From NCBI GenBank assembly GCA_008011715.2, contig CP136508.1:3720001-3784000 (forward strand): 64,000 bases of DNA, given 5' to 3'. This document shows positions 1-64,000 of the stretch, in pieces (the first letter of the stretch is position 1; every line of letters starts with the position of its first letter). A program made the translations under genes and the position numbers. The notes below the pieces were generated by a model, which made no database searches, was not told where the DNA came from, and saw only the letters and a program-made list of their open reading frames with translations. Source of the DNA: [Empedobacter] haloabium (GTDB lineage Bacteria > Pseudomonadota > Gammaproteobacteria > Burkholderiales > Burkholderiaceae_D).

Positions 1-684
1 CATGGCGAACAGCAGGGCCAGCAAGCGTGCCACCGTGTAGGTCTTGCCGGTGCCCGGACCGCCCGTGATGATGGCCAGCTCGCTGCGCAGCGCGATGGCG
101 CAGGCGATCTTCTGCCAGTCCGGGCCCGCCGCATCGGCACGCGCATCGTCACGCGGCTCGAACAGCCGGTCCAGCCAGCGCCGCACGGCGGCCGCATCGA
201 CCGGGCGTTCGGTGCCGGCGCGGCGCAGCACGGAGGCCGCCACCATGGTCTCGTCGCGCCAGTAGCGGCGCAGGTACAGCCGTTCGCCGTCGAGCACCAG
301 CGGCTGGTTGAAATCCAGGTCGCCCACCGGCCACACCTGTTCGCAGGCCTGCAGCAGGTTGCGCCAGTCGGCCGCCTTCTTCGGCAGCGGGCCGGCCACC
401 GCGCGCAGCGCCGCCCACTCGCCATCGAGCCAGCCCAGTTGCGCCGACGGGTCGTGCGCCAGGTCGGCCAGCACCAGGCAGCTGTGGCCGCGCCCTTCCA
501 GCTCGGACAGCAGCGCGCCGGCCACCAGCAGCGGCGCCGGTGCCTGGCCCAGCGTCGCGACGAAGCGGGCGAACGCGCCGGCCAGGCGGCGCAGCTTGCC
601 CGCCTCGGTCAGTGCATCCAGCTGCGCCAGCGTGGCGGCGGATCGTGCCATCTCGGCCTGGGGATCGGTGGCGTTCTTCTTCAT
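1..684 (-). CDS. recD: RecD, exodeoxyribonuclease V alpha subunit (3' part beyond window)
   Basis: N-terminal 228 residues or so of RecD, the 5'-3' helicase subunit of the RecBCD nuclease for double-strand-break repair. The Walker A motif GGPGTGKT is visible at about residues 208-214, close to the window edge, followed by YTVARLLALL. The preceding N-terminal domain is typical of RecD. The ATG at 684-682 overlaps the recB stop in an ATGA arrangement, which fixes the start and implies translational coupling. The gene is cut by the left window boundary and not visibly broken. Its identity is also supported by order: recC, recB, recD on the same strand. Confidence 0.95.
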   Translation of the reverse strand, partial: MKKNATDPQAEMARSAATLAQLDALTEAGKLRRLAGAFARFVATLGQAPAPLLVAGALLSELEGRGHSCLVLADLAHDPSAQLGWLDGEWAALRAVAGPLPKKAADWRNLLQACEQVWPVGDLDFNQPLVLDGERLYLRRYWRDETMVAASVLRRAGTERPVDAAAVRRWLDRLFEPRDDARADAAGPDWQKIACAIALRSELAIITGGPGTGKTYTVARLLALLFAM

Positions 685-3600
685 TGCTCGTCCATCGTGG
701 TGTCGGGCGCGCCGGCGTGCAGCAGCGCGTCCAGGCCGTCCAGCAACGCTTCGTCCGGGCCGATCAGGTGGCAGCCGCGCGTCGCCGTATTGCCGACGCC
801 GCGCAGGAACCAGAACACGGCGCCGCCCAGGTGCCGCGCCGGCTGGTACGCCTCGCCCAGCCGGCTGCGCAGCAGCCGGTGCAGCGCCAGCAGGTAGATC
901 GCGCCCTGCACGTCGTAGCGGTGCTCGGCCATGCCGTGCGCCAGCGCCGCCGCGTGGTAGGCGCTGTCGCGGTTGCCCAGCGCATTCGATTTGTAGTCCA
1001 GCACCCAGTAGCGCCCTGCGTGCTCGAACACCAGGTCGGAAAAGCCCTTCAGCATGCCGTGCAGCGCGCGCTGCGGCAGCGGTGGGCGGGCCATGCCATC
1101 CAGCAGGTGGCGCCGGCACAGCGCGTCCAGCGCGCCGGTGGCCAGGCGCTCGCTGGGGAACCAGAACTCCATCTCCGGCAGCAGCATGCCAACGTCCTGC
1201 AGTGCCGCGCCCAGCGGCGGCAAGTGCGTGACGACCAGTTCGCGCAGCCAGGCGATCGTGTCCTCCAGCCGGTGGCCCCAGCCGGCGCGCTCGATGCGGC
1301 GGCCGATGCGGGCGTCGAAGCCGGCATCATGAATGCTGTCGAAGCCTTCCTGCGCCAGCCATTCCAGCTGCTCGTGCAGGAAGTTGCCGGGCACGGAACC
1401 GCGCGGGAAACGGTGCCATGGTGCTTCCTGCACCGCCGCGCCGCTCGCGGCCGGGTCGCCGTCCTCGCCCTCCAGCAGCGTCGCCTCCAGCGCGTCGCGC
1501 GGCACCGGCACCGGTACCTCGACCTGGACGCCACGCGTCAGCGACGTGAAGCTGCCGACCGACCAGTCGCGCTCGAACTGGGCGTCGAACGGCGCCGCCT
1601 CCAGCAGCGGTGGTTTGTGCTCGACGCGGTTCAGCAAGGTGACCCGCTCGGGCGCGCCGGCACTGGCGATGCCGATGGCGGCGCAGTCGCCGCGCAAATG
1701 CTGCCAGCGTTCCTGCAGCGCATCGGCCGGCAGCGGCGCGCCGCCGGTCAGCAGGTAGCCCAGCGCCGATTCGTGCAGCACGTTGGCGCCTTTGGCCTTG
1801 GCCGGCAGCGCGGCCACGCCCAGCCACAGGAAGTGGCGCGCCCGCGTCAGCGCCACGTACAAGAGGCGCAGCTCCTCCTCGATGCGGGCCGCTTCCACCG
1901 CCGCATGGGCGTCGTCGGACAGCGCCATGTCGATGCGGCGCACGCCATCGCCGTCGGTGTACTCGAAGAAGCTGCGGTTGCGCCGCTCGACCTTGCGCGC
2001 GGTGACGGCGAACGGCAGGTACACCAACGGGTACTCCAGGCCTTTCGACTTGTGCACGGTGACGACCTTGACCAGCTCGGCGTCCGACTCCAGCCGCAGC
2101 ACCTGCTCGTCGCTGTTGTCGCCTTCGCCCTCGACCTGCTCGGCCATCCAGCGGATCAGGGCCTGCTCGCCATCGAGCTGGCGGCTGGCCGACTGCAGCA
2201 GTTCGGCCAGGTGCAACAGGTTGGTCAGCCGGCGTTCCCCGCCCGGCTGCGCCAGCAAGGCGGCCGGCAGCCCCAGTTCGTGGATGAAGCGGCGCAGCAT
2301 GGCCAACACGCCCTGGCGCTGCCACACGGTATGCAGGGCCTTGAGCTGCTCGGTGCGCGCTTCCCACGCCAGCTCGTCGGCCGAGAAGCGTGCCAGCTCG
2401 GCCAGTGGCAGGTTGGCCGTGCGCGTGGCGAAGGCGGCGCGCGCCAGATTGCCGTCCAGTGGATTGGCCAGCGCGGTCAGCCAGCGCAGCACATCGCGCG
2501 CCTCGTCGCTGTCCAGCACCGAATCCTTGTCGGACAGGTAGACGCTGGGCACGCGCCGCCGCCGCAACGCGTCGCGGATCGCTTTCGCTTCCTTGCGGTC
2601 GCGCACCAGGATGGCGATGTCGGCCGGCTGCAGGCGGCGCAAGCCGTCCGGACCCTCGAAGCCCGTGCCGGGATGGTTCAGCAGCTCGACGATGTGCTCG
2701 GCGCAGTGGTGCGCGAAAAAATCGCGGTAGGCGTCGGCGCGCAGGTCCGGCGCATCCGCGCAGGCCACCGTCAGCGCCTGCAACTGGCCGTCCACGCCGA
2801 CCAGGCGTTCCGGCCGCCCCTTCGCGTCGACCGGATCGAACGGCAGCGGATTGACGGCGCCGGAGCGGAAGCGGAACGCGCCCTTGTCGAAGCCCTTGTC
2901 GCCGGCCAGCCGCTCGGCGTGCAGGAAGATGCGGTTGACCGCTTCCACCACCTCGCGGGTGGACCGGTAGTTGGTGCCCAGCTGGTAGTGGCGGCCGGCG
3001 GTGGCGCGCCGCGCGGCCAGGTAGCTGTGGATGTCCGCGCCGCGGAAGCCGTAGATCGACTGCTTCGGGTCGCCGATCAGGAACAGGCCCAGGTTCGGCT
3101 CGTTGTCCGCCACGCGGTACAGCAGGTCGAAGATGCGGTACTGGCTGGGCGCCGTGTCCTGGAACTCGTCCACCAGCGCCACTGGGTACTGCTGGGTGAT
3201 GCGTTCGCGCAGCGCCGCGCCGTTCCCGCCCTCCAGCGCGTGCTGCAGCCGCAGCAGCATGTCGGCAAAGCCGAACTGACGGTTGCGCCGCTTCAGTTCC
3301 CCCATCCGTGCCGCGATCACGGCGGCGGCGTGGCGGTACAAGCGGTGCGCCAGCGGCTCGATGCCGGCCAGGTCGTCCTTGAGCTGGCGCAATTCGGCAA
3401 ATTCGGCCGGCACGTCACTGCCCTCGTAGGCCTCGGCGATGCCCTCCGGCGACAGGCGGTGCCAGCCCGCCGCCGCCATCTCCGGATCGACGCGGGCGGG
3501 GTCCGCCACCCATCCGCGCAGGCTGCCGAACCAGCCGGCCAGCCATTTCATCTGGATCTTGCGCCCGTTCAGCAGGCCGGCGTCCTTCTTTTCCTCCAGC

Positions 3601-4373
3601 CAGATCTCCATCCGCTCGATGCGCTCGATCCAGCCCGCCTTCAGCGCGCCAAGGCGCTCCTGCAGCTCGTGCAGCGCGCTGCCGATCAGGGTGCCCAGTG
3701 CGACCGGCTGGCCGTCGCCGTCGCGGTGCCACGAGCCGTCGGCGCGCTTCACCAGGTCGCGCAGGCTGGCCTTCAGGCGGCCCACATCCGGCCAGCATGC
3801 CAGCAGCGCGCCCAGCGCCGGTTCGCGCAGCGGATAGACCTGCTGGCGCCAGTAGTCGTGCGCCGCGTCCTCGAACAGGGCCGCCTCGTCACTGACCAGT
3901 TCCTCGTCGAACAGGCTGCCGCTGTCGAAGGCGTGCTCGCGCAGCATGCGCTGGCACCACGAGTCGATCGTGAAGATGGCCGCTTCGTCCATCGTCTCGG
4001 CCGCCAGCATCAGGCGGTGCGCGGCCTGCTGGCGCGCGCCGTGGTCGGGGTACGCATCGAGCAGCGCGTCGAGGTAGGGATCGCCGCCGTCGGCCTGGCC
4101 GCGGAAGTAGGCGGCGGCCTCCACCAGCCGCTCGCGCACGCGGTTGGACAGCTCGCGCGTGGCGGCGCGGGTGAACGTCATCACCAGGATGTCGGCCGGC
4201 AGCAGTGGCCGCAGGTAGCCATGCTCGCCGCCATGGCCCAGCACCAGGCGCACGTACAGCGCGGCGATGGTCCACGTCTTGCCCGTGCCGGCGCTGGCCT
4301 CGATCAGGCGCGAGCCGTGCAGCGGAAACGTCAGCGCGTCCAGCAGCGGCGTGCCTTGGATGTCGTCGCTCAC
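681..4373 (-). CDS. recB: RecB, exodeoxyribonuclease V beta subunit
   Basis: 3'-5' SF1 helicase plus nuclease subunit of RecBCD, about 1230 aa, a normal length. Walker A EASAGTGKTWT lies at residues 25-34, the DEFQDT helicase motif near residue 400, and the nuclease motif DYKSN near residue 1126, so both activities look intact. I start it at GTG 4373 because the GTGA there overlaps the recC stop by 4 nt and the protein then begins just before the Walker A region. A longer reading frame runs upstream to 4499, but it only adds an R/A-rich stretch antisense-free of any motif and inside recC. Translationally coupled to recC and recD. Confidence 0.95.
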   Translation of the reverse strand: MSDDIQGTPLLDALTFPLHGSRLIEASAGTGKTWTIAALYVRLVLGHGGEHGYLRPLLPADILVMTFTRAATRELSNRVRERLVEAAAYFRGQADGGDPYLDALLDAYPDHGARQQAAHRLMLAAETMDEAAIFTIDSWCQRMLREHAFDSGSLFDEELVSDEAALFEDAAHDYWRQQVYPLREPALGALLACWPDVGRLKASLRDLVKRADGSWHRDGDGQPVALGTLIGSALHELQERLGALKAGWIERIERMEIWLEEKKDAGLLNGRKIQMKWLAGWFGSLRGWVADPARVDPEMAAAGWHRLSPEGIAEAYEGSDVPAEFAELRQLKDDLAGIEPLAHRLYRHAAAVIAARMGELKRRNRQFGFADMLLRLQHALEGGNGAALRERITQQYPVALVDEFQDTAPSQYRIFDLLYRVADNEPNLGLFLIGDPKQSIYGFRGADIHSYLAARRATAGRHYQLGTNYRSTREVVEAVNRIFLHAERLAGDKGFDKGAFRFRSGAVNPLPFDPVDAKGRPERLVGVDGQLQALTVACADAPDLRADAYRDFFAHHCAEHIVELLNHPGTGFEGPDGLRRLQPADIAILVRDRKEAKAIRDALRRRRVPSVYLSDKDSVLDSDEARDVLRWLTALANPLDGNLARAAFATRTANLPLAELARFSADELAWEARTEQLKALHTVWQRQGVLAMLRRFIHELGLPAALLAQPGGERRLTNLLHLAELLQSASRQLDGEQALIRWMAEQVEGEGDNSDEQVLRLESDAELVKVVTVHKSKGLEYPLVYLPFAVTARKVERRNRSFFEYTDGDGVRRIDMALSDDAHAAVEAARIEEELRLLYVALTRARHFLWLGVAALPAKAKGANVLHESALGYLLTGGAPLPADALQERWQHLRGDCAAIGIASAGAPERVTLLNRVEHKPPLLEAAPFDAQFERDWSVGSFTSLTRGVQVEVPVPVPRDALEATLLEGEDGDPAASGAAVQEAPWHRFPRGSVPGNFLHEQLEWLAQEGFDSIHDAGFDARIGRRIERAGWGHRLEDTIAWLRELVVTHLPPLGAALQDVGMLLPEMEFWFPSERLATGALDALCRRHLLDGMARPPLPQRALHGMLKGFSDLVFEHAGRYWVLDYKSNALGNRDSAYHAAALAHGMAEHRYDVQGAIYLLALHRLLRSRLGEAYQPARHLGGAVFWFLRGVGNTATRGCHLIGPDEALLDGLDALLHAGAPDTTMDEQ

Positions 4374-7300
4374 GCGCCCTCTCCTTCGATCGGCTGCACG
4401 CCGACGTGCTCCTTCAGCCACGCCGCCAGCGGGCCATACAGTTCCTGCGCCACGCGCGCGTGCTCCGGCTGCGCCGCCAGCGCGGCGTAGTCCGGCCACA
4501 GGCGCGCCAGGGATTCGTCGGCGCCCTCGCCGTCAAGGTCGAAGCCGCCGTCGTAGGCGGCGCGCGCGTCGCCGCCGGTGACCAGGGCCAGCGCCGTACG
4601 GCACGCGACCGGCAGCGGGCCGTCCATGCCGTGGCGCCACCACGTCACCAGGCCGGCCAGCACGGTGCGCGCGCTGTCCTGCGCCAGCGGCGGCATCGTC
4701 ACCACCGCATCGCGCGCCACCAGCAAGCCCGTGTACGCCGCGCCCTGCGCGCTCGCGGCCAGCTGGCGCAGCCACATGCCGATCAACTTGTCGCCGCGCG
4801 GCTGGCCGGTCTTGTCGAGCGCTTTCGACGACATCTGCAGCAGCCACACGGTCTGCTCGCCGTCGCTGCGCAGCTGGTCGATCCAGTCCTCCAGCACCAC
4901 GCCGTCCAGCACCAGGCCGACCGGCAGCTTGTTGGCCGGATGCGGGTAGCGGGCGCGCAGCCGCAGCCAGGCCTGGCGCACCGGCAGCAGCGCCTGCACC
5001 AGCGTGTCGCGCACTTTATCGCCAATCAGGCCGATGGGCAGCACGCCCTCGCGCTGCAGGCGTTCGGCGCGCGCCAGCAGACTGGCCAGGGCTTTTTCCC
5101 CATCCTCCACATCGTCTTCGCCGGCGTCGTGCAGCAGTGCGTCTTCCAGCTGGTAGCGCTGCAGGCCATCGAGCCCGAACGGCTCCTCGTCCTCGCCCAC
5201 CAGCGCCGATTCGGCAAACACCACCCCCAGGCGCTGGCGGAAGAAGAAGCGCACCGGCTGGCGCAGGAAGGCGGCCAGCATCGACAGCTTCAGCCGGAAG
5301 CGCTCATCGATCTCGAATGGCGCCAGCGCCAGGCCCTCGTCCGGACCGGCCTCGTTCGCGTCCTCGCCGGTGTTGTGGGCCGCGCGCCATTCGCCGGCAT
5401 ACGTCAGCAGCCCGCCCTGCTCGAAATAGCGCCGCGAGAACGGCTGCAGCGCGTGCTCGGTGGTGCGCTCCTGCAGGTCGGGCAGTTGCCAGCCGGCCTT
5501 CAGGTAGTCCATCAGCTGGCTCACCAGCACCGAGGGCGGCTGCTCGCTGTTGTCGCGCACGTTGCGACCGCACCAGCTGACATATAGCGTGTCGCGCGCC
5601 GCCAGCACCGCTTCCAGCATCAGGTAGCGGTCGTCGTCGCGGCGCGAGCGGTCGCCCGGGCGGCCCATGCCGGGCAACGCCAGCAGGTCGAAGTCGAGCC
5701 GGCTGGCGCGGCGCGGAAAGTCGCCGTCGTTCATGCCCAGGAGGCACACCACACGGAACGGCACCGCGCGCATCGGCATCAAGGTGCAGAAGGTGACGCC
5801 GCCGGAGACGAACTGGTGCTCCAGCGACGGTTCGTCCAGCGCGCCCAGCCAGGCTTCGCGCAGCACGGACAGCGGCACCGGTTCGTCGAAACCGGCGCCT
5901 TCGCAGGTTTCCAGCCAGGCGTTCAGCGTGTCGTTCAGCTGGTTCAGGGTCAGGCGGTCGGCTTCCTCGCGCGCATCGAAGAACGCGGCCAGCAGCGCGC
6001 GCGCCTGCTCGCCCCATTCGAGCGGCGTGCGCGGCTGCGCCAGCGCCGCGCGCCAGCCCAGCAACTGCTCGACCAGTTGCGCCAGCGAGCCGGCCAGCGC
6101 CGCGTCCAGGCCGCCCACTTCGCCATACGGCTCGATGTCGCCAAACGCCGCGCCGCTGCCGCTGGCATAGCCCAGCAGCATGCGGCGGATGCCGAAGATC
6201 CAGGCGTTCTGCTCGCCGGCCGGGCCCAGGCCCAGGCCCTCGCGGTGGCGCCGGTCCAGACCCCAGCGTACGCCGGCGCCCTCGATCCACTGGCCCAGGA
6301 TCGGTAGGTCCTGCGCGGCCAGCCCGAAGCGCGCCGCCACGGCCGGCACGTCCAGCAGGTCGCGCACCTCGCTCTGGCGGCAGCGCTGCTGCGGCAGGCG
6401 CAGCAGCCATTCCAGCGCCACCAGCAGCGGGTTGACGCTGCGGTCGTTGACGTCGCCGATCTCGAACGGGATGTGGCGCGCGTCCAGCGCCGTGCGGCCG
6501 CGCCGGTACTGGCCGAACACGGCGTGGATGGCGGCCGTGAAGACGTCGATGTCCGGTACCATCACCACCACGTCGCGCGGGCGCAGGGTGGGATCGGCGG
6601 CGAACATCGTCAGCAGCTGGTCGTGCAGCACCTCCACCTCGCGCTGCACGCTGTGGGCGACGTGGAAGACGATCGAGCGGTCGTCCGGCTCGGGCGGCGG
6701 GAACGCGTGTTCCGCCAGCGGCAGCAGGTCGCGCACCGCGCCCTGCAACTGGCGCAGCAAGGTGTCGCCGTCGCCCTCGCTGAACAGGTCCACGCGCAGA
6801 TGCTCGCCAGCGCCCGCGCTGCTCGATGCTTCGTCGAATTCGTCCAGCATGCGGATGTAGTCGCGCCCCTGCCGGCCCCAGCTCGCCAGCAGCGGGTGGC
6901 TGTGCGCGTGCAGCTCCTCCAGCGGCACGGCCGCCAAGTCCAGGCCATTCCTGGGCTGCTGGCGCCGGCGCGCCGCGCGCAGCAGGTCGCGGCCGTCGAT
7001 GATGTCGCCCCAGTAGTAGCGGCAGGGATTGGGCACGGCCACGATCACCTGGGTGAAACGGGCCAGCGCCGCCAGCGCCTGCAAGGTCTGGTACGGCAGC
7101 GCCGACACGCCGAACAGCACCACGCGGCGCGGCAGCGGCGCCACCGGCCGCCCGCCCTGCTCCACCGCGCGCACGAACTCCGTGTGCACGCTGGCGCGGC
7201 CCAGCGCGCGCTCTTCTTCCGGCACGCTGGCGACGACGGCGCGCCACAAGGCGGCCTGCCAGCGCTGGCCTTCCGGCAGCGGGTGGGCCACGCCGCGCGG

Positions 7301-7795
7301 GCAGCGCATCTGGTCGCGCCCGGCGGCCCAGTCGGCCAGCCAGTCGGCCCGGTACACCTGGTACTGGTCGAACAGGTCGGCCAGGCGCTCGGCCAGTTGC
7401 AGCCGGCGTTCCGGGTCGCCGTCCGCCAGGAAGTGGCGCAGCGGCGCGAACGTGGCATCGGCCAGCAGTGCCGGCAGCAGGCGCATCAGGCGCCACGTCA
7501 AGGGGCCCTTGTCGAAGGCGGAAATGCGCGGCACCCGCTCGCGCCCCAGCATGGCACGGTAGGCCTGCCACAGGAAGCGCGCCGGCAGCGCCACGCGGGT
7601 GGCGGCGCACACGCCCATTTCCTCGGCCATGGCGATCTTCAGCCACTCGGCCACGCCGTTCGACTGCACCAGCAGGATGTCGGTTTCCAGCGGGTCGAGC
7701 GGGTGGCCGCGCAGCCATTGGAACACGGCGGCGCGCAGCTGCTCGAGCTGGTTGCCGTGCAGGATCAGGAGGCCGGGGGCGATGGGAGAGGTCAT
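4370..7795 (-). CDS. recC: RecC, exodeoxyribonuclease V gamma subunit
   Basis: Chi-recognising subunit of RecBCD, 1141 aa, the expected size. The N-terminus (LLILHGNQLEQL, then DILLVQSNGVAEWLK) matches the RecC family signature near residues 10-55, and MNDGDFPR occurs in the middle. First gene of the recC-recB-recD operon; its TGA overlaps the recB GTG. No Shine-Dalgarno is evident in front of the ATG. Instead a small hairpin directly abuts the start codon (see 7796-7822). Confidence 0.93.
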   Translation of the reverse strand: MTSPIAPGLLILHGNQLEQLRAAVFQWLRGHPLDPLETDILLVQSNGVAEWLKIAMAEEMGVCAATRVALPARFLWQAYRAMLGRERVPRISAFDKGPLTWRLMRLLPALLADATFAPLRHFLADGDPERRLQLAERLADLFDQYQVYRADWLADWAAGRDQMRCPRGVAHPLPEGQRWQAALWRAVVASVPEEERALGRASVHTEFVRAVEQGGRPVAPLPRRVVLFGVSALPYQTLQALAALARFTQVIVAVPNPCRYYWGDIIDGRDLLRAARRRQQPRNGLDLAAVPLEELHAHSHPLLASWGRQGRDYIRMLDEFDEASSSAGAGEHLRVDLFSEGDGDTLLRQLQGAVRDLLPLAEHAFPPPEPDDRSIVFHVAHSVQREVEVLHDQLLTMFAADPTLRPRDVVVMVPDIDVFTAAIHAVFGQYRRGRTALDARHIPFEIGDVNDRSVNPLLVALEWLLRLPQQRCRQSEVRDLLDVPAVAARFGLAAQDLPILGQWIEGAGVRWGLDRRHREGLGLGPAGEQNAWIFGIRRMLLGYASGSGAAFGDIEPYGEVGGLDAALAGSLAQLVEQLLGWRAALAQPRTPLEWGEQARALLAAFFDAREEADRLTLNQLNDTLNAWLETCEGAGFDEPVPLSVLREAWLGALDEPSLEHQFVSGGVTFCTLMPMRAVPFRVVCLLGMNDGDFPRRASRLDFDLLALPGMGRPGDRSRRDDDRYLMLEAVLAARDTLYVSWCGRNVRDNSEQPPSVLVSQLMDYLKAGWQLPDLQERTTEHALQPFSRRYFEQGGLLTYAGEWRAAHNTGEDANEAGPDEGLALAPFEIDERFRLKLSMLAAFLRQPVRFFFRQRLGVVFAESALVGEDEEPFGLDGLQRYQLEDALLHDAGEDDVEDGEKALASLLARAERLQREGVLPIGLIGDKVRDTLVQALLPVRQAWLRLRARYPHPANKLPVGLVLDGVVLEDWIDQLRSDGEQTVWLLQMSSKALDKTGQPRGDKLIGMWLRQLAASAQGAAYTGLLVARDAVVTMPPLAQDSARTVLAGLVTWWRHGMDGPLPVACRTALALVTGGDARAAYDGGFDLDGEGADESLARLWPDYAALAAQPEHARVAQELYGPLAAWLKEHVGVQPIEGEGA

Positions 7796-7822
7796 GCGGC
7801 TAAGGACTGCGTTTCAAGCCGC
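7796..7822 (-). promoter_or_regulatory. hairpin abutting the recC start codon
   Basis: GCGGCT and AGCCGC (6-bp arms, 15-nt loop) sit immediately before the recC ATG on the minus strand, in the 59-bp gap between the kinase stop and recC. There is no AGGAG-like site in this gap close to the ATG. It could limit recC translation or end the upstream kinase transcript, but there is no T-run. Weak call. Confidence 0.3.
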
Positions 7823-7854
7823 TATTATCGCTCAGTTGGCGGCCGCGCGCGGTC

Positions 7855-10800
7855 CTACTCGGCCGTGCCCTGCAAATACGCTTCCAGTTCCTCGCCCACG
7901 TACAGTTCCAGCTGGTCCAGCAGCGGGCGCATGTGCACGACGATGGCGCGCGCCTCCTCGATGCGGCCGCCCTTGCGCAGCCGCTCCAGCGCCAGGCACA
8001 GCTCGGCGAAGCTCTGCGCGCCGACCGCGCGCGCGGACGACTTGATGCGGTGGCCCAGCTCGGCAAGCCGCGTCAGGTCGCCCTGCGCCAGCGCCGCGTC
8101 CACCTCGTCCATGCCCTCGCGCGCCGATTCCAGGAACATCAGCGCGTACTTGCGCATCTTTTCCGGCTTGTTGCCGAAGGTCTGGCCCAGCGCCGTGACG
8201 TCGAACAGCGGCGCGGCGGCCGCCGCCGACGGCAGCTCGCCGGCCGACAGCGCCGACGCGCCAGGCGGCGCCACCGGTGCCACCGGTGCCGTCATGCTGC
8301 GCACGGCCGGCGGCCGGGCGTGGGCGGCACGCTGGCTCAACCACTTCGACAGCACGCCGAACAGCAGCGCCGGCGCGATCGGCTTGGTGACGAATTCGTC
8401 CATGCCGGCCGCCAGGCACCGGGCCTCGTCCTCGCGGCCGGCATTGGCCGTCATCGCGATCACCAGCGTGCCGGACAGGCGCGGATGGGCACGGATCTGG
8501 CGGGTCGCCTCGTAGCCGTCCATCACGGGCATCTGCACGTCCATCAGCACGCAGTCGAAGTGGCCCTTCTGCAGCAGGTCGATGGCTTCGCGCCCGTTGT
8601 TGGCGACGACCACCGTGGCGCCGGCATCCTCCAGCAGCTCCTGGCCGACCTGCTGGCTGAACACGTTGTCCTCCACCAGCAGGATGCTGGCGCCGCGGAT
8701 CGCGGCCATCGATTCGTCCCCCAGCGCGGCCGGCGCCGGCGCGGCCAGCGCCGCGCCGCGTTCGAGGCGCGCCGTGAACCAGAACGTGCTGCCGACGCCG
8801 GGCGCGCTCTCGACGCCGACCGTGCCGCCCATCAGCTCGGCCAACTGCTTGCTGATCACCAGCCCCAGCCCGGTGCCGCCGTATTTGCGGGTAGTCGACG
8901 CGTCGGCCTGGTGGAACGACTGGAACAGCTTGGCCACCTGCTCGGCCGTCATGCCGATGCCACGGTCCTGCACCTCGAAGCGCACCAGGATTTCGCTGTC
9001 GCGGCTTTCCTCGGCACGGGCGCGGATGAAGATGCGGCCGTGTTCGGAGAACTTGATGGCGTTGCTGGTGAAGTTCAGCAGCACCTGTTCCAGGCGCAGC
9101 GGATCGCCGCGCAGCTGCGCCGGCAGGCCCGGCCAGGTCTCGAACACCAGTTCCAGGCCACGCCGGCTGGCCTCTTCACCGAGCTGGCTGGCGACATTGG
9201 CCAGCAGCGCATCGAGGCTGAAATCGAGCACTTCCAGCTCCAGCCGGCCCGCCTCGATCTTGGAGAAGTCCAGGATGTGGTTGATGATGCCCAGGAGGTG
9301 CTGGCCGGAGTGATAGATCTTCTGCAAGTAGTCGCGCTGGCGCGGGTCGGTGACGGATTTCAGCGCCAGGTGGGCCATGCCGATCACGCTGTTCATCGGC
9401 GTGCGGATCTCGTGACTCATGTTGGACAGGAAGGCGCTCTTGGCCTCGCTGGCGGCCTGCGCCTCTTCCTTCAGCCGGTGCAACTGGGTCACGTCGGTGG
9501 ACAGCGCGATGACGGCGCGGCCGCTGTCGAGCTCGACCGGCGCCTTGACGGTCCACAGGTGGCGCACGGTGCCGTCGGCATCGGCGTACTGGCCCTCGCT
9601 GGAGCGCTTCATGCCATCGGCCAGCACCAGCCGGTCCTCCTGCCACGTCGCGTCGGCCTGCGCGGCCGGCATCAGCTCGCGGTCGGTACGGCCGACGATG
9701 GAATCGGCCGGCCGGCCCATCACCTGGGCCTGGCGCGCGTTCACGTACACGTAGCGCCGCTCCGCGTCCTTCATGTAGACGTGGGCGTCGACGGTATCGA
9801 GCACGCTGTCGAGCAGGCGGCGCTGTTCCTGCGCCTTGCGCCGCTGCGAGGTCAGCATGAACACATAGCTGTAGATCAGCATCGTGCCGATGAAGCCGGT
9901 GGCCAGCGCGATGCGCGGCAGCGCGCGGTCGAAGCCGCTGATGATGTCCGTCTTGCGGGCGTTGAACTGGGCTTTCCACAGGCTGCCGTTGAAATCGATG
10001 GGCAACACGACGACGAAGTAGTCGTCCAGGTCGCCGCGCAGGGCCGGCGGCGCCTCCAGCGAGCCGTTGTCGTTGTACAGCAGGCGGTCGTCTTCCTCGA
10101 TGATGAGGCGGCGCTGGTCCGGCGGCGTGTTGCCGTCCGAGTAGAGAATCATGTGGATCTTGCGGTCGGCCATCTCGTCGATCGCGCCCTGCACCAGCGC
10201 CGCCACGGAAAAGCCGATACCTACCGAGCCCTGGTAGGCGGCGCGCCGGCTGGCCACGTCGTCGACGACCGCACCGCGTCGGTACACCGGCAGGCGCATG
10301 CCCAGGCCGATGTGCGGCAGCGGGCCCTGCACCCTGATGGGCTGGCCGGATGCGCTGATCTGCCCCGTATCGCGCGACAGGGCCATGGCGCGCTCGATGG
10401 CCGGGTTGGCGATGATGTCGACGCCGAACTTGTCCTGCAGGGTGGCCATCGGTTCCAGCCAGGTCAGCGGCGCGTAGCTGGCGCGCCGGCCCGGCGGGCG
10501 AATGTCGAAGCGGGGATAGCCGGCCGGGTCGAGGCTGGTGTCGGCGCGCACGGCGGCAACGAAGGCGTCGCGCTGTGCATCCGTCACGTACGGCGCGTAA
10601 GTAATGGCCTCGATGGCGGGAAAGTGCTGGGCCAGGCCGAGGCTGTTAACGTATTGCTGGAATTGCAGGCGCGACAGGTTGTCCGAGGTCTGGAACAGCG
10701 CCACCAGGCCGCGCACCACGTCGGAATAGGATTTCACCCGGGCCGAGATGCTGTACTGGGTGGCGCGGGTGGCGTTGTCGAAGCGCTGGCGACCATCCTC

Positions 10801-10926
10801 CTCGACGCTGCGCAGCGCGCCGGCATAGAACGACAGGCCGACCGCCGTCGCCAGCACCAGCCCGATGCCCCACTGCAGCGCGCGGCCCAGCGTCGTCGTC
10901 GTTCTCAGTTTGCCCGATTTACCCAT
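7855..10926 (-). CDS. CHASE-PAS hybrid histidine kinase with receiver and Hpt domains
   Basis: Membrane-bound phosphorelay sensor, about 1023 aa. Order: transmembrane segment (residues ~14-38), extracytoplasmic CHASE-type sensor (~70-300), second transmembrane segment (~338-358), PAS (~370-490), HisKA with MSHEIRTP (His near 504), HATPase_c (~610-730), receiver with VLMDVQMP (Asp near 795) and a C-terminal Hpt domain with [12 protein letters not shown] (His near 959). All phosphotransfer residues appear present, so it could run a full His-Asp-His relay but needs an external response regulator. The ATG at 10926 is preferred over a TTG at 10944. Ligand unknown. It lies 59 bp upstream of recC; no functional link is evident. 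Confidence 0.9.
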
Positions 10927-11123
10927 CACCGCCGATCTGAACAAGTTGCACTACAGCAGGATACTCCGAAAGACCCCGGCAACCAAGATTCACCGTCGCA
11001 CCGGGCCAGGTGCGGAACTTTTGCGCCACTGTCGGGTCGAATAGCACGATAATAGTGTTGCGGGAGGCGGACATGGCACAGATGCGCGCAATGCCACTGT
11101 GCAAATGAGAAGACGGTCGCGCC

Positions 11124-11510
11124 GTGCCGCAGCCGCCTACCGGCCGCTGCCAGGGTGTGGCGCTGGCCCTGACGGCAGCGGGCGTGGCGGGCACGATGGC
11201 GCTGCTGGCCCTTTGCCTGGCCGCCGCCGGACTCGGCACCGCGGCGGCCATCGGCGCCGCCGGCTTGGCGGCGGTGCTTGTGGTCGTTCTGGTCATCGTC
11301 TCCCTGTCCGTACTGACCGCCGTTGTCGGCTTCATCTGGCGAGCCCGGCATGGCGCTGTCGCATCGGCTTCGCCTCACGGTCCAATCGATGGGGGCCGCG
11401 CGGGCGAGCTTCGTATCGTGGCTTTTACCAGTATCCTATCCGTAAGCGGACGGTATTGGCCGTTCGGAAGGGCGTCGCCGCGGCGCGGGCGGGCTTCCGT
11501 GGCTGACTGA
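11124..11510 (+). CDS. hypothetical small membrane protein
   Basis: A 128-aa reading frame from GTG 11124 with two hydrophobic stretches (about residues 12-36 and 40-68, Ala/Leu/Val-rich, ending FIWRAR) followed by a polar tail. No good Shine-Dalgarno was found and no family is recognised. The hydrophobic segments are the only support; it may be chance coding in high-GC DNA. It lies between the kinase promoter side (10927) and the MOSC gene; apart from it, 10927-11624 shows nothing I can name. Confidence 0.25.
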   Translation: MPQPPTGRCQGVALALTAAGVAGTMALLALCLAAAGLGTAAAIGAAGLAAVLVVVLVIVSLSVLTAVVGFIWRARHGAVASASPHGPIDGGRAGELRIVAFTSILSVSGRYWPFGRASPRRGRASVAD

Positions 11511-11624
11511 GTCGCGCGACAGATGGTCCGGCCAGCGTCGAAAGACCTGCGGGGCCCGTACGGACGCCGCAGTGTGCGTCGCTGTTTTCACGATTTTGAT
11601 AAACCATTTCGAGGAGAAGCCAGC

Positions 11625-12392
11625 ATGGCACGGCACGATCCGGGCGCGGGCGCGCCCAACGCGGACACAGCTGACTTCCTTGCAGGCCCGACCATCGGCA
11701 ATGTGCTGGCGCTGACCTTGCATTCGAGCGCCTCCACGGCATCCGGCCAGGTGCTGGCGGTACCGGCGGTACAGACGCTGGCCAGGTACGGATTGGAGGG
11801 AGACCGCCATGCCGATCCCTGCTCACCCCGCCAGGTGCTGCTGGCGGGTGCGCCGGCCTACGCGCGGCACGGCCTGGCGCGGCACACGCTGCGCGAGAAC
11901 GTGCTGCTGGACGTCGACACGACGGATCTCCCTTCCGGCGCCCTGCTGCGGCTGGGCGACATGGCCGTCGTCGGGCTGACGTTCCACTGCGAAGCGTGCC
12001 GCTACCTGGATTCCCGCCATCCCGGCATCGCTGGCGTCATCGGCAGGGACCGCGGCGTGCTGGCGAGGGTAGTGCGCGGCGGCGTAGTGCGAGTAGGCGA
12101 CCCGGTCGTCCGGCTGGCAGCACGCGCCCTCGCGTGGTCCGATGACTGGCGCGAACGAGTGGTGCAGGTCCTGGCGCAGGTGCCGCTCGGCATGGTGGTC
12201 GAGTATCGACAACTGGCGCGGCTGGCCGGGGTGCAGGCGGTTTATTGCCGCGCGCTGCCGGCGTTGGCGCGCAGGCTGGGCATGGCCGAGCGAGCCGTCG
12301 CGCAAGGTGCGTCCGCCGGACTGCTGCGCTGGATGGGCGACACGCTGTTCGATAGCGCCGCCGACGCGCCGTGCGCGGGCACGGCAAGCTGA
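11625..12392 (+). CDS. MOSC-domain protein with a C-terminal alkyltransferase-like segment
   Basis: 255 aa from ATG 11625, chosen because GAGGAG lies 9 nt upstream (an upstream in-frame ATG at 11523 has none). Residues ~15-165 look like a MOSC beta-barrel (LEGDRHA, then LRENVLLD, then TFHCEACRYLDSRHPG, with the Cys typical of the family). MOSC proteins carry sulfur for molybdenum-cofactor or iminosulfur-adduct chemistry. The last ~75 residues (VVQVLAQVPLGMVVEYRQLA) resemble the DNA-binding half of O6-alkylguanine transferases, without a PCHRV active site. The second assignment is by pattern only. Confidence 0.7.
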   Translation: MARHDPGAGAPNADTADFLAGPTIGNVLALTLHSSASTASGQVLAVPAVQTLARYGLEGDRHADPCSPRQVLLAGAPAYARHGLARHTLRENVLLDVDTTDLPSGALLRLGDMAVVGLTFHCEACRYLDSRHPGIAGVIGRDRGVLARVVRGGVVRVGDPVVRLAARALAWSDDWRERVVQVLAQVPLGMVVEYRQLARLAGVQAVYCRALPALARRLGMAERAVAQGASAGLLRWMGDTLFDSAADAPCAGTAS

Positions 12393-12892
12393 CTCTGATC
12401 GCCCGGCGCTTTGCCGTCCTGCCCCAGGTCGCGCCGCGCTTTCTTCAGCCGAATGGACTTCTCGGCACTTCGTCCCATCAAGTCCGATAGCGCGGCGCCA
12501 CCCGCCCCGTCAGGCGCGGTCGCGACGAAGACATTTCCAAGCTCAGGTAATTGGACAGGCATCGACCAGCGCTGCCGTCGCAATCGCGCTGAGCCATTCA
12601 CTGGCCGGTGGCACGCCGCCCAGATCCCCACCAAATCCATCTCCCCATTTCGGCCCTCCTTGCGCAGGGTATATCCAGCCGACCAACGCGCGCAAAATAG
12701 ATTCAGTCTCGTGGCATATCCGCTCGACCGATTACCGCCGGCACTGGATTGACGGCAGTTCGAGCCTGACTGATGACATGTCGCGCAGGCCGGGCTGAAT
12801 TTCTATCCAACGCCGGATTGCCGTCTCAGCATGATTCGTTATCGCAGTCGATCAGCGGACGGCTTCTCTTGTAGTCTACGATTGGAGGCATC
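12393..12892 (+). other. gene-poor stretch before the decayed island
   Basis: About 500 bp without a convincing gene. A minus-strand reading frame (12242-12640) contains protein-like text (VQLPELGNVFVATAPDG) but overlaps the MOSC gene and has no start signal; it may be a gene remnant. No terminator or repeat was found. Confidence 0.4.
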
Positions 12893-13169
12893 ATGAGCGC
12901 TAGCACCGAAAGTACCGTTTCAGCATCAAGCGGTCCGCTATTGGTACTGGACGGAACTAGGGTCCGAACGGGTGAATTTGAATGTGGCAACGGTTCACCT
13001 ACACCCAGGACGATACGAGGCGCCCTGGGATTCTCGCGGCAATAGCGGCGAAAAGTTCGAGTTCGTGATCCTTGCTCATGACGGCTCAGTGCTACTGAAC
13101 GTGAGGCGAACGGTACAGCCGGGCAAGACGAGCGGCTGGGGCAATGATTTATCCACGCTGCGGGCCTGA
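12893..13169 (+). pseudogene. frameshifted small gene, unknown function
   Basis: An ATG at 12893 preceded by TTGGAGG starts a good reading frame (MSASTESTVSASSGPLLVLD) that hits a stop near 13043. The frame one base over, open from about 12970, continues naturally (HPGRYEAPWDSRGNSG, then KFEFVILAHDGSVLLNV) to the TGA at 13167-13169. The simplest reading is one ~90-aa gene with a frameshift near 12980. Family not recognised. It directly precedes the interrupted gene at 13144. Confidence 0.5.
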
Positions 13170-13493
13170 TCGTGGCGGCGCGCCCCGGCCACCCACTGGC
13201 ATCCTGGCAGGCGCGGTATTGCTTTCGCCCGCCTGCTTTGGCCAGCAATCCAATGCCAAGGACGTCGATCTCCCAGCGGTCGGTTACAAGGCGGAGGTCA
13301 GGTCCGCCGTTTCGGCACCTGGCGCCCAGCTTTCGGCGGCCGAGGAAAGCTCGAGTGTGTCGCTCAAGCTCTCCAGTAAGCCCTATACAAGTGTTGCGCC
13401 CAGGATCGACCAGCCGGGATACGCCAGCTGGTTGACCTGGAGCCTGACCGCCGACGCGCCGCTGAAAAAAACCGAGGAGCGGCACGACCTGCT

Positions 13494-13498
13494 GCACC
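13494..13498. repeat. target-site duplication, left copy (GCACC)
   Basis: Five bases GCACC immediately outside the left end of the element. Five-base duplications fit Tn7, Tn5053 and Mu-type transposases. Confidence 0.85.
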
Positions 13499-13563
13499 TG
13501 TGGACAAACAATAAAGTCGGAGACAAAATAATATAGTTCGACACTCAACAATAAATTTTGACA
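13499..13563 (+). repeat. left end: terminal inverted repeat plus internal transposase-site-like repeats
   Basis: The terminal 20 bp are 13499-13518. AACAATAAA recurs at 13507 and 13547, with GACAAAATAATATAG at 13522 between them. GACA follows each AACAATAAA box. The arrangement of spaced, partly overlapping sites is that of Tn7-type ends rather than a simple insertion sequence. Confidence 0.75.
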
Positions 13564-13772
13564 CAAAAGGCCAAGGTGAACATGCTTGTAGACTTTCGCT
13601 TTCGGGAGAGGCCGCGTTTCGACAGTCGCATGTAAGCTGCATTCCGCTCACTTGCATAGCAAAAAAAGGATGTTTCGATTCATAAATGGCGCATCAAATA
13701 TAAGCACTCAGTTATCGCTATCGGCGCGGTGAGCCGTTTTTGATCAGTCGCACTATAAATCGAGGGCCAAAG

Positions 13773-14927
13773 ATGAAAATCAAAAATATGACGGAGTTTG
13801 GTATCGAAATTTCCGGGGGCTGCAAATTGACAGCTGCGATGGCGTTGGCAGGAGCACTGTCGGCTTTGTCAGGATGCGCGGGCAAGCATGTCATCCCCGA
13901 CAAGAACTATGTAACGAGCAGTGACGGTGCCATTAAGGTGGCGTTCGACCAGGACGGAAATATCTACCCAAGAACAATCGATGTTGAAGATTGGACTGCA
14001 CGCACTCACCCTTTTTATGAACCGGTTTTTGGCAGCGCGTTTCAGCTTGCTAAGCCGTACGTTCCGGCCGAGGGAAAATACGTTGAGCGCGGTCTACGTG
14101 CGGCGACATATGAGAAATTGGAACGAATGCTCAACACGTCCCTAAAAGACGATGGAACATTAATCATTCTGATTCACGGTTTTAACAACGATAATGAGGA
14201 AGCGAATGCGAATTTCTCGCTGATGAAGAGCTTCCTGGCACCATCGGTTCGCCAACGATCCGCAGTTCTAGAAGTATTCTGGGACGGATTGGAGGAACGT
14301 CGCGATTTCTACATCGCATCTCCTTTTAATTTCTGGCCCGATGCTCTTACCTATTCTAATTTGGCCGGCACGCACGGATTAAGAGAGTTGCTACGACGCG
14401 TGAAGAAAAACGTCGATGTTCGTGTCGTAACTCATTCGCGCGGGGTAGCAGTCATCATGGCTGCGTTGGCACAGCCCGTGTTTGGGGAAAGAATCGTTGG
14501 TGGGGATGACCCGCCGCTCAAGAATCCGCATATCAAATCGATGAAGATCGCATCGTTCGCACCTGCAATTGGCCCCGGCCACCTAGTAAGGGACATTAAT
14601 GAACAACTAATCCATCACCCAGTTGATTTGTTTCTGGGATTCAATCGCGGCGATATTATTACCGGAAAACTTTTTCTAGTGCCAGCAAGTTTTTGGGGCA
14701 CCACAACGCTGGGAAGCGACCTACCCTATGTGAAGCGAGTGATCGCCACTCCTCGGGACAATTTGAAAGTGCGCGCGTTTCAATTTCGCCACGGCGGACG
14801 ACATGACTTCCCCAGTTATGCAGGCGGCGTCAATGTTCCTGTCATCCGATGCATGTATTCGCTAATGGGAATCGGTGAGCCAGCACCCTGCGATAAGAAC
14901 GATGAGATCACGGCTACCACTGAGTAG
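13773..14927 (+). CDS. lipoprotein alpha/beta-hydrolase, cargo of the Tn7-type element
   Basis: 384 aa from ATG 13773 with GAGGG 7 nt upstream (an in-frame TTG at 13740 is less likely). A hydrophobic segment ends in the lipobox ALSGC (Cys 35), predicting an outer- or inner-membrane lipoprotein. LIILIHGFNND near residues 129-140 is the beta-strand/oxyanion loop of an alpha/beta-hydrolase, and THSRG near 219-223 is the nucleophile elbow, with Thr replacing the usual Gly. DUF900-like hydrolases are the closest pattern I know. It is the only gene inside the transposon and much AT-richer than the host genes. Substrate unknown; an accessory or toxin-like role is speculation. Confidence 0.8.
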   Translation: MKIKNMTEFGIEISGGCKLTAAMALAGALSALSGCAGKHVIPDKNYVTSSDGAIKVAFDQDGNIYPRTIDVEDWTARTHPFYEPVFGSAFQLAKPYVPAEGKYVERGLRAATYEKLERMLNTSLKDDGTLIILIHGFNNDNEEANANFSLMKSFLAPSVRQRSAVLEVFWDGLEERRDFYIASPFNFWPDALTYSNLAGTHGLRELLRRVKKNVDVRVVTHSRGVAVIMAALAQPVFGERIVGGDDPPLKNPHIKSMKIASFAPAIGPGHLVRDINEQLIHHPVDLFLGFNRGDIITGKLFLVPASFWGTTTLGSDLPYVKRVIATPRDNLKVRAFQFRHGGRHDFPSYAGGVNVPVIRCMYSLMGIGEPAPCDKNDEITATTE

Positions 14928-14962
14928 ACGAAGCCTGGTTGTTTCGGAGAACTGGCAGATTC

Positions 14963-15101
14963 TGTCAAACTTTGTTGCCGCGAATCGAGGACTTGCGTGA
15001 CTTCGAATGGCTTTTCTGTCAAATTTTGTTCGCAACCGCAGCGTGTCGAGACTGGCAAGCCCTATAGGTGGGGTTGTGTCACACTTTATTGTTAGTGCAC
15101 A
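14963..15101 (-). repeat. right end: spaced inverted copies of the same repeat
   Basis: TGTCAAACTTTGTT (14963), TGTCAAATTTTGTT (15017) and TGTCACACTTTATTGTT (15077) are spaced 54 and 60 bp apart, all in the orientation opposite to the left end. The terminal 20 bp are 15082-15101 and end in CACA. Confidence 0.75.
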
Positions 15102-15106
15102 GCACC
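15102..15106. repeat. target-site duplication, right copy (GCACC)
   Basis: GCACC directly follows the right end at 15101 and equals the left copy at 13494-13498. Confidence 0.85.
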
Positions 15107-15829
15107 AGGATGGCTGGGGAAACGCCACCTCGGTCGGCCTCAATACCGTCGGCTTTTTCACAGCGCAGTCGGCCAGGCATCGATCGGCGTCGGAGAAATA
15201 CTGCGCAATGGGTCAAGCGGCCCGATTCGAAACGGAAAAAGCCCGACTGCCGGCAGGGGCCAGCGAAGCGGAATTGAGGAAGACAATCGAGGCGGAAGGC
15301 TGCCTTGTCGATAACATCCGAAAATATGCTCCACATTTACTCGAGGCCGTTCGCGCGGCAAATGGCTACCCCCAGGCTGGCGGCTTCCTATCGGGAGTTT
15401 AGGGGGCAATGGAATTCCAGAACGCCAAATACTATACACCCGACACGCTGGCGAAACAGGAGGAAGATCACCGGCCCTGGTCGGTAGGGCTGACCGCCGG
15501 CTGGAATCCGCAACGCGCCGAAAAACTGTTCCTGCTGCTGCGCGCCGAGCACAAGCGCAGCTACGAGGACGCGGAGGAATAGACGCGCTGCCCGGTTGGC
15601 GGCACCGGTCCCACCGTCGTCTGCGTGACCGGATCGTTCGCGCCGCCTACTTTCTCGAAGAGTAACGTCGTTTCGTTCGAGACCCGCTACCTGTTCGACA
15701 AGGTCGCCATTGCCGCGCACCTGAAGCCGAAGGAGAAGGCCAAGGTGCCGTGGAGCGCGATCATCCGCGAAGCGGCGATCACGCAAGCCGCGCCGCTGCG
15801 TGTCGGTTGGGCTGGCAAGGCAGTGGCGT

Positions 15830-16640
15830 CACCAGCACGACGAATTATGCCGACGGCCACAGCCCGCAAATCGCGGTCAACAACACCCCGCACCTGCTCG
15901 GCGCAATCGGTGCGGTGGCGCTGATCGTCGCGTTCGCCCTGGCGGTCGGCGTGCATACCGACATCCTGCGCGATCGCTATCCGGAAGCTGCAAACGGTCG
16001 TCGCCAAGGCCCGCTTGCTGCGCCAGCAGCTGGGTCGCTTGTCGCTCGACGGCAAGCACAAGTTGCTCAGCGCGGCATATCCCGCCTATGCGCGTGGCCC
16101 GGATGGCGTCGATGACGCGTGCGGCAGCGCGGCCGATACCGCGCTGCGCGATCCGGCCAGCGCCAGGATGACGCCGGAACTGACGATCGGCTTGGCCGAG
16201 TCGGACATTTCATTCAGCCTGACGCGCATCCAGTTGTTCGCGTGGTTCCTGTTCGCTGTCTCCGCCGGCATCTATTTCTGGTTCCTGCTGGGCGAACTGC
16301 CCGCCATCGACAATTCCATACTCGGGCTGCTGGGCATCAGTGCGGGCGTCGCCGGCGTCTCGTGGGCTGTCGATGCCAGCGACAAGAACGCAGCGAAGCA
16401 GCCCAACGCCGGCTTGTCGAAGGGCTTGTTGTCGGACATGACCCGCAGCGCCGATGACAAGGAGGAAATCCATCGCTTCCAGGCGATCGTGGTCAACATC
16501 CTGCTGCTGGCGATCGGCGCCGTTCACGTCGTGCGCAGTATCTCCTATCCCACCTTCGACCCTACCTGGCTGATTTTCCTGACCATCAGCGGCGCAACGT
16601 TCGCTCTTGGCAAGCAGATCAACGAGAAGAAAGTAGGGGT
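15830..16640 (+). pseudogene. frameshifted multi-pass membrane protein remnant
   Basis: Two frames join into one protein: TNYADGHSPQIAVNN and HLLGAIGAVALIVAFALAVG in one frame, then from about 15980 LQTVVAKARLLRQQLGRLSL in another. Membrane segments follow at about 16225-16290 (QLFAWFLFAVSAGIYFWFLL), 16318-16365, 16488-16540 and 16565-16610. The frame continues without a stop past 16640 into antisense of the AraC gene, so the natural 3' end is missing. Function unknown. It may be the partner of, or part of, the interrupted gene upstream. Confidence 0.5.
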
Positions 16641-16674
16641 GCCAGCAAGTGCGCCTGGCGTACCATCGCCTCGA

Positions 16675-17484
16675 TCAGCGGATGGACACTTCCGGGCCGG
16701 GTTGGCCCTGGAAGCGCTCCCGATACAGCGCCGGCGTCACGCCAAAGGTGCGGCGGAACAAGCCGATGAATGTGCTGGGGGTCGAATAACCCAGCGCCAG
16801 CGCGATACCGGTGACCGGCACCTCCTCGGCCAGCATTTCCAGCGCCCGCATCAGCCGTGCGCGCTGGCGCCACACGGTGAACGTAAAACCCGTCTCGCTG
16901 ACGAAGCGGCGGCTCAGCGACCGGTCGCTGATGGCCGCCCACTTCGCCCATTGTTCAAGGCTCCGATCGTCGGCCGGATCCGCCAGCAAGGCCTGCGCGA
17001 TGCGCAACAACCGGATGTCGCGCGGCAGCGGCAGGCCCAGCGGATCGGTCGGCAGGGTACCGATCTCGTCCAGGATAACGCCGGCCAACCGCTCGGCGGG
17101 CGCATCGAGCGGACCCAGCGGCCAGCCAGCCGCGCGCAAGGTTGCCTCGCGCAGCAGGCCGGACATGCGAATGGCGCACGGCGCCGCCGGCAACGCCGCG
17201 CAAGCGGGTTCAGCCACGTAGACGGCAAAGCCATGGAACGGCCCGTGCGAGCGGGCCCAGTGCACGCGGTGCGGCGGCACCCAGATGGCGTGCGTCGTCG
17301 GTACCACCCACACCCCCTCGTCCACGCCGATCGTCAGCAGGCCGCGCATCGAGCCGAACAGCTGGCCGCGGCAGTGCTGGTGCCGGCCGCTGCTGCGCTC
17401 CGTCTCCTGTTTCGCCGCCGCCACGATGAGCACCGGGCCGTCGGAGGTATTGATCAGGGCGGGGTCGAGGGTTTCGTGGGCCAT
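16675..17484 (-). CDS. AraC-family transcriptional regulator
   Basis: 269 aa from ATG 17484. The N-terminal half is a cupin-like sensor domain (HCRGQLF, VPPHRVHWARSHG). The C-terminal 100 residues hold the two helix-turn-helix motifs; the second is GIALALGYSTPSTFIGLFRRTFGVTP, of which ALGYSTPSTFIGLFRR is the family signature. A TTG two codons upstream is an alternative start. It is divergent from the PPOX-type gene at 17579 with 94 bp between, and an inverted repeat lies in that gap, so it probably controls that gene and itself. Confidence 0.88.
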   Translation of the reverse strand: MAHETLDPALINTSDGPVLIVAAAKQETERSSGRHQHCRGQLFGSMRGLLTIGVDEGVWVVPTTHAIWVPPHRVHWARSHGPFHGFAVYVAEPACAALPAAPCAIRMSGLLREATLRAAGWPLGPLDAPAERLAGVILDEIGTLPTDPLGLPLPRDIRLLRIAQALLADPADDRSLEQWAKWAAISDRSLSRRFVSETGFTFTVWRQRARLMRALEMLAEEVPVTGIALALGYSTPSTFIGLFRRTFGVTPALYRERFQGQPGPEVSIR

Positions 17485-17493
17485 TGGCGTCAA

Positions 17494-17538
17494 ATCGATA
17501 TAGGTTGGCTCCGCAATTGTACAGCCGCCAATATCGAT
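17494..17538. promoter_or_regulatory. inverted repeat in a divergent promoter (candidate AraC operator)
   Basis: ATCGATAT (17494-17501) and ATATCGAT (17531-17538) are perfect 8-bp arms separated by 29 bp in the gap between the AraC gene and the PPOX gene. The spacing puts the arm centres close to three to four helical turns apart, suitable for a dimeric regulator. Not shown to be bound. Confidence 0.4.
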
Positions 17539-17578
17539 GACTCTACACTCGGGCTTCCCGACATCGCTGGAGCCTTCC

Positions 17579-18220
17579 ATGAACGACCTCGCCACCCTTG
17601 CCCGCCCCGATCTCGACGCACTGTACGACCCGCCCGCCGAGCGCATCCAGAAAGCCGTGCTGGACCGGCTGATCGACTTTCACCGCGACTATCTGCGCGT
17701 GGCGACGTTCTTCTGCCTGGCCACCGGCAGCGCACGAGGCCTGGATGCGTCGCCGCGCGGCGGCCCGCCGGGCTTCGTCCACGCACTGGACGACCACCAC
17801 GTGGCCTTTGCCGACTGGCCCGGCAACAACCGTATCGAATCGCTGCGCAACCTGGAGCACGACGACCGGGTCGGCATGCTGTTCCTGTTCCCTGGCCTGG
17901 AAATTTTCATGCGCATCAACGGCCGCGCCCGCGCGACGACGGACGAGGCCCTGTTGGCGCGGCTGGCCGAAGGCGGCAAACGGCCGAAGACGGCCATCGT
18001 CGTCGCCATCGATGAGGTGCTATTTCATTGCGGCAAGGCGATCAACCGTGCCGGGCTATGGCGCCCCGAGCGCCACCTCGACCGGGAGGCGTTGCCGACC
18101 CCGGGCCGCATGGTCGAAGCGCTCAACGCGGCCGCGCAGGGCCGTGCCGCCGATGCCACGGCCGCCGCCCAGCTCGACTCGCACTACAGCCACGCGGTGC
18201 GCCACGACCTGTACGGCTGA
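17579..18220 (+). CDS. pyridoxamine-5'-phosphate-oxidase-like flavin-binding protein
   Basis: 213 aa from ATG 17579. The split-barrel fold is suggested by YLRVATFFCLATGSARGLDA, then DWPGNNRIESLRNLEHDDRVG and LFLFPGLEIFMRINGRARA, which match the PPOX-like MSMEG_1061-type family. Such proteins bind FMN or related cofactors and act on small molecules; the substrate cannot be told. Divergent from the AraC regulator. Confidence 0.8.
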   Translation: MNDLATLARPDLDALYDPPAERIQKAVLDRLIDFHRDYLRVATFFCLATGSARGLDASPRGGPPGFVHALDDHHVAFADWPGNNRIESLRNLEHDDRVGMLFLFPGLEIFMRINGRARATTDEALLARLAEGGKRPKTAIVVAIDEVLFHCGKAINRAGLWRPERHLDREALPTPGRMVEALNAAAQGRAADATAAAQLDSHYSHAVRHDLYG

Positions 18221-18239
18221 CCCGGACCTGCCCCGAAAA

Positions 18240-19175
18240 CTAGGCGGCCGGCTCGCTTTTCGTCTTGCGCCTGGCCGGCGCGGCGGTTGGAGAGTCCACG
18301 GCCGGCTTTGCCGCCGTCTTGCGCGCAGCCGTCTTGCGCGCAGCCGTTGCCTTGACGGGCACTGCGTCCGGGGCGGCTGCCGCCTTGCCCTGCCCTGCCG
18401 CCGCCAGATCGAGTTCGATCCAGGTCGGCGCATGGTCGCTGGGCTTTTCGCGCCCGCGCACGTCGCGGTCCACGCCGGCCGCCTGCAGCGCCGGTGCCAG
18501 GGCAGGACTGAGCAGCAAATGGTCGATGCGCAGGCCGGCATCGCGGCCATAGGCATTGCGGAAGTAATCCCAGAAGGTGTAGATCTTTTCGCCCGGATGC
18601 AGGGTCCGCAGCGCGTCGGTCCAGCCCTGCGCGACCAGGCGGTGAAAAGCCTCCCGCGTTTCCGGACGGAACAGCGCATCGTCCACCCAGCGCTCCGGCT
18701 TGTAGACGTCGAGCTCGGTCGGCATCACGTTGAAGTCGCCCGCCATCACCACCTTCGCGCCCGTGGCCAGCAGTTGCTCGCCACGCCGGATCAGGCGCTC
18801 GAACCATTTCAGCTTGTAGTCGAACTTCGGTCCCGGCGCCGGGTTACCGTTCGGCAGATACAGGCAGGCGATCACGACGTCGTGCACGACCGCCTCGATG
18901 TAGCGGCTCTGCTCGTCCTCCGGGTCGCCCGGCAGGCCACGGCCGATCTCCTGCGGCATGGTGCCCTTGGCCAGGATGGCGACACCGTTCCAGCTTTTCT
19001 GGCCGTGCCAGATCGCCTCGTAACCGGCCGCGCGGATGGCTTCCAGCGGGAACTTTTCCTGCGGCGCCTTCAGCTCCTGCAGGCAGGCGACGTCCGGCTG
19101 TTTCTCTTCCAGCCACTGCAACAGGGCCGGCAGGCGGCTGCCGATGCCGTTGACGTTGAATGTAGCGATGCGCAT
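18240..19175 (-). CDS. xth: exodeoxyribonuclease III (AP endonuclease)
   Basis: 311 aa from ATG 19175 with GGAGAA 5 nt upstream. The EEP fold begins MRIATFNVNGI; the catalytic residues are visible: Glu in LQELKAPQEKFP, GDFNVMP, and PSDHAPTW. It cleaves abasic sites and removes 3'-blocks in base excision repair. The normal domain ends around residue 258. About 50 extra residues follow, rich in Lys, Ala and Pro with the repeat AARKTAARKTAAK, which would be a basic DNA-binding tail. That tail is unusual for the short Xth family. Confidence 0.93.
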   Translation of the reverse strand: MRIATFNVNGIGSRLPALLQWLEEKQPDVACLQELKAPQEKFPLEAIRAAGYEAIWHGQKSWNGVAILAKGTMPQEIGRGLPGDPEDEQSRYIEAVVHDVVIACLYLPNGNPAPGPKFDYKLKWFERLIRRGEQLLATGAKVVMAGDFNVMPTELDVYKPERWVDDALFRPETREAFHRLVAQGWTDALRTLHPGEKIYTFWDYFRNAYGRDAGLRIDHLLLSPALAPALQAAGVDRDVRGREKPSDHAPTWIELDLAAAGQGKAAAAPDAVPVKATAARKTAARKTAAKPAVDSPTAAPARRKTKSEPAA

Positions 19176-19387
19176 GTGTTCTCCATGATGTGGCAGGCTG
19201 TGCCGACCGCTATTGTCACCTCGGCAGCACTGGCACTGCCGCACGAATGATGTAGGGGTGCCGCGCGATGTCGAAATTCTTTACACATCGATCCAGCTCA
19301 ACCTGCAAGCTATTGATTTGCAATGGCTTGCCGGAGCAGGCACGTACTTTGCTTTTTCTCAAGTACATTTCTCTGGGGGAAGGCGCA

Positions 19388-20125
19388 ATGAAAACAAACA
19401 TCGCAAACATGCTGGGCTTGGCGACGCTCGCGGCAACGTTGCTGACGACACCCCTGGCCCACGCCATTCCGTTCAGTCTGACGATGCAGACCACCGGCTT
19501 CGGCTATATGTTCGGCAACGATGCGACGCCGCTGCCCGGTCCGCTCAACGTCAGCAATTTCCTGTCGGTGCGCAATCCCCAGCTGGACGACCCGGCGGCC
19601 GACATCCAGTCCATCATCCGCTTCGACACCAGCGCGCTGACGCCGTTGCTGACGTCGGGCCAACCGCTGGTCGTCAATTCGGCCCGCCTGCAGCTCGATT
19701 TCCTCGGCCAGGGCGGCGAGCCGACGACCACGCGGCTCAATGCCGGGCTGGGCGGCACGGACAGCTGGACGCAGGCCAGCTCGTCCACCGAGCTGTGGAA
19801 CAACTATACCCAGGTGCTGGGCAATACGTTGTTCGTGGCGGGCACGCCGGAGGGGCTGGTGGACATCGAGCTGCCCGGCCTGTCCATCGACGACTTCGGC
19901 AACGACGAGCTGCTGTCCCTGCTGTTGTTTGCCGACGAGAACCTCGGCCCGGCGTTCAACGAACTGTTCTTCGGCGCCGGCGATACCCCGAGCGGTACCA
20001 CCGGTGCCGCGCCGCGGCTGATCCTGGACATTTCCGTCGGCAATCCGGTGCCAGAGCCGGGCTCCCTGCTGCTGGTGGGCCTGGGCCTGGGTGCGTTCGC
20101 TGTCGTGCGGCGGCGCCGCGCCTGA
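19388..20125 (+). CDS. PEP-CTERM-sorted exported protein
   Basis: 245 aa from ATG 19388, preceded by GGGGGAAGG. It has a signal peptide (MKTNIANMLGLATLAATLL..AHA) and a C-terminal PEP-CTERM sorting signal: VPEPGS, a hydrophobic helix (LLLVGLGLGAFAVV) and RRRR. The central domain resembles DNRLRE-like beta-sandwich proteins (paired beta strands around SARLQLDFL and SWTQASSSTE). PEP-CTERM proteins are processed by exosortase and usually serve exopolysaccharide or biofilm matrices. No exosortase gene is in the window. Confidence 0.85.
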   Translation: MKTNIANMLGLATLAATLLTTPLAHAIPFSLTMQTTGFGYMFGNDATPLPGPLNVSNFLSVRNPQLDDPAADIQSIIRFDTSALTPLLTSGQPLVVNSARLQLDFLGQGGEPTTTRLNAGLGGTDSWTQASSSTELWNNYTQVLGNTLFVAGTPEGLVDIELPGLSIDDFGNDELLSLLLFADENLGPAFNELFFGAGDTPSGTTGAAPRLILDISVGNPVPEPGSLLLVGLGLGAFAVVRRRRA

Positions 20126-20182
20126 AGCGGCAAGGCGGGCGGCGCTGGTGTAGAGTACGCCATCGTCCAGACAGGAGTTCCG

Positions 20183-22276
<2,094 letters not shown>

Positions 22277-22684
22277 CCCAACGGTGACAGTCACCAGGGG
22301 TCTCACCACAGCGCACCCAATCGTGCGCACAGGAAATTCCACTCTGCCGTATGCTAGGAAATTGTTTCCTATTTTTATGGCATTGTTGCTAAACTGGGTG
22401 CTTGCCTGACGGCGTTTCGCTTGACTGGTGCCCGCACAGGCGTATTGTCTGTCGGACAGCAAGCGGAGCGATCTGGCGCAATAAAGCGGTGTGTCGTGCA
22501 TACTCCTAACGTTCTTGTCCTGAACGGCCATCCGGCACCCGTGCCGGCGCCTCGGCACAGGCTGGCTGGCGCTGCCCGCCGGCCTGCGCACGTCCGTCCT
22601 ACCCATTCATCACCCAACACCGTCACTACCGCCGGCCGCGCGCGCCGGCCATCACCACATCTGTATAAATAGAGGGAAGCGTCA
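22277..22684 (+). other. 408-bp intergenic region upstream of the HAMP-array kinase
   Basis: No gene. A short palindrome GGTGAC-A-GTCACC follows the peptidase stop (22282-22294). The rest presumably holds the kinase promoter; I cannot place it with confidence. GGGAAG just before ATG 22685 is the ribosome site. Confidence 0.5.
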
Positions 22685-25600
22685 ATGAACGACATGACCG
22701 AACTGCCCGAGGAACTGGACCTGAAGCTGATCCTGTCCACCTTGATGGCATTGAAAAAGGGCGATTTCTCCGCGCGCATGCCGTCCGACTGGACGGGCGT
22801 GTCCGGCAAGATCGCCGACACGCTGAACGACATCATCGAGACCAACGAGCGCATCGTGCGCAACGTCACGGAGGTCAGCCGTGTCGTGGGCCGCGAGGGC
22901 CGCCTGACGCAGCGTGCGCCCGTCACCAACGTGTCGGGCGGCTGGGCCACCATCATCAGCGCCGTCAACACGCTGATCGACGACCTGGTGCGCCCCACCA
23001 CCGAGATGGCACGGGTCATCGGCGCGGTGGCGAAAGGCGACCTGTCGCAGACGATGGCGCTGGAAGTGGACGGTCATCCGCTGAAGGGCCAGTACCTGCG
23101 CGCCGCCACCACCGCGAACACGATGGTGGAACAGCTGCTGTCGTTCTCCTCCGAAGTGACGCGGGTGGCGCGCGAGGTCGGTACCGAGGGCAAGCTGGGC
23201 GGCCAGGCGCAGGTGAAGGGCGTGGCCGGTACCTGGAAGGACTTGACCGACTCGGTCAACTCCATGGCGGGCAACCTGACCTCGCAGGTGCGTAACATCG
23301 CCGAAGTGACGACGGCCGTGGCCAACGGCGACCTGTCGAAGAAGATCACGGTGGACGTGCGCGGCGAGATCCTGCAGCTGAAGGACACCATCAACGTCAT
23401 GGTGGACCAGCTGCGCTCCTTCGCTTCCGAGGTGACGCGCGTGGCGCGCGAGGTGGGTACCGAGGGCAAGCTGGGCGGCCAGGCCTACGTGCCGGGCGTC
23501 GGCGGCACCTGGAAGGACTTGACCGACAACGTCAACTTCATGGCATCGAACCTGACCGGCCAGGTGCGCAACATCGCCGCGGTGACGACCGCCGTGGCGA
23601 ACGGCGACCTGTCGAAGAAGATCACGGTGGACGTGAAGGGCGAAATCCTCGAGCTGAAGAACACCATCAACGTGATGGTGGACCAGCTGTCCTCGTTCGC
23701 CTCCGAAGTGACGCGGGTGGCGCGCGAGGTCGGTACCGAGGGCAAGCTGGGCGGCCAGGCGCAGGTGAAGGGCGTGGCCGGTACCTGGAAGGACTTGACC
23801 GACTCGGTCAACTCGATGGCGGGTAACCTGACGGGCCAGGTGAGGAACATCGCGGACGTGACGACCGCCGTGGCGAACGGCGACCTCTCGAAGAAGATCA
23901 CGGTGGACGTGAAAGGCGAGATTCTCGAACTGAAGAACACCATCAACGTCATGGTCGACCAGCTGAACTCCTTCGCTTCCGAGGTGACCCGGGTGGCGCG
24001 CGAGGTGGGTACCGAAGGCAAGCTGGGTGGCCAGGCCAACGTGCCGGGTGTCGCGGGCACGTGGAAGGACTTGACGGAAAACGTCAACCAGCTGGCCGGC
24101 AACCTGACGGGCCAGGTGCGCAACATCGCGGAAGTGACGACCGCCGTGGCGAACGGCGACCTGTCGAAGAAGATCACGGTGGACGTGAAGGGCGAGATCC
24201 TGGAACTGAAGAACACCATCAACGTGATGGTCGACCAGCTGTCCTCGTTCGCGTCCGAGGTGACGCGGGTGGCCCGTGAAGTGGGTACCGAAGGCAAGCT
24301 GGGCGGCCAGGCCTACGTGCCAGGCGTGGGCGGCACCTGGAAGGACTTGACCGACAACGTCAACTTCATGGCGTCGAACCTGACGGGCCAGGTGCGCAAC
24401 ATCGCGGCGGTGACCACCGCCGTGGCGCGCGGCGACCTGTCGAAGAAGATCACGGTGGACGTGAAGGGCGAGATCCTCGAGCTGAAGGACACCATCAACG
24501 TGATGGTGGACCAACTCTCCTCGTTCGCATCGGAAGTGACGCGGGTGGCGCGCGAGGTCGGTACCGAAGGCAAGCTGGGCGGCCAGGCCAACGTGCCAGG
24601 GGTGGCAGGCACGTGGAAGGACTTGACGGAAAACGTCAACCAGCTGGCTGCCAACCTGACCAACCAGATGCGCGCGATCGGCGAGGTGGCGACGGCGGTG
24701 ACGCGCGGCGACTTGTCCCGTTCGATCCAGGTGGAGGCGCGCGGCGAGGTGTCCTACCTGAAGGACAACATCAACGAGATGATCCGCAACCTGAAGGAAA
24801 CCACGCAGAAGAACGCGCAGCAGGACTGGCTGAAGACCAACCTGGCGCGCTTCACGCGCCTGCTGCAGGGCCAGCGCGACCTGCAGGCGGTGACGAAGCT
24901 GATCCTGTCCGAGCTGGCGCCGCTGGTGTCGGCGCACCACGGCGTGTTCTACATGATGGACTCGCAGCTGGACGACGCGCGCCTGCGCATGATCGCCAGC
25001 TACGGCTACCGCTCCAGCCGCAAGCTGCCGACTTCCTTCCTGCCGGGCGAAGGCCTGGTCGGCCAGTGCGCGCTGGAGAAGGTGCGCATCTGGCTGACCG
25101 ACGTGCCGCGCGACTACATCGTCGTCTCGTCCGGCCTGGGCGCGGCGCCGCCGACCAATATCGTCGTGCTGCCGATCCTGTTCGAGCAGCAGGTCAAGGC
25201 CGTCATCGAGATCGCCTCGCTGGATCGCTTTACCGAGACCCACCTGTCCTTCCTGGACCAGCTGATGGAATCGATCGGCGTGGTGCTGAACACGATCGAG
25301 GCGAACAGCCGCACCGAGTCGCTGCTGACGCAGTCGCAGTCGCTGGCGCAGGAACTGCAGCAGACCAACCAGGAGCTGGCCGAGAAGGCGCGCCTGCTGT
25401 CCGAGCAGAACATCGAGGTGGAACGCAAGAACCGCGAGGTGGAGCAGGCCAAGCTGGCGCTGGAGGAAAAGGCCACGCAGCTGGCGCTGTCGTCGAAATA
25501 CAAGTCCGAGTTCCTGGCCAATATGTCGCACGAGCTGCGTACCCCGCTGAACTCCCTCCTGATCCTGGCGCAGCAGCTGGGCGACAACCCGGAAGGCAAC

Positions 25601-27580
25601 CTGTCGGCCAAGCAGGTCGAGTTCGCGAAAACCATCCACGGCTCCGGTTCCGACCTGCTGACGCTGATCAACGACATTCTGGACCTGTCGAAGATCGAGT
25701 CCGGTACCGTCACGCTGGACGTGTCGGAATACCGCTTCGCCAACCTGCGCAACTACGTCGACCGCACCTTCCGCCACATGGCCGAGGCCAAGCACCTGGG
25801 CTTCACCGTGTCGCTGGCGGACAACCTGCCGGCCTCGCTGATGACGGACACCACGCGCCTGCAGCAGGTGCTGAAGAATCTGCTGTCGAATGCGTTCAAG
25901 TTCACGTCGCACGGCCAGGTCTCGCTGGAGATCGGGGTGGTCGGCGGCGGCTGGAGCCCGGACAACCCGAACCTGGCCAATGCCGACGCGGTGCTGGCCT
26001 TCTCCGTCAGCGACACCGGCGTCGGCATCGCGGCCGACAAGCTGCAGCTGATCTTCGAGGCGTTCCAGCAGGCCGACGGCTCCACCGCCCGCAAGTACGG
26101 CGGCACGGGCCTGGGACTGTCGATTTCGCGCGAGCTGGCGCGCCTGCTGGGCGGCGAGATCCGTGTCGAGTCGGTGGTCGGCAGCGGCTCCACGTTCACG
26201 CTGTTCCTGCCGTATAACCGTGCCGGCTTCGTCAACTACGAGCAGCCCCGCCCCGCCCCGCAGCGCCTGGCACCGCAACCGCCGAAGGTGGTGTACAGCC
26301 AGCCGGTGACGGACGTGGAGATCATCGAGCGGCGCCCGCCCTCGGAGCTGGACGCCGAACCCGAGACCTACAGCTCGACGATCGACGATCGCGGCCTGAC
26401 CGCGCCGGGCGACCCGTCGGTGCTGATCATCGAGGACGACGAGCGCTTCGCCAAGATCGTGCTCGACTTCGCGCGCGAGAAGAACTTCAAGGGCATCGTG
26501 ATCCACCAGGGCGACTCGGCGCTGTCGCTGGCGCGCGACTACCTGCCGTCGGCGATCCTGTTGGACCTGGACCTGCCGGACATCGACGGCTTCACGGTGC
26601 TGGACCGCCTGAAACGCGACCCCAGCACGCGCCACATCCCGGTGCACGTGATGTCGGCCTCGCGCGAGCGCGAACGGGCGCTGCGCTCGGGCGCCATCTC
26701 CTTCATGTCCAAGCCGGTCGACAAGGAAGCGCTGCAGGAGCAGTTCACGCGCATCCAGAAGTTCCTGATGGGCGGCAAGCGCAGCCTGCTGGTGGTGGAC
26801 GACGAGGCGAGCCAACGCGACGCCATCGTGGCGCTGATCGGCGCGACCGACGTCGACATCCGCGCCGTCGGCACCGGCGAGGAAGCGCTGGCGGCGCTGC
26901 GCACCAGCCACTTCGACTGCATGGTGCTGGACCTGACGCTGCCCGACATCTCGGGGTTCGAGCTGCTCGACATCATCGGCAAGGACATCAAGCTGCGCGA
27001 CCTGCCTGTCGTGATCAACACGGCGAAAGAGCTGAACAAGAAGGAAGTGGCGAAGCTCAAGCGCTATGCCAAGACCATCGTCATCAAGGACGCCCGCTCG
27101 CCGGAACGTCTGCTGGACGAGACCGCGCTGTTCCTGCACCGCTCCCAGGCCAACCTGCCGGAAGCGCAGCGGCGCATGCTGGAACAGGTGCACGCGGCCG
27201 ATTCCGGCCTGGCCGGCCGCAAGGTACTGATCGTCGACGACGACCTGCGCAACATCTTCGCGCTGTCCTCGCTGCTGGAGCGCCAGCAGATGCAGGTGTC
27301 GTTCGCCGAGAACGGCCGCGACGGCATCGAGGTGCTGGAACGCGATCCGAGCATCGAGATCGTCCTGATGGACATCATGATGCCGGAGATGGACGGCTAC
27401 GACACGATGCGGGCGATCCGCCGCATTCCGAAGTTCCGCTCGCTGCCGATCATCACCCTGACGGCGAAGGCGATGAAGGGCGACCGCGACAAGTGCATCG
27501 CGGCGGGCGCCTCCGACTACATCACCAAACCGGTGGACGTGGCTCAGCTGCTGTCGCTGATGCGCGTCTGGCTGCATTGA
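22685..27580 (+). CDS. cytosolic HAMP-array GAF hybrid histidine kinase with three receivers
   Basis: 1631 aa with no transmembrane segment. Residues ~20-150 are degenerate HAMP units, 153-704 are six 92-residue HAMP repeats, then GAF (~720-880), coiled coil (~880-935), HisKA with MSHELRTP (His near 948), HATPase_c (~1050-1175, [12 protein letters not shown]), and three receivers with LLDLDLPD (Asp ~1295), VLDLTLPD (~1415) and LMDIMMPE (~1562). Architecture recalls fungal group III (Nik1-type) kinases and their bacterial relatives. Receiver 2 lacks the usual Lys in its C-terminal half ([10 protein letters not shown] instead of a KPV motif). The next gene, a degenerate CheR, starts 11 nt after the stop and is probably cotranscribed. 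Signal unknown; osmotic sensing is known for the fungal relatives only. Confidence 0.92.
23141..24796 (+). repeat. six tandem 276-bp HAMP-encoding repeats
   Basis: Units start at 23141, 23417, 23693, 23969, 24245 and 24521. The core [18 protein letters not shown] is identical in all six at the protein level. The variable part follows the pattern [66 protein letters not shown]. Nucleotide identity is very high, so recombination and copy-number change are likely. Confidence 0.9.
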
Positions 27581-27591
27581 GCGGTGCCGCG

Positions 27592-28455
27592 ATGAGCGCC
27601 GCCGTGGAGAGCGCCGTGCAACTGTCCTGGTCCGATTACGCGCCGGAGGTCGAGGAACTGGAGCTGGAGCTGCTGCTGGAGGCGCTGGTGCAGCGCTTCG
27701 GCTTCGATTTCCGCTCGCACGACCGGGCCACGCTGAAGCGCAAGCTGTTCGCGCTGCTGCAGCGGCGTGGCCTGCGCACGCTGTCGCAGCTGCAGGACCG
27801 GGTGTTGCACGACACGGCAACGTCGGCCGCGCTGCTGCGCGCGCTGGCGGTGCCGCCCGCCAGCCTGTTCGACGACCCGCTGGAAGCGATGCAGCTGCTG
27901 GCGGTGGCGGAACAATGCCTGCCCGGTGCGCCGCTGCCGAAAGTCTGGCTGGCCGATTGCGCCGGCGCGGAACAGGCCTGGACGGTCGCGGTGCTGCTGG
28001 CCGAACGGCAGCTGCTGTGGCGCACCGAGATCCATGCCACGGTGCCCAGCGACGCCCTGCTGGAGGAAGCGCTGGCGGCGTCGATCGCACCGGAACGGAT
28101 GGCGGCGTGCCAGCGCCGTTACGAGCAGGCCGGCGGCTGCGGCCAGCTGGCGGACTATTTTCACATGGAGAATGGCGCGCTGGTACCGCTGCCGCAGCTG
28201 AAGAGCCGCATCACGTGGGCCCAGTACAACCTCGTCACGGACGCGTCGTTCAACGAATTCCAGCTGATCGTCTGCCGCCGCGCGCTGCCCGATTTCGGTC
28301 CGCTGCTGCGGCACCGCGTGCTGCAGCTGTTCCACGACAGCCTGGCCCTGCTGGGCGTGCTCGGCATCGACCGCGAACTGGACGCCAAGGAGCGGTTGGC
28401 CGGGCATTACCAGCAGGCGGTAGCGCGCGAGCCCTGGTATAAACGGGTCGGCTGA
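27592..28455 (+). CDS. CheR-like protein with degenerate SAM-binding motif
   Basis: 287 aa from ATG 27592. The C-terminal part (FNEFQLIVCRRALPDFG, then RVLQLFHDSLALLGVLGI) corresponds to the CheR methyltransferase stretch FDLIFCRNVLIYF..., and the N-terminal helical domain fits. The SAM-binding CSTGEEPYS region is replaced by DCAGAEQAWT, so methyl transfer is doubtful. It probably acts as a non-catalytic partner of the HAMP-array kinase encoded just upstream. Catalysis with a divergent pocket remains possible. Confidence 0.75.
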   Translation: MSAAVESAVQLSWSDYAPEVEELELELLLEALVQRFGFDFRSHDRATLKRKLFALLQRRGLRTLSQLQDRVLHDTATSAALLRALAVPPASLFDDPLEAMQLLAVAEQCLPGAPLPKVWLADCAGAEQAWTVAVLLAERQLLWRTEIHATVPSDALLEEALAASIAPERMAACQRRYEQAGGCGQLADYFHMENGALVPLPQLKSRITWAQYNLVTDASFNEFQLIVCRRALPDFGPLLRHRVLQLFHDSLALLGVLGIDRELDAKERLAGHYQQAVAREPWYKRVG

Positions 28456-28469
28456 GCCGCCGAGCCCCA

Positions 28470-28520
28470 GGTGACAGGCCTCATCCGCGGGTTGCCGACT
28501 CGCAGGTGCGGCCTGTCGCC
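28470..28520. terminator. stem-loop between convergent genes
   Basis: GGTGACAGGCC (28470-28480) pairs with GGCCTGTCGCC (28510-28520), 11 bp with one G-U, 29-nt loop. It lies between the CheR-like gene and the convergent GST gene. There is no T-run, so it would be an imperfect or Rho-assisted terminator. Confidence 0.35.
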
Positions 28521-28592
28521 TTCACTACCAGTATCTAAGGGCAATATTTATTGCTTTTCAGCTATACACATAACCGAAACTCGGCTACAATC

Positions 28593-29303
28593 TCACCCTT
28601 TCCCCTGCCGCGATTGCCCGGTTTCCAGCATGTTGCGTGCGGCTTGCGCGAACCTGGCGGCCTCGTCGTCGTTGTTGGCCCGGTCCAGCACATCGGACGG
28701 CGGCAGCGTAATGCCGCGCTGCACGGCGGGCCGGTCGCCGATGGTGTTCAGCCAGCGCTGCAGGTTCGGCAAATCGTCGACGTCGACACCGGACCATTTG
28801 TGCGTCCGCACCCAGGCCCAGTTGGCGATATCGGCGATCGAATACTCGCCCGCCAGGTATTCGTTGTCGCGCAGCTGACCGTCCAGCACGCGGAACAGGC
28901 GCTTCGTCTCGCCCTGGTAGCGGTCGATCGCGGGCTGCAGCTTTTCCGGGAAATAGCGGTAGAACACATTGGCCTGACCCATCATCGGACCGATGCCGCC
29001 CATCTGGAACATCAGCCATTGCAGCACGCGCGAGCGGCCTTCCGGATCGGCCGGCAGCAGGCGCCCCGTTTTCTCGGCCAGGTAGATCAGGATGGCGCCC
29101 GATTCGAACACGGCGAAGTTGTCGTTGGCCCGATCGACGATGGCCGGAATCCGGCCGTTCGGATTGAAATTCAGGAACCACGGTTCCTTCTGCTCATTGG
29201 CGGACAGGTCGAGCACGTGCAGGGTGTATTGCAGCTCGAGTTCCTCCAATGCGATGGATATCTTGTGCCCGTTCGGTGTGGCGGCAGTATATAAGTCGAT
29301 CAT
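28593..29303 (-). CDS. glutathione S-transferase, YfcG/YghU-like
   Basis: 236 aa from ATG 29303. The thioredoxin-like N-terminal domain starts [21 protein letters not shown], with the TPNG motif of the nu-class (YfcG/YghU) GSTs, and contains [10 protein letters not shown] and [13 protein letters not shown] for glutathione binding. The all-helical C-terminal domain carries [11 protein letters not shown]. Members have disulfide-reductase or peroxidase activity with glutathione. The gene stands alone, convergent with the CheR-like gene. Confidence 0.9.
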
Positions 29304-29750
29304 ATTGACTCCGAAGAATTATACGAACGACAAATGATAACGCCATTTACGGGCAAGTGTCATTTCGATGCAACAGGATAATAAAAAGCGCCGGGCAAAA
29401 AAAAGACCGGCCGCAATCTGAGGAGGGGACCGGTCAAAACGCTTTCTATCATGAGAGCGCGGGGATATCACAAGGGGCCGGCCCGAACCGTCGCTGAAAA
29501 ATGACGGCACCGGCCAATGAAACCGTGCCGGATTTGAGGAATCCGGCAACCTGCCGCTCAACAATTATTGCGCGGTACGGGTTACACTTTGCCAGTTTTC
29601 ATTCTCGAGAGGCTTAGGACTTCATTAAGGAAAGAAAGAAAACGTTTCAAGACTGGCATCAATATCGCAAGCAGACGGCACGCAGAATGGATGCGGCGGC
29701 GCGCCCGGATGCCAATTACGTTTTGACGCTTCCGCAACCGAGGAATAATC
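29304..29750 (+). other. 447-bp intergenic region upstream of the chemoreceptor
   Basis: No gene. It holds the GST promoter on one side, a hairpin with an A-run at 29397-29435, and the chemoreceptor leader with GAGGAATAATC before ATG 29751. The rest is unassigned. Confidence 0.5.
29397..29435 (-). terminator. intrinsic-terminator-like hairpin read on the minus strand
   Basis: GACCGG (29405-29410) and CCGGTC (29430-29435) form a 6-bp stem. On the minus strand it is followed by eight T (29404-29397). No minus-strand gene upstream would need it, so it may stop antisense transcripts. Confidence 0.4.
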
Positions 29751-31817
29751 ATGAACAAACAATCAATCCATCCTTCCACCTGGAGCGTGGGTACCCGTAT
29801 CACCCTGCTCACTTTCGGCCTGATCAGCGTGGTCCTGACGTGCCTGATCGTCGTCATCAGCGTCGGCACCAGCCGTCTGCTGGAAGAGCGCGCCACCGAC
29901 AGCGTGCGGCAAGAACTCGACGGCGTGAAGAACATGGTGGAGCTGTTCAACACGGCCGTGACCGGCGAGGCGAGCAGCTTTGCCAAGGTCCTGTCCGCCC
30001 AGTTCGAGAACAAGTTCAGCCTTGATAGCGATACCACCGTCGAAGTCGGCGGCAAGCCGGCGCCTGTCCTGAAGGATGGGGATCGCGTGCTGAACAACGA
30101 TTTCTCGATCCCCGACCGCTTTACCGACCAGAGCCGCGCCACCGCGACGATCTTTGCCGTCACCGGCGAGGACTTCATCCGCGTGTCGACGTCCGTCAAG
30201 AAGGAGGATGGCAGCCGCGCCGTCGGCACCACGCTCGATCGGGCCCACCCCGGCTACGCGCTGCTGCGCGCCGGCCAGAGCTATACCGGCCTGGCGACGC
30301 TGTTCGGCAAGCAGTTCATCACCCGCTACGACCCGGTGCGCGACGCGGCCGGCAAGGTGGTCGGCGTGCTGTACGTGGGGGTCGACGTGTCGCACGAGAT
30401 CGCCACGCTGAAGCAGCGCATCAAGTCGATCAAGGTCGGCAAGACCGGCTACTTCTACGTGCTCAACGCGACCCCGGGCGCCAACCTGGGCAAGCTGATC
30501 GTGCACCCGAAACGCGAGGGCGACAGCATCCTGGAGTCGAAGGATGCCAACGGCAATGCCTTCATCCGCGAAATGCTCGAGAAGAAGGAAGGCGTGATCC
30601 GTTACCCCTGGGCGAATCCGGACGAAACGGTGCCGCGCGAGAAGATCGCCGTGTACGGCTACTTCAAGGACTGGAACTGGGTGCTGGCAGGCGGCGCCTA
30701 TACGGAGGAAATCACGGCCGAGGCCACCGCGCTGCGCAACCGCTATGTGCTGCTGGGCTTTGCCGCCCTGCTGGTGTTCTCCGTGCTGCTGTACCTGGCG
30801 GTGCGCCGCTATATCACGCGGCCGCTGGCCGAGGTCGAGCAGGCCGCCAGCCAGATCGCCGCCGGCGACCTGACGGTGCGCATGGACGTGCGCGGGCAGG
30901 ATGAGATCGCCCGCCTGACGCAGGCGATGAACGGCATCAGCCACCACCTGTCGGCCGTGGTCGGCAAGGTGCGCACGGGCGCCGAGCACATCGCCTCCGC
31001 CTCCAGCGAGATCGCCAGCGGCAACCAGGACCTGTGCGCGCGCACCGAACAGCAGGCCGGTGACCTGGAGCAGACCGCCAGTTCGATGGAGGAGCTGACC
31101 GCCACGGTGCGCCAGAACGCCGACAACGCGCGCCAGGCCAACCAGCTGGCGCAGAGCGCGTCCGACGTGGCGGCCCGCGGCGGCGCCGTGGTGGCCCAGG
31201 TGGTCGAGACGATGGGCTCGATCAATGCGTCGTCGCAGAAGGTCGTCGACATCATCGGCGTCATCGACGGCATCGCCTTCCAGACCAATATCCTGGCGCT
31301 GAACGCCGCCGTGGAAGCGGCCCGCGCGGGCGAACAGGGCCGCGGCTTCGCGGTGGTGGCGGGCGAGGTGCGCACGCTGGCGCAGCGCAGCGCCGCTGCC
31401 GCGCGCGAGATCAAGGAACTGATCGGCAATTCGGTCGGCCAGGTCGAGGCCGGCAGCCGCCTGGTCGAACAGGCCGGCACCACGATGGCCGAAGTCGTCA
31501 ACAGCGTGCGCCGCGTCACGGACATCATGGCCGAGATCCGCAGCGCCAGCGAGGAGCAGACGGCCGGCATCGAGCAGGTCAACACGGCCATCACGCACAT
31601 GGACCAGGTGACGCAGCAGAACGCGGCCCTGGTCGAGGAAGCGGCCGCGGCGGCCAGCGCCATGCAGGACGAAGCCGCCAGCCTGGCCCAGATGGTGCGC
31701 CAGTTCCGCCTGGAAGACGACGTGCGGGCAAAAAAAACCCGCATCGGGGATGCGGGCGGAAAATATCAAATCGGGAGAGATTTGAAAGAGCAGGCGCATC
31801 TTCTCACGGCAAAATGA
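29751..31817 (+). CDS. methyl-accepting chemotaxis protein with Cache sensor
   Basis: 688 aa. Transmembrane segments near 16-40 and 331-350 bracket a periplasmic Cache_3-Cache_2-type domain ([33 protein letters not shown]). A HAMP domain (~352-405) leads into the signalling domain whose conserved tip reads [20 protein letters not shown] near residue 510. It would sense a small metabolite and control CheA. No NWETF-like pentapeptide is present. The last ~30 residues ([19 protein letters not shown]..) are unusual and coincide with an A-run and hairpin in the DNA, suggesting a lost stop codon. Confidence 0.92.
31730..31756 (-). terminator. terminator-like hairpin inside the chemoreceptor 3' end
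   Basis: CCCGCATC-GGG-GATGCGGG (31738-31756) is a perfect 8-bp stem with eight A just before it (31730-31737). Read on the minus strand it is a classic stem plus T8. Bidirectional terminators normally follow a stop codon; here it lies 60 bp before the stop, inside the reading frame. Confidence 0.45.
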
Positions 31818-31895
31818 CGGCCGTGTGACGCGGCGGCCCGGCATGGCCGGGCTGCCGTAGCCGCCCCCGCCGGCGCGCTGCGCTACACTGGCGCC

Positions 31896-32588
31896 ATGCC
31901 GATCCACCTTTCCAACCGCAAGCGCGCGGCGCTGGCCGCCGCCACCGCCATTCTGGTCCTGGCCGCCTGTCGCGCGCCCTCCCCCATTCCTGCCACGCCA
32001 GCGCCTCCGCCCGCGCCCGCGCCGACGGCCGTATTGCCCGACCACGGCGGCACCCTGGCCATCGATCCCGCCGCCTCCCTGATCGCGATCACCGTGCGCC
32101 GCGGCGGCCCGCTGGCCCGGCTGGGTCACGATCACGTGGTAGCGGCCCGCACCGTCGGCGGCAGCGTCGATCCCGTCCAGGGGCGCGCCACGCTGCGCTT
32201 CCGGCTCGACGAGCTCACCGTCGATGAATCCGCCTTGCGCAGCCAGGCCGGCCTCGACACGCAGCCTTCCGCCGATGCCATTGCGGGGACCCGCCGCAAC
32301 ATGCTGACGCGGGTGCTGGACGCGGAACGTTATCCCTGGGTCGCCGTGGCCATCGAACGCACTGGCGCCGCGGCGGTCAGCGCCGCCGTCACGCTGCATG
32401 GCGTGACGCGCCGCTACGACGTGCCGGTGCGGGTGGATCAGAGCGCGGCCGGCCTGAATGCCAGTGGCACGCTGAGCTTGCGCCAGACCGACTTCGGGCT
32501 GGTGCCGTTTGCCGTGCTGGGCGGTGCGCTGGCCGTACAGGACGAACTGGCGCTGCGTTTCGACATCGTCGCGCGGCGCGCCCGATAG
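31896..32588 (+). CDS. YceI-family lipoprotein
   Basis: 230 aa with a lipobox (LVLAAC, Cys near residue 25) followed by a Pro/Ala-rich linker and a YceI-like lipocalin-fold domain (LARLGHDHVV, then RNMLTRVLDAERYPWVAV and TLHGVTRRYDVPVRV). YceI proteins bind isoprenoid or similar lipids in the periplasm. A second, non-lipoprotein YceI lies at 38903. It is followed closely by the LexA-box promoter of the HD gene. Confidence 0.85.
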   Translation: MPIHLSNRKRAALAAATAILVLAACRAPSPIPATPAPPPAPAPTAVLPDHGGTLAIDPAASLIAITVRRGGPLARLGHDHVVAARTVGGSVDPVQGRATLRFRLDELTVDESALRSQAGLDTQPSADAIAGTRRNMLTRVLDAERYPWVAVAIERTGAAAVSAAVTLHGVTRRYDVPVRVDQSAAGLNASGTLSLRQTDFGLVPFAVLGGALAVQDELALRFDIVARRAR

Positions 32589-32590
32589 GG

Positions 32591-32621
32591 CTGTACATCC
32601 ATACAGTATTGGGCGTATAAT
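32591..32621 (+). promoter_or_regulatory. LexA (SOS) box and overlapping promoter
   Basis: CTGTACATCCATACAG (32591-32606) fits the CTGT-N8-ACAG LexA consensus of gamma/betaproteobacteria. A TATAAT (32616-32621) follows, and the -35 position would fall inside the box. Transcription would start near 32628, only a few bases before ATG 32631, so the transcript may be leaderless. The DNA match is direct; LexA control is inferred. Confidence 0.6.
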
Positions 32622-32630
32622 CGTTTCATC

Positions 32631-33215
32631 ATGCGATGCGATCCGCTTCATGGCCCCGGCGGCCGCCCTGACGACAAGCCTGACGGCCGCACGGCCATCC
32701 TGCTGCCTTCCGGGTTCGTGCTGGATCTGCTGGCGCCGGACGCGACGGGCCTGCCGATCACGGATATCGCACTGTGCCTGGCCTCGCAGCCGCGCTGGGG
32801 CGGCGCGGCGCGGCCATGGTACTCGGTGGCCGAGCATTGCGTGATGGTATCGAAGCTGGTGCCGCAGCGGCTGGCGTACGCGGCGCTGCTGCACGACTGC
32901 GAGGAGTTCCTGGGCGACTGGCCTTCGCCCGTGAAAGTGATGCTGGGGCGTGCCTACGTGAAGGAGCGCCTGCTGCCCGTGAAGCAGGCGCTGCGGCGGC
33001 GCTTCGGCTTCGACGACGACGATCCGGCGATCAAGCACGCAGACCTCGTCGGCATGGCGACAGAACTGCGCGACCTGCTGCCGCCGGCGTGGATCGAATG
33101 GGGGCACCTGCCGCCACCGCATGCGGAGCGCATCGTCCCGGTCGGACCGGAGCGGGCCTACACCCTGTTCCTGGAGCGCTACGAGCAATTGCGCCACCTG
33201 GCAACCGCGCCATGA
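32631..33215 (+). CDS. HD-domain phosphohydrolase, YfbR-like
   Basis: 194 aa. The HD signature is visible as WYSVAEHCVMVS (first His) and AALLHDCEEFLGDW (His-Asp), with HADLVGMATELRDLLP downstream. Relatives such as YfbR are 5'-deoxynucleotidases that dephosphorylate dNMPs. Such a role would suit DNA-damage control, matching the LexA box 25 bp upstream. No Shine-Dalgarno precedes the ATG. An internal start cannot be excluded because the first ~22 residues (polar, Gly/Pro-rich) are not part of the domain. Confidence 0.85.
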   Translation: MRCDPLHGPGGRPDDKPDGRTAILLPSGFVLDLLAPDATGLPITDIALCLASQPRWGGAARPWYSVAEHCVMVSKLVPQRLAYAALLHDCEEFLGDWPSPVKVMLGRAYVKERLLPVKQALRRRFGFDDDDPAIKHADLVGMATELRDLLPPAWIEWGHLPPPHAERIVPVGPERAYTLFLERYEQLRHLATAP

Positions 33216-33406
33216 CACCCGTGCGATGACACCTGTGCCATGCCGCCGGGCGACAGGGGCGGCATCGGCGCGAACGAGACGCCCCGGTGCGTTGTATTAT
33301 CGGTACGCCAGGATCCCGGCAAGCGCACTACGCCGCGTTGGCGGAGGGCGGGGCGCCGTTTTGGACTGTCCAGCTGGATGAGGAAACCTTGCTAACAGGC
33401 AGTTTA
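33216..33406 (+). other. intergenic DNA before repeat copy A
   Basis: Together with 33556-33718 this makes a 503-bp gap between the HD gene and the receiver gene. Apart from the repeat copy at 33407-33555 I see only a possible ribosome site (GAGGAGGAATAG, around 33661) 50 bp before ATG 33719. Confidence 0.4.
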
Positions 33407-33555
33407 CAAAGCCGTTTTTGGACTTATCCACTCCCGTTGTGGATAACGATGTGGAAAAGCGGGGCTTGACAGGCCGGAAACGCAGTACTGGTGCGGGTTT
33501 CAACAAATTGCCTGTTCAGGAGGCAAAATTTTTGGTGCGTAAAATCAGGCACTTA
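33407..33555 (+). ncRNA. candidate structured element, copy A (~150 bp)
   Basis: Starts AAAGCCGTTTTTGGACTTAT and ends TAAAATCAGGCACTTAC. Hairpin 1 is TTATCCAC-tcccgtt-GTGGATAA (33424-33446). Hairpin 2 is TTGCCT-gttcagg-AGGCAA. A second copy lies at 34524-34670 in the same orientation. Between copies the closing pair of hairpin 2 changes from T-A to C-G, i.e. pairing is conserved while sequence varies. TTATCCAC also resembles a DnaA box, so a protein-binding DNA element is an alternative. Confidence 0.45.
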
Positions 33556-33718
33556 CGGATGGGCTCGGGTATGTCCAGCGCGGCGAACCGTTGTGCCAGC
33601 AAATATTTTCGTTGGCGCGGCCGACCTGGACGTGGCAAGGGAATGCTTTGACAAAAATGCCGAGGAGGAATAGTGTCATAGCGGGGACGATCATGGGTTT
33701 CTTGCCGCGAGTAAAACG

Positions 33719-34444
33719 ATGGACTCACAAGCCAACGATGCCAGCGAAGGCTGGATGATTGAAGACGAGGTGCCGGCGGCCGACGACGCAGCCGTGGCCG
33801 CGCCCGCGCCCTGGAAAGTGCTGATCGTCGATGACGACGTCGATGTCCATGTCGTCACCAAGTTCTCGCTCAGCAATGCCGTCTTCATGGGCCGGCGCCT
33901 GTCCTTCCTGCATGCCTACAGCGGTCACGAAGCCTTGCAGATGTTGCGCCAGCACGAAGACGTGGCGCTGGTGCTGCTGGACGTGATCATGGAGACGACG
34001 GACGCGGGCCTGCGCGTGGCGACCCGCATTCGTGACGAGCTGCACAATGCCCTCGTGCGCATCGTGCTGCGCACCGGCCAGCCGGGCCAGGCGCTGGAGC
34101 ATGGCATCATCCTGGACTACGACATCAACGATTTCTGGTGCAAGACCGACCTGACCACGCGCAAACTGTTCACGACGGTGATTGCCTCGCTGCGGGGCTA
34201 TCACAGCCTGTCCGAGGCGCAGCGCAGGGTCGAAACCGCCCAGGCGGAGCTGACCGCATTGCACCGGACCGCCAGCGACGCCCTGCAGGCACTCCGCGGC
34301 GGCGCCAGCTGGGCCGGCACTGTCGCTCTCGGCACGCCGCCGGTCAAGGTGGCGCTGACGGTGCAGCCCGGCACGGTGCCGGGCGGTTTCACGGCAGAGG
34401 GCCACATCGAAGGCCAGGACAGCGGGACGCGGCCGCCTGGCTGA
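33719..34444 (+). CDS. stand-alone response regulator receiver protein (DUF3369-type N-terminus)
   Basis: 241 aa. After ~30 acidic/Ala-rich residues comes a receiver domain: VLIVDDDVDVH, LVLLDVIMETTDAG (phospho-acceptor Asp) and VLRTGQPGQA. The continuation YDINDFWCKTDLTTRKLF..SLRGY is the linker seen in DUF3369/EAL or HD-GYP regulators, but here the output domain is missing and only a coiled segment and a low-complexity tail remain. It may act by protein contact, or be a truncated regulator. Repeat copies A and B lie on its two sides. Confidence 0.85.
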   Translation: MDSQANDASEGWMIEDEVPAADDAAVAAPAPWKVLIVDDDVDVHVVTKFSLSNAVFMGRRLSFLHAYSGHEALQMLRQHEDVALVLLDVIMETTDAGLRVATRIRDELHNALVRIVLRTGQPGQALEHGIILDYDINDFWCKTDLTTRKLFTTVIASLRGYHSLSEAQRRVETAQAELTALHRTASDALQALRGGASWAGTVALGTPPVKVALTVQPGTVPGGFTAEGHIEGQDSGTRPPG

Positions 34445-34523
34445 CCCGCGCCCGGACCATCGTCGGCGCTCCCCGCCGGGACCGCGTTCCACCCCGTCAT
34501 TTGCAGCTAAGTCACGGATAGTA

Positions 34524-34670
34524 AAGCGTTTTTTGGAATATCCACACGACCTGGGGATAACTTTGTTGATAAGGCCCTCTTGACAAGGCAAAGCGCCCGT
34601 AACGACGCCATTTTCCTTAAACTGCCCGTTCAACAGGCAGAATCTGCCGTCAATAAAATCAGGCACTTAC
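34524..34670 (+). ncRNA. candidate structured element, copy B (~150 bp)
   Basis: Second copy of the element at 33407-33555, same strand. It starts AAAGCGTTTTTTGGAATA and shares CTTGACAAGGC and the 3' end AATAAAATCAGGCACTTAC. Hairpin 1 is weaker (TATCC/GGATA). Hairpin 2 is CTGCC-cgttcaaca-GGCAG. This copy lies between convergent genes, so it is not simply a promoter for either. Confidence 0.45.
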
Positions 34671-34775
34671 AGCCTCAGCTGCAGCAATTCAGCATCTCGC
34701 GCAAAAATTCCGGCACGTTTTCGACTTGACAATTTTTGTGCATAACCGCCGCGCGCACACTTGACACCAGCCGCG

Positions 34776-34976
34776 TTACGACACCTTGCGACGGCGCTCG
34801 GGTCCCGTCAGCACGCGCTGGATCACGTCAATCCCGATGCCATGGCCCTTCAGATATTCCAGTGCGCACATCGTGCCGACCTGCCCTTGCAGCAGGACGC
34901 CCTTGTCGACAATATCGCTGTGCAGCCGGTCCTTGCGCACGTGCAGGTGCGCGGTACGCGTATCGATCGCTTCCAT
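34776..34976 (-). CDS. small hypothetical protein
   Basis: 66 aa from ATG 34976 with AAGGA 7 nt upstream, a good start. Sequence MEAIDTRTAHLHVRKDRLHS, then KGVLLQGQVGTMCALEYLKG, then GIDVIQRVLTGPERRRKVS. No family recognised. The clear ribosome site and plausible amphipathic helices favour a real gene. It faces the receiver gene across repeat copy B. Confidence 0.6.
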   Translation of the reverse strand: MEAIDTRTAHLHVRKDRLHSDIVDKGVLLQGQVGTMCALEYLKGHGIGIDVIQRVLTGPERRRKVS

Positions 34977-35186
34977 GGCAGTCCTTGTCGCGAAAAATTG
35001 CAGAATGTATGAGATGGCTCAATACGCCGAGGCCTGACAAGAGTATTGGACATGAACCCCGAAAGTCAACCTGTCGCTGCCATCGGCGCCGCGCTGGGCC
35101 GGCGCCACGCCCTGTGTTAGCTGCCGCGCAGTACGGCACCCGGCTTCGCGCTAAGCTGCGCTCACCCAATCAGACAGGAGGACCCC

Positions 35187-35360
35187 ATGACCAGTTCCAC
35201 CCCGCCCCTGAATCCTGGTGACGAAGCGCCCCCGGGCACGCCCGGCACCGGTGAGGATATCTGCCCGGCCTGTGCCGGCAGCGGCAAACAGGCCGACGGC
35301 AAGCCCTGCCCCAACTGCGGCGGCAGCGGCACGATTACCGAAGGCATCGGCGGCGGCTGA
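35187..35360 (+). CDS. 57-aa DnaJ-type zinc-ribbon microprotein
   Basis: ATG 35187 with CAGGAGG 6 nt upstream. The protein has two CxxCxGxG-type motifs, CPACAGSGK and CPNCGGSGT, the zinc-binding pattern of the DnaJ cysteine-rich domain, after a Pro/Gly-rich start. With only two motifs it can bind one zinc ion. Stand-alone proteins of this kind are known in betaproteobacteria; function unknown. It ends 44 bp before the chromate transporter. Confidence 0.7.
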   Translation: MTSSTPPLNPGDEAPPGTPGTGEDICPACAGSGKQADGKPCPNCGGSGTITEGIGGG

Positions 35361-35403
35361 GCCGTGGCGTGACAGGGCGCGGCCGGGCGCGGATAATGGC
35401 AGC

Positions 35404-36006
35404 ATGCCGCCCGACCTTCCCCACCCCGCTACCGCCCTGCCTCCCTCCGCCAGCCCTGCCCGGCCCCGCTCGCGCAGCGAGCTGTTTGTCGCTTTCACGC
35501 TGCTGGCCCTGCAAGGGTTCGGTGGCGTGCTGCCCATCGTGCAGCGCGAGATGGTGGAACGGCGGCGCTGGATGACCCAGGAGGAATTCGTCGAGGAGTG
35601 GGCCGTGGCGCAGACGATGCCGGGGCCGAACGTCGTCAACCTCTCGCTCGTCATCGGCAGCCGCTGCTTCGGCCTGTCGGGCGCACTGGCGGCCCTGGCC
35701 GGCATGTTGCTGGTCCCATCCCTCGTCGTGCTGGCGCTGGCCACGGTGTACGGCCTGTTCGCCAGCGATCCCCGCGTGGCCGGCGCCTTGCGCGGCATGG
35801 CTGCCGTCACGGCGGGCATGGTCGTCGCCACCGGCGTGAAGCTGGCGGCCAGCTTGCGTCGCCATCCGCTGCCACTGGGCGTCACCGTCACGCTGGCGCT
35901 GCTCGCTATCGCAGCCCTGGCCGTGCTGCGCCTGCCGATGTTGCCGGTGCTGCTGGTGCTGGGCGGCACCGGTTGCGTGCTGACCTACAGGAAGCTCAAG
36001 CCATGA
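35404..36006 (+). CDS. chromate transporter, N-terminal half (ChrA-type)
   Basis: 200 aa from ATG 35404. CHR domain motifs are present: ALQGFGGVLPIVQREMVERR, then FVEEWAVAQTMPGPNVVNL with the conserved PGPN, and about five membrane segments. In short-chain chromate transporters two half-size proteins form the exporter. Its TGA overlaps the ATG of the second half (ATGA), so the two are translationally coupled. Confidence 0.88.
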   Translation: MPPDLPHPATALPPSASPARPRSRSELFVAFTLLALQGFGGVLPIVQREMVERRRWMTQEEFVEEWAVAQTMPGPNVVNLSLVIGSRCFGLSGALAALAGMLLVPSLVVLALATVYGLFASDPRVAGALRGMAAVTAGMVVATGVKLAASLRRHPLPLGVTVTLALLAIAALAVLRLPMLPVLLVLGGTGCVLTYRKLKP

Positions 36007-36587
36007 GCGCGGGCGCGCACATCGTGCTGACGTGGCACGACTGGCTCGACCTGTTCGCGCACTACCTCGTCCTATCCCTGATGTCGGTGGGCGGCGCCAT
36101 CTCCACCACGGGCGAAATGCACCGCTACCTGGTCGAACAACACGGCTGGATGACACAGCAGCAATTCGCCGATGCCATCGCGATCGCCCAGGCCGCGCCG
36201 GGCCCGAACGTCCTGTTTGTCGCGCTGCTGGGCTGGACTGTCGGCCTGAACGCGGGCAGCCACATGGCGGCAGCCCTGGGCGTGCTGGTGACGATGATCG
36301 GCATCATGCTGCCCAGCAGCGTGCTGATGCTGCTGGCGAACGACTGGGGCCAGCGCAACCGCGAACTGCGCGCCGTGCGCGCGTTCAAGCAGGGCATGGC
36401 TCCGCTGGTCATCGGCATGCTGATCTCGACGGGCATCGTGCTGGCCGGCGCCAACGGCGACAGCGCCACCGAATGGCCGCTGTACCTGGTCTCCGCGCTG
36501 GCCGCGCTGGTCTTGTGGCGCACCCGCATACACCTGCTGTGGCTGTTGGCTGCGGGGGCGGCCGCGGGCGCTTTCGGGCTGGTTTAA
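36003..36587 (+). CDS. chromate transporter, C-terminal half (ChrA-type)
   Basis: 194 aa from ATG 36003, overlapping the preceding gene by 4 nt. CHR motifs: LMSVGGAISTTGEMHRYLVE, then FADAIAIAQAAPGPNVLFV with PGPN, and about five membrane segments. It pairs with the upstream half as a bipartite chromate/sulfate-type exporter. Sulfate is the natural analogue of chromate, which may matter next to the sulfur genes, but the sulfur operons begin 3 kb away. Confidence 0.88.
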   Translation: MSAGAHIVLTWHDWLDLFAHYLVLSLMSVGGAISTTGEMHRYLVEQHGWMTQQQFADAIAIAQAAPGPNVLFVALLGWTVGLNAGSHMAAALGVLVTMIGIMLPSSVLMLLANDWGQRNRELRAVRAFKQGMAPLVIGMLISTGIVLAGANGDSATEWPLYLVSALAALVLWRTRIHLLWLLAAGAAAGAFGLV

Positions 36588-36616
36588 GACCGGCGGTGCC
36601 TGCCACCAGGGCCTCA

Positions 36617-37036
36617 TCAGCGCGGCGCGCGCCGCCGCCACCAGCCATCGACCGAAAACCGCCCCGGACCCGCCAGCGCGATGGTGCCGAACACGATGAT
36701 CAGCAGCCAGCCGAACTGGCCCTGCTCAAGGCTCCAGTCCGGATGCACGAGGACCATCGACACCGCCAGCAGGAACAGCACCGGCAGGCTGGCCAGCCGG
36801 GTGCACAGGCCAACGGCCACCAGCACCGGGCAGACGATCTCGGCGAACAGCGCGCAGGTCAGCGTGATACCCGGTCCCAGCCCCAGCGGATCGTCGATAT
36901 GGGCCAGCTCGCTGCGCCAGTGCAGCAGCTTCGGCAGTCCATGCACGGCCAGCAGCAAGGCCGCGCCCGTCAGGCGCGCATACAGCAGTCCCAGGTCGGG
37001 CGTGGCGGTGGCACTCAACAATTTCGAGGTACGCAT
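36617..37036 (-). CDS. DoxX-family membrane protein
   Basis: 139 aa from ATG 37036 (GAGG 8 nt upstream). Four membrane segments; the DoxX pattern LLYARLTGAALLLAVHGLPKL at the start and CTRLASLPVLFLL in the third segment. Function in bacteria uncertain; some DoxX proteins work in sulfur or redox metabolism. It starts 7 bp after the stop of the amidohydrolase and is probably in its operon. Confidence 0.82.
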   Translation of the reverse strand: MRTSKLLSATATPDLGLLYARLTGAALLLAVHGLPKLLHWRSELAHIDDPLGLGPGITLTCALFAEIVCPVLVAVGLCTRLASLPVLFLLAVSMVLVHPDWSLEQGQFGWLLIIVFGTIALAGPGRFSVDGWWRRRAPR

Positions 37037-37043
37037 GGCCGCC

Positions 37044-38822
37044 TCACCGGTTCTGGAAGCCGCCGTACGCCTTGACGGGGCTCCATGCGGGTTCCACCGG
37101 CGGCGCCGCCGGCGCCAGCGGGGCGAACGGGCCGGCGCCATATACGACCTTGCCATTGACGATCGTCAGCAGGCTTTCCAGCCTGCGGATGCCGTCGGCC
37201 GGCATCGTGAAATAGTCGCGCGGCAGCACCACCAGGTCGGCGTACTGGCCCGGCGCGACCGTGCCCTTGACGTCTTCCTCGCCGCTCATCCAGGCGCTGC
37301 CGCGCGTCATCAGGCGCAGCGCGTCGAAACGGCTGAGCGCATCGTCCGGCTGCCACATCCGCAGGCCGCCGGCCGTCTTGCCGGTGACTGCCCAGTACAG
37401 CGACGGCCATGGCCCGTAGCTGCTGACGCGCGTACCGTCGGTGCCCAGGCCGACCGGAATACCCATCTTCAGCATGGTGCGGATCGGCGGCATCTGGCGC
37501 GTTTGCGCACCATAGCGCTGCCAGTAGGCCTCGCCTTGATAGTACATGCGATTCTGCACGGCGATGCCGCCACCGAGGGCCTTGACGCGGGCCAGTTGCG
37601 CGTCGGTGATCGTCTCGGCATGGTCGAAGAACCAGCGCAGCCCGTTCAGCGGCAGCTCGCGGTTGACCTTTTCGATGACGGCCAGGTCGCGTTCGATCGA
37701 TTCGCCATACGTCGCGTGGATGCGGAACGGCCAGCGGTTCTTCACCAGCAGGCGCAGCACGCCTTCCAGCTCGCCCTCCATCTGCGGCGGCATGTCCGGC
37801 CGCGGTTCGAGGAAGTTCTCGAAGTCGGCCGCGCTCCACACCAGGTTCTCGCCGCCGCCCTCGGTGTTGTAGCCGTTGGCATAGAACAGGTGGTCGTTGC
37901 GATCCGGTTTAGTCTGCGCCAGCCAGCGTTCGTAGTCTGCCAGCTCCTTGCCGGGTTGCTGGGCGAACAGGTAATAGGACGTGCGCACCGTCAGCTTGCC
38001 GTCCTTGGCCAGCTCCAGGCTGACCGCATAGTCGTCCGGATAGGCCTGGCCGCCGCCGCCCGCGTCGATCGCGCTGGTCACGCCCAGGCGGTTCAGTTCG
38101 CGGTAGTACTGCAAAGTGGAATTGGCTTGCTGCGCGCGCGCCAACGTGCCGGTCCTGGCCAGGGTGCTGTACAGGATCAGTGCGTTCGGCTTGGCCACCA
38201 GCAGGCCGGTCGGCTTGCCCTGCCCGTCCAGCTCGACCACGCCGTCCTTGTAGCGGGTGTTGGCATCGTAGCCCAGCGTCTCGATGCCCTTGCGGTTGAG
38301 GAAGCCCAGGCCGTACAGATAGAGGATGAATACCGGCTTGTCCGGCACCGCCTCGTTGATCTCGGCCAGGGTGGGCAGGCGCCGCTCCGCGAACTGGTAT
38401 TCGTTCCAGCCGCCCACGACCTTGATCCATTGCCCATCCGGCGTGCGCGCGGCCTGCTCCTTCAGCATGCGCAGCGCTGCCTGCAGCGACGTCACCCCGT
38501 CCCAGCGCAGTTCCGCGTTGTAGTTCAGGCCCTCGCGGATGATGTGCAGGTGCGAGTCGTTCAGGCCCGGAATGACGGTGCGGCCGCCGGCGTCGATGAC
38601 GCGGGTATTCTTGCTCTTGTGCTTGAGGACCTGCGCCGCGCTGCCCACGGCCGTGATCTTGCCGCCGTCGATGGCGACGGCCTGGGCGAAGTCGCCTTCC
38701 TTCACCATGGTGGCGATTTTCGCGTTCGTCACGATCAGGTCGGCGGCGTGAGCCAGTGTGGCCGCGCCGGACGCGGCCAGTCCCGCCGCCAGCATGGCAG
38801 CGTGTTGCATCAGTCGTTTCAT
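37044..38822 (-). CDS. exported YtcJ-like amidohydrolase
   Basis: 592 aa from ATG 38822 with GAGGAAA upstream. A signal peptide (MKRLMQHAAMLAAGLAASG..AHA) predicts export. The metal-binding motif is VIPGLNDSHLHI; the amidohydrolase_3 pattern continues with RIHATYGESIERDL, WFFDHAET and GLGTDGTRV. Members hydrolyse amide or formamide bonds; substrate unknown. Cotranscribed with the DoxX gene. Confidence 0.87.
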   Translation of the reverse strand: MKRLMQHAAMLAAGLAASGAATLAHAADLIVTNAKIATMVKEGDFAQAVAIDGGKITAVGSAAQVLKHKSKNTRVIDAGGRTVIPGLNDSHLHIIREGLNYNAELRWDGVTSLQAALRMLKEQAARTPDGQWIKVVGGWNEYQFAERRLPTLAEINEAVPDKPVFILYLYGLGFLNRKGIETLGYDANTRYKDGVVELDGQGKPTGLLVAKPNALILYSTLARTGTLARAQQANSTLQYYRELNRLGVTSAIDAGGGGQAYPDDYAVSLELAKDGKLTVRTSYYLFAQQPGKELADYERWLAQTKPDRNDHLFYANGYNTEGGGENLVWSAADFENFLEPRPDMPPQMEGELEGVLRLLVKNRWPFRIHATYGESIERDLAVIEKVNRELPLNGLRWFFDHAETITDAQLARVKALGGGIAVQNRMYYQGEAYWQRYGAQTRQMPPIRTMLKMGIPVGLGTDGTRVSSYGPWPSLYWAVTGKTAGGLRMWQPDDALSRFDALRLMTRGSAWMSGEEDVKGTVAPGQYADLVVLPRDYFTMPADGIRRLESLLTIVNGKVVYGAGPFAPLAPAAPPVEPAWSPVKAYGGFQNR

Positions 38823-38902
38823 GTTTTCCTCGGCTTTACTACAAAAAAAACGGGCCGACCGATGCAACCGCGGCGTCGCGGGTGCGACGCCGCGTCAGGA
38901 GC

Positions 38903-39478
38903 TTACTCCTTGATCGCTTCGATCGCGAAGGTCAGCTGCACGTCGTCGCTGACGTTCGGCGCGTACTTGCCCGCGTTGAATTCGCTGCGCTTGATGGTGG
39001 CGGTCGCGTTGGCGCCGCAGGCATCCTTCTTCGCCATCGGGTGCGGCTGGCACTTGAACGACGTGACCTGCAGGGTGACCGGCTTGGTCACGCCCTTGAC
39101 CGTCAGGTTGCCGTCCACGGACGCCAGCGTGTCGCCGTTGAAGTTGAACTTGGTCGACTTGTAGGTGATGGTCGGGTACTTGGCCGTGTCGAAGAAGTCG
39201 GCGCCCTGGATATGGCTGTTGAACAGGTCCGAGCCGGTGCTGACCGATTTCGCATCGATGGTCACGTCGACGGAACCCGTCTTGGCGGCGCGGTCCAGCG
39301 TGATCTTGCCCTTGGTCTTGTCGAAGCGGCTTTCCTGCGTCGAGAAGCCCAGGTGGCTGTACGAGAAGCGCGCGAAGGTGTGCGAGTCGTCGATGACATA
39401 GGTTTCCGGCGCGGCGTGGGCGGCCACGGAAGCCATCAGGGCGGCGGCGGCGGCGCTCAAGGCGATCAATTTTTTCAT
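38903..39478 (-). CDS. periplasmic YceI-family protein
   Basis: 191 aa from ATG 39478 (GGAGAG upstream). Signal peptide MKKLIALSAAAAALMASVAAHA. The YceI barrel is intact: YVIDDSHTFARFSYSHLGFS at the start, then FNFNGDTLASVDGNLTVKGV. It likely binds a lipid such as an isoprenoid quinone in the periplasm. The amidohydrolase follows 80 bp downstream; an operon is possible. Confidence 0.92.
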   Translation of the reverse strand: MKKLIALSAAAAALMASVAAHAAPETYVIDDSHTFARFSYSHLGFSTQESRFDKTKGKITLDRAAKTGSVDVTIDAKSVSTGSDLFNSHIQGADFFDTAKYPTITYKSTKFNFNGDTLASVDGNLTVKGVTKPVTLQVTSFKCQPHPMAKKDACGANATATIKRSEFNAGKYAPNVSDDVQLTFAIEAIKE

Positions 39479-39679
39479 CTAAAAACTCTCCAGTCTGAGG
39501 TTAACGAACCCAGGCATTATGCGCGGGGCACGGCGGAGAGTAAAACGGAAAATTTACCGTTTTATTATCGAAAAACTCGATAGTAAAACCCGCTGGCGAA
39601 CGAGATGATGGTAGCGGATAGGGCATTGGCTGCCCATCTGCCAAAGGGATGCGGGCGGGGCTACCCGGGTGGGGAAGTT

Positions 39680-39773
39680 GGGGTCTGTCCCTTCGGGACT
39701 GACCCCGAAGTTGGTCTCGATCCGCCGCATTGCCAAACAACTTCGGGGTCAGTCCCCTGCGGGGACAGACCCC
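39680..39773. repeat. REP-like inverted hairpin pair
   Basis: GGGGTCTGTCCC..GGGACTGACCCC (39680-39706) and its inverted partner GGGGTCAGTCCC..GGGACAGACCCC (39745-39773) flank a 38-bp spacer. The inner arms extend as CTGACCCCGAAGTTG / CAACTTCGGGGTCAG, so the whole unit can fold on itself. Related units occur at 49213-49310 and 54241-54269, each between genes. Confidence 0.8.
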
Positions 39774-39803
39774 AATGACAAGTGCGCCCGAGGAACCGAC
39801 GCA

Positions 39804-40598
39804 TCAAGCATCCAGCAGCCGCGCCAGCAGCCGGCTCTCGACGGCGGCGAACTCGCGCGAGCCGCGCGCGCGCGGGCGCGGCAGGTCCACCGCCACGTCC
39901 AGCGTGATGCGGCCATCTTCGATCAGCAGCACGCGGTCGGCCAGCGCCACCGCCTCCTGTACGTCGTGCGTCACCAGCACGGCGGTGAAGCCGCGCTTGC
40001 GCCACAGCGCCTCGATCAGGCGCTGCATCTCGATCCGGGTCAGCGCGTCCAGCGCGCCGAGCGGCTCGTCCAGCAGCAGCAGCGACGGCTCGTGCACCAG
40101 GGCGCGTGCCAGCGCGACCCGCTGGCGCTGGCCGCCGGACAGCTCGGCAGGCCAGGCGTCGGCCCGGTCGGCCAGGCCGACGGCGGCCAGTGCCTGCGCC
40201 GCCGCATGCGGCCCGGCACCCTGCAGGCCCAGCGCGACGTTGTCCAGCACGGTCTTCCACGGCAGCAGGCGCGGCTCCTGGAACATCATGCGCACCGTCG
40301 TGCCGGCGCCCACGTCGACCTGGCCGCCATCGAGCGCATCGAGGCCGGCGATCGTGCGCAGCAAGGTACTCTTGCCGCAGCCGCTGCGGCCGACCACGGC
40401 GACGAACTCGCCCGGCGCCAGACGCAGGCCGATGGCGTCCAGCACGGTGCGTTCGCCATAGGCCTTGGTCAGGCCCTGCAGCGTGACCGCGGCGCCCTGC
40501 CGCCGCAGGGGCGCGGGGTCGGCGCGGCGCCAGACCGGCGCCGGGGCGGTGGCAAACAATTCGGTATCGATCGGTATCGTGGCATGCAGCATGCTCAT
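39804..40598 (-). CDS. ssuB: SsuB, aliphatic sulfonate ABC transporter ATPase
   Basis: 264 aa from ATG 40598. Walker [11 protein letters not shown]-loop [11 protein letters not shown], signature [15 protein letters not shown] and Walker [13 protein letters not shown] are all present; [11 protein letters not shown] is typical of the SsuB/TauB group. Energises sulfonate import with SsuA and SsuC. Last gene of ssuEADCB, 10 bp after ssuC. Confidence 0.93.
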
Positions 40599-40608
40599 CC
40601 CCTGTAGG

Positions 40609-41406
40609 TTAGCGATAGGCCGGGTTCCAGCGCAGCAGGCGGCGTTCCAGGCCGCGGGCGAACAGGTCGGCCAGCTTGCCCAGCAAGGCGTACAGCAGCA
40701 CGCCCACCAGCACCACGTCGGTCTGCAGGAACTCACGTGCGTTCATCGTCATGTAGCCGATGCCCGCCTGCGCGGAGATCGTCTCGGCCACGATCAGCAG
40801 CACCCACACGAGGCCGAGCGAAAAGCGCACGCCGACCAGGATCGACGGCAACGCGGCCGGCAGGATCACGTCGCGGTACAGCGGCCAGCCGCGCAGGCCA
40901 TAGCTGCGGGCCATCTCGATCAACTGCGCGTCGGCGGCGCGAATGCCGTGGAAGGTGTTCAGGTAGACCGGGAAGAACACGCCGACGGCGAGCAGGAACA
41001 GCTTGGCGCTTTCGTCGATGCCGAACCACAGGATCACCAGCGGGATCAGCGCCAGCGCCGGGATATTGCGGATCATCTGCAGGGTGGTGTCCAGCAGTGT
41101 CTCGGCGCGGCGAAAGCTGCCTGTCAGGAGCCCCAGCAGGAGGCCGGCGCCGGCGCCGACGCCGAAGCCGGACAACGCCCGCCACAGGCTGGTGCGCAGG
41201 TGCGTCCACAATTCGCCCGACACGGCCAGCGCCCAGAAGGCCTGCGCGACGGCCCAGGGTTCGGGCAGGATGCGGCTGGACAGCCAGCCGGTACGGGCCG
41301 ACAGCTCCCACGCCAGCAGCAGCGCGACCGGCAGCAGCCAGGACGCGATGCCGGCGCGCAGCGCTGCCATTGGGCGCGGCGGGGCAAGCACGGCGCCGCC
41401 CATCAT
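40609..41406 (-). CDS. ssuC: SsuC, aliphatic sulfonate ABC transporter permease
   Basis: 265 aa from ATG 41406 (ATGATG), which overlaps the ssuD stop by 4 nt. Six membrane segments and the EAA loop ([20 protein letters not shown]) mark a BPD permease of the SsuC/TauC type. Upstream reading frame to 41679 lies within ssuD and is not coding. Confidence 0.93.
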
Positions 41407-42560
41407 GCCGCCTTGCGCGGGGCCGAGGGCACGATGTCGGTCGCCATCACTTCGCCGAACGGCCCGGTGATCGACTGTTCGCCCGTGGCCTTGCCCTTGC
41501 CCAGCAGCGGGAACACCAGCTCGGCGAAGCGGTACGACTCCTCCAGGTGCGGGTAGCCGGAGAAGATGAAGGTCTCGATGCCCAGCGCCTGGTACTCGCG
41601 GATGCGTTCGGCCACCGTTTCGGCGTCGCCCACCAGCGCGGTGCCGGCCCCGCCGCGCACCAGCCCGACACCGGCCCACAGATTGGGCGACACTTCCAGC
41701 TTGTCGCGCCGGCCGCCGTGCAGCGCGGCCATGCGACGCTGGCCTTCCGAGTCCATCCGCGCGAACGTGGCCTGGGCCCTGGCGATGACGTCATCGTCCA
41801 GGTGCGAGATCAGTTCCTCGGCTGCGCGCCAGGCCGCCTCATTGGTCTCGCGCACGATCACGTGCAGCCGGATGCCGAACCTGACAGTGCGGCCGTGCGC
41901 GGCGGCACGCTGGCGGATGTCGGCGATCTTTTCCGCCACGGCGGCCGGCGGCTCGCCCCAGGTCAGGTAGACATCCATCTGCTCGGCCGCCAGCTCGTGC
42001 GCCGCCGCCGACGAGCCGCCGAAGTACAGCGGCGGATAGGGCTTCTGTACCGGCGGATACAGCGTTTTCGCCCCCTTCACCTTCAGGTGCTTCCCCTCGA
42101 AGTCGAAGCCGGCGTCGCCGCCCTCGCCCGACAGCGCGCCGCGCCAGATGCGGATGAACTCATCGGAGATCTGGTAGCGCTCGGCGTGGTCGGCGAACAG
42201 GCCGTCCGCTTCCAGCTCGGCCGGGTCGCCGCCCGTCACCACGTTGATCAGCAGGCGTCCGTTCGACAGCCGGTCGAACGTCGAAGCCATGCGCACCGCC
42301 AGGCCGGGGCTGGACAGGCCGGGCCGCACGGCGACCAGGAACTTCAGCCGCCTGGTGGCGTGGATCAGGGACGATGCCACTACCCAAGCGTCCTCGCACG
42401 AACGGCCGGTCGGCAACAGCACGCCGTCGTAGCCCAGCGTGTCGGCGGCCACGGCGACCTGCTTCAGGTAGTCGGCATCGACGGCGCGCGCGCCCTTCGA
42501 GGTGCCCAGGTAACGGCTGTCGCCGTGGGTGGGAATGAACCAGAACAAATTGAGTGACAT
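41403..42560 (-). CDS. ssuD: SsuD, FMNH2-dependent alkanesulfonate monooxygenase
   Basis: 385 aa from ATG 42560, preceded by AGGAG. The luciferase-like fold begins [19 protein letters not shown], and the family motifs [23 protein letters not shown]... (42440 region) and [19 protein letters not shown] are present. It cleaves C-S bonds of alkanesulfonates with FMNH2 and O2, giving aldehyde and sulfite. FMNH2 comes from SsuE. Confidence 0.95.
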
Positions 42561-42568
42561 GGCTGCTC

Positions 42569-43531
42569 CTAGCGGGCCGCCAGCACGGCGTCCCTGATGG
42601 CGATCGGCTTCGGGATCAGTTTCAGGTTGGCGAAGGCGTCGGCGATCTTCTGCTGCTCGCGCAGCACGTCGCTTCCCACCGGCTTGACGCCGAAGCTGTA
42701 GCGCGTGGTGGCCAGTTCGACCACCGGCAGCGGCAGTCCGGTCTGCGTGGCCAGCAACGCCGCCACCTCCTTCGGATTGGCGCGGCCCCACTCGTCCACT
42801 TTCGCCACCTCGTCGATGACGAGTTTCAGCAACTCGGGGTTCTGCTGTGCCCAGCCGCGCGCGGCCAGATAGAACTGGTGGTTGGCCACCAGCCCGGCGC
42901 CATCGGCCAGGATGCGCGCGCCCAGCTGCTTCTCGGCGGCCGCGAAGAACGGGTCCCAGATCACCCAGGCATCGACGGCGCCCCGCTCGAAGGCGGCGCG
43001 CGCGTCCGACGGCGGCAGGAAGACCGGCTGGATGTCCGCATAGGCGATGCCGGCCTGCTCCAGCGCGCGCAGCAGCAGGTAATGCACGTTCGAGCCCTTG
43101 TTCAGCGCGACCCGCTTGCCCTTCAGCTGCGCCACGCTTTTCAACGGCGAGTCCTTCGGCACCACGATCGCCTCGCTGCGCGGCGAAGGCGGTTCATAGC
43201 CGACGTACACCAGGTTCGCACCCGCGGCCTGGGCGAAGATCGGCGGCGCCTCGCCAACGGTGCCGAAATCGACACTGCCCACGTTCAGGCCCTCCAGCAG
43301 TTGCGGACCGGCCGGGAATTCGGTCCACTGCACGGCGATGCCCTTGCCGGCCAGGCGCTGCTCCAGGGTGCCGCGCCCCTTCAGCAGGGTGAGGGTGCCG
43401 TATTTCTGGTAGCCGATGCGGATGGTCTTCGGCGCCTGCGCCCGGGCCTGCGGCAAGGCGCCGGCAACGGCGCCCGCGAACAACAGGCCCAGGGTGCGCC
43501 GCCGTACGGCGCGATTGTCATGCATGCTCAT
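42569..43531 (-). CDS. ssuA: SsuA, aliphatic sulfonate-binding protein
   Basis: 320 aa from ATG 43531 (GGAG upstream). A Tat/Sec-like signal ([23 protein letters not shown], shown here in part; RRR near residue 10) precedes the SBP domain starting [14 protein letters not shown]. Binds sulfonates in the periplasm for SsuBC. 29 bp after ssuE. Confidence 0.93.
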
Positions 43532-43560
43532 TACTGCTCCACTATCGTTGTGTTATTCGT

Positions 43561-44106
43561 TCACGCCGCCTGGCGCGCCGGCTGCGCCGGCAGCAGGTCG
43601 GCCAGCGCGGCGACGCCGGCCGTCACGCGCGTCGCGATCTCGGGTGCCAGCGCCACGCCCTGCTCGCTCCACTGCACCTGGTGCGACGTCGCGTAGATAC
43701 TGGTCAGCACCAGCCGCGCTTCCAGCGCCTGCAGCACGGGGCGCAGCGCATAGTCCAGCGCCAGCAGGTGCGACTGGCTGCCGCCGGTGGCGATGGGCAG
43801 CACCACCTTGCCGGCCAGGCCGTCCTGCGGCAGCAGGTCGAGGAAAGTCTTCAGCGCGCCGGAGAACGACGCCTTGTAGACGGGCGTGCCGATGACGATG
43901 GCGTCGGCCACCGCCACCTGGGCCAGCGCGGCGCGCAGCGCCGGGTTGTTCGTGTCCGCCTGCAGCAGCGCCTGGGCCGGCAGGTCGCGCACGTCCAGGC
44001 GGCTGGTCGCATGGCCCAGGGCCGCCAGACGTTCACCCAGGTGCTGCAACAGGCGGCCGGTGGTCGAAGGAACGGCGGGGCTGCCGCCGAGAAGAAGGAT
44101 GCTCAT
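43561..44106 (-). CDS. ssuE: SsuE, NAD(P)H-dependent FMN reductase
   Basis: 181 aa from ATG 44106. Flavodoxin-like fold with LLLGGSPAVPSTTGRLL (phosphate-binding loop) and VIGTPVYKASFSGALKTFLD, the SsuE motif. Delivers FMNH2 to SsuD and possibly to the two other flavin monooxygenases encoded divergently. First gene of the ssuEADCB operon. Confidence 0.94.
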   Translation of the reverse strand: MSILLLGGSPAVPSTTGRLLQHLGERLAALGHATSRLDVRDLPAQALLQADTNNPALRAALAQVAVADAIVIGTPVYKASFSGALKTFLDLLPQDGLAGKVVLPIATGGSQSHLLALDYALRPVLQALEARLVLTSIYATSHQVQWSEQGVALAPEIATRVTAGVAALADLLPAQPARQAA

Positions 44107-44200
44107 CGTGGTGTCCTCTGTGTGCTGTGCACTGATCGAAACGATTGACAGGCGCTAGGCTAAGCCAGCAACTGGCAAAGCAGAAGGAATGGTTTCGCCG

Positions 44201-44243
44201 TTCGATATGTGATTTTCTCAGCATGATTTTTCGGCATATCGAA
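44201..44243. promoter_or_regulatory. inverted repeat in the divergent ssu / sfn promoter region
   Basis: TTCGATATG (44201-44209) and CATATCGAA (44235-44243) are perfect 9-bp arms 25 bp apart, midway between ssuE (start 44106) and the flavoprotein gene (start 44343). A sulfur regulator of the LysR type is the natural candidate, but the known CysB consensus is not obvious. Confidence 0.45.
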
Positions 44244-44342
44244 GCGCGCAATTGTTCGTGGACGCCGCCCGCGCGCGACCGCGATACTGGTCCGGCGGCG
44301 CTGCGACCCGGCGCCATGACTTTGACGAACCTCTCGATACCC

Positions 44343-45539
44343 ATGAGCGCACTACCAGCCATTCCCCTGCCGGCCGCAGCGCCGGATCCCCTCGACATCG
44401 CCGCCGACCTGGCCCGGCAACTGCAAGCCACCGCGATCGAACGCGACCGCCAGGGCGGCCATGCCGCCGCCGAGCGCGAACTGATCCGGGCATCGGGCCT
44501 GCTGGCCCTGTCGATCCCGACGCAGCACGGCGGCCTCGGTGCAAGCTGGGACGTCACACTGCGCGCCGTGCGCACGCTGGCCCGCGCCGACAGCGCGCTG
44601 GCCCACGTGTTCGGCTTCCATCACCTGCAATTGGCCGGCATTACCCTGTACGGCAACGCGGCCCAGCAGCGCGACCTGCTGCGGCGCAGCGCCACCGAGC
44701 ATCTCTTCTGGGGCAACGCCCTGAACCCGTTGGACAAGCGCACCGTCGCCGTCGCCAGCGACGACGGCTTCGTGCTGAACGGCGTGAAAAGCTTCGCTTC
44801 CGGTTCGCTGGGCTCGGACTGGCTGACGCTATCGGCCTGGCACGAACCCACGGCCAGCGCCCTGATCGGCGTCCTGCCGACGGCCAGCGCCGGCATAGCG
44901 GTGCGGGGAGACTGGGATGCGTTCGGCCAGAAACAGACCGACAGCGGCACCGTCACCTTCGACAACGTCCACCTGCCGGCGCGCCAAGTGCTGCAGGCGC
45001 CCGGCGTGGCGCCCACCGCCCAGGCCACCTTGCGTTCGCAGGTGGCACAGCTGATCATGACCAACCTGTACCTGGGCATCGCCGAAGGCGCGTTCGCCGC
45101 CGCGCGCGACTACCTGGCGGGCGAGGCCCGGCCTTGGTTCTCGTCCGGCGTGGCCGCCGCCACCGACGATCCCTTCGTGCAGCATCGCTTCGGCGAGCTG
45201 TGGACGCTGCTGCGCCCGGCCGAGGTGCTGGCCGATGACGCCGGCCGCGCGCTGGAGAAGTTGTTTGCGCGCGGTGCGCTCGTCACCGCGCAGGAACGGG
45301 GCGAGCTTGCGGTGGCCGGCGCCACGGCCAAGGTGCTGGCGCACCGCGCCGCCATCGAGATCGGCAGCCAGCTGTTCGAGCTGACCGGCGCGCGCTCGAC
45401 CTCGGCCAAATATGGCTTCGACCGTTACTGGCGCAACGCGCGCGTGCATACCCTGCACGACCCGGTCGACTACAAATACCGCGACCTGGGCCGCCACGCG
45501 CTGACCGGCGCGCTGCCCGAACCGACCGCGTATTCATGA
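44343..45539 (+). CDS. SfnC/DszC-like flavin-dependent sulfur-acquisition oxidoreductase
   Basis: 398 aa from ATG 44343, chosen because family members start MS..IP just before an Ala-rich helix; ATG 44316 is possible. Acyl-CoA-dehydrogenase fold without a CoA-ester context: LSIPTQHGGLGASW, then VFGFHHLQLAGI and FELTGARSTS. Homologues (SfnC, DszC) oxidise organosulfur compounds with FMNH2 in sulfone or sulfonate use. Its TGA overlaps the ATG of the ABC ATPase gene, so it heads a five-gene operon. Confidence 0.85.
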   Translation: MSALPAIPLPAAAPDPLDIAADLARQLQATAIERDRQGGHAAAERELIRASGLLALSIPTQHGGLGASWDVTLRAVRTLARADSALAHVFGFHHLQLAGITLYGNAAQQRDLLRRSATEHLFWGNALNPLDKRTVAVASDDGFVLNGVKSFASGSLGSDWLTLSAWHEPTASALIGVLPTASAGIAVRGDWDAFGQKQTDSGTVTFDNVHLPARQVLQAPGVAPTAQATLRSQVAQLIMTNLYLGIAEGAFAAARDYLAGEARPWFSSGVAAATDDPFVQHRFGELWTLLRPAEVLADDAGRALEKLFARGALVTAQERGELAVAGATAKVLAHRAAIEIGSQLFELTGARSTSAKYGFDRYWRNARVHTLHDPVDYKYRDLGRHALTGALPEPTAYS

Positions 45540-46315
45540 TGACGACGGCTCCCCTGATCCGCCTGGCCGGCCTGCGCAAGTCGTTCGCGCAGCCCGGCGC
45601 CGCGCCGCTCGATGCGGTGCGCGACGTGTCGCTGACGATCGGCGCCGGCGAAATCTACGGCATCGCCGGCCGCAGCGGCGCCGGCAAGTCCACGCTGCTG
45701 CGCCTCGTCAACCTGCTGGAGCGGCCCGATGCCGGCACCGTCACCGTCGATGGCCAGGAGCTGACCGCGCTGTCGCGCCGCGAGCTGCGCGCGGCGCGGC
45801 AGAACATCGGCATGATTTTCCAGCAGTTCAACCTGCTGCAAAACGCCACGGTGAACGACAACGTCGCCTTCCCGCTGCGCATCCACGGCGGCCGCACGCG
45901 CGACGCCATCGCCCGGCGCGTGGCCGACTGCCTGGAACTGGTCGGCCTGGCCGCCAAGGGCCACAGCTATCCGGCCCAGCTGTCCGGCGGCCAGAAGCAG
46001 CGCGTGGCCATTGCCCGCGCCCTGGCCAGCGGCCCCGCTGTGCTGTTGTGCGACGAGCCGACGTCCGCGCTGGACGCCGAGACGACACGCCAGATCCTGC
46101 AGACGCTGGCCGACGTGCGCACACGGCTGGGCGTGACGATCGTCATCGTCAGCCACGAGCTGGACGTGCTGGCGGCGCTGTGCGACCGCGTCGCCATCTT
46201 CGACGGCGGCGTCGTGGCCGAAGAGCTGCGTCCGGGCCAGGACATCGCCACCACCGCGCTGGGGCGCGAGCTGCTGGCCCTGCTTCCAGCGCCCAGGGAG
46301 CGCCGCCATGCCTGA
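45536..46315 (+). CDS. MetN-like ABC transporter ATPase
   Basis: 259 aa, overlapping the previous stop by 4 nt. Walker A GRSGAGKST, Q-loop MIFQQFNLLQNATVNDNVAF and signature LSGGQKQRVAIARAL are present; FQQFNLL is typical of MetN. The C-terminal ACT regulatory domain of full-length MetN (~340 aa) is absent, so methionine feedback is probably missing. Substrate could be methionine, its sulfoxide or another sulfur compound. Confidence 0.87.
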   Translation: MMTTAPLIRLAGLRKSFAQPGAAPLDAVRDVSLTIGAGEIYGIAGRSGAGKSTLLRLVNLLERPDAGTVTVDGQELTALSRRELRAARQNIGMIFQQFNLLQNATVNDNVAFPLRIHGGRTRDAIARRVADCLELVGLAAKGHSYPAQLSGGQKQRVAIARALASGPAVLLCDEPTSALDAETTRQILQTLADVRTRLGVTIVIVSHELDVLAALCDRVAIFDGGVVAEELRPGQDIATTALGRELLALLPAPRERRHA

Positions 46316-46982
46316 ACATATCCTCGACCAATGGCTGCAACTGCTGCCCGAACTGTGGACCGCGCTGGGCCAGACCCTGACGATGCTGGGCATCGGCCTG
46401 GCCGCCGCCGTGCTGCTGGGCGGCCCGCTGGGCGTGCTGCTGTTCCTGGTCTCGCCCGGCCAGTCGTTGGCCAACCGCTGGCTGGCCGCGCCGCTGGGCT
46501 GGTTCGTCAACACGGTGCGCTCGCTGCCGTTCATCGTGCTATTGGTCGCGCTGGTGCCGCTGACACGCCTGATCGCCGGCACCTCGATCGGCCCGCTGGC
46601 GGCGGCCGTGCCGCTGTCCTGCGCCGCCATTCCGTACTTCGCCCGCCTGGTCGAACAGAACCTGCGCGAAGTGCCGCGCGGCGTCATCGAGGCGGCCCAT
46701 GCGATGGGCGCCAGCGAATGGCAGATCGTGCTGCGTGTGCTGCTGGTGGAAGCGCGCTCCGGCCTGGTGCTGGCGCTGACGGTGCTGGCGATCAGCTTCC
46801 TGTCCTATTCCGCCGTGGCCGGCGTGGTGGGCGGCGGCGGCATCGGCGACCTCGCCATCCGCTACGGCTACTACCGCTTCGAGACGGACGTCATGCTGGC
46901 GACCGTCGTGCTGCTGGTGGCCATCGTCCAGCTGATCCAACTGACGGGCAACCGCGTCGCCCGCCATCTCGACAAACGTTAA
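46308..46982 (+). CDS. MetI-like ABC transporter permease
   Basis: 224 aa, overlapping the ATPase gene by 8 nt. Five membrane segments; NTVRSLPFIVLLVALVPLTR and EAAHAMGASEWQIVLRVLLVEAR (EAA loop, given here in part) match MetI. Works with the upstream ATPase and downstream binding protein. Confidence 0.88.
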   Translation: MPEHILDQWLQLLPELWTALGQTLTMLGIGLAAAVLLGGPLGVLLFLVSPGQSLANRWLAAPLGWFVNTVRSLPFIVLLVALVPLTRLIAGTSIGPLAAAVPLSCAAIPYFARLVEQNLREVPRGVIEAAHAMGASEWQIVLRVLLVEARSGLVLALTVLAISFLSYSAVAGVVGGGGIGDLAIRYGYYRFETDVMLATVVLLVAIVQLIQLTGNRVARHLDKR

Positions 46983-46990
46983 GGAACATC

Positions 46991-47809
46991 ATGCACCGCA
47001 TTCTCCGCACCCTGCCCGCCCTGTTCACCGTCGCCTTCGCGCTGGACGCGCAGGCGAAAGACCCGAAGGAACTGGTGATCGGCACCAGTGCCGGCCCGTA
47101 CGCCGACCAGATCAAGCTGGGCATCAAGCCGATCCTGGAACGCCAGGGCTACAAGGTCAAGCTGGTCGAGTTCAACGACTACGTGCAACCGAACTTCGCA
47201 CTGGCCGAGGGTTCGCTGGACGCCAACGTGTTCCAGCACATCACCTACCTGACCAGGTTCGCCACCGAGCACAAGCTGGCGCTGGCGCCGCTGGTGACGA
47301 TTCCCACGGCACCGATTGCCATCTACAGCAGGAAGCACAAGACGCTGACGGAGGCGAAGCAAGGCACCACGGTGGCGCTGCCGAACGATCCCACCAACCA
47401 GGCGCGCGCGCTGGTGCTGCTCGACAAACTGGGCTGGATCAAGCTGCGTGCCGGTGTCGATCCGATCCGCGCGTCGGAAAAGGACGTGGCGCAGAACCTC
47501 AAGCAGATCCGCCTGTTGCCGCTGGAAGCGGCACTGCTGCCGCGCTCCCTGCAGGATGCCGACTATGCCTTCGTCAACGGCAACTACGCGCTGGCATCCG
47601 GCCTGAAGCTCGCGGACGCGCTGATCCGGGAGCAGATCTCGCCGGCCTACGTCAACCTGGTGGCCGTGCGCGCCGCCGACAAGGACAAGCAGTTCGCCAA
47701 GGACATCGCGGCGGCCTACCGCTCGCGCGAATTCCTGCAGGTGACGAACCAGCACTTCCGCGAGTACGCCAAGACCGATTACCAGCTGGCGCTGGAGAAC
47801 ACCAAATGA
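46991..47809 (+). CDS. MetQ-like substrate-binding protein
   Basis: 272 aa from ATG 46991 with AAGGAA upstream. Signal peptide MHRILRTLPALFTVAFALDAQA without a lipobox Cys, unlike typical MetQ lipoproteins. NlpA-family motifs: VIGTSAGPYADQIKLG, EFNDYVQPNFALAEGSLDAN (EFNDY is diagnostic) and FVNGNYALASG. Captures the sulfur compound for MetNI-like import. Confidence 0.88.
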   Translation: MHRILRTLPALFTVAFALDAQAKDPKELVIGTSAGPYADQIKLGIKPILERQGYKVKLVEFNDYVQPNFALAEGSLDANVFQHITYLTRFATEHKLALAPLVTIPTAPIAIYSRKHKTLTEAKQGTTVALPNDPTNQARALVLLDKLGWIKLRAGVDPIRASEKDVAQNLKQIRLLPLEAALLPRSLQDADYAFVNGNYALASGLKLADALIREQISPAYVNLVAVRAADKDKQFAKDIAAAYRSREFLQVTNQHFREYAKTDYQLALENTK

Positions 47810-49194
47810 CACGACGCATCCGCTTCAATGCGTTCCAGATGAACGCGGCGGGCCACCAGTCGCCGGGATTGTGGACGCATCCGCGCGACACCAGCCACCG
47901 CTACACCGAAGCGGCCTACTGGACCGAGCTGGCGCAGCTGCTGGAAGCGGCCCGCTTCGACGCCATCTTCCTGGCCGACGTGCTGGGCGTATACGACGTC
48001 TACCAGGGCAGCGTGGACGCGGCGCTGCGCGGCGGCGTGCAGGTGCCGCTGAACGATCCGCTGGCGCTGGTGCCGCTGATGGCGGGCGTCACGCGCCACC
48101 TGGGCTTCGGCGTGACGGCCGCGCTGACCTACGAGCATCCGTACACGTTCGCGCGCCGCATGTCCACGCTGGACCACCTGACGGCGGGGCGGGTCGGCTG
48201 GAACATCGTCACGGGCTACCTGGACAGTGCGGCGCGCAACCTGGGCTTCGAACGGCAGCTGGGCCACGACGAACGCTACGACCTGGCCGAGGAATACCTG
48301 GAAGTGGTCTACAAGCTGTGGGAGCACAGCTGGGAAGACGGCGCCGTGCTGCGCGACCGCGCGGCGCGCGTCCATACCGATCCGGCCCGGGTGCATCCGA
48401 TCCGGCACGCCGGCAAGTACTACGACGTGCCCGGCATCCACTTGTCCGAACCGTCGCCCCAGCGCACGCCGCTGCTGTACCAGGCCGGCGCGTCGGCGCG
48501 CGGCGCGGCGTTCGCGGGCAAGCATGCCGAGTGCACCTTTGTCAGTGGCCCGAGCGAGGACGTGGTGCGCAAGACCGTGCGCCAGTTGCGCGGCGCCGCC
48601 ACGGCGGCCGGGCGCCGGCCGGCCGACCTGCTGGTGTACGCGCAGGCGCTGATCGTCACCGCCGCCACCGAAGCCGAGGCACGGGCGAAATACGAGGAAT
48701 ACCGCGGCCATGTCGACATCGAGGCCGCGCTGGCCTTGCTGTCCGGCTGGACCGGCGTGGACTTCAGCCGCTACCCGCTCGATGCGACCATCTGCTACAT
48801 CGATTCGGACGCCGGCCGTTCGGCCCTGGCCTCGTTCAGCGCGGCCGATCCTGCGCGCGTGTGGACGGTGCGCGCCGCCGCCGAGTTCATCGGCCTGGGC
48901 GGGCGCGGCCCGGTCTTCGTCGGCGCGCCGGAACAGGTGGCGGACCAGCTGATCGCCTGGCAAGAGGAGACCGACGTGGACGGCTTCAACCTGGCCTTCG
49001 CGCTGCCGCTGGAATCGATGCGCGACGTGGCCGAGTACATCGTGCCGGAGCTGCAGCGGCGCGGCCGCTACCGGCGCGAATACGAGGAAGGCACGCTGCG
49101 GCACAAGCTGTTCCGCCAGGGCGACCGGCTGCCGGAATCGCATCCGGGGCGGCTGGTACGGATCGATGGGGTGGCGTTGCAGTCGGCCGCTTGA
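47806..49194 (+). CDS. DszA/NtaA-like FMNH2-dependent monooxygenase
   Basis: 462 aa, overlapping the previous gene by 4 nt. Luciferase-like fold of the NtaA/SnaA/DszA branch: RFDAIFLADVLGVYDVYQGS near residue 48, then RMSTLDHLTAGRVGWNIVTG and PQRTPLLYQAGASARGAAFA. Members oxidise sulfones or nitrilotriacetate-type substrates with FMNH2. In this operon a sulfone or dialkyl-sulfur substrate is most likely. Reductant probably from SsuE, as no reductase is in the operon. Confidence 0.87.
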   Translation: MTRRIRFNAFQMNAAGHQSPGLWTHPRDTSHRYTEAAYWTELAQLLEAARFDAIFLADVLGVYDVYQGSVDAALRGGVQVPLNDPLALVPLMAGVTRHLGFGVTAALTYEHPYTFARRMSTLDHLTAGRVGWNIVTGYLDSAARNLGFERQLGHDERYDLAEEYLEVVYKLWEHSWEDGAVLRDRAARVHTDPARVHPIRHAGKYYDVPGIHLSEPSPQRTPLLYQAGASARGAAFAGKHAECTFVSGPSEDVVRKTVRQLRGAATAAGRRPADLLVYAQALIVTAATEAEARAKYEEYRGHVDIEAALALLSGWTGVDFSRYPLDATICYIDSDAGRSALASFSAADPARVWTVRAAAEFIGLGGRGPVFVGAPEQVADQLIAWQEETDVDGFNLAFALPLESMRDVAEYIVPELQRRGRYRREYEEGTLRHKLFRQGDRLPESHPGRLVRIDGVALQSAA

Positions 49195-49212
49195 GAAAAA
49201 GCCGCGATGGCC

Positions 49213-49310
49213 GGGGTCTGTCCCTGCAAGGGACTGACCCCGAAGTTCGTCCGCGTTTCGTGGAAGGTGATGACAAACTTCAGGGTCAGTCCCCGTGCGG
49301 GGACAGACCC
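49213..49310. repeat. REP-like inverted hairpin pair
   Basis: GGGGTCTGTCCC..GGGACTGACCCC (49213-49241) and AGGGTCAGTCCC..GGGACAGACCCT (49282-49310) in opposite orientation with a ~40-bp spacer. Same unit as at 39680-39773, with the same GAAGTT extension. Confidence 0.8.
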
Positions 49311-49354
49311 TGGCAACTGGTAGCATGGTGCATCGCCTGAAACGGAGCGCCCTC

Positions 49355-49624
49355 ATGACCACCGACTACCAGCTCGTCGCCCGCCGCCTCGTGCCCACCG
49401 AGGCGCACCTCTTGTGCGGCTGCCTGCGCGCGGCCGGCATTGCCGCCGTCGTCGCCGACGACCAACATGTGCAGGTCAACTTCCTGCTCGCGCCCGCGCT
49501 GGGAGGCACCCGGGTGCTGGTGCCCGCGCCGGACCTGGCGGCGGCACGCGAGGTGCTGGCCGCCTTCGAGCGCGGCGAGTTCACGCTGCCGGAATCGACC
49601 GACGTGGGGCCGCCCGCCGAGTAA
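49355..49624 (+). CDS. DUF2007-like small protein
   Basis: 89 aa from ATG 49355 (GGAG upstream). The pattern ARRLVPTEAHLLCGCLRAAG..DDQHVQVN..GTRVLVPAPDLAAAREVL fits DUF2007 (putative signal-transducing PII-like fold): a regulatory alpha/beta domain of about 70 residues. Function unknown. It lies between a REP unit and the serine acetyltransferase gene. Confidence 0.75.
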   Translation: MTTDYQLVARRLVPTEAHLLCGCLRAAGIAAVVADDQHVQVNFLLAPALGGTRVLVPAPDLAAAREVLAAFERGEFTLPESTDVGPPAE

Positions 49625-49638
49625 GGACAAGCGCGCGG

Positions 49639-50571
49639 TCAGTCGCGCTTGCAGTCGTTCGTCATCTGCGCCTGCGTCACGCTGCTGTTGGGCGGCACGC
49701 TTTGCGTCAGCCACACATTGCCGCCGATGGTCGAGCCGGCGCCGATCGTGATGCGGCCCAGGATCGTGGCGCCCGCGTAGATGACCACGTCGTCTTCCAC
49801 GATCGGGTGGCGCGGCGTGCCCTTGATCAGCATGCCCGAGGCGTCCGCCGGGAAGCGCTTGGCGCCCAGCGTGACGTGCTGGTACAGGCGCACGCGCTCG
49901 CCCAGGATGGCCGTCTCGCCGATGACGACACCGGTGCCGTGGTCGATGAAGAAGCTGGCGCCGATCGTGGCCGCCGGATGGATGTCGATGCCGGTCAGCG
50001 AATGGCTGATGTCGCAGATCATGCGCGCGATGAACGGGGAACCCAGCTTGTGCAGCTGGTGCGCCAGCCGGTAGTGCAGGATGCCGATCGTGCCGGGGTA
50101 GCACAGCATGATTTCGGCGATCGAGGTGGCGGCCGGGTCGCCCGCATAGGCGGCCTGCACGTCCGACACGATCAGGGCGCGGATGTCCGGCAGGCTGGCG
50201 GCGAACTGCCGCGTGATCTCGTGGGCGCGCCGTGTCAGCGCATCTTCCGTCGCTTCCGCACCGTCGGCGAATTGCAGGCCGCGGCGCACCTGCTCCGTCA
50301 ACCGGTTCAGGGTCGTGTTCAGCGTATCGCCGACGAAGTAGTCGATGCTCTCGTCCGTCAGGTTGGGACGGCCGTAGTGGGTCGGGAACAGCACGGCGAA
50401 CAGGCCGTTGACGATGGTCGTCAGCGCCTCGCGCGACGGCAGTTCGCGGATGCGGCGCTGGTGGCGGATATTGTGCGTGGCCTCGCGCGACACGCGCAGG
50501 GCCGCGACGACCGCATCCAGGTCCCAGTGGGCCGGCTTGACGCCGGTACCGTCGAAGGTGTCGATAGTCAT
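49639..50571 (-). CDS. cysE: serine O-acetyltransferase (EpsC type)
   Basis: 310 aa from ATG 50571. Left-handed beta-helix C-terminus with DISHSLTGIDIHPAATIGAS, then FFIDHGTGVVIGETAILGER (the CysE catalytic motif) and GRITIGAGSTIGGNVWL. Makes O-acetylserine for cysteine synthesis, a fitting neighbour for the sulfur-acquisition operons. The long N-terminus (~150 aa) is that of the EpsC/SrpH branch. Confidence 0.9.
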   Translation of the reverse strand: MTIDTFDGTGVKPAHWDLDAVVAALRVSREATHNIRHQRRIRELPSREALTTIVNGLFAVLFPTHYGRPNLTDESIDYFVGDTLNTTLNRLTEQVRRGLQFADGAEATEDALTRRAHEITRQFAASLPDIRALIVSDVQAAYAGDPAATSIAEIMLCYPGTIGILHYRLAHQLHKLGSPFIARMICDISHSLTGIDIHPAATIGASFFIDHGTGVVIGETAILGERVRLYQHVTLGAKRFPADASGMLIKGTPRHPIVEDDVVIYAGATILGRITIGAGSTIGGNVWLTQSVPPNSSVTQAQMTNDCKRD

Positions 50572-50642
50572 GATCTGGTTCGTGATAAAAAGTCAGCTTA
50601 CTGAAACGGGCCGTGCATTCTAAAGAATAATTTCGCTGGTGG

Positions 50643-50661
50643 TTATGCGCTCAGCGCATAA
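50643..50661. promoter_or_regulatory. perfect palindrome in the cysE / MFS divergent region
   Basis: TTATGCGCT-C-AGCGCATAA: 9-bp arms and a 1-base centre. It lies between divergent cysE (start 50571) and the Bcr/CflA gene (start 50751). The form is that of a homodimeric repressor operator. Confidence 0.45.
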
Positions 50662-50750
50662 CGATATGCATCCGGCTCCTGCAAGGATGGCCGGGCTCGC
50701 GTAAAATGTCCGCCCCGGATTGCAACAACGTCCACAACGATACTCCTTCC

Positions 50751-51935
50751 ATGCAAATCCTGCTTACCGTGCTCCTGGCCGGGCTGACGATGGTCGGTCC
50801 GCTGGCGATCGACACCTACCTGCCCTCCTTCCCCGCCATCGGCACCGAATTCGGCGCGACGCCGCTGGCCGTGCAACAGACGCTGTCGCTGTTCCTGTTC
50901 TGCTTCGCGTTCATGATGCTGTTCTACGGCACGTTGTCCGACACGTTCGGCCGCCGTCCCGTCATCCTCGTCTCATTGGTGCTGTACATCGCGGCCTGCG
51001 TGGGCGGCGCCGTGGCCGGCTCGCTGGGCTTCCTGCTGGTGTGCCGGGTACTGCAGGGCCTGGCCTCGGGCGCGGGTTCCGTCGTCGGCCGCGCCATCGT
51101 GCAGGACCGTTTTTCCGGCGCCGAGGCGCAGAAGATCCTGGGTCACATCATGATGGTGTTCGGGCTGGCGCCGGCGCTCGCACCGATCCTGGGCGGCTGG
51201 CTGCAGGTGACCTATGGCTGGCGTTCGATCTTCTGGTTCCTGGCCCTGTTCGGCGCCGTGATGACGTTCGCCGTGTGGCGCTGGCTGCCCGAGAGCCTGG
51301 CGCCGCGCGACCGCCACCCACTGCACTTCGCGACCATCGCCGGCAACTACCTGAAGGTCCTGCGCCATCGCCAGTTCCTGCTGCTGGCGGTCGCGCTGGG
51401 GGTGGCGTTCGGCGGCTTCGCGCTGTACATCGGCTCGGCCGCCTACTTCGTCATGCACATCCTGCACCTGCCGGAGACGGCATTTGCCTGGCTGTTCATT
51501 CCGTTGGTGGCGGGCATGGTGGTGGGTTCGGCGATCTCGGGCAAGGTGGCGCACCGCTACTCGCAGCAGGCGTTGATCTGGCTAGCGTATGCAGGGATGG
51601 CCGTGGCGGCGCTCGTCAACGTGGGCTATACCTACCTGTTCGCGGCGACGATCCCATGGGCCGTGCTGCCGCTGTTCTTCTATTCGCTGGCGCTGGCCGT
51701 GGCGATGCCGCCGCTGTCGTTGATCGCGCTGAACCACTTCCCCAACCACAGCGGGCTGGCCGCGTCGATGCAGTCGTTCATCCAGATGACGCTGTTCGCG
51801 CTGATCTCCGGCGTGGTGGCGCCGCTGCTGTTCGACAGCGCCTTCAAACTGGCGTGCGGCGTGCTGGGCTGCCTGGTCGTCAGCCTGCTTGCGTGGGTGC
51901 TGGCGCAGGCCGGCACGCACGCCAAGCCGAACTGA
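50751..51935 (+). CDS. Bcr/CflA-family drug:H+ antiporter (MFS)
   Basis: 394 aa from ATG 50751; an upstream ATG at 50706 is possible but adds no recognisable sequence. Twelve membrane segments; the Bcr/CflA motifs LAIDTYLPSFPAIGTEF near the start and LFYGTLSDTFGRRPVIL (MFS motif A) are clear. Exports drugs or small metabolites. Cysteine and bicyclomycin are known substrates of relatives, which is interesting opposite cysE. Confidence 0.9.
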   Translation: MQILLTVLLAGLTMVGPLAIDTYLPSFPAIGTEFGATPLAVQQTLSLFLFCFAFMMLFYGTLSDTFGRRPVILVSLVLYIAACVGGAVAGSLGFLLVCRVLQGLASGAGSVVGRAIVQDRFSGAEAQKILGHIMMVFGLAPALAPILGGWLQVTYGWRSIFWFLALFGAVMTFAVWRWLPESLAPRDRHPLHFATIAGNYLKVLRHRQFLLLAVALGVAFGGFALYIGSAAYFVMHILHLPETAFAWLFIPLVAGMVVGSAISGKVAHRYSQQALIWLAYAGMAVAALVNVGYTYLFAATIPWAVLPLFFYSLALAVAMPPLSLIALNHFPNHSGLAASMQSFIQMTLFALISGVVAPLLFDSAFKLACGVLGCLVVSLLAWVLAQAGTHAKPN

Positions 51936-51944
51936 GCCGACTGA

Positions 51945-52205
51945 TCAGGGCCACGGGGCCGGCGTGACGTCCAGGTACTGCGGGCCGCCGTCCTCGGGTT
52001 CCGGCGCCGCCTGCGGCTCCTGCTTGAGCTTTTGCGCCGGCGGCAGGCCCAGCCCGAGGATTTCCTTGCGACCCTCGACGAAGTCGGACGTGGACAGCGG
52101 ATGCTCGCTGTCCGGCCAGTTGGCGATCGCCCAGTTCTGCAGTTCCTCGAAGCGGTGCCAGACCTCGGCCACGAACTTGCGGCGCACTTCTTCTTCCATT
52201 GCCAT
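51945..52205 (-). CDS. small conserved hypothetical protein
   Basis: 86 aa from ATG 52205 preceded by GGGAGG, a strong ribosome site. Helical N-terminus (EEEVRRKFVAEVWHRFEELQ, NWAIANWP) and a Pro/acid-rich tail. No family recognised; soluble. Confidence 0.65.
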   Translation of the reverse strand: MAMEEEVRRKFVAEVWHRFEELQNWAIANWPDSEHPLSTSDFVEGRKEILGLGLPPAQKLKQEPQAAPEPEDGGPQYLDVTPAPWP

Positions 52206-52268
52206 GCTAACCTCCCTTGTGTTTTTGACTACTGTACACGAGCGGCGCGAAACATGGCGCCAGCCGCG

Positions 52269-52889
52269 TCAGGCCGGCACGATGCGGTAGGCGCAGCGGC
52301 GCGCGCCGGCCAGCTGGTGTTCGGTGCGCTGCACGCTGCAATCGGGACCCAGCACGCGCTGGAACACCTCCAGCTCGGAGCGGCAGAACTGCTGGCAGGC
52401 GCGCGCCGCGGCGCAGATGGGACAATGGTTCTCGACCAGCAGCAGCGCGCCGTCCGGCGCCGTCGCCACCTCGGCCATATAGCCTTCGGCGTCGCGCACG
52501 TGGGCCAGCGCCGCCACGCGCTCCGGCAGCGCCGCCTCGACATCCACGGCGGCGCGGTAGGCGGCCTCGCTGGCCGCTTCACGCGCGACGATCAGCTGTT
52601 CCATCGCCGGCTCGCCGAACAGCGCCTTGACCTGGTCGATCAGTTGCACCGTCAGGTCGGCGTGGCGGTCCGGGAAACGGGCGTGGCCGGCGGCCGTCAG
52701 CAGCCAGTGGCGCGATGGCCGGCCCACCTTCTCGGCCACGTCCTCGTAGCTCACCAGCCCCTTTTCCTGCGCCGCCTCCAGGTGCCGGCGCGTGCCCATC
52801 GACGTCAGGTCGAGGATCTCGGCCAGCCGCTGTGCGGTATTCGGCCCGCGGGTCTTCAGCAGGAACAGGATCTGGTCGGCGGTATTCAT
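52269..52889 (-). CDS. SufR-like HTH regulator with a Cys cluster
   Basis: 206 aa from ATG 52889. Winged helix-turn-helix (NTAQRLAEILDLTSMGTRRH) at the N-terminus, then a domain with the cysteines CPICAAARACQQFC near residues 153-166 and a late Cys pair. This resembles the SufR/ArsR-like regulators that bind an iron-sulfur cluster. It starts 8 bp after the MFS gene stop and probably controls that gene. Confidence 0.75.
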   Translation of the reverse strand: MNTADQILFLLKTRGPNTAQRLAEILDLTSMGTRRHLEAAQEKGLVSYEDVAEKVGRPSRHWLLTAAGHARFPDRHADLTVQLIDQVKALFGEPAMEQLIVAREAASEAAYRAAVDVEAALPERVAALAHVRDAEGYMAEVATAPDGALLLVENHCPICAAARACQQFCRSELEVFQRVLGPDCSVQRTEHQLAGARRCAYRIVPA

Positions 52890-52897
52890 CGGCTTGT

Positions 52898-54127
52898 TCA
52901 GGTAATGGCGTTGACAGGATGGGCGGCGGACGATGCGGCATGCCAGCGCCGCAGGCGCCAGCCGGCCCACAACGACAGCGCGGCACCGCTGCCCAGCACG
53001 AGCCGCGTATCGACCAGCACCAGCAGCGATCCGGCCAGGGCCGTCACGATGCTGGCCAGGCAGAACGTCGTCGACAACAGGCCCATGACTGCGCCCTGAC
53101 CGTAAGCAGCGAAGCGCTCCGCGGCCCAGGGTTGCATCGTCGCATTGTAGAACGCATTCGGAATGCCGAACAGTACGATCGCCGCGATGCCCACCCACAG
53201 GGTGCCCAGCGCGACAGCGCCGACCGCCGCCGCGATGGCGCAGGCATACCAGGCGGCCTGGCGCAGCGGGTCGGCGGCGACGATCCGGCCGGCGAGAACC
53301 GCCGCCCCCGTCATCACGCCGCACAGTGCCGTGTTGACGATGGCGATCCGGGCGGTGTCGTAGCCGCCCACCTCGACCAGCCAGAGCGGGAAGAAATCGT
53401 AGAACGCCGTGATGCCGCAGCTGCAAGCGAGCTGGATGGCGAACAGCGTGCGCAACGGCCGATGGCACAGCAGGTGCAGCACGTTGTCGCGCCGCGCCAC
53501 CTGCCACAGCGAGGCTTGCGTCGGTGCGACGGGCGCGCCATGCCGGCCCGGCGGCACGGCCAGCATCACCAGCACGCCGGCCAGCACCAGCGCGGCGATG
53601 GCGACGATGAACGGCACCGTGATGCCGAAGCCGACCGTGACGCCGGCCAGCAGCGGCCCCACCAGCCAGCCCAAGTGGAAGGCGCCGTTCAGCAGCGACA
53701 GCGCGCGCACCCGTTCCTGGCCGGCCAGGCGCTCGGCCAGCAAGGCGCGGGCGACGGAGCTGTTGCCTTCCATCAGGCCCGTGACGAAGCGCGCGACAAT
53801 GAACAGCGGGTAGGACTCCAGCAGCAGCGCCAGGGCCGTGACGGCGTGGCCGGCGGCGGCGCCGAAGGCGGTGGCCAGCAATATGGGACGGCGCCCGTAG
53901 CGGTCCGATACCGGTCCCAGCAAGGTCGCGCCGATCAGCAGGCCGACCGGGTTCACGGTCAGCGCGATACCGAACAGCAGCTTGGGCGGCAGCCCGAGGA
54001 AGCTGTTCAGGTCGTTGACGGCCCCCGATGCGAACAGAGGCGGCAGGATCGGATACGGCAGCGAGGTGCCGACGGTCGAGAGCAAGGCCAGCAGGCAAGC
54101 CGCGGCGATCAGGATGGGCGTTTTCAT
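52898..54127 (-). CDS. MFS transporter
   Basis: 409 aa from ATG 54127. Twelve membrane segments; motif A LLGPVSDRYGRRPILLATAF and a second-half motif are visible. A multidrug/sugar exporter-like protein; substrate unknown. First gene of a two-gene unit with the SufR-like regulator. Confidence 0.87.
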   Translation of the reverse strand: MKTPILIAAACLLALLSTVGTSLPYPILPPLFASGAVNDLNSFLGLPPKLLFGIALTVNPVGLLIGATLLGPVSDRYGRRPILLATAFGAAAGHAVTALALLLESYPLFIVARFVTGLMEGNSSVARALLAERLAGQERVRALSLLNGAFHLGWLVGPLLAGVTVGFGITVPFIVAIAALVLAGVLVMLAVPPGRHGAPVAPTQASLWQVARRDNVLHLLCHRPLRTLFAIQLACSCGITAFYDFFPLWLVEVGGYDTARIAIVNTALCGVMTGAAVLAGRIVAADPLRQAAWYACAIAAAVGAVALGTLWVGIAAIVLFGIPNAFYNATMQPWAAERFAAYGQGAVMGLLSTTFCLASIVTALAGSLLVLVDTRLVLGSGAALSLWAGWRLRRWHAASSAAHPVNAIT

Positions 54128-54240
54128 GCGGCCAGTGTACGGCTGGCGCGGCAATTAGTAAACGTTTTTATTTACTTATCTCGCGACGCTGAATCCGCCA
54201 GTGGGTTTCTTCCGGCGCCACGGAACGGCACCCAGACTGC

Positions 54241-54269
54241 GGGGTCAGTCCCTTGCAGGGACAGACCCC
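54241..54269. repeat. single REP-like hairpin
   Basis: GGGGTCAGTCCC-ttgca-GGGACAGACCCC, matching half of the units at 39.7 and 49.2 kb. It lies just downstream of trxC and upstream of the MFS gene start. Confidence 0.75.
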
Positions 54270-54275
54270 GGCGCG

Positions 54276-54716
54276 CTAGCCCATCTGGCGCGCCACCCAC
54301 GCCACGATGCTGTTGGCATCCATCGCCCCGGCCTGCCGTGCCACTTCGCGGCCGTTGCGGAACAGTGCCAGCGTGGGGATGCTGCGGATCGCGTAGCGCG
54401 CGCCGATGTCCGGGTTGGCTTCCGTGTCCACCTTGACCACGCGCACGCGCGGCTCCAGCCGCTTGGCGGCCTGCTCGTAGAATGGCGCCATGGTGCGGCA
54501 CGGGCCGCACCACGGGGCCCAGAAGTCGACCAGCACCGGCAGGTCGCTGCGTTCGATGTGCTTCAGGAAGCGGGCACTGGCCAGGTCGGCCGGCTTGCCG
54601 GCGAACAGCGCGTGCTGGCATTTGCCGCAGGTGGGTTGCTCGCCCAGGCGCTGCGCCGGTACGCGGTTGACGCCGTCGCAGTGCGGACAGACGACGTGCA
54701 GTGATTCGGTACTCAT
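54276..54716 (-). CDS. trxC: thioredoxin 2 (TrxC)
   Basis: 146 aa. An N-terminal zinc domain with two CxxC pairs (CPHC, CGKC) precedes the thioredoxin fold with the active site FWAPWCGPCRTMAP. TrxC is an oxidative-stress-linked disulfide reductase. Its ATG overlaps the stop of the upstream small membrane protein gene by 4 nt. Confidence 0.93.
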   Translation of the reverse strand: MSTESLHVVCPHCDGVNRVPAQRLGEQPTCGKCQHALFAGKPADLASARFLKHIERSDLPVLVDFWAPWCGPCRTMAPFYEQAAKRLEPRVRVVKVDTEANPDIGARYAIRSIPTLALFRNGREVARQAGAMDANSIVAWVARQMG

Positions 54717-54961
54717 TCCTTGTCCTGTCCCTTCTCGTTCTTGACGATGCCGCGCAGATTGGTCGCGGCCAGGCAGCAGTTTAATACGATCAGGGCCCAG
54801 GCATCGTCATGCCAGCCCCAGATCACCCACATGACATTGCTGACAAGGAAAACGATAAAGCCCGACAGGCGCCGCCGCGCGCTGCGCGAGCCCACCAGCC
54901 AGGCGGCCAGCAGCGACGCCGCCATGGCGGGCCATTGCAACAGCTCGATCAAATCTCCCAT
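54713..54961 (-). CDS. small membrane protein cotranscribed with trxC
   Basis: 82 aa from ATG 54961 with AGAGGAG 8 nt upstream. Three hydrophobic segments (AMAASLLAAWLVGS, GFIVFLVSNVMWVIWGW, WALIVLNCCLAATNL) in a pattern resembling small PnuC- or YgjV-like proteins. Its stop overlaps the trxC start. Function unknown. Confidence 0.75.
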   Translation of the reverse strand: MGDLIELLQWPAMAASLLAAWLVGSRSARRRLSGFIVFLVSNVMWVIWGWHDDAWALIVLNCCLAATNLRGIVKNEKGQDKE

Positions 54962-55259
54962 GCACACGCTCCTCTGCTCATCCGGGAGTCGAGTGTAGCG
55001 TCAGGCAGGAACACATGGCGCCAGCCAGCGTGCATGCATGCCGGGACAAGGCAAGGTGGGAGAAAAAGAAGAGAACAACGTAGAAAGAACGCGGACACCG
55101 GCCGCGCGCCCACGCGGCCGGCAGGCGGCTGGCGCCGCCCCGCTACGGATGCCCGCACGACCGCCCGCCGCGCCAGCATCCGCTGCATGCGACGGCGCTC
55201 AGCCCAGCACCGCCGCACGCGGCCCGCCACACACGGCGGACCCGTTCAACCTGCCGCCG
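54962..55259. other. intergenic, nothing recognised
   Basis: About 300 bp of low-complexity, purine-rich then GC-rich DNA between the trxC operon start and the phasin 3' end. No hairpin with a T-run and no small gene found. Confidence 0.4.
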
Positions 55260-55862
55260 TCAGCCCGGCTGGCCTTCCTTGCGGCTCGGCTGGCGCGTGG
55301 CCGCCTGGGCCGCCTGGGCCGTGTGCGCCGCGGCCTGGCTCATGTGCTCGGCCGCGTCGTGGCCATTGCCCATCGCGGCGCGGGCCTGGCGGGTGGCCGT
55401 GTCCATCATGCTGTCCAGCGGGTTGGCCAGCTGGCGCATCGTGTCCTGCTGACGGCGAACGGTGCGCTCGGTTTCCTCCGACGTCACGCGCGTCACTTCG
55501 TCGGTCAGCTCACGCGCGGCACGCGCCGTTTCCTCCGCGTGTTCGCCGGCCACCCGCACCAGCTTGGTCTGGCTGTCCGCCGCGATGCGCGACAGCTGCT
55601 GCTGGTAGGCGCGCAGCCGCTCCGCCGCCGGCTGGGCACGGGATGCGGTGACGTTGAATACTTCGGTCGGTTTGCCGGCGGTGACGATGGCCTGGCCGGT
55701 GGCGGCGCTGTCTTCCAGCATCGTCTGTGCCATCTGCAGGGTCAGCTCGTTGACCTGCTGCGCGGTCTGGAACAGCGAGCGGGACAGGTCGTTGAAGAAG
55801 GCGATTTGCGCCTGCACGTGATTCTTCGCCGCAGGCGTGATGCTTTGCGAGAATGGGAACAT
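55260..55862 (-). CDS. phasin-family protein
   Basis: 200 aa from ATG 55862 with AAGAGG upstream. Helical, Ala/Gln-rich, with QAQIAFFNDLSRSLFQTAQQ and ELTLQMAQTMLEDS typical of phasin_2; C-terminal tail is basic/Ala-rich. Phasins coat polyhydroxyalkanoate granules. No PHA synthase is in the window. Confidence 0.85.
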   Translation of the reverse strand: MFPFSQSITPAAKNHVQAQIAFFNDLSRSLFQTAQQVNELTLQMAQTMLEDSAATGQAIVTAGKPTEVFNVTASRAQPAAERLRAYQQQLSRIAADSQTKLVRVAGEHAEETARAARELTDEVTRVTSEETERTVRRQQDTMRQLANPLDSMMDTATRQARAAMGNGHDAAEHMSQAAAHTAQAAQAATRQPSRKEGQPG

Positions 55863-56095
55863 GGTTGCCTCTTAAGAATAGTTTTGGAAGTCCGCTGGCC
55901 AGAACCGCCATGCGGCGTGACAAGGCTACGTGGACTGACCATGACGAGCATGATCTCGATCAAACGTGTGACGCGACAGTGGGCTTGCATTTTCGGCCAT
56001 TTTCGGCACTACCTTTACCTGGCTTTACATCCGCAACCGTGTCGACCGTTGCCGCCACGGTCGATAATTTCCCTGTCGATTACAGGTGATGAGGG

Positions 56096-56440
56096 ATGGC
56101 CATGGTTTCAGCGGTATCGGGCACGACGTCGGCCGCCACGGTGGCAGGGATGACGAGCGCGGGCGACAGCACGATCGCCAGCCTGCAAAAGCAGCTGGTG
56201 GCAAGGCAGGAGGCGTTGGCCAAGGCGCAGGAGGATACGAGCGAGGCCGGGCGGAAGGAAGCCGAGCAGATCCGTCAGCAGGTGCAGGCACTGCAGCAGC
56301 GCATCGCGCAGCTGCAGGCGCAGGCGGCCGCGAAGGCGGCCGAGTCGGCGGCGCAGCAGGAACAGCGGCAAACGTCGTCGCAGGGCGCGGCGCGCGACGC
56401 CGCTGGCACCGTCGGCAGCCTGGTCGATACGTACGCCTGA
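56096..56440 (+). CDS. FlxA-like coiled-coil protein
   Basis: 114 aa from ATG 56096 (ATG 56102 also possible). Residues ~26-90 form a Gln/Ala-rich coiled coil (IASLQKQLVARQEALAKAQE, IRQQVQALQQRIAQLQAQ). FlxA-like family proteins are short coiled coils of unknown role. Divergent from phasin. Confidence 0.7.
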   Translation: MAMVSAVSGTTSAATVAGMTSAGDSTIASLQKQLVARQEALAKAQEDTSEAGRKEAEQIRQQVQALQQRIAQLQAQAAAKAAESAAQQEQRQTSSQGAARDAAGTVGSLVDTYA

Positions 56441-56500
56441 TGCGGCAGCGGTAGAATCATGGTCGTGCCCATGGTGCCGCGCGCACGCAAGGAGACGATG

Positions 56501-57298
56501 ATGGACAACGAACATGACAACGCCGGCGAGTCCGCCCGGCCCGACGATCGTGAGAGCGTGGAACGGCGCTTGCTGCGCCTGGAGTTCGAACTGGACCGCT
56601 TGAAGTCCCGGCAAGCCGAGAGCAGCGCCGAATCCGACTATCGAGACGCCCGGCGGCAGGACTGGCGCGAGCGCACCATCGCGCGGCTGGCCAACGGCTG
56701 TATCGCACTGCTGACCGGCGTGCTGCTGCTGGCCGCCCTGTCGCTGTATTGGCGCTACCACCTGGAAAAGCTGCGCATCGACGCCGTGCCGCCGTCCGCA
56801 GGGCAAGCCGCCGTGCCTGCCGCACCTGCCACCCCCGGCGCGCCTCCCGCACCGGGCCCGCCTGCCCCACCTGCCGCGCCGGCAGCGCAACCCGGCGCCG
56901 CCGCGATGCCGACGACGCCGCGCGACATCATCGAACGCTACGTCGAGCGCCAGGCGGAGCCGGCGGCACGTGGCGGCGCCCAGCTGTCGCTATCCGTCAG
57001 CGGCGTGGTCGACCTGGTCCAGTCGCTCGGCAAGGCCGGCGTCATCGGCGCCGAGGCGGCCAGGGACCTGACGACCGAGCTGACGAAGCAAGGCGCCGAG
57101 GTGGCCGCCCATACCGTCAAGGCCCTGGTCGACAAATACCTGGGCCCCGCACCAGCTCCCGCGAAGGCGCCCGCCAAGGACGGCGGCGGCCCCACCCAAC
57201 AGGTGCTGGTCAACGTCTATCCGGCCACGCCAGGCCAGAAGGCGACGACGCCGTCACGGCTGCCCAAGCCGCTGCCTCGCTGCGCGCCGGCGGCCTGA
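56501..57298 (+). CDS. membrane-anchored hypothetical protein with a proline-rich linker
   Basis: 265 aa from ATG 56501, which has AAGGAG 6 nt upstream (ATG 56498 adjoins). A coiled N-terminus (residues ~15-60), one membrane segment (CIALLTGVLLLAALSLYW, ~70-87), a Pro/Ala linker (~100-140) and a helical domain (IIERYVERQ, VDLVQSLGKAGVIGAEAARD) follow. No family recognised. It ends 3 bp before the tupA 3' end on the other strand. Confidence 0.6.
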   Translation: MDNEHDNAGESARPDDRESVERRLLRLEFELDRLKSRQAESSAESDYRDARRQDWRERTIARLANGCIALLTGVLLLAALSLYWRYHLEKLRIDAVPPSAGQAAVPAAPATPGAPPAPGPPAPPAAPAAQPGAAAMPTTPRDIIERYVERQAEPAARGGAQLSLSVSGVVDLVQSLGKAGVIGAEAARDLTTELTKQGAEVAAHTVKALVDKYLGPAPAPAKAPAKDGGGPTQQVLVNVYPATPGQKATTPSRLPKPLPRCAPAA

Positions 57299-57301
57299 TG
57301 T

Positions 57302-58102
57302 CTACTTGGCGGACGGGTAGAACAACTGCTGCCCGGCCGGCTTGAACGCGGCGATCTTCGCCTGGCCTTCGGGCGACGTGATCCATTCGATCAACTGCTT
57401 GGCACCCTTGTAGTTGATGCCGGGATGCCGGGCCGGGTTGACGGCGATGATGCCGTACGGGTTGAACATCTTCGGGTCGCCCTCGACCATGATGGCCAGG
57501 CCCGTCTTGGCCTGGTAGACGCCGTAGGTGGCGCGGTCGGTCAGCGTGTACGCTTGCAGTTCGGCGGCCATCGTCAGCACCTCGCCCATGCCCAGCCCGG
57601 CCGACACGTAGCGCGCCCCCGCCGGCTGCGCGCCGACCTGCTTCCAGTAGGCCTTTTCCATGATGTCGGTGCCGGAGTTGTCGCCGCGCGAGATGAACCT
57701 GGCGGGACCGGCGGCCATCTTGCGGAACGCGGCCAGCACGTCCTTGCCGCCCTTGATGCGGTCCGGATCGGAAACAGGGCCGACCACGATGAAATCGTTG
57801 TACATCACGTCGCGCCGGTCCACGCCCCAGCCTTCGGCCACGAACTTGTCCTCGGCGGCGCGCGCGTGCACCAGCGTGACGTCGACGTCGCCGTTCTTGG
57901 CCAGCTCCAGCGCCTTGCCGGTACCGACCGAGATCACCTGCACCTTGGTGCCCGTCTTGGCTTCGTAGAACGGCAGCAGGTAGGCCAGCAGGCCGGAATT
58001 TTCCGTGCTGGTCGTGGTGGACATGCGCAGCGTCTGCTGGGCGGAGGCGCTGCCGGCCAACGCGATGGCGACGGCAAGCAGGAATAACGAACGGCGCTTC
58101 AT
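57302..58102 (-). CDS. tupA: TupA, tungstate-binding protein
   Basis: 266 aa from ATG 58102. Signal peptide MKRRSLFLLAVAIALAGSASA and the signature STTTSTENSGLLAYLLPFYE, the oxyanion-binding motif of TupA; FISRGDNSGTDIMEKAYW is also typical. Binds tungstate (possibly molybdate) in the periplasm. Last gene of an operon with fdsA and fdhD. Confidence 0.93.
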   Translation of the reverse strand: MKRRSLFLLAVAIALAGSASAQQTLRMSTTTSTENSGLLAYLLPFYEAKTGTKVQVISVGTGKALELAKNGDVDVTLVHARAAEDKFVAEGWGVDRRDVMYNDFIVVGPVSDPDRIKGGKDVLAAFRKMAAGPARFISRGDNSGTDIMEKAYWKQVGAQPAGARYVSAGLGMGEVLTMAAELQAYTLTDRATYGVYQAKTGLAIMVEGDPKMFNPYGIIAVNPARHPGINYKGAKQLIEWITSPEGQAKIAAFKPAGQQLFYPSAK

Positions 58103-58122
58103 GGGAACTCCTTTTGTAAGAT

Positions 58123-58779
58123 CTAGCGGTACTCGAGTTGGCCGTCGCGCAGCTTCAGGCGGCGCACGTCGGCCAGGTTGATCAGGTCGCGGTCGTGGCA
58201 GGCCATGACGACGCTGGTGCCGGCCTTGGTGAGCGTGGGGATCAGCGCGATCACCTGCTCGCGCGCCTCGCCGTCCAGGTTGGCGGTCGGTTCGTCCAGC
58301 AGCAAGAGGCGCGGTCGCAGCACGCGCGCGCGGGCCAGGGCCACGCGCTGCTTTTCGCCGCCGGACAGCGTGGCGGGATCGCTGCCGCGCAGGTGCGTCA
58401 CGCCGGCCCAGGCCATCGCCTCCTCCACCCGCTCGCGCACCAGCGCGCGCGGCGCCCCGCGCGCCTCCAGCCCGTAGGCGATATTGGCCGGCACGCTGGT
58501 CGAGAACATCACGGGGTGCTGGTGCACGTAGACGATCGCATCGCGCAGCACGCGCGGATAGGGCCGCAAGGTCACGGGCGCGCCGGCGAACCGCACGTCC
58601 TCGGCCTCCACCGGCACCAGTCCCGCCAGCACGCGCAGCAGGGTGCTCTTGCCGGCCCCGTTCACGCCCGTCAGCACATAGGCGCTGGCTTCCTCGAGCG
58701 TGAAGTCGCGCAGGTCGAACAAGGTGTGCGCGCCGTGGCGCTTGCGCAGCCGCGCGGCCGTCAGCAACGCCACCGTCAC
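58123..58779 (-). CDS. tupC: TupC, tungstate ABC transporter ATPase
   Basis: 218 aa starting at GTG 58779, because GTGA overlaps the tupB stop. Walker A GVNGAGKST, signature [15 protein letters not shown], Walker B LLLLDEPTANLD. Shorter than ModC, lacking the C-terminal TOBE domain as expected for TupC. Confidence 0.9.
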   Translation of the reverse strand: MTVALLTAARLRKRHGAHTLFDLRDFTLEEASAYVLTGVNGAGKSTLLRVLAGLVPVEAEDVRFAGAPVTLRPYPRVLRDAIVYVHQHPVMFSTSVPANIAYGLEARGAPRALVRERVEEAMAWAGVTHLRGSDPATLSGGEKQRVALARARVLRPRLLLLDEPTANLDGEAREQVIALIPTLTKAGTSVVMACHDRDLINLADVRRLKLRDGQLEYR

Positions 58780-59483
58780 GTGCGCCCCCGCGCCGCGTGG
58801 GCGTCGCCCTGCAGCAGCATCAGCGCGCCGTTCATCGCCAGCGCGATCGTCACCAGCACGATGCCCAGCGCGATGCCCTGGGCAAAATCGCCCTTGCTGG
58901 TTTCCAGCGCGATGGCCGTCGTGATCGTGCGCGTCTCGCCGGCGATGTTCCCGCCCACCATCATGGCACAGCCCACTTCCGAGATCACGCGGCCGAAGCC
59001 GCTGATGACGGCCGCCATCACGCCGAAGCGCACCTCGTACAGCAGGGTCGTCATCACGCGCCAGCGCGAGGCGCCGTGCGCGATGGCCGTCTCCGCCAGG
59101 CGCGGATCGGCCGCCTGCACGGCGGTCAGCGTGAACGCCAGCAGTACGGGCAAGGCGATGATCACCTGGCCGGCCACGATGCCGGGCTGCGCGAACAGCC
59201 ATTGCAGGGGGCCGAGCGGGCCGTGGCGGGACAGCAGCAGGTACAGCAGCAAACCGATCAGCACCGTCGGCAGCGACAGCGCGGCCTGCGCCAGCCAGAT
59301 CACCAAACGGCGCCCGGGAAACTGGTGCATTGCGATGACATAGCCGGCGCCGACCGCCATGGGCGTGGCGATGACGAGCCCCAGCATGCTGGTGCTGACG
59401 GAAATCCAGATGATCCGCCACAGCACGGGATCGCCCGTCAGCAGCAGCAGGAACGCATCGTGCACGGCGGCGGTCAACGCCAT
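58776..59483 (-). CDS. tupB: TupB, tungstate ABC transporter permease
   Basis: 235 aa from ATG 59483, which shares one base with the fdhD stop (TGATG). About five membrane segments; SLPTVLIGLLLYLLLSRHGP and GRVISEVGCAMMVGGNIAGE match TupB. Works with TupA and TupC. Confidence 0.92.
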   Translation of the reverse strand: MALTAAVHDAFLLLLTGDPVLWRIIWISVSTSMLGLVIATPMAVGAGYVIAMHQFPGRRLVIWLAQAALSLPTVLIGLLLYLLLSRHGPLGPLQWLFAQPGIVAGQVIIALPVLLAFTLTAVQAADPRLAETAIAHGASRWRVMTTLLYEVRFGVMAAVISGFGRVISEVGCAMMVGGNIAGETRTITTAIALETSKGDFAQGIALGIVLVTIALAMNGALMLLQGDAHAARGRT

Positions 59484-60325
59484 CAGGGCTCCAGCAGTTC
59501 CGGCTCGAACACGATGCGCTGCGGCGCCGCCAGCACCATGAAGTGCTTGCCGGAGCAGCGCGCCAGCAAGGTCATGCCGGTACGCTGCGCCACCGCATGG
59601 CCCATCTCCGTGGTGCCGGAGCGCGACAGCAGGAACGGGATGCCCATCTGCGCGCCCTTGATCACCATCTCTGAGGTCAGCCTGCCGGTCGTGTAGAACA
59701 CCTTGTCGCCGCCCGCTTCGCCCTTCAGCCACATCAGGCCGGCGATGGCATCGACCGCGTTGTGCCGCCCCACGTCCTCGACGAAGTGCAGCAGCCGCCC
59801 CGTGTTGTCGAACAGGCCGCAGCCATGCACCGAGCCGGCCTGCTTGTACACGGAAGGCTGGGTGCGGATCGTCTCGACGATGCGGTAGATCACGCCCTGG
59901 CGCAGGCGCGCCCCGGGCGGCAGCGCGATGCTGTCCACCTCGTCCATCACGGTGCCGAACACGGAGCCCTGGCCGCAGCCGGTGGTGACGACGCGGCGCG
60001 CCGTGCGTTCCTCCAGGTCGGCCACGCCGGCGCGCGTGGTGACGGCGGCCGTGCCGCTGGCCCCGGCCTCGTCCCACGTCACCTGCACCGCCTCGATGTC
60101 GCTCAGCGCCAGCAGGCGCTGGTTGCGCAGGTAGCCCAGCACCAGCGCCTCCGGCGCCGCGCCCAGGGTCATCAGGGTGATCAGCTCGCGGCCGTCCAGG
60201 TAGACGGTCAGCGGGCGCTCGGCCGGGATGTGCAGTGCCGTGGCGCGTTCCTTCTCGTCGCGCGCGGCGACGGGGTGGACCAGCGGCAGGCGCGCGTCCG
60301 ACAGGCGTGGCAGCGGGCCGTTCAT
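59483..60325 (-). CDS. fdhD: FdhD, sulfurtransferase for formate dehydrogenase
   Basis: 280 aa from ATG 60325, overlapping the fdsA stop by 4 nt. Contains VVTTGCGQGSVFG, corresponding to the CxxC loop region of FdhD with one Cys kept (GCG), and FVEDVGRHNAVDAIAG, the diagnostic motif. Transfers sulfur to the metal cofactor of FdsA. Confidence 0.92.
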   Translation of the reverse strand: MNGPLPRLSDARLPLVHPVAARDEKERATALHIPAERPLTVYLDGRELITLMTLGAAPEALVLGYLRNQRLLALSDIEAVQVTWDEAGASGTAAVTTRAGVADLEERTARRVVTTGCGQGSVFGTVMDEVDSIALPPGARLRQGVIYRIVETIRTQPSVYKQAGSVHGCGLFDNTGRLLHFVEDVGRHNAVDAIAGLMWLKGEAGGDKVFYTTGRLTSEMVIKGAQMGIPFLLSRSGTTEMGHAVAQRTGMTLLARCSGKHFMVLAAPQRIVFEPELLEP

Positions 60326-63108
60326 GCCGGTTGCTCCAGCCGCTGCAGCATCTGGCCGCCGCCGTAGCTGCCCTGCGCCTCCACCGTACCGCCGGCCGTC
60401 AGGCGCACCGCACAGTACTTGAACTCCGGGATCTTGCCGTACGGGTCCAGCGCGGCGTTGGTCAGCCGGTTGATCGCCGCCTCGTAATAGCAGAACGGCA
60501 CGAACACGGCGCCGCGCGGCGACGCCTCGTCCGCCCGCGCATACAGCGCCACGCTGCCGCGGCGCGAGGCCAGCGTGACGACACCGCCGGGCGCCACCCC
60601 CAGTTCGGCCAGGTCGAGCGGATGAATCAGCGCCACCGGGTCCGGCTCCAGCGCATCCAGTACCGTCGCGCGGCGCGTCATGCTGCCGGTGTGCCAGTGC
60701 TCCAGCTGGCGGCCCGTGATCAGCACCATCGGATACTCGGCATCGGGGCGTTCGTTGGCCGGAATGATGTCCGCCGGGACGAAGCGCGCCTTGCCGTCCG
60801 GGCGCGGGAACGTGTCCGTGAACACGACCGGCGTGCCGGGGTGCGCTTCTTCCGGACATGGATGCACGACCGCGCCATCGCGCTCCAGTCGCTGCCAGGT
60901 GATGCCGGCCATGCTGGGCATCAGGCGGCGCATCTCGTCGAACACTTGCGCCACGTGATCGTAATGCCAGTCCAGGCCGAGGCGGCGCGCCAGCTCGCAG
61001 ATGATCCACAGATCCTGCCTCGCCTCGCCCGGCGGCTCGATGGCCTGGCGGCCCAGCTGCACCAGCCGGTCGGTATTGGTGAAGGTGCCGGTCTTTTCCG
61101 GGAATGCGCTGGCCGGCAGGATCACGTCGGCCAGGTAGGCCGTTTCGGTCAGGAAGATGTCCTGCACCACCAGCAGGTCGAGCGCGGCCAGCGCCTCGCG
61201 CGCGTGGTTCGCGTCCGGATCGGACATGGCCGGATTCTCGCCCATGATGTACATGCCCTTGACCGTGCCGGCCAGGATCGCCTCCATCACCTCCACCACC
61301 GTCAGGCCGGGCTGGTCGTCCAGCAGCGCGGCCGGCACGTTCCAGGCCTGGGCGAAGCGCTCGCGCACGCTCGCTTCCGTCACGCGCTGGTAGTCCGGAT
61401 ACATCATCGGGATCAGGCCGGCGTCGGAGGCGCCCTGCACGTTGTTCTGGCCGCGCAGCGGATGCAGCCCGGTGCCGGGGCGGCCGATCTGGCCCGTCAG
61501 CAGCGCCAGCGCGATCAGGCAGCGCGCGTTGTCGGTGCCGTGCACGTGCTGCGATACCCCCATGCCCCACAGGATCATCGAGCCCTTCGAGGTGGCATAC
61601 AGCCGCGCCACGTAGCGGATCGTCTCCGCGTCGATGCCGCACAGCGGCGCCATTGCCTCCGGGCTGTACTGCGCCACGTTGGCGGCCAGCGCCTCGTAGC
61701 CGCTGGTGCGGCTGGCGATGAAGGCCTGGTCGGCCAGGCCTTCGGCCACGATCACGTGCATCATCGCGTTCAGCAGCGCCACATCGGTATCGGGCTTGAA
61801 CTGCAAGGTGCGGTGGGCATGGCGCGCCAGCTCGGAGCGGCGCGGGTCGCACAGGATCAGCTTCGTGCCGTTTCGCACCGCGTTCTTGATCCAGGTCGCC
61901 GCCACCGGATGATTGACGGTGGGGTTGGCGCCGATGACGAGCACCACCTCGGCCTGCAGCACGTCCATCACGGGATTCGACACCGCGCCCGAGCCGATCC
62001 CTTCCAGCAGGGCCGCCACCGAGGAGGCGTGGCACAGCCGCGTGCAGTGGTCGACGTTGTTGCTGCCGAAGCCCGTGCGCACCAGTTTCTGGAACAGGTA
62101 GGCTTCCTCGTTGCTGCCCTTGGCCGAGCCGAAGCCGGCCAGTGCCTTGCGGCCGGACTGGTCGCGGATGCGCGCCAGGCCGCCGCCGGCCAATGCCAGC
62201 GCCTCTTCCCAGCTCGCTTCGCGGAACACTTCCAGCACCCGGGTCGGGTCCATCGCCATCGTGGCCGACTTCGGCGCGTCGGCACGCCGGATCAGCGGCC
62301 TGGTCAGCCGCTGCGGATGGTGCGCGTAATCGAAGCCGTAGCGGCCCTTGACGCACAGGCGGCCGTGGTTGGCCGGACCATCGCGCCCCTCCACCGAGAC
62401 GATGCGGTTGCCCTGCACGTTGTAGGTCAGCTGGCAGCCCACGCCGCAGAACGGGCAGACAGACGCCACCTGGCGGTCCGGCACGGCCATCGCGGCGCCG
62501 CGCGCCGGCGCCAGCGCCCCGGTGGGACAGGCCTGCACGCATTCGCCGCAGGCCACGCAGGTGGAGGCGCCCATCGGATCGTCCATGTCGAACACGATTT
62601 TGGCGGCGTCGCCGCGCAGCGCCAGGCCGATCACGTCGTTGGCCTGCTCGTCGCGGCAGGCGCGCACGCAGCGGGTGCACTGGATGCAGGCATCCAGGTT
62701 GACGGTGATGGCGGCGTGGCTGGCGTCGCGGGCCGGCTGGGCGCGCGGCGCGAAGCGCGGCTTGCCCACCTGCAGGCGGGCGGCCCACTCGTCCACCTCG
62801 TTGTGGCGCGTGTACGTCGCCTCGGCCAGGTCGGACTGCAGCAGCTCCAGCACCATCTTCTGCGCCGCCCGGGCGCGCGGGCTGGCCGTCTCCACCTTCA
62901 TGCCGGGCAGCGGCGCGCGGCAGCACGACGGTGCCAAGGTGCGTTCGCCCTCGACCTCGACCACGCAGGCGCGGCAGTTGCCGGCCGGCGCCAGGCCATC
63001 CTTGTAGCACAGGTGTGGCACGGCTATGCCCTCGCGCCGCGCCACGTCCAGCAGCGTCTCGCCGGGGCGCGCCTGCACGTCGCAACCGTTCAGTTGAAAG
63101 CCGATCAT
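60322..63108 (-). CDS. fdsA: FdsA, NAD-dependent formate dehydrogenase catalytic subunit
   Basis: 928 aa from ATG 63108. Order: [2Fe-2S] domain (GNCRACVVEVEG), His-Cys [4Fe-4S] region, two ferredoxin motifs (CIQCTRCVRAC, CVACGECVQAC), then CPFCGVGCQL and the bis-MGD domain. The active site NVDHCTRLCHASS carries cysteine (TGC), not selenocysteine. Oxidises formate, passing electrons to FdsB. The stop overlaps fdhD. Confidence 0.95.
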   Translation of the reverse strand: MIGFQLNGCDVQARPGETLLDVARREGIAVPHLCYKDGLAPAGNCRACVVEVEGERTLAPSCCRAPLPGMKVETASPRARAAQKMVLELLQSDLAEATYTRHNEVDEWAARLQVGKPRFAPRAQPARDASHAAITVNLDACIQCTRCVRACRDEQANDVIGLALRGDAAKIVFDMDDPMGASTCVACGECVQACPTGALAPARGAAMAVPDRQVASVCPFCGVGCQLTYNVQGNRIVSVEGRDGPANHGRLCVKGRYGFDYAHHPQRLTRPLIRRADAPKSATMAMDPTRVLEVFREASWEEALALAGGGLARIRDQSGRKALAGFGSAKGSNEEAYLFQKLVRTGFGSNNVDHCTRLCHASSVAALLEGIGSGAVSNPVMDVLQAEVVLVIGANPTVNHPVAATWIKNAVRNGTKLILCDPRRSELARHAHRTLQFKPDTDVALLNAMMHVIVAEGLADQAFIASRTSGYEALAANVAQYSPEAMAPLCGIDAETIRYVARLYATSKGSMILWGMGVSQHVHGTDNARCLIALALLTGQIGRPGTGLHPLRGQNNVQGASDAGLIPMMYPDYQRVTEASVRERFAQAWNVPAALLDDQPGLTVVEVMEAILAGTVKGMYIMGENPAMSDPDANHAREALAALDLLVVQDIFLTETAYLADVILPASAFPEKTGTFTNTDRLVQLGRQAIEPPGEARQDLWIICELARRLGLDWHYDHVAQVFDEMRRLMPSMAGITWQRLERDGAVVHPCPEEAHPGTPVVFTDTFPRPDGKARFVPADIIPANERPDAEYPMVLITGRQLEHWHTGSMTRRATVLDALEPDPVALIHPLDLAELGVAPGGVVTLASRRGSVALYARADEASPRGAVFVPFCYYEAAINRLTNAALDPYGKIPEFKYCAVRLTAGGTVEAQGSYGGGQMLQRLEQPA

Positions 63109-64000
63109 GCCAGCTCCTGCGGGAAGTAGCGGATCACGCAGTCGACCGGATTCGGCGCCGCCTGGCCCAGGCCGCAGATCGACGCGTCGCGCATCACCTG
63201 CCCCAGTTCGCCCAGCAGGGCCGTATCCCAGCGCGGCGCCTCGATCAGCTGCAGCGCCTTGGCGGTACCGACCCGGCACGGCGTGCACTGGCCGCACGAC
63301 TCGTCGCGGAAGAAGCGCATGGTGTTGCGCGCGGCCGCCACGGCGCTGTCCTGTTGCGACAGCACGATGACGGCGGCCGAGCCGATGAAGCAGCCGTACG
63401 GCTGCAGGGTGTCGAAATCGAGCGGCACGTCGCCCAGTGCGGCGGGCAGGATGCCGCCCGAGGCGCCGCCCGGCAGGTAACCGTAGAACGTGTGGCCTTC
63501 CGCCATGCCGCCGCAGTATTCGGCGATCAGTTCGCGCACCGTGATGCCGGCCGGCGCCAGCTTGACGCCGGGCTCGCGCACCCGCCCCGACACCGAATAG
63601 GAACGCAGGCCCTTGCGACCATGCCGGCCCTGCCCGGCGAACCAGTCCGGCCCGCGCTGGACGATGTCGCGCACCCAGTACAGCGTCTCGAAATTGTGCT
63701 CCAGCGTGGGCCGGCCGAACAGGCCGACCTGGGCCACGTAGGGCGGGCGCAGGCGCGGCATGCCGCGCTTGCCCTCGATCGATTCGATCATCGCCGATTC
63801 CTCGCCGCAGATGTAGGCCCCGGCGCCGCGGCGCAGGTGGATCGCCGGCAGCTCGGGCACCGGCGCGGCCGCCTGCAGGCGTTCCAGTTCGGCCGCCAGC
63901 AGGGCGCGCGCGTCATGGTACTCGTCGCGCACATAGATATAGATGTCGCGGATGCCCACGGCCCATGCCGCCAGCAGCATGCCTTCGATGAAACGGTGCG
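63105..64000 (-). CDS. fdsB: FdsB, NADH/FMN subunit of formate dehydrogenase (5' part beyond window)
   Basis: C-terminal ~298 residues, entering at the right edge with HRFIEGMLLAAWAVG. NuoF-like motifs: YICGEESAMIESIEGKRGMP (FMN/NADH site) and the [4Fe-4S] cluster ESCGQCTPCRVGT. The stop overlaps the fdsA ATG by 4 nt. fdsG is expected further upstream outside the window. Confidence 0.94.
   Translation of the reverse strand, partial: HRFIEGMLLAAWAVGIRDIYIYVRDEYHDARALLAAELERLQAAAPVPELPAIHLRRGAGAYICGEESAMIESIEGKRGMPRLRPPYVAQVGLFGRPTLEHNFETLYWVRDIVQRGPDWFAGQGRHGRKGLRSYSVSGRVREPGVKLAPAGITVRELIAEYCGGMAEGHTFYGYLPGGASGGILPAALGDVPLDFDTLQPYGCFIGSAAVIVLSQQDSAVAAARNTMRFFRDESCGQCTPCRVGTAKALQLIEAPRWDTALLGELGQVMRDASICGLGQAAPNPVDCVIRYFPQELA

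Follow-up and report, generated by a model that had tools for sequence, protein, structure and literature searches.

How did a 1.6-kb segment with the ends of a Tn7-type transposon, and none of the genes that move one, come to interrupt a gene of [Empedobacter] haloabium? We addressed this question in a 64-kb stretch of its genome (the window), where the initial annotation had placed a complete Tn7-type mini-transposon at 13494-15106. The element lies inside that interval, but both copies of the target duplication had been counted in; the element proper spans 1,603 bp (13499-15101) and is present in one copy in its own genome. It is a Tn7-type element, as had been observed, and the ends, the duplication and an empty site in related genomes all support the mini-transposon reading. 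The locus is composed as follows.

13172 to 13498, plus strand: 5' portion of the host gene that the element interrupts (start set approximately, by eye; intact 367-aa ORF in congener G071)
13494 to 13498, unstranded: left GCACC copy of the 5-bp target duplication (single copy in the empty sites of G071 and G028)
13499 to 13568, plus strand: right end (Tn7 convention), with a TGT tip and three overlapping TnsB-like sites in 20-bp steps
13569 to 13605, plus strand: subterminal stretch common to the G058b mini-element and the glmS-linked right end of G018
13773 to 14927, plus strand: sole cargo gene, encoding a DUF900 alpha/beta hydrolase of 384 aa whose N-terminus is of lipoprotein type
14962 to 15101, minus strand: left end, with a TGT tip and three spaced TnsB-like sites (15092, 15032 and 14978)
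15102 to 15106, unstranded: right GCACC copy of the 5-bp target duplication
15102 to 15880, plus strand: 3' part of the host gene (end approximate; further decay relative to G071 by eye)

Both ends begin with TGTG, and their first 20 bases match at 17 positions when counted by eye, exactly as first reported. The outer tips read TGT/ACA and carry inverted terminal TnsB-like sites, as do the ends of the Tn7 family. The predicted total of six TnsB-like sites also holds: three lie on the plus strand (13508, 13528 and 13548) and three on the minus strand (15092, 15032 and 14978). Their offsets are 0/20/40 at the right end, where the sites overlap, and 0/60/114 at the left end, where they are separated, which is the layout of the Tn7 family; the overlapping arrangement agrees with the proposed likeness of the end at 13499 to the Tn7 right end. 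The same right-end layout occurs in TnsABC-bearing elements, and about 107 bp of the window right end match both the G058b end and the glmS-linked G018 end. As a chance control, a site profile built from 20 sites of other elements was run over the 64 kb: it returned five hits of at least 15 bits, all within the element, and 0.03 such hits per 64 kb in simulated first-order Markov sequence (60 simulations). The middle left site (15032) is weak, scoring 16.8 bits with its own sequence in the training set and less than 12 with the profile from other elements, which at a cut-off of 12 gives one hit outside the element (34650).

The perfect 5-bp duplication had been read correctly: GCACC stands at 13494-13498 and again at 15102-15106. 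When the element and its flanks were searched against 148 genomes, its own included, the empty site with a single GCACC appeared in two (2/148), the congeners G071 and G028, as the initial annotation had anticipated for related strains. In both, the left-flank match (to 13498) and the right-flank match (from 15102) overlap by exactly 5 bp. A further genome, G038, carries parts of both flanks at about the empty-site distance, with a right-flank match that stops short of the junction. The protein of the uninterrupted gene (367 aa in G071) has no Pfam match. Because the host gene is cut and its 3' part has, by eye, decayed further, the insertion is not recent.

Beyond its one long ORF, the element leaves no space for another gene. 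A tblastn search with B. contaminans tns queries (E 1e-4) found no match between the ends: none of the TnsA, TnsB, TnsC and TniQ/TnsD genes of an autonomous Tn7-family transposon was detected in the element, and no transposase lies inside it, as claimed. No glmS was matched in the 64-kb window, so the element does not occupy the position about 25 bp behind that gene to which the TnsD pathway leads. The sole gene is, as first described, a lipoprotein-type hydrolase (PF05990, E 3.5e-6; lipobox and lipoprotein-type start read by eye), with no match in NCBIfam or PADLOC. It is rare: a search of 5.8 billion recovered 23 proteins, itself included. Homologues at 83% and 80% sit on contigs of 1,610 and 1,661 bp, close to the length of the element, and one homologue belongs to a Massilia. 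The hydrolase had no match in plasmids, and among 392 family genomes its only relative outside its own genome is that of G313 (49%), whose locus (2.9 kb, with one flank short) shows no TnsB-like sites. An alpha/beta hydrolase in a P. megapolitana element was considered as a further relative and rejected, as it is unrelated to the window hydrolase.

The ends have owners elsewhere. In B. contaminans, five plasmid records matched the right-end consensus, and in four the match lies at a gene annotated as TnsA; on the one plasmid examined, the right end is followed by tnsA, tnsB, tnsC and tniQ. The same end type adjoins tnsABC at three Paraburkholderia loci and one Janthinobacterium locus. TnsABC elements with this end type, for which the initial annotation had proposed to look, occur in other Burkholderiales. 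Sixteen right ends align over 70 columns with a mean identity of 84%, and right-end matches at E 1e-6 occur in 52 of 392 family genomes. Two tns-bearing, glmS-linked elements have both ends, which we paired by hand from their coordinates: one of 32.8 kb in G360, with 5-bp flanks ACTGT, and a large one of 26.9 kb in G150, with flanks GCTGC. The TnsB frame of G150 is split, and this genome holds a mini-element together with its tns-bearing one. Several tns-bearing relatives show a further short TniQ match behind tnsC. Among solved structures, the nearest to B. contaminans TnsB is Tn7 TnsB (289 bits), with CAST TnsB at 45 bits or less, and the window element itself contains neither a CAST-type TnsB nor Cas effector genes. 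In these comparisons, nothing points to the CRISPR-associated helper that had been suggested. For comparison, the TnsA-side end of an E. coli plasmid has three overlapping sites and weaker similarity.

Small cassettes with such ends also recur among the relatives. Pair-finding over 51 stretches yielded 13 two-ended elements, a list biased against autonomous ones by the 25-kb limit of the pair finder and the 20-kb length of most stretches. A tblastn search with TnsA, TnsB, TnsC and TniQ of B. contaminans (E 1e-4) gave no hit between the ends of any of the 13; as this is a single query set, it may have overlooked distant tns genes of the larger siblings. Exact 5-bp duplications flank ten of the 13, the exceptions being G058b, Robbsia and G464 (one base off). 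Seven are shorter than 4 kb and gene-bearing (the window element, G058b, G058c, G150m, G383, G321 and G021), and none of these seven lies directly behind glmS. Five of them (G058b, G058c, G150m, G383 and G321; 1.5-3.5 kb) share the short left-end spacing of the window element and carry unrelated cargo. The cargo of the six relatives is listed here.

G058b: epimerase-like, desaturase-like and ArsR-like genes (by eye)
G058c: three proteins tested, without Pfam match
G150m: zinc alcohol dehydrogenase and AraC regulator
G383: IS3-type transposase (by eye)
G321: one PIN-domain gene, in an element of 1,489 bp in all
G021: IS256-type transposase (by eye)

Two elements of 285 bp contain no sequence other than a right end and a left end: one in G087 (L037:1501-1785), with the duplication ATCGG, and one on Robbsia plasmid p3 (L001:15001-15285), without a duplication.

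The right ends of the mini-elements form no separate type; their left ends have a spacing of their own. All six small gene-bearing elements with a readable array have the second left-end site at 59-60 bp and the third, where called, at 112-114 bp. The corresponding distances in ten further left ends that could be read, those of autonomous elements among them, are 68-69 and 122-123 bp (G058a, G059, G034, G087, Robbsia, P. megapolitana, Janthinobacterium L164, G464, G360 and the large G150 element). Fisher's test of short spacing in 6/6 mini-elements versus 0/10 others gives p = 1.2e-4, or about 6e-4 by hand with the Polaromonas left end counted among the others (6/6 versus 1/11), neither being a clean probability because the elements are related. 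The count leaves out G021, whose left array could not be read, L165, in which no middle site was called, G015 and G333 (a single spacing of 53), and G039 and G020, whose arrays, labelled left by the script, are irregular right-end arrays by eye; Polaromonas was counted apart. Against a model built from the five other mini left ends, with the window excluded, the window left end scores 58.9 bits, followed by Polaromonas (37.4), Robbsia (37.0) and G464 (36.7). In a tree of 18 left ends, the six mini-elements and Polaromonas form one group (support 0.91). The Polaromonas plasmid locus is decayed; it has a spacing of 58/113 and adjoins a tnsD that an inserted transposase gene interrupts. Its short spacing and its tnsD suggest that an autonomous lineage with a short-spaced left end probably existed; an intact autonomous element with this spacing was not found. 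The mini left-end model, run with strict filters over 300 order-level genomes, returned only E. haloabium itself and G150, both training members. With the G383 left end as query, one plasmid matched (Polaromonas) and no phage record did. The right-end pattern had no match in viral contigs, and one viral-contig pattern hit (L206) was rejected as a chance match inside a gene.

We consider it about 80% probable that the window element is a non-autonomous Tn7-family mini-element, moved in trans by a TnsABC-related helper that has since been lost. Movement in trans, the identity of the helper and a target pathway other than TnsD are what we infer from the anatomy of these elements. TnsA and TnsB proteins related to those of the Paraburkholderia, Burkholderia and Janthinobacterium TnsABC elements would act in trans, binding three sites per end and pairing the ends; the 1.6-kb cassette would be excised and joined to its target at a 5-bp stagger. 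Choice of the site would fall to TnsC together with a target selector, and since the mini-elements lie away from glmS, this selector was probably not a glmS-reading TnsD. The helper may once have been encoded by an ancestral genome or by a visiting plasmid and would now be gone. The element would belong with the small cassettes whose left-end spacing is shorter than that of the glmS-linked elements. Several observations weigh against this reading: its single genomic copy, the apparent decay of the interrupted gene, which marks the insertion as old, the weak middle left site, the split TnsB frame of G150 and the failure to find an intact autonomous element with the short left-end spacing.

A helper at home, as the initial annotation had envisaged, finds no support. 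The genome (6.48 Mb, one contig) has no TnsA match, versus 66 of 294 family genomes that have one; 14 named control genomes are also without a match. Two of four first-look TnsB candidates were scored, and the sole TnsB match is an orphan of 590 aa, about 30% identical to B. contaminans TnsB.

L169:9153-10925 (G000:C1 about 5411198-5412868): TnsB-like orphan gene whose DDE site is degraded, without tns neighbours
L048:7119-13070 (G000:C1 about 3019119-3025070): DDE-like protein (709 aa), AAA ATPase and TniQ-like protein (998 aa)

Both loci are present in the genome, and either might be proposed as the mover. The orphan was aligned with two TnsB proteins from tns-bearing elements at catalytic positions that we take to be those of Tn7 TnsB: the second catalytic aspartate is missing in all four versions (its own and those of three congeners) and the first in two of the four. 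Its 20-kb neighbourhood contains no TnsA, TnsC or TniQ match and, by eye, a helicase-like and an oxidase-like gene. The protein looks domesticated and might bind Tn7-type ends. Some TnsB match, not necessarily this orphan, is found in 45 congeners (E. haloabium included), and 10 are listed without one. The cluster near 3.02 Mb contains the only TniQ match of the genome and is apparently a different, Tn7/Tn5053-type system: its DDE protein gave no BLASTP match to a matching-end TnsB. With the DDE site of the one degraded and the other unrelated, it is very improbable that either moved the element. Eight rve hits, in multi-copy frames of 318 and 383 aa, were judged to be IS-type and rejected. 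A Mu-transpos_C search was silent in this genome, which proves nothing, as it was likewise silent in every control genome.

The small form could also have arisen in different ways. A large Tn7-like element might have inserted here and lost its middle afterwards, so that the small form never moved; the single copy is compatible with this, but five small elements of the same left-end class lie elsewhere (two in G058 and one each in G150, G383 and G321), four of them with exact duplications, and we regard such a deletion as improbable. Alternatively, each small element could be an independent internal deletion of a larger autonomous element with a short-spaced left end, with no lasting lineage behind them. 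The decayed, tnsD-bearing Polaromonas locus, which groups with the mini left ends, would fit a parent of this kind, and the 285-bp elements without cargo resemble extreme deletion forms of the other (68-69 bp) type. However, the genes of the mini-elements are unrelated to one another, no tns match lies among them, and neither a further mini left-end match in the 300 order-level genomes (strict filters) nor an intact parent came to light. We hold this origin to be possible, if on balance doubtful; it is a variant of the trans-mobilization reading, with which its odds overlap. Within trans-mobilization, the mini-elements could go further and constitute a lasting, dedicated lineage of cassettes, hitch-hiking on TnsABC with a left-end geometry of their own, inserting away from glmS, swapping one to a few genes and shuttling cargo into and out of glmS islands, an extension that we think rather unlikely.

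The window element resembles Tn7, Tn6171 and Tn6552 in its TGT/ACA tips, in the overlap of TnsB sites at one end and their separation at the other, and in its 5-bp duplication. It differs from the Tn7 family in lacking tnsABCDE, in measuring 1.6 kb instead of tens of kb and in lying away from glmS; it has three overlapping right-end sites, whereas Tn7 and Tn6171 have four. The TnsABC-TniQ elements of Burkholderiales share the register and consensus of its right-end sites but encode tns genes, and those with a readable middle left site (L164, G360 and G150) have it at 68-69 bp, unlike the window element. Tn402-type class 1 integrons without tni genes are defective relatives of a TniABQ system, with another end family, another target preference and integron cargo. 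Tn6171 sits 25 bp behind glmS (PMC8190619, PMC11406308), as do the glmS-linked relatives described here, and Tn6552 lies away from glmS, yet bears tns genes. MITEs, TIMEs and mobile insertion cassettes are non-autonomous and mobilized in trans, some with passenger genes; the parents that the source names for them are IS elements or Tn3-type transposons, not TnsABC with a selector (PMC10969869). A survey of 6,549 Tn7-like transposons gives tnsB as a minimal requirement, which places tnsB-less elements outside it (PMC8649781). Among the matches listed, no literature title concerned natural non-autonomous or miniature Tn7-like elements. Each part of the window element is thus Tn7-like; what we have not seen described is a recurring set of tns-less Tn7-family cassettes with one to a few genes and their own left-end spacing. 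One review states that cargo-capture mechanisms probably remain undiscovered and that the spacing of TnsB sites is important for distinguishing the two ends (PMC11406308). Small cassettes whose left ends are spaced differently are relevant to both matters and make both testable.

A search of the same genome for further ends had also been proposed. It returned no second copy of the element and no TnsABC element, but it did reveal a second right end of this family at 6235968, roughly 25 bp past the stop codon of glmS.

L012:15124-18968 (G000:C1 behind glmS): glmS-linked Tn7-family right end at attTn7, with a defence operon

The genes that follow this end are assigned to ABC-three-component systems by Pfam and to Lamassu (LmuA, LmuB and LmuC) by PADLOC; no tns match was found there, and no left end within about 39 kb. 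Among the loci examined, 26 genomes carry such a right end at most 60 bp from the glmS stop codon, and in G336 it lies about 150 bp from glmS. A duplication search found no partner ends for G015, G018, G020 and G035. Two complete glmS-linked elements, of 8.4 kb in G059 (L080:11177-19531) and 20.1 kb in G058 (G058a; L070 and L071), are flanked by exact duplications and were not matched by any tns query. In G360, a right-end-like array of four overlapping sites (L184:14005-14369) lies 0.3 kb inside the left end of the glmS-linked, tns-bearing element and points in the same direction, so nested elements are possible at this locus. Finally, element ends stand back to back, a few bases apart, in G034 (L089:439-520) and G058 (L071:425-560), which suggests tandem insertion at one site.
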